Below, in pieces: positions 1 through 6,306 of a DNA stretch of 6,306 bases. Positions within the stretch are counted from its first letter, which is position 1, and every line of letters starts with the position of its first letter. The stretch spans positions 1 to 6,306 of the forward strand of contig JAUUZS010000267.1 of NCBI GenBank assembly GCA_030589835.1. The letters are read 5' to 3'. The DNA is from Cyclobacteriaceae bacterium (GTDB taxonomy: Bacteria > Bacteroidota > Bacteroidia > Cytophagales > Cyclobacteriaceae). The notes below the pieces were generated by a model, which had not been told where the DNA came from, did not search any database, and saw only the letters and a list, made by a program, of their open reading frames with translations. The position numbers and the translations under genes are program-made.

Positions 1-2
1 CT

Positions 3-641
3 CCGCCTCATCTGGATGCCGTAGCTGACATGGATTCTGAAGATCATTTTTATTGGACATCAACACGAAATTATCCACTTGATTTGGACAATCTTTTTCA
101 TGGAACGTTTGCTGCAGGAAATGTCACGGATATCACACGGGTACATGGTGATTTTAATATGGAGACACCCGGTTGGCTAATTATGGATCACGGTATAAGT
201 TTAGATGGGCAATTTTTATATTTCAACAATGCGAGATTTGATGAAAACAACTGTCAGGGACCTTGTGAAACAAATTTAGGGATAGCTCAAAAAGTGAATG
301 ATTCAACCTTTAATACGCTTCCAAATTCAGCGTCCATCTTACAAAATATCATTGATCCTACTTATATTTATTATGCTCCCTGCATAAGCAGTGATAATTT
401 GGAATTGTATTACACGAGATTCTTGAAAGGAGCAATTACTACGGCCACAGTTTTTGAGATATGTGTGGCGGTAAGAAATGCACCTGAAGATCCCTTTTCG
501 GTTCCAAATGTTTTGTTTTCAGAAGTGATTTCCAATTTGATCGAAGCTCCTACCTTAACTACCGACAAACAAATAATCTATTACCATCGAAAAGAAGTCG
601 GTTCACATAAAATTGTAATGAGATATCGCAATGCTACCTGA
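3..641 (+). CDS. PD40/TolB-like beta-propeller protein, C-terminal part (partial)
   Basis: C-terminal end of a beta-propeller protein. The frame is open to the left edge, and the first ATG (position 30) sits inside what looks like a propeller strand, with residues PHLDAVAD before it, so the true start is very probably outside the window. At least three PD40-like blades can be seen, each a short Ser/Thr-Asp-x turn followed by an aromatic strand and a basic residue. Counting from the ATG at 30 they are GISLDGQFLYFNNARF (residues 55-70), APCISSDNLELYYTR (116-130) and APTLTTDKQIIYYHR (173-187); MDSEDHFYWTSTR at the start is probably a fourth. Such propellers are usually periplasmic or surface exposed and bind proteins or glycans. 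No catalytic residues are recognised and the substrate is unknown. It lies on the opposite strand from the methanol genes, ends toward them, and is probably unrelated to them. The family call is fairly safe; any specific function is not. Confidence 0.7.
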   Translation, partial: PPHLDAVADMDSEDHFYWTSTRNYPLDLDNLFHGTFAAGNVTDITRVHGDFNMETPGWLIMDHGISLDGQFLYFNNARFDENNCQGPCETNLGIAQKVNDSTFNTLPNSASILQNIIDPTYIYYAPCISSDNLELYYTRFLKGAITTATVFEICVAVRNAPEDPFSVPNVLFSEVISNLIEAPTLTTDKQIIYYHRKEVGSHKIVMRYRNAT

Positions 642-683
642 TATTGATATACTCATGAAAAAAGAATTTACTGACACGTTATT

Positions 684-849
684 TAGTGTCTCTAAGAAAA
701 CAGCCCTTCTTTTATAAAATGAACTATTATCGATGAGATTTTCATTTTATTTCTATGAGTTGATGCCTTAGCATCAATCGATTAGAAAAAAATGGAAAGA
801 TCGCAATAAGAGTCATTTTTAATTTAGGTGTGTTTTCTTAGAGACACTA
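684..849. repeat. MITE-like element with perfect 19-bp inverted ends and nested hairpins
   Basis: The left end tagtgtctctaagaaaaca (684-702) is the exact reverse complement of 831-849, giving 19-bp perfect inverted ends around 128 bp. Nested inside is an imperfect stem (745-755 against 783-793) and a 7-bp stem ttgatgc/gcatcaa (760-766 with 771-777) with a 4-base loop ctta, so the whole unit could extrude as a cruciform. It has no coding capacity. This fits a miniature inverted-repeat element or the remnant of an insertion sequence. No target-site duplication was identified, and the parent transposon family is not recognised. The inner hairpin is not followed by a T-tract on either strand, so a simple terminator role is not supported. 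Confidence 0.5.
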
Positions 850-1220
850 TTTAGGGCCTGCTGAAAATCTCATCATTTTTCGTGTTTGTCCTCAAGCCGG
901 ACGGGCTCTTCATTTTTGTCTTGACACAAAAACGAAGCAAAAAAGTCAAGGCTGTGAATAAAATGCTAAATTTCAATTCATTACGCTGAAAAAGTTTAAA
1001 ACTCGCTGCGCTCAAACATTAAACTTTTTTTAACCGCTTCTTGAATTGAAATTTTTAACGCATTTGATTCAATGCCGGGCAACAATTTGAGTGCACGGAT
1101 TTTTAGTGATTGAACGCAAAACCATTGCATTTAAAAAGTCGAATCTTGTTAATAATTGTTGCTGTATATGAAACAGAAGCGCTTTTATCATTCAATTAGT
1201 TTATAAGCAGGGCCTATATA
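848..1220. repeat. Candidate non-coding mobile or dispersed repeat with imperfect ends
   Basis: Bases 848-869 and the reverse complement of 1199-1220 match at 17 of 22 positions, around the core gggcctgct on the left and agcagggcc on the right. The ends enclose about 330 bp containing the large hairpin at 955-1071 and smaller pairs such as cttgac/gtcaag near 920-955. This architecture resembles a MITE or a decayed insertion sequence. Its left end overlaps the right end of the 684-849 element by two bases, so the two units abut or are nested. No transposase is encoded. Copy number in the genome, which would decide the matter, cannot be seen here. Confidence 0.4.
955..1071. repeat. Long interrupted palindrome (117 bp hairpin)
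   Basis: Three nested stems share one centre: tgaataaaatgc (955-966) with gcatttgattca (1060-1071), 11 of 12 paired; aaatttcaattca (968-980) with 1042-1054, 13 of 13; and aaaaagtttaa (989-999) with 1019-1029, 11 of 11. The apex carries actcgctgcgctcaaac (1001-1017). That apex resembles dispersed palindromes I remember from intergenic regions of Bacteroidota and related genomes, which is recollection and not a search result. As RNA it would form a stable hairpin from either strand, so it might act as a bidirectional transcription barrier between the two convergent units. No protein is encoded. Confidence 0.7.
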
Positions 1221-1261
1221 AAAAGGATGAGGCATGAGTTTGGTAAGCGCAAGACTGGTGA

Positions 1262-2125
1262 TCAATCTTTCTTAAAAATCATCGATAGCCCTTTTTCAAA
1301 TGTTTTGGCACAGAGTAAAAGTGAAAATTGAGATAAGGTGTAGTTAACGAGAAATAAATCACCATTCATACTTACAATACCTTTTGCCCTGACCAATTGG
1401 GATCCTTGACTTAGGAGGTAGGTATGCAATGCGTCCCGGCTTTCAAAATCCAATTCTTCGTCAACCTGAATCGCATTATAATCATGAGATTCCAGCGGTC
1501 CGATTTCAATTTTCGTTGATTTTATTTCTGAATATTCTGCCGATGCGCACATTATCTTATCAGCGTTTTTATCTTTTATAAAATAAAAATATGCAGCATT
1601 AGGATTGATATCCAGCAAGGCTCTTTTAACTTCCTGCAATTCCCTCTCCGACAGACTTTCAACCAGGTTGAGCACTATTTTCTCACTCATCGCAATTTGT
1701 CGTTTAATGAAGGGAGGCCATCTTTTCTTTATTTTAAAATAAAGATTGACATCGATCAATTGAATTAAGGGCTCAAGAATGAGATTAATGGATATTGAAG
1801 GGTCTTCGAATAGATCGGTGATCACATCAGGAATTAGTATTCCCGAGGGCTCGATCAGGATTCTGTCGAGATCATCACGCGTGCTACAATCTACGAGTAT
1901 TTCCCTGAAGCGCATTTTCAGATCACAGCAGAGACAGCCATAGGTGATTGCCAGGATTTCCCGGACATTTTCTTCTAGCGACAATGCATCGTAATTAACT
2001 TTCCCAAAGTCGTTGACAATCAGCAGTATTCTCTCTTTTTTGCCAATCGAAGAATTCAGAAAAGACTGAATAAAGGTCGTCTTGCCTGACCCCAGGTAAC
2101 CCATAATAAAATTTACCTTGATCAC
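1262..2125 (-). CDS. CobW/COG0523-family (G3E) P-loop metallochaperone-like protein
   Basis: A 287-residue protein of the CobW/HypB/UreG (G3E) family, whose members use nucleotide hydrolysis to deliver metals such as zinc or cobalt to client enzymes. Visible are the Walker A loop GYLGSGKTT (residues 9-17), the COG0523-type VNDFGKVNYD segment (37-46), the metal-binding CxCC motif GCLCC (63-67), the IEPSGI motif (91-96), and a CobW C-terminal-like domain from about 200 with RAKGIV (246-251). The guanine-specificity motif, normally NKxD, appears as NLVE (153-156), so nucleotide preference may be altered. The GTG start at 2125 is chosen because the first beta strand, IKVNFIM, must precede the P-loop and no suitable upstream ATG is in frame. 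It overlaps the RACo stop by four bases (GTGA), implying coupled translation. Sitting last in the methanol cluster it may supply zinc to MtaB or help corrinoid activation; both roles are inference. Confidence 0.85.
   Translation of the reverse strand: MIKVNFIMGYLGSGKTTFIQSFLNSSIGKKERILLIVNDFGKVNYDALSLEENVREILAITYGCLCCDLKMRFREILVDCSTRDDLDRILIEPSGILIPDVITDLFEDPSISINLILEPLIQLIDVNLYFKIKKRWPPFIKRQIAMSEKIVLNLVESLSERELQEVKRALLDINPNAAYFYFIKDKNADKIMCASAEYSEIKSTKIEIGPLESHDYNAIQVDEELDFESRDALHTYLLSQGSQLVRAKGIVSMNGDLFLVNYTLSQFSLLLCAKTFEKGLSMIFKKD
2122..2125 (-). other. GTGA start/stop overlap (translational coupling)
   Basis: On the minus strand the RACo reading frame ends GAA ATG TGA, and the CobW-like frame begins with the GTG formed by the same bases. 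This four-base overlap usually means that ribosomes finishing the first gene reinitiate on the second, so the two proteins are probably made in fixed proportion. Confidence 0.75.
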
Positions 2126-3633
2126 ATTTCAACAGGTTCAAACATCATATTCATGGCAAAATCCAAAGCAAAGTCCTCGTACCCGGACAATTCGATGTAC
2201 CGCGTTCGTTGCAATAAATCACGGATGACCTCATCAAACTGAACGGATTTTAACGCCAGTACAGCGCCTGTTCCTGAGGTATTGCCAAGCGCTACGATTT
2301 TGTCTTTAAACTCGGGCGAGATCAAACCAATTTTCATGGCGCTTTCTGTATTAATATAATTCCCGAAACCACCAGCCAGGAAAACCGTATCGATTTCATT
2401 GTAGTTTAACTCTGCTTCTTTAAGAAGGATTTTTACTCCTGCGGCGATGGCAGATTTAGCCAACTGCAGCTCCCTGATATCCTGTTGAGTAATGGAGATA
2501 AGCGTTGCATTGCCGGATAGATCGGCAGGCACAACAACAAATTCCTCTTCCAATAAACCATCGGCTGACACGAGTTTATTTTCTACCAAATGCGCCACGA
2601 TATCTATCAATCCTGATCCGCATATACCCGTTGGCAGCGTATCCCCAATCACCGTATAATCGGAAGGGTCGTAAACAGAAATCGCTCCTTCCATGGCCCC
2701 CATGCCACAAGATATCTTTGCCCCCTCCAATGCCGGGCCGGCAGCTGTGGCACAGCAAATAATTTCTTTTTCCGTAACCAGCGCCAGTTCCCCGTTTGTA
2801 CCCAAATCCATAAAAAGATACCTTGCCCGCTCTTCTGATCCTGCTATGGAAGCAATTCCCGAAACAATATCCGCCCCGATGTAGGCAGAAATGGAGGGCA
2901 ATAGTTTAATTTCCCCATCTGCATGACAATGAAGATTAAGCTCTTTTCCTTTTAATATCTGCTCATCCGTAAATTTGGGAGTGAAAGGAGCTAAAGCAAT
3001 TGACAATGGGTCTACACCTAGCAATAGGTGCAGCATAGTGGTGTTACCGGATACGGTTATTTTTACAATCTCATCTGAGGTGATTTGGGAGAGTTCAACA
3101 AAATGATCCAATTGTTCATTGATGGAATCCAGTAGTACTTTTTGCAATTCCTGTAACCCTCCCTCCTTCTCAGAGGCATAGCTGATCCTGGAAATCACAT
3201 CACCGCCAAATTGAGCCTGAGGGTTGAGTACAGCCCTGGTTTCGACAACAGATCCCATGACTAAGTTCACCAGATAAAAAACAAGGCTTGTTGTTCCCAA
3301 ATCAATCGCCACTCCATGAGGCAAATAGGACAATCCCATTGATGGCCCGGGATTGAATGGTACGGATAGCGTGTGCACATGTTGGTCTACCAGAATCTGA
3401 GCCTCCTTTATATCGGGAAGAATAATCTCCATAGATTCAGTTACATGATGGACACATGCTGTAATTGACCCTTCTCCTTTTTGCCAGACTTTGCATTTTC
3501 CGCATGTGCCATTTCCTCCGCAAGGAGTGAATAGCTCAAATCCATGCGTTCTCAAAATTTGCAACAGCGAGTCGTTGCCTTCCGTTTCTATCGTGCTTAT
3601 TTCATCCTGACGATGAACCTTGATTTCAAGCAT
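2122..3633 (-). CDS. RACo-type reductive activator of corrinoid proteins (2Fe-2S/ASKHA ATPase)
   Basis: Restores corrinoid proteins whose cobalt has been oxidised to inactive Co(II) by reducing it to Co(I) with coupled ATP hydrolysis. An N-terminal ferredoxin-like domain carries a plant-type 2Fe-2S motif: Cys38, Cys44 and Cys47 in CGGNGTCGKC, then Cys60. From about residue 105 follows the DUF4445 ASKHA ATPase: AIDLGTTSLVFYLV (109-122), VSGNTTMLHLLLG (194-206), MDLGTNGELAL (275-285), the segment 293-319 with paired cysteines and GPALEGA, TGICGSGLIDIV (335-346), FLAGGFGNYI (418-427) and LGNTSGTGAVLAL (449-461). The N-terminal 2Fe-2S cluster separates it from archaeal RamA, which has C-terminal 4Fe-4S clusters. 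At 503 residues it is shorter than the Carboxydothermus protein (about 630 from memory); the linker between ferredoxin and ATPase parts looks reduced. It lies 72 bp after the corrinoid protein, its likely client. No Shine-Dalgarno sequence precedes the ATG. Confidence 0.92.
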   Translation of the reverse strand: MLEIKVHRQDEISTIETEGNDSLLQILRTHGFELFTPCGGNGTCGKCKVWQKGEGSITACVHHVTESMEIILPDIKEAQILVDQHVHTLSVPFNPGPSMGLSYLPHGVAIDLGTTSLVFYLVNLVMGSVVETRAVLNPQAQFGGDVISRISYASEKEGGLQELQKVLLDSINEQLDHFVELSQITSDEIVKITVSGNTTMLHLLLGVDPLSIALAPFTPKFTDEQILKGKELNLHCHADGEIKLLPSISAYIGADIVSGIASIAGSEERARYLFMDLGTNGELALVTEKEIICCATAAGPALEGAKISCGMGAMEGAISVYDPSDYTVIGDTLPTGICGSGLIDIVAHLVENKLVSADGLLEEEFVVVPADLSGNATLISITQQDIRELQLAKSAIAAGVKILLKEAELNYNEIDTVFLAGGFGNYINTESAMKIGLISPEFKDKIVALGNTSGTGAVLALKSVQFDEVIRDLLQRTRYIELSGYEDFALDFAMNMMFEPVEM

Positions 3634-3705
3634 TTATAGCGTAAATGTTCAATAAAATTATTATTAAAAAAGAGAATAAAAAGGCAGTGCAAAGCAGATT
3701 ACCCT

Positions 3706-4374
3706 TTAAGCGACAAGGTCGTTCAAAAATTTCACCGCCCCTTGTGGATCGGAAGAATAGTGGTCTGCGCCGATCCGATTGCAAAAATCCTCACTTACAG
3801 GTGCGCCGCCAACCAGCACTTTTGTGTCATTATTTACATTTTTAACCTCCGATACGATGCTCTCCATATTCACCATTGTGGTGGTCAGTAAGGCAGATAA
3901 TCCTATTACACAGCCGGGGTTTGCCTTGACTGCCTCGACAAAATTTTCTGCCGTCACATCCACGCCCAAATCGATCACTTCCCATCCTGCACCTTCAACC
4001 ATCATGCCTACAAGGTTCTTTCCGATATCGTGCAAATCACCTGCGACAGTTCCCAGGACGAATTTGCCTTTTCGCTTTACGGCTCCTGACTGAAAAAATG
4101 GCTTGATATGTTCCATGGCAGTGCTCATAGCCTTAGCGGACATCAACATCTGAGGGACGAAAACCTTATTTTCCGAAAACTTTTGCCCCACTTTATCCAT
4201 ACCTACCACCATGGCTTCATTGAGTATTGCATCAGGATCAATCCCCTCATCAATGGCTTGCTTTGTCAGCTCGTCTGCGCCGACCTCGCCTTTCATATTG
4301 GGTGGATATGGGGAGGCTAGATTAATTTTTCCAAATTCAATGCAAATCGCAATCTTTTCTATTAATTCACTCAT
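3706..4374 (-). CDS. mtaC: Methanol corrinoid protein (MtaC-like cobalamin carrier)
   Basis: A 222-residue corrinoid protein that carries the methyl group on cobalt. Residues about 1-95 form the helical B12-binding_2 cap domain (LNEAMVVGMDKVGQKF at 51-66, then VFVPQMLMSAKAM at 71-83). Residues 103-222 form the Rossmann-like B12-binding domain. The cobalamin signature is intact: GDLHDIGKN (112-120) with His115 as the lower axial cobalt ligand, Ser160 and Leu162 in GLSALL, and Gly189-Gly190 in VLVGGAP. The size fits the MtaC/MtbC/MttC family. Sequence alone cannot tell these subtypes apart; the methanol assignment rests on mtaB lying directly upstream on the same strand, 84 bp away. It is the expected partner of MtaB for methylation and of RACo for reactivation. 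The ATG at 4374 follows an A/T-rich leader without a Shine-Dalgarno sequence. Confidence 0.9.
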   Translation of the reverse strand: MSELIEKIAICIEFGKINLASPYPPNMKGEVGADELTKQAIDEGIDPDAILNEAMVVGMDKVGQKFSENKVFVPQMLMSAKAMSTAMEHIKPFFQSGAVKRKGKFVLGTVAGDLHDIGKNLVGMMVEGAGWEVIDLGVDVTAENFVEAVKANPGCVIGLSALLTTTMVNMESIVSEVKNVNNDTKVLVGGAPVSEDFCNRIGADHYSSDPQGAVKFLNDLVA

Positions 4375-4396
4375 GACTATATTTTATATGTATGTT

Positions 4397-4424
4397 CTGC
4401 TTTTTATGTACTGCTTTTTATGTA
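4397..4424. repeat. Perfect 14-bp tandem duplication between mtaB and mtaC
   Basis: The unit ctgctttttatgta occurs twice with no gap (4397-4410 and 4411-4424). It lies in the 84-bp mtaB-mtaC spacer, ending 22 bases upstream of the mtaC ATG on the minus strand. It is probably a replication-slippage duplication. It lengthens the A/T-rich leader and might change mRNA stability or the relative expression of MtaB and MtaC; no such effect can be shown from sequence. Confidence 0.85.
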
Positions 4425-4458
4425 CTAATTATATGTAATCAATTTCTCCCGAATTTAA

Positions 4459-5838
4459 TCAAGTGAGGCCATATTCACTTAAAATTAATTTATTTTGATC
4501 GATTGTCGGCAACACTTGCTCAATGAAATCTGACTCGTTATGCGGAATCGTTGAGATATCATCCCTGATCATATGTAGCCATTCATCTTCTTTTTCATCT
4601 CGCATCAATATCCCTGCTTTCATTCCTTCATCGATCAATTCAATTGCCTTTAAACACGCTTTTCGCGTTGAATCTACATAATTTTCTCCACTTACAATTT
4701 CTTTTGAAATTTCTATTACATTTTTTGGAGATAATATAAAGGCCTGTGGGTCAAAATATATGTCTGAATCAACAAATAATTTTTGCAAACCAAGTACAGC
4801 ATTTTTTCCTCCTTTGATCGCCTGATTCATAAGTCTCACATCATATTCCAACTGTTCCAGATAAATAGTTGGAGCCATACCGGCCAGCAATTTTACATTT
4901 TGTACCGATTCATTGCTCCACAGGTCTGCACATGCCGCAGCGATATTTCCTACAGGACTAAGGTGTGCACAAGCCGCCGTCTTTCCTTCCATAGAAATCG
5001 GAATGCCTGCAATGGCTTTTAGAAATGGGCCTTCATATCCACAATCCTTATCAGGGCCTTTGGCTCCTTGTTCGAAGGCCACCAGTGACCGGGCAATGGT
5101 CGCCACTCTGGCAATAGCAGCAAATAGCTTTGGGATATATTTTTTCTCTGCCAACACCATGGCGGTGTTGCCAAATCCACAGGCAGTATCTCCTCCGGGG
5201 ATGGTCCCCGTATTGTTGGCTATGGTCACGATCTTTCCCCACAGCATCTCCATATCCCTGGCACCAAGTACGGCTTGCGAAAATATGAATTGCTTTATGT
5301 CGCACATCATAAGGGCATCATCAGAAATTTCTTTGCCTCCCGTTGATTCAATGGACAGGAAATTGCCACCGGCTTCTGCTCCTTTTTCAAACAATTCCAA
5401 CATAGGATCAAGGAGTGTGGAGGTCCTTTGCCTGGCGGGCCGCTCAAACTCCCGCAAATCATTTGGCGTAAGCCGGATTTCACTTTTTAGATTGTGCTTT
5501 GCATAATAGTCTTCGCATATATCATTCATTTCTTTGATAAGGGTGATGCCGAGATCTGGATTTTGAGTCATCTCAATGAGTGTTTCAAATTCGAGTACCA
5601 CCCCGTTGGAATACAGTTGTACGGCCCTTTCCAGGGCTCCTGAAACGATTTGCTTATAATGATTTATAACTTGTGAATAGTCCTTTGCATCAATTTTCAT
5701 TTCCGGCAAGGTAAAGTTCAATTCGGGATACACAATCCCTCCACCAATTTCCAAACCTCTTCTCGTTTTTACCGGGTTTGGGGCATGGCCAAAAATCAGA
5801 TCCTTTTCATTGTCAATAGCAAGCCTATTAAATTTCAT
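4459..5838 (-). CDS. mtaB: Methanol:corrinoid methyltransferase MtaB
   Basis: The 459-residue zinc enzyme that activates methanol and transfers its methyl group to Co(I) of the corrinoid protein, forming methyl-Co(III). It aligns by eye along its whole length with Methanosarcina barkeri MtaB as I remember it. Shared blocks are LEIGGGIVYPELNF (29-42), FLSIESTGGKE (160-170), DMEMLW (195-200), GTIPGGDTACGFGNTAM (211-227), RSLVAFEQGAKGPDKDCGYE (250-269), MEGKTAACAH (283-292) and DLWSNESVQ (305-313). The three zinc ligands of the M. barkeri enzyme (Glu164, Cys220, Cys269) correspond to Glu164, Cys220 and Cys266, so catalytic competence is expected. Length is normal for the family. It is the first gene of the cluster after the LacI-type regulator. 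The ATG at 5838 gives a full-length N-terminus and is preceded by an A/T-rich leader without a Shine-Dalgarno sequence. The enzyme should be cytoplasmic, working in a complex with MtaC. Confidence 0.95.
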   Translation of the reverse strand: MKFNRLAIDNEKDLIFGHAPNPVKTRRGLEIGGGIVYPELNFTLPEMKIDAKDYSQVINHYKQIVSGALERAVQLYSNGVVLEFETLIEMTQNPDLGITLIKEMNDICEDYYAKHNLKSEIRLTPNDLREFERPARQRTSTLLDPMLELFEKGAEAGGNFLSIESTGGKEISDDALMMCDIKQFIFSQAVLGARDMEMLWGKIVTIANNTGTIPGGDTACGFGNTAMVLAEKKYIPKLFAAIARVATIARSLVAFEQGAKGPDKDCGYEGPFLKAIAGIPISMEGKTAACAHLSPVGNIAAACADLWSNESVQNVKLLAGMAPTIYLEQLEYDVRLMNQAIKGGKNAVLGLQKLFVDSDIYFDPQAFILSPKNVIEISKEIVSGENYVDSTRKACLKAIELIDEGMKAGILMRDEKEDEWLHMIRDDISTIPHNESDFIEQVLPTIDQNKLILSEYGLT

Positions 5839-5939
5839 GATATTAAAAAGTCTAAGTATATCTTATTATCAATTTGTAAAAATTCTTTTATCCGTATTGG
5901 AATAGTTAGCTGATCAATTGCGTAATTTTTCTCTATTTT
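5839..5939 (-). promoter_or_regulatory. A/T-rich leader of mtaB, likely promoter region
   Basis: These 101 bases between the octamer repeat and the mtaB ATG are the likeliest place for the cluster promoter. They are strongly A/T-rich and contain no Shine-Dalgarno sequence near the ATG. No good match to the Bacteroidota -7 box TAnnTTTG was found; a weak bacterial-type pair (tttaca, 16 bases, tactta on the minus strand) is present but unconvincing. The call rests on position, not on a motif. Confidence 0.3.
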
Positions 5940-6003
5940 CCTTCAATCATTCTCCCATTCTCTCATTCTCTCATTCAATCATTCTCTCATTCTCCCATTC
6001 ATT
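5940..6003. repeat. Eight tandem 8-bp units (cattctct-type)
   Basis: Eight imperfect octamers lie in exact 8-base phase. They are variants of cattctct, with last letters tcc, tct, aat or att; the first unit reads ccttcaat. The tract starts at 5940 and ends at 6003. On the minus strand it is purine-rich (agagaatg) and lies between the LacI-type stop and the mtaB leader. Unit length is not a multiple of three and no protein is encoded. It looks like slippage-prone DNA whose copy number could vary between strains and alter spacing upstream of mtaB. Confidence 0.85.
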
Positions 6004-6007
6004 AAAC

Positions 6008-6306
6008 CTAAGTTCCCCTTACAATCAGTTTTGGTTGAATGATATGCTGTTCATATGGGCCGCTCACTTTCCTGTTATCAATAAGCGATGCGGTTTGTGC
6101 GGCCATCTCATCATACAAACAATCGACCACAGAAATTTCAGGATCAAACAACCTGGTCAATTCGGTATTGCCATAATTCACAACCTTCACTTCATCCGGA
6201 ACAGATATGTTCCACTTCTTTAGCCTTCCCAATACTTTGATGGCGTCCACATCGGAGCAGCACAACACGCCCCTGATTTTATGCGCTTTTATAAAGTCCC
6301 TGCTCA
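6008..6306 (-). CDS. LacI-family transcriptional regulator, C-terminal part (partial)
   Basis: The last 98 residues of a LacI/PurR-type regulator; the frame stays open to the right edge, so the DNA-binding helix-turn-helix and most of the effector domain are outside the window. The fragment fits the end of the periplasmic-binding-protein-like effector domain: GVLCCSDVDAIKVLGRLKKW (the usual 'nD..A.gvl..l' segment), then ISVPDEVKVVNYGNTEL (usual 'vPddv.vvgf.n'), DPEISVVD, and the closing QPKLIVRGT. The GTG at 6268 is an internal codon in this reading, not the start. The gene lies on the same strand as mtaB and ends 169 bp upstream of it, so it may be cotranscribed with, or regulate, the methanol genes. 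Its ligand cannot be deduced; the family usually senses sugars or nucleobases. Confidence 0.85.
   Translation of the reverse strand, partial: SRDFIKAHKIRGVLCCSDVDAIKVLGRLKKWNISVPDEVKVVNYGNTELTRLFDPEISVVDCLYDEMAAQTASLIDNRKVSGPYEQHIIQPKLIVRGT

Follow-up and report, generated by a model that had tools for sequence, protein, structure and literature searches.

The stretch of DNA analysed here (the window) is 6,306 nucleotides long and comes from a Cyclobacteriaceae bacterium (contig JAUUZS010000267.1). The original prediction of four same-strand genes between 1262 and 5838 held, as four complete minus-strand ORFs fill that span (Table 1). The gaps are 84 bp between mtaB and mtaC and 72 bp between mtaC and the RACo gene, and the RACo and CobW genes overlap by 4 bp. 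A regulator fragment lies upstream of mtaB on the same strand. Its full-length relative in the nearest locus, L001 (4937-5965), is a GntR plus Peripla_BP_3 protein with 81.6% identity over 98 aa. An imperfect 8-base tandem repeat, TCATTCTC, is present in 6.8 copies at 5947-6000 between the regulator and mtaB, and GAATGA-type repeats resembling it were seen upstream of mtaB in L001. A 14-base tandem repeat (2.6 copies, 4391-4426) occupies part of the mtaB-mtaC gap. On the plus strand, a 212-aa ORF at 3-641, open at the window edge, matched nothing in Pfam or NCBIfam at E 0.001. The window contained no Rfam family and no tRNA. The promoter scan (13 vs. 16.9 ± 4.6 in shuffles) and the terminator scan (7 vs. 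5.4 ± 2.4) both stayed within the shuffle range. We scanned six ORFs of the window against Pfam and NCBIfam; the remaining listed ORFs overlap these genes. No acceptor methyltransferase was found among the six, in agreement with the earlier statement that the window has neither MtaA nor a folate methyltransferase. Judged by its genes, the window is a predicted bacterial methanol demethylation module.

Table 1. Genes of the window, with strand, predicted product length and domain matches
Feature	Position	Strand	Details
mtaB, methanol:corrinoid methyltransferase	4459..5838	-	459 aa; PF12176 E 6e-162
mtaC, corrinoid carrier protein	3706..4374	-	222 aa; B12-binding E 4e-26, B12-binding_2 E 2e-18
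RACo/RACE-type ATP-dependent corrinoid reductive activase	2122..3633	-	503 aa; RACo_C_ter E 5e-68, Raco_middle E 4e-54
CobW/COG0523-type GTPase	1262..2125	-	287 aa; GTG start; PF02492 E 8e-34
Regulator C-terminal end, Peripla_BP_3, cut by window edge	6008..6304	-	Pfam match

All four proteins keep their motifs. MtaB matched PF12176 at full length (540 bits, positions 3-459 of 460) and the solved Methanosarcina MtaB (2i2x_A) with 276 bits. Its E164, C220 and C266 align with a Glu, a Cys and a Cys of that structure, which we take to be the zinc ligands. Against the NCBIfam equivalog MtaB_Meth, a model named for the methanogen enzyme, it scored 416.8 bits (cut-off 720). MtaC, whose best solved relative is 1y80, keeps the DxHxxG motif as DLHDIG at 113. 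RACo carries the N-terminal 2Fe-2S motif C-x5-C-x2-C at 38 and two DLGT motifs, and it matched the solved 3zyy with 265 bits; its N-terminal Fer2 match (20.8 bits) fell 0.2 bit under the Pfam cut-off of 21. CobW has the Walker A sequence GYLGSGKT and a CLCC (CxCC motif), and is possibly a metal chaperone.

MtaB relatives are encoded in 244 genome-contig stretches, and the best 80 of the 244 were kept as loci. Three of them (L067, L070 and L071) gave no MtaB ORF and were left out of the locus counts (n = 77). ORFs were called greedily by length, and each took the name of whichever of a few queries it matched best in phmmer; the locus labels are therefore rough. A CobW gene was found within 10 ORFs of mtaB in 28/77 loci, drawn from the best 80 of 244. 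The nearest locus, L001, belongs to a Bacteroidetes MAG and shares 89.8% (MtaB), 88.3% (MtaC) and 80.5% (RACo) identity with the window; for CobW the values are 76.6% and 50.4% over two pieces. Regulator, MtaB, MtaC, RACo and CobW follow in the same order as in the window, with an extra PNPOx-like ORF between MtaC and RACo. By the rough phmmer-based labels, none of the 17 ORFs of L001 is an acceptor. Its CobW is present as two ORFs in one frame (10798-11664), and in L005 MtaC is split over two ORFs (11396-12063); assembly error or decay may account for each.

In an MtaB tree of 90 rows, the window and L001 fell within a 13-row set (100/96), adjoining Cytophagales and Cyclobacteriaceae MAGs, and Moorella MtaB grouped in the same family tree. 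The tree and the L001 identities support a bacterial host of Bacteroidota type. The mtaB genes of L068 and L074, both labelled Bifidobacteriaceae, grouped with that of Tannerella, by transfer or misbinning. The family of Draconibacterium aestuarii (G007) has mtaB in 29/140 genomes; therefore Bacteroidota is not the unusual lineage for this system that had been supposed. In the portions of published reports available, mtaB is recorded for 1.6% of the MAGs from a floodplain (PMC11264602) and also for MAGs of Spirochaetaceae and Anaerolineae (PMC11279179), and mtaBCA or mtaABC is named for archaea or Deltaproteobacteria (PMC12203004, PMC5863793).

We searched 48 mtaB genomes, drawn from the 80 loci kept, for a methyl acceptor. 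Two were Bacillota, two were Spirochaetes and 44 were neither; 39 of the 44 are labelled Bacteroidota and five Ignavibacteriota or Deferribacteres. Most of the 48 are MAGs, whose sequences may be incomplete. Besides MetH, 34/44 genomes, including the nearest genome, G001, encode a stand-alone PF02574 protein of about 295 aa. One genome (G038) has a fused 621-aa form, and 9/44 have neither form. Among the matches listed, the PF02574 gene lies at most 6 kb from an MtaC-type carrier in 14/34 genomes. In L011, MtaB, MtaC, the PF02574 protein and a PF02965 protein are encoded in a row on one strand; the successive gaps are 34 bp and 32 bp, followed by an overlap. The PF02574 protein of L011 scored 180 bits with Thermotoga maritima MetH vs. 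71 bits with betaine-homocysteine methyltransferase. GxNC and GGCCGT are kept in 22/23 homologues; the single miss (L114) has a longer N-terminus, and its motifs may lie outside the scan window. A narrower homocysteine zinc-site pattern fitted 15/23, and 22/23 when any residue was allowed before NC. For the PF02965 protein, a model built from an alignment of 15 (mean pLDDT 88) best matched 1j6r, the stand-alone T. maritima MetH activation domain (E 3e-13; TM 0.87 by target length). The L011 protein (12937-13689) and its 14 MetH-activation-like homologues have invariant Cys residues, numbered 181, 233, 236 and 241 in L011, which may form an iron-sulfur site.

The mtaB locus of G016 (L009) lacks mtaC, and the only carrier match outside MetH in that genome, among the matches listed, lies on a different contig, next to a PF02574 gene. 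G001 has its PF02574 and PF02965 genes together at C105, alongside URO-D proteins; the listed PF02607 matches of this genome are MetH, the MtaC of the mta locus and a 298-aa protein. Co-regulation of the G001 mta locus and the C105 cluster was considered and dropped: each starts with a regulator of the GntR plus Peripla_BP_3 type, but the two regulators share just 23% identity. No operator shared by the two was seen by eye. In five other loci (L103 6770-11758, L101, L102, L106 and L107), genes of 359-395 and 516-655 aa come after those for the homocysteine enzyme and the reactivation protein. The two in L103 encode a class II aldolase-like protein and a PD40-OmpA protein, and an arabinofuranosidase-like gene lies upstream.

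We next give the co-occurrence of these genes in the 140 genomes of the G007 family, with an MtaC-type carrier scored at E <= 1e-40 and p values that treat genomes as independent, ignoring kinship. Genomes with at least two PF02574 matches were counted as having a second PF02574 locus; G020, G148 and G151 (one stand-alone-level match) were added and G026 (two MetH fragments) was removed. These loci were mostly counted rather than individually inspected, and their counts here hold among the matches listed. A second PF02574 locus and a carrier occurred as 81/5/13/41 (both/locus only/carrier only/neither; odds ratio 51, p 1.7e-18), and as 57/5/9/40 (p 5e-16) when the mtaB genomes were excluded. 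The PF02965 reactivation protein behaved likewise with the carrier (86/6/8/40, p 1.2e-20, 140 genomes). In 16 mtaB genomes, the sole carrier at this cut-off is the one beside mtaB on the mtaB contig; 13/16 of them have a second PF02574 locus vs. 5/46 carrier-less genomes, and 15/16 have a PF02965 protein vs. 6/46. Given a carrier, mtaB and the second PF02574 locus showed no added association (24/57/4/9, p 1.0). A homocysteine enzyme specific to mtaB was rejected, the second locus being present in 24/29 mtaB genomes and also in 62/111 others. The second PF02574 locus is thus linked to the carrier rather than to mtaB. Because mtaB adds no association once the carrier is present, the homocysteine enzyme may serve other donors.

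Our best reading, drawn from the relatives, is that a stand-alone homocysteine methyltransferase of MetH type, with its gene elsewhere in the genome, would demethylate methyl-MtaC and so make methionine; we put the chance of this at about even. Several observations count against it. One of the nine genomes without a stand-alone or fused homocysteine enzyme is that of Sunxiuqinia indica (G009); its record bears no MAG label, and it encodes two carriers and a PF02965 protein. The PF02574 gene is within 10 ORFs of mtaB in only 4/77 loci. Furthermore, MetH is present in most of these mtaB genomes, so methionine could be made without methanol and is not in need. Titles and abstract openings, mostly from outside subscription journals, showed none tying an MtaB of Bacteroidota to homocysteine.

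The main rival acceptor is an MtaA-like URO-D protein, which would transfer the methyl group of MtaC to some thiol that is not free homocysteine, in the way that MtaA uses coenzyme M. In nine loci (L024, L025, L026, L027, L032, L033, L047, L054 and L076) a URO-D protein is encoded between mtaC and mtaB; its HNCGN and (T/S)GCDxPP motifs resemble the MtaA zinc site, where these residues are presumably the zinc ligands. The best NCBIfam models for the URO-D proteins of mta loci are the MtaA/CmuA ones, but the scores fall below all NCBIfam cut-offs (in L032, 129 vs. 235 for mtaA_cmuA). Eleven Bacteroidota-type mtaB genomes encode 2 to 16 URO-D proteins each, and in G001 one adjoins the homocysteine enzyme; such presence says little, however, as URO-D proteins also act with methyl donors and in haem synthesis. 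By the rough labels, neither the window nor the mta loci L001-L005 have a URO-D acceptor. We consider this alternative unlikely, at roughly half the weight of the homocysteine reading. URO-D proteins of about 540 aa adjoin an MtaC-type carrier and a homocysteine enzyme in L096 (4469-6091), L094 (4714-6333), L114 (7071-8690) and L116 (6172-7791); the one in L096 has a thioredoxin domain at its C-terminus.

The original prediction had the methyl group enter folate through an enzyme encoded elsewhere, the route used by acetogens. The relatives did not bear this out. A PF00809 search found no stand-alone MtgA/MtvA-type protein in 43/44 of the genomes that are neither Bacillota nor Spirochaetes. 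The sole MtgA-type protein among the 44, in G019 (L118 4863-5663), speaks for the folate route; the rest have only FolP-type and MetH-type PF00809 matches, with an extra FolP-like fragment in G033. The same search returned three stand-alone MtgA-type proteins in Moorella (G012) and two in G046. An MtgA gene was within 10 ORFs of mtaB in 0/72 non-Bacillota loci vs. 3/5 Bacillota-labelled ones. On the PF00809 searches, run on 12 and then on 48 genomes, an acetogen-type folate acceptor was set aside. The look for acetyl-CoA synthase (PF03598) in relatives was no kinder to the prediction: it was missing from 47/48 mtaB genomes, all 44 included, and present in the Moorella control, so acetogenesis was set aside as well. 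What is left of the folate route is transfer to tetrahydrofolate by a divergent folate methyltransferase or by MetH in reverse, followed by oxidation or assimilation. Most of the mtaB genomes searched do encode a MetH with a pterin domain, but its reversal is thermodynamically poor, and we regard the route as improbable.

It is very improbable that the substrate of the module is something else than methanol, or that the module is a side branch for detoxification or regulation: the 417 bits of MtaB against the curated NCBIfam methanogen-MtaB cut-off of 720 would allow it, but the Pfam match is full length, the catalytic residues are kept and Moorella MtaB belongs to the same family tree.

Returning to methionine as the product, the route could run as follows. 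From family membership, MtaB would cleave methanol at its zinc site and methylate the Co(I) of MtaC, and RACo would use ATP and an electron donor to return oxidised MtaC to Co(I). For CobW, supply of a metal is probable; a role as zinc chaperone for MtaB is a guess. As the relatives suggest, the homocysteine enzyme would take the methyl group from MtaC to form methionine, and the MetH-type reactivation protein may act in addition to, or instead of, RACo. In effect, the modules of a B12-dependent methionine synthase would be separated, and a methanol-using one would stand in for the folate module. More generally, and with slightly less confidence than in the route itself, we propose that Bacteroidota may have a folate-free, methanol-fed methionine synthase. 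It would consist of MtaB and MtaC together with a homocysteine subunit of MetH type and, for reactivation, either a MetH-type protein or RACo; in some cases, as in L011, one operon would encode it. Such an enzyme would link methanol from plant cell walls directly to methionine.

Methanogens and acetogens are the organisms to which methanol use without oxygen is usually ascribed. If Bacteroidota, which are major degraders of plant and algal polysaccharides, strip the methyl group from methanol, they would be competitors for it, and a metagenomic mtaB could not be taken as a sign of methanogenesis or acetogenesis. Were homocysteine the acceptor, there would be a direct route from methanol to methionine that bypasses folate, and the modules of methionine synthase would be exchangeable for other methyl-donor enzymes. 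Draconibacterium aestuarii and Sunxiuqinia indica are cultured hosts (records not labelled MAG) and make the route testable.

Finally, we compared the module with known systems. In methanogens, MtaA passes the methyl group to coenzyme M. The window shares the MtaB fold, its catalytic residues and the MtaC carrier with methanogen MtaABC (2i2x). It differs in its bacterial host, in the absence of MtaA (also from L001 by the rough labels) and in a RACo with 2Fe-2S instead of archaeal RamA. The acetogen system, e.g., that of Moorella (L077, G012), likewise has mtaB and mtaC adjacent, but with a 266-aa pterin-type protein beside them and acetyl-CoA synthase; 43/44 relatives lack a stand-alone pterin-type protein and 44/44 lack acetyl-CoA synthase. 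With respect to what defines a split B12-dependent methionine synthase, PF02574 is not in the window and is in 34/44 relatives, and the pterin module is absent in 43/44. In the available text of Mausz et al., a carrier of Ruegeria pomeroyi is common to glycine betaine demethylation and to a split methionine synthase with a pterin subunit (PMC12478193). That MtgBCDE system resembles our proposal in that a stand-alone carrier serves a demethylase and a homocysteine subunit; there, the donor is glycine betaine and pterin-binding MtgD links to folate, whereas here the donor enzyme is MtaB and 43/44 relatives have no such subunit. Price et al., in the sections accessible, describe a split methionine synthase of Phaeobacter inhibens in which a RamA-like protein reactivates B12 (PMC5764234); it is in pieces, as proposed here, but folate is the donor and there is no MtaB. 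The mlp clusters, in the part of the article of Kountz and Balskus at hand (PMC10418091), consist of MtaA-like proteins, a corrinoid protein and a RACE protein, without a folate methyltransferase. Type 1 clusters are like the window in having a corrinoid protein and a RACE activase and in lacking a folate methyltransferase; they have at least two MtaA-like proteins, whereas the six scanned window ORFs include none. A methyl-sulfur or methyl-selenide role is proposed for them, MtaB is named only for methanogens, and 'bacteroid' has 0 occurrences in this text. The core methionine synthases MesA-D are proposed, in the excerpted text of Price et al. (PMC7857596), to take the methyl group from a corrinoid protein without folate. 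They are relatives of MetE, whereas the homocysteine enzyme considered here is a PF02574 protein of MetH type.
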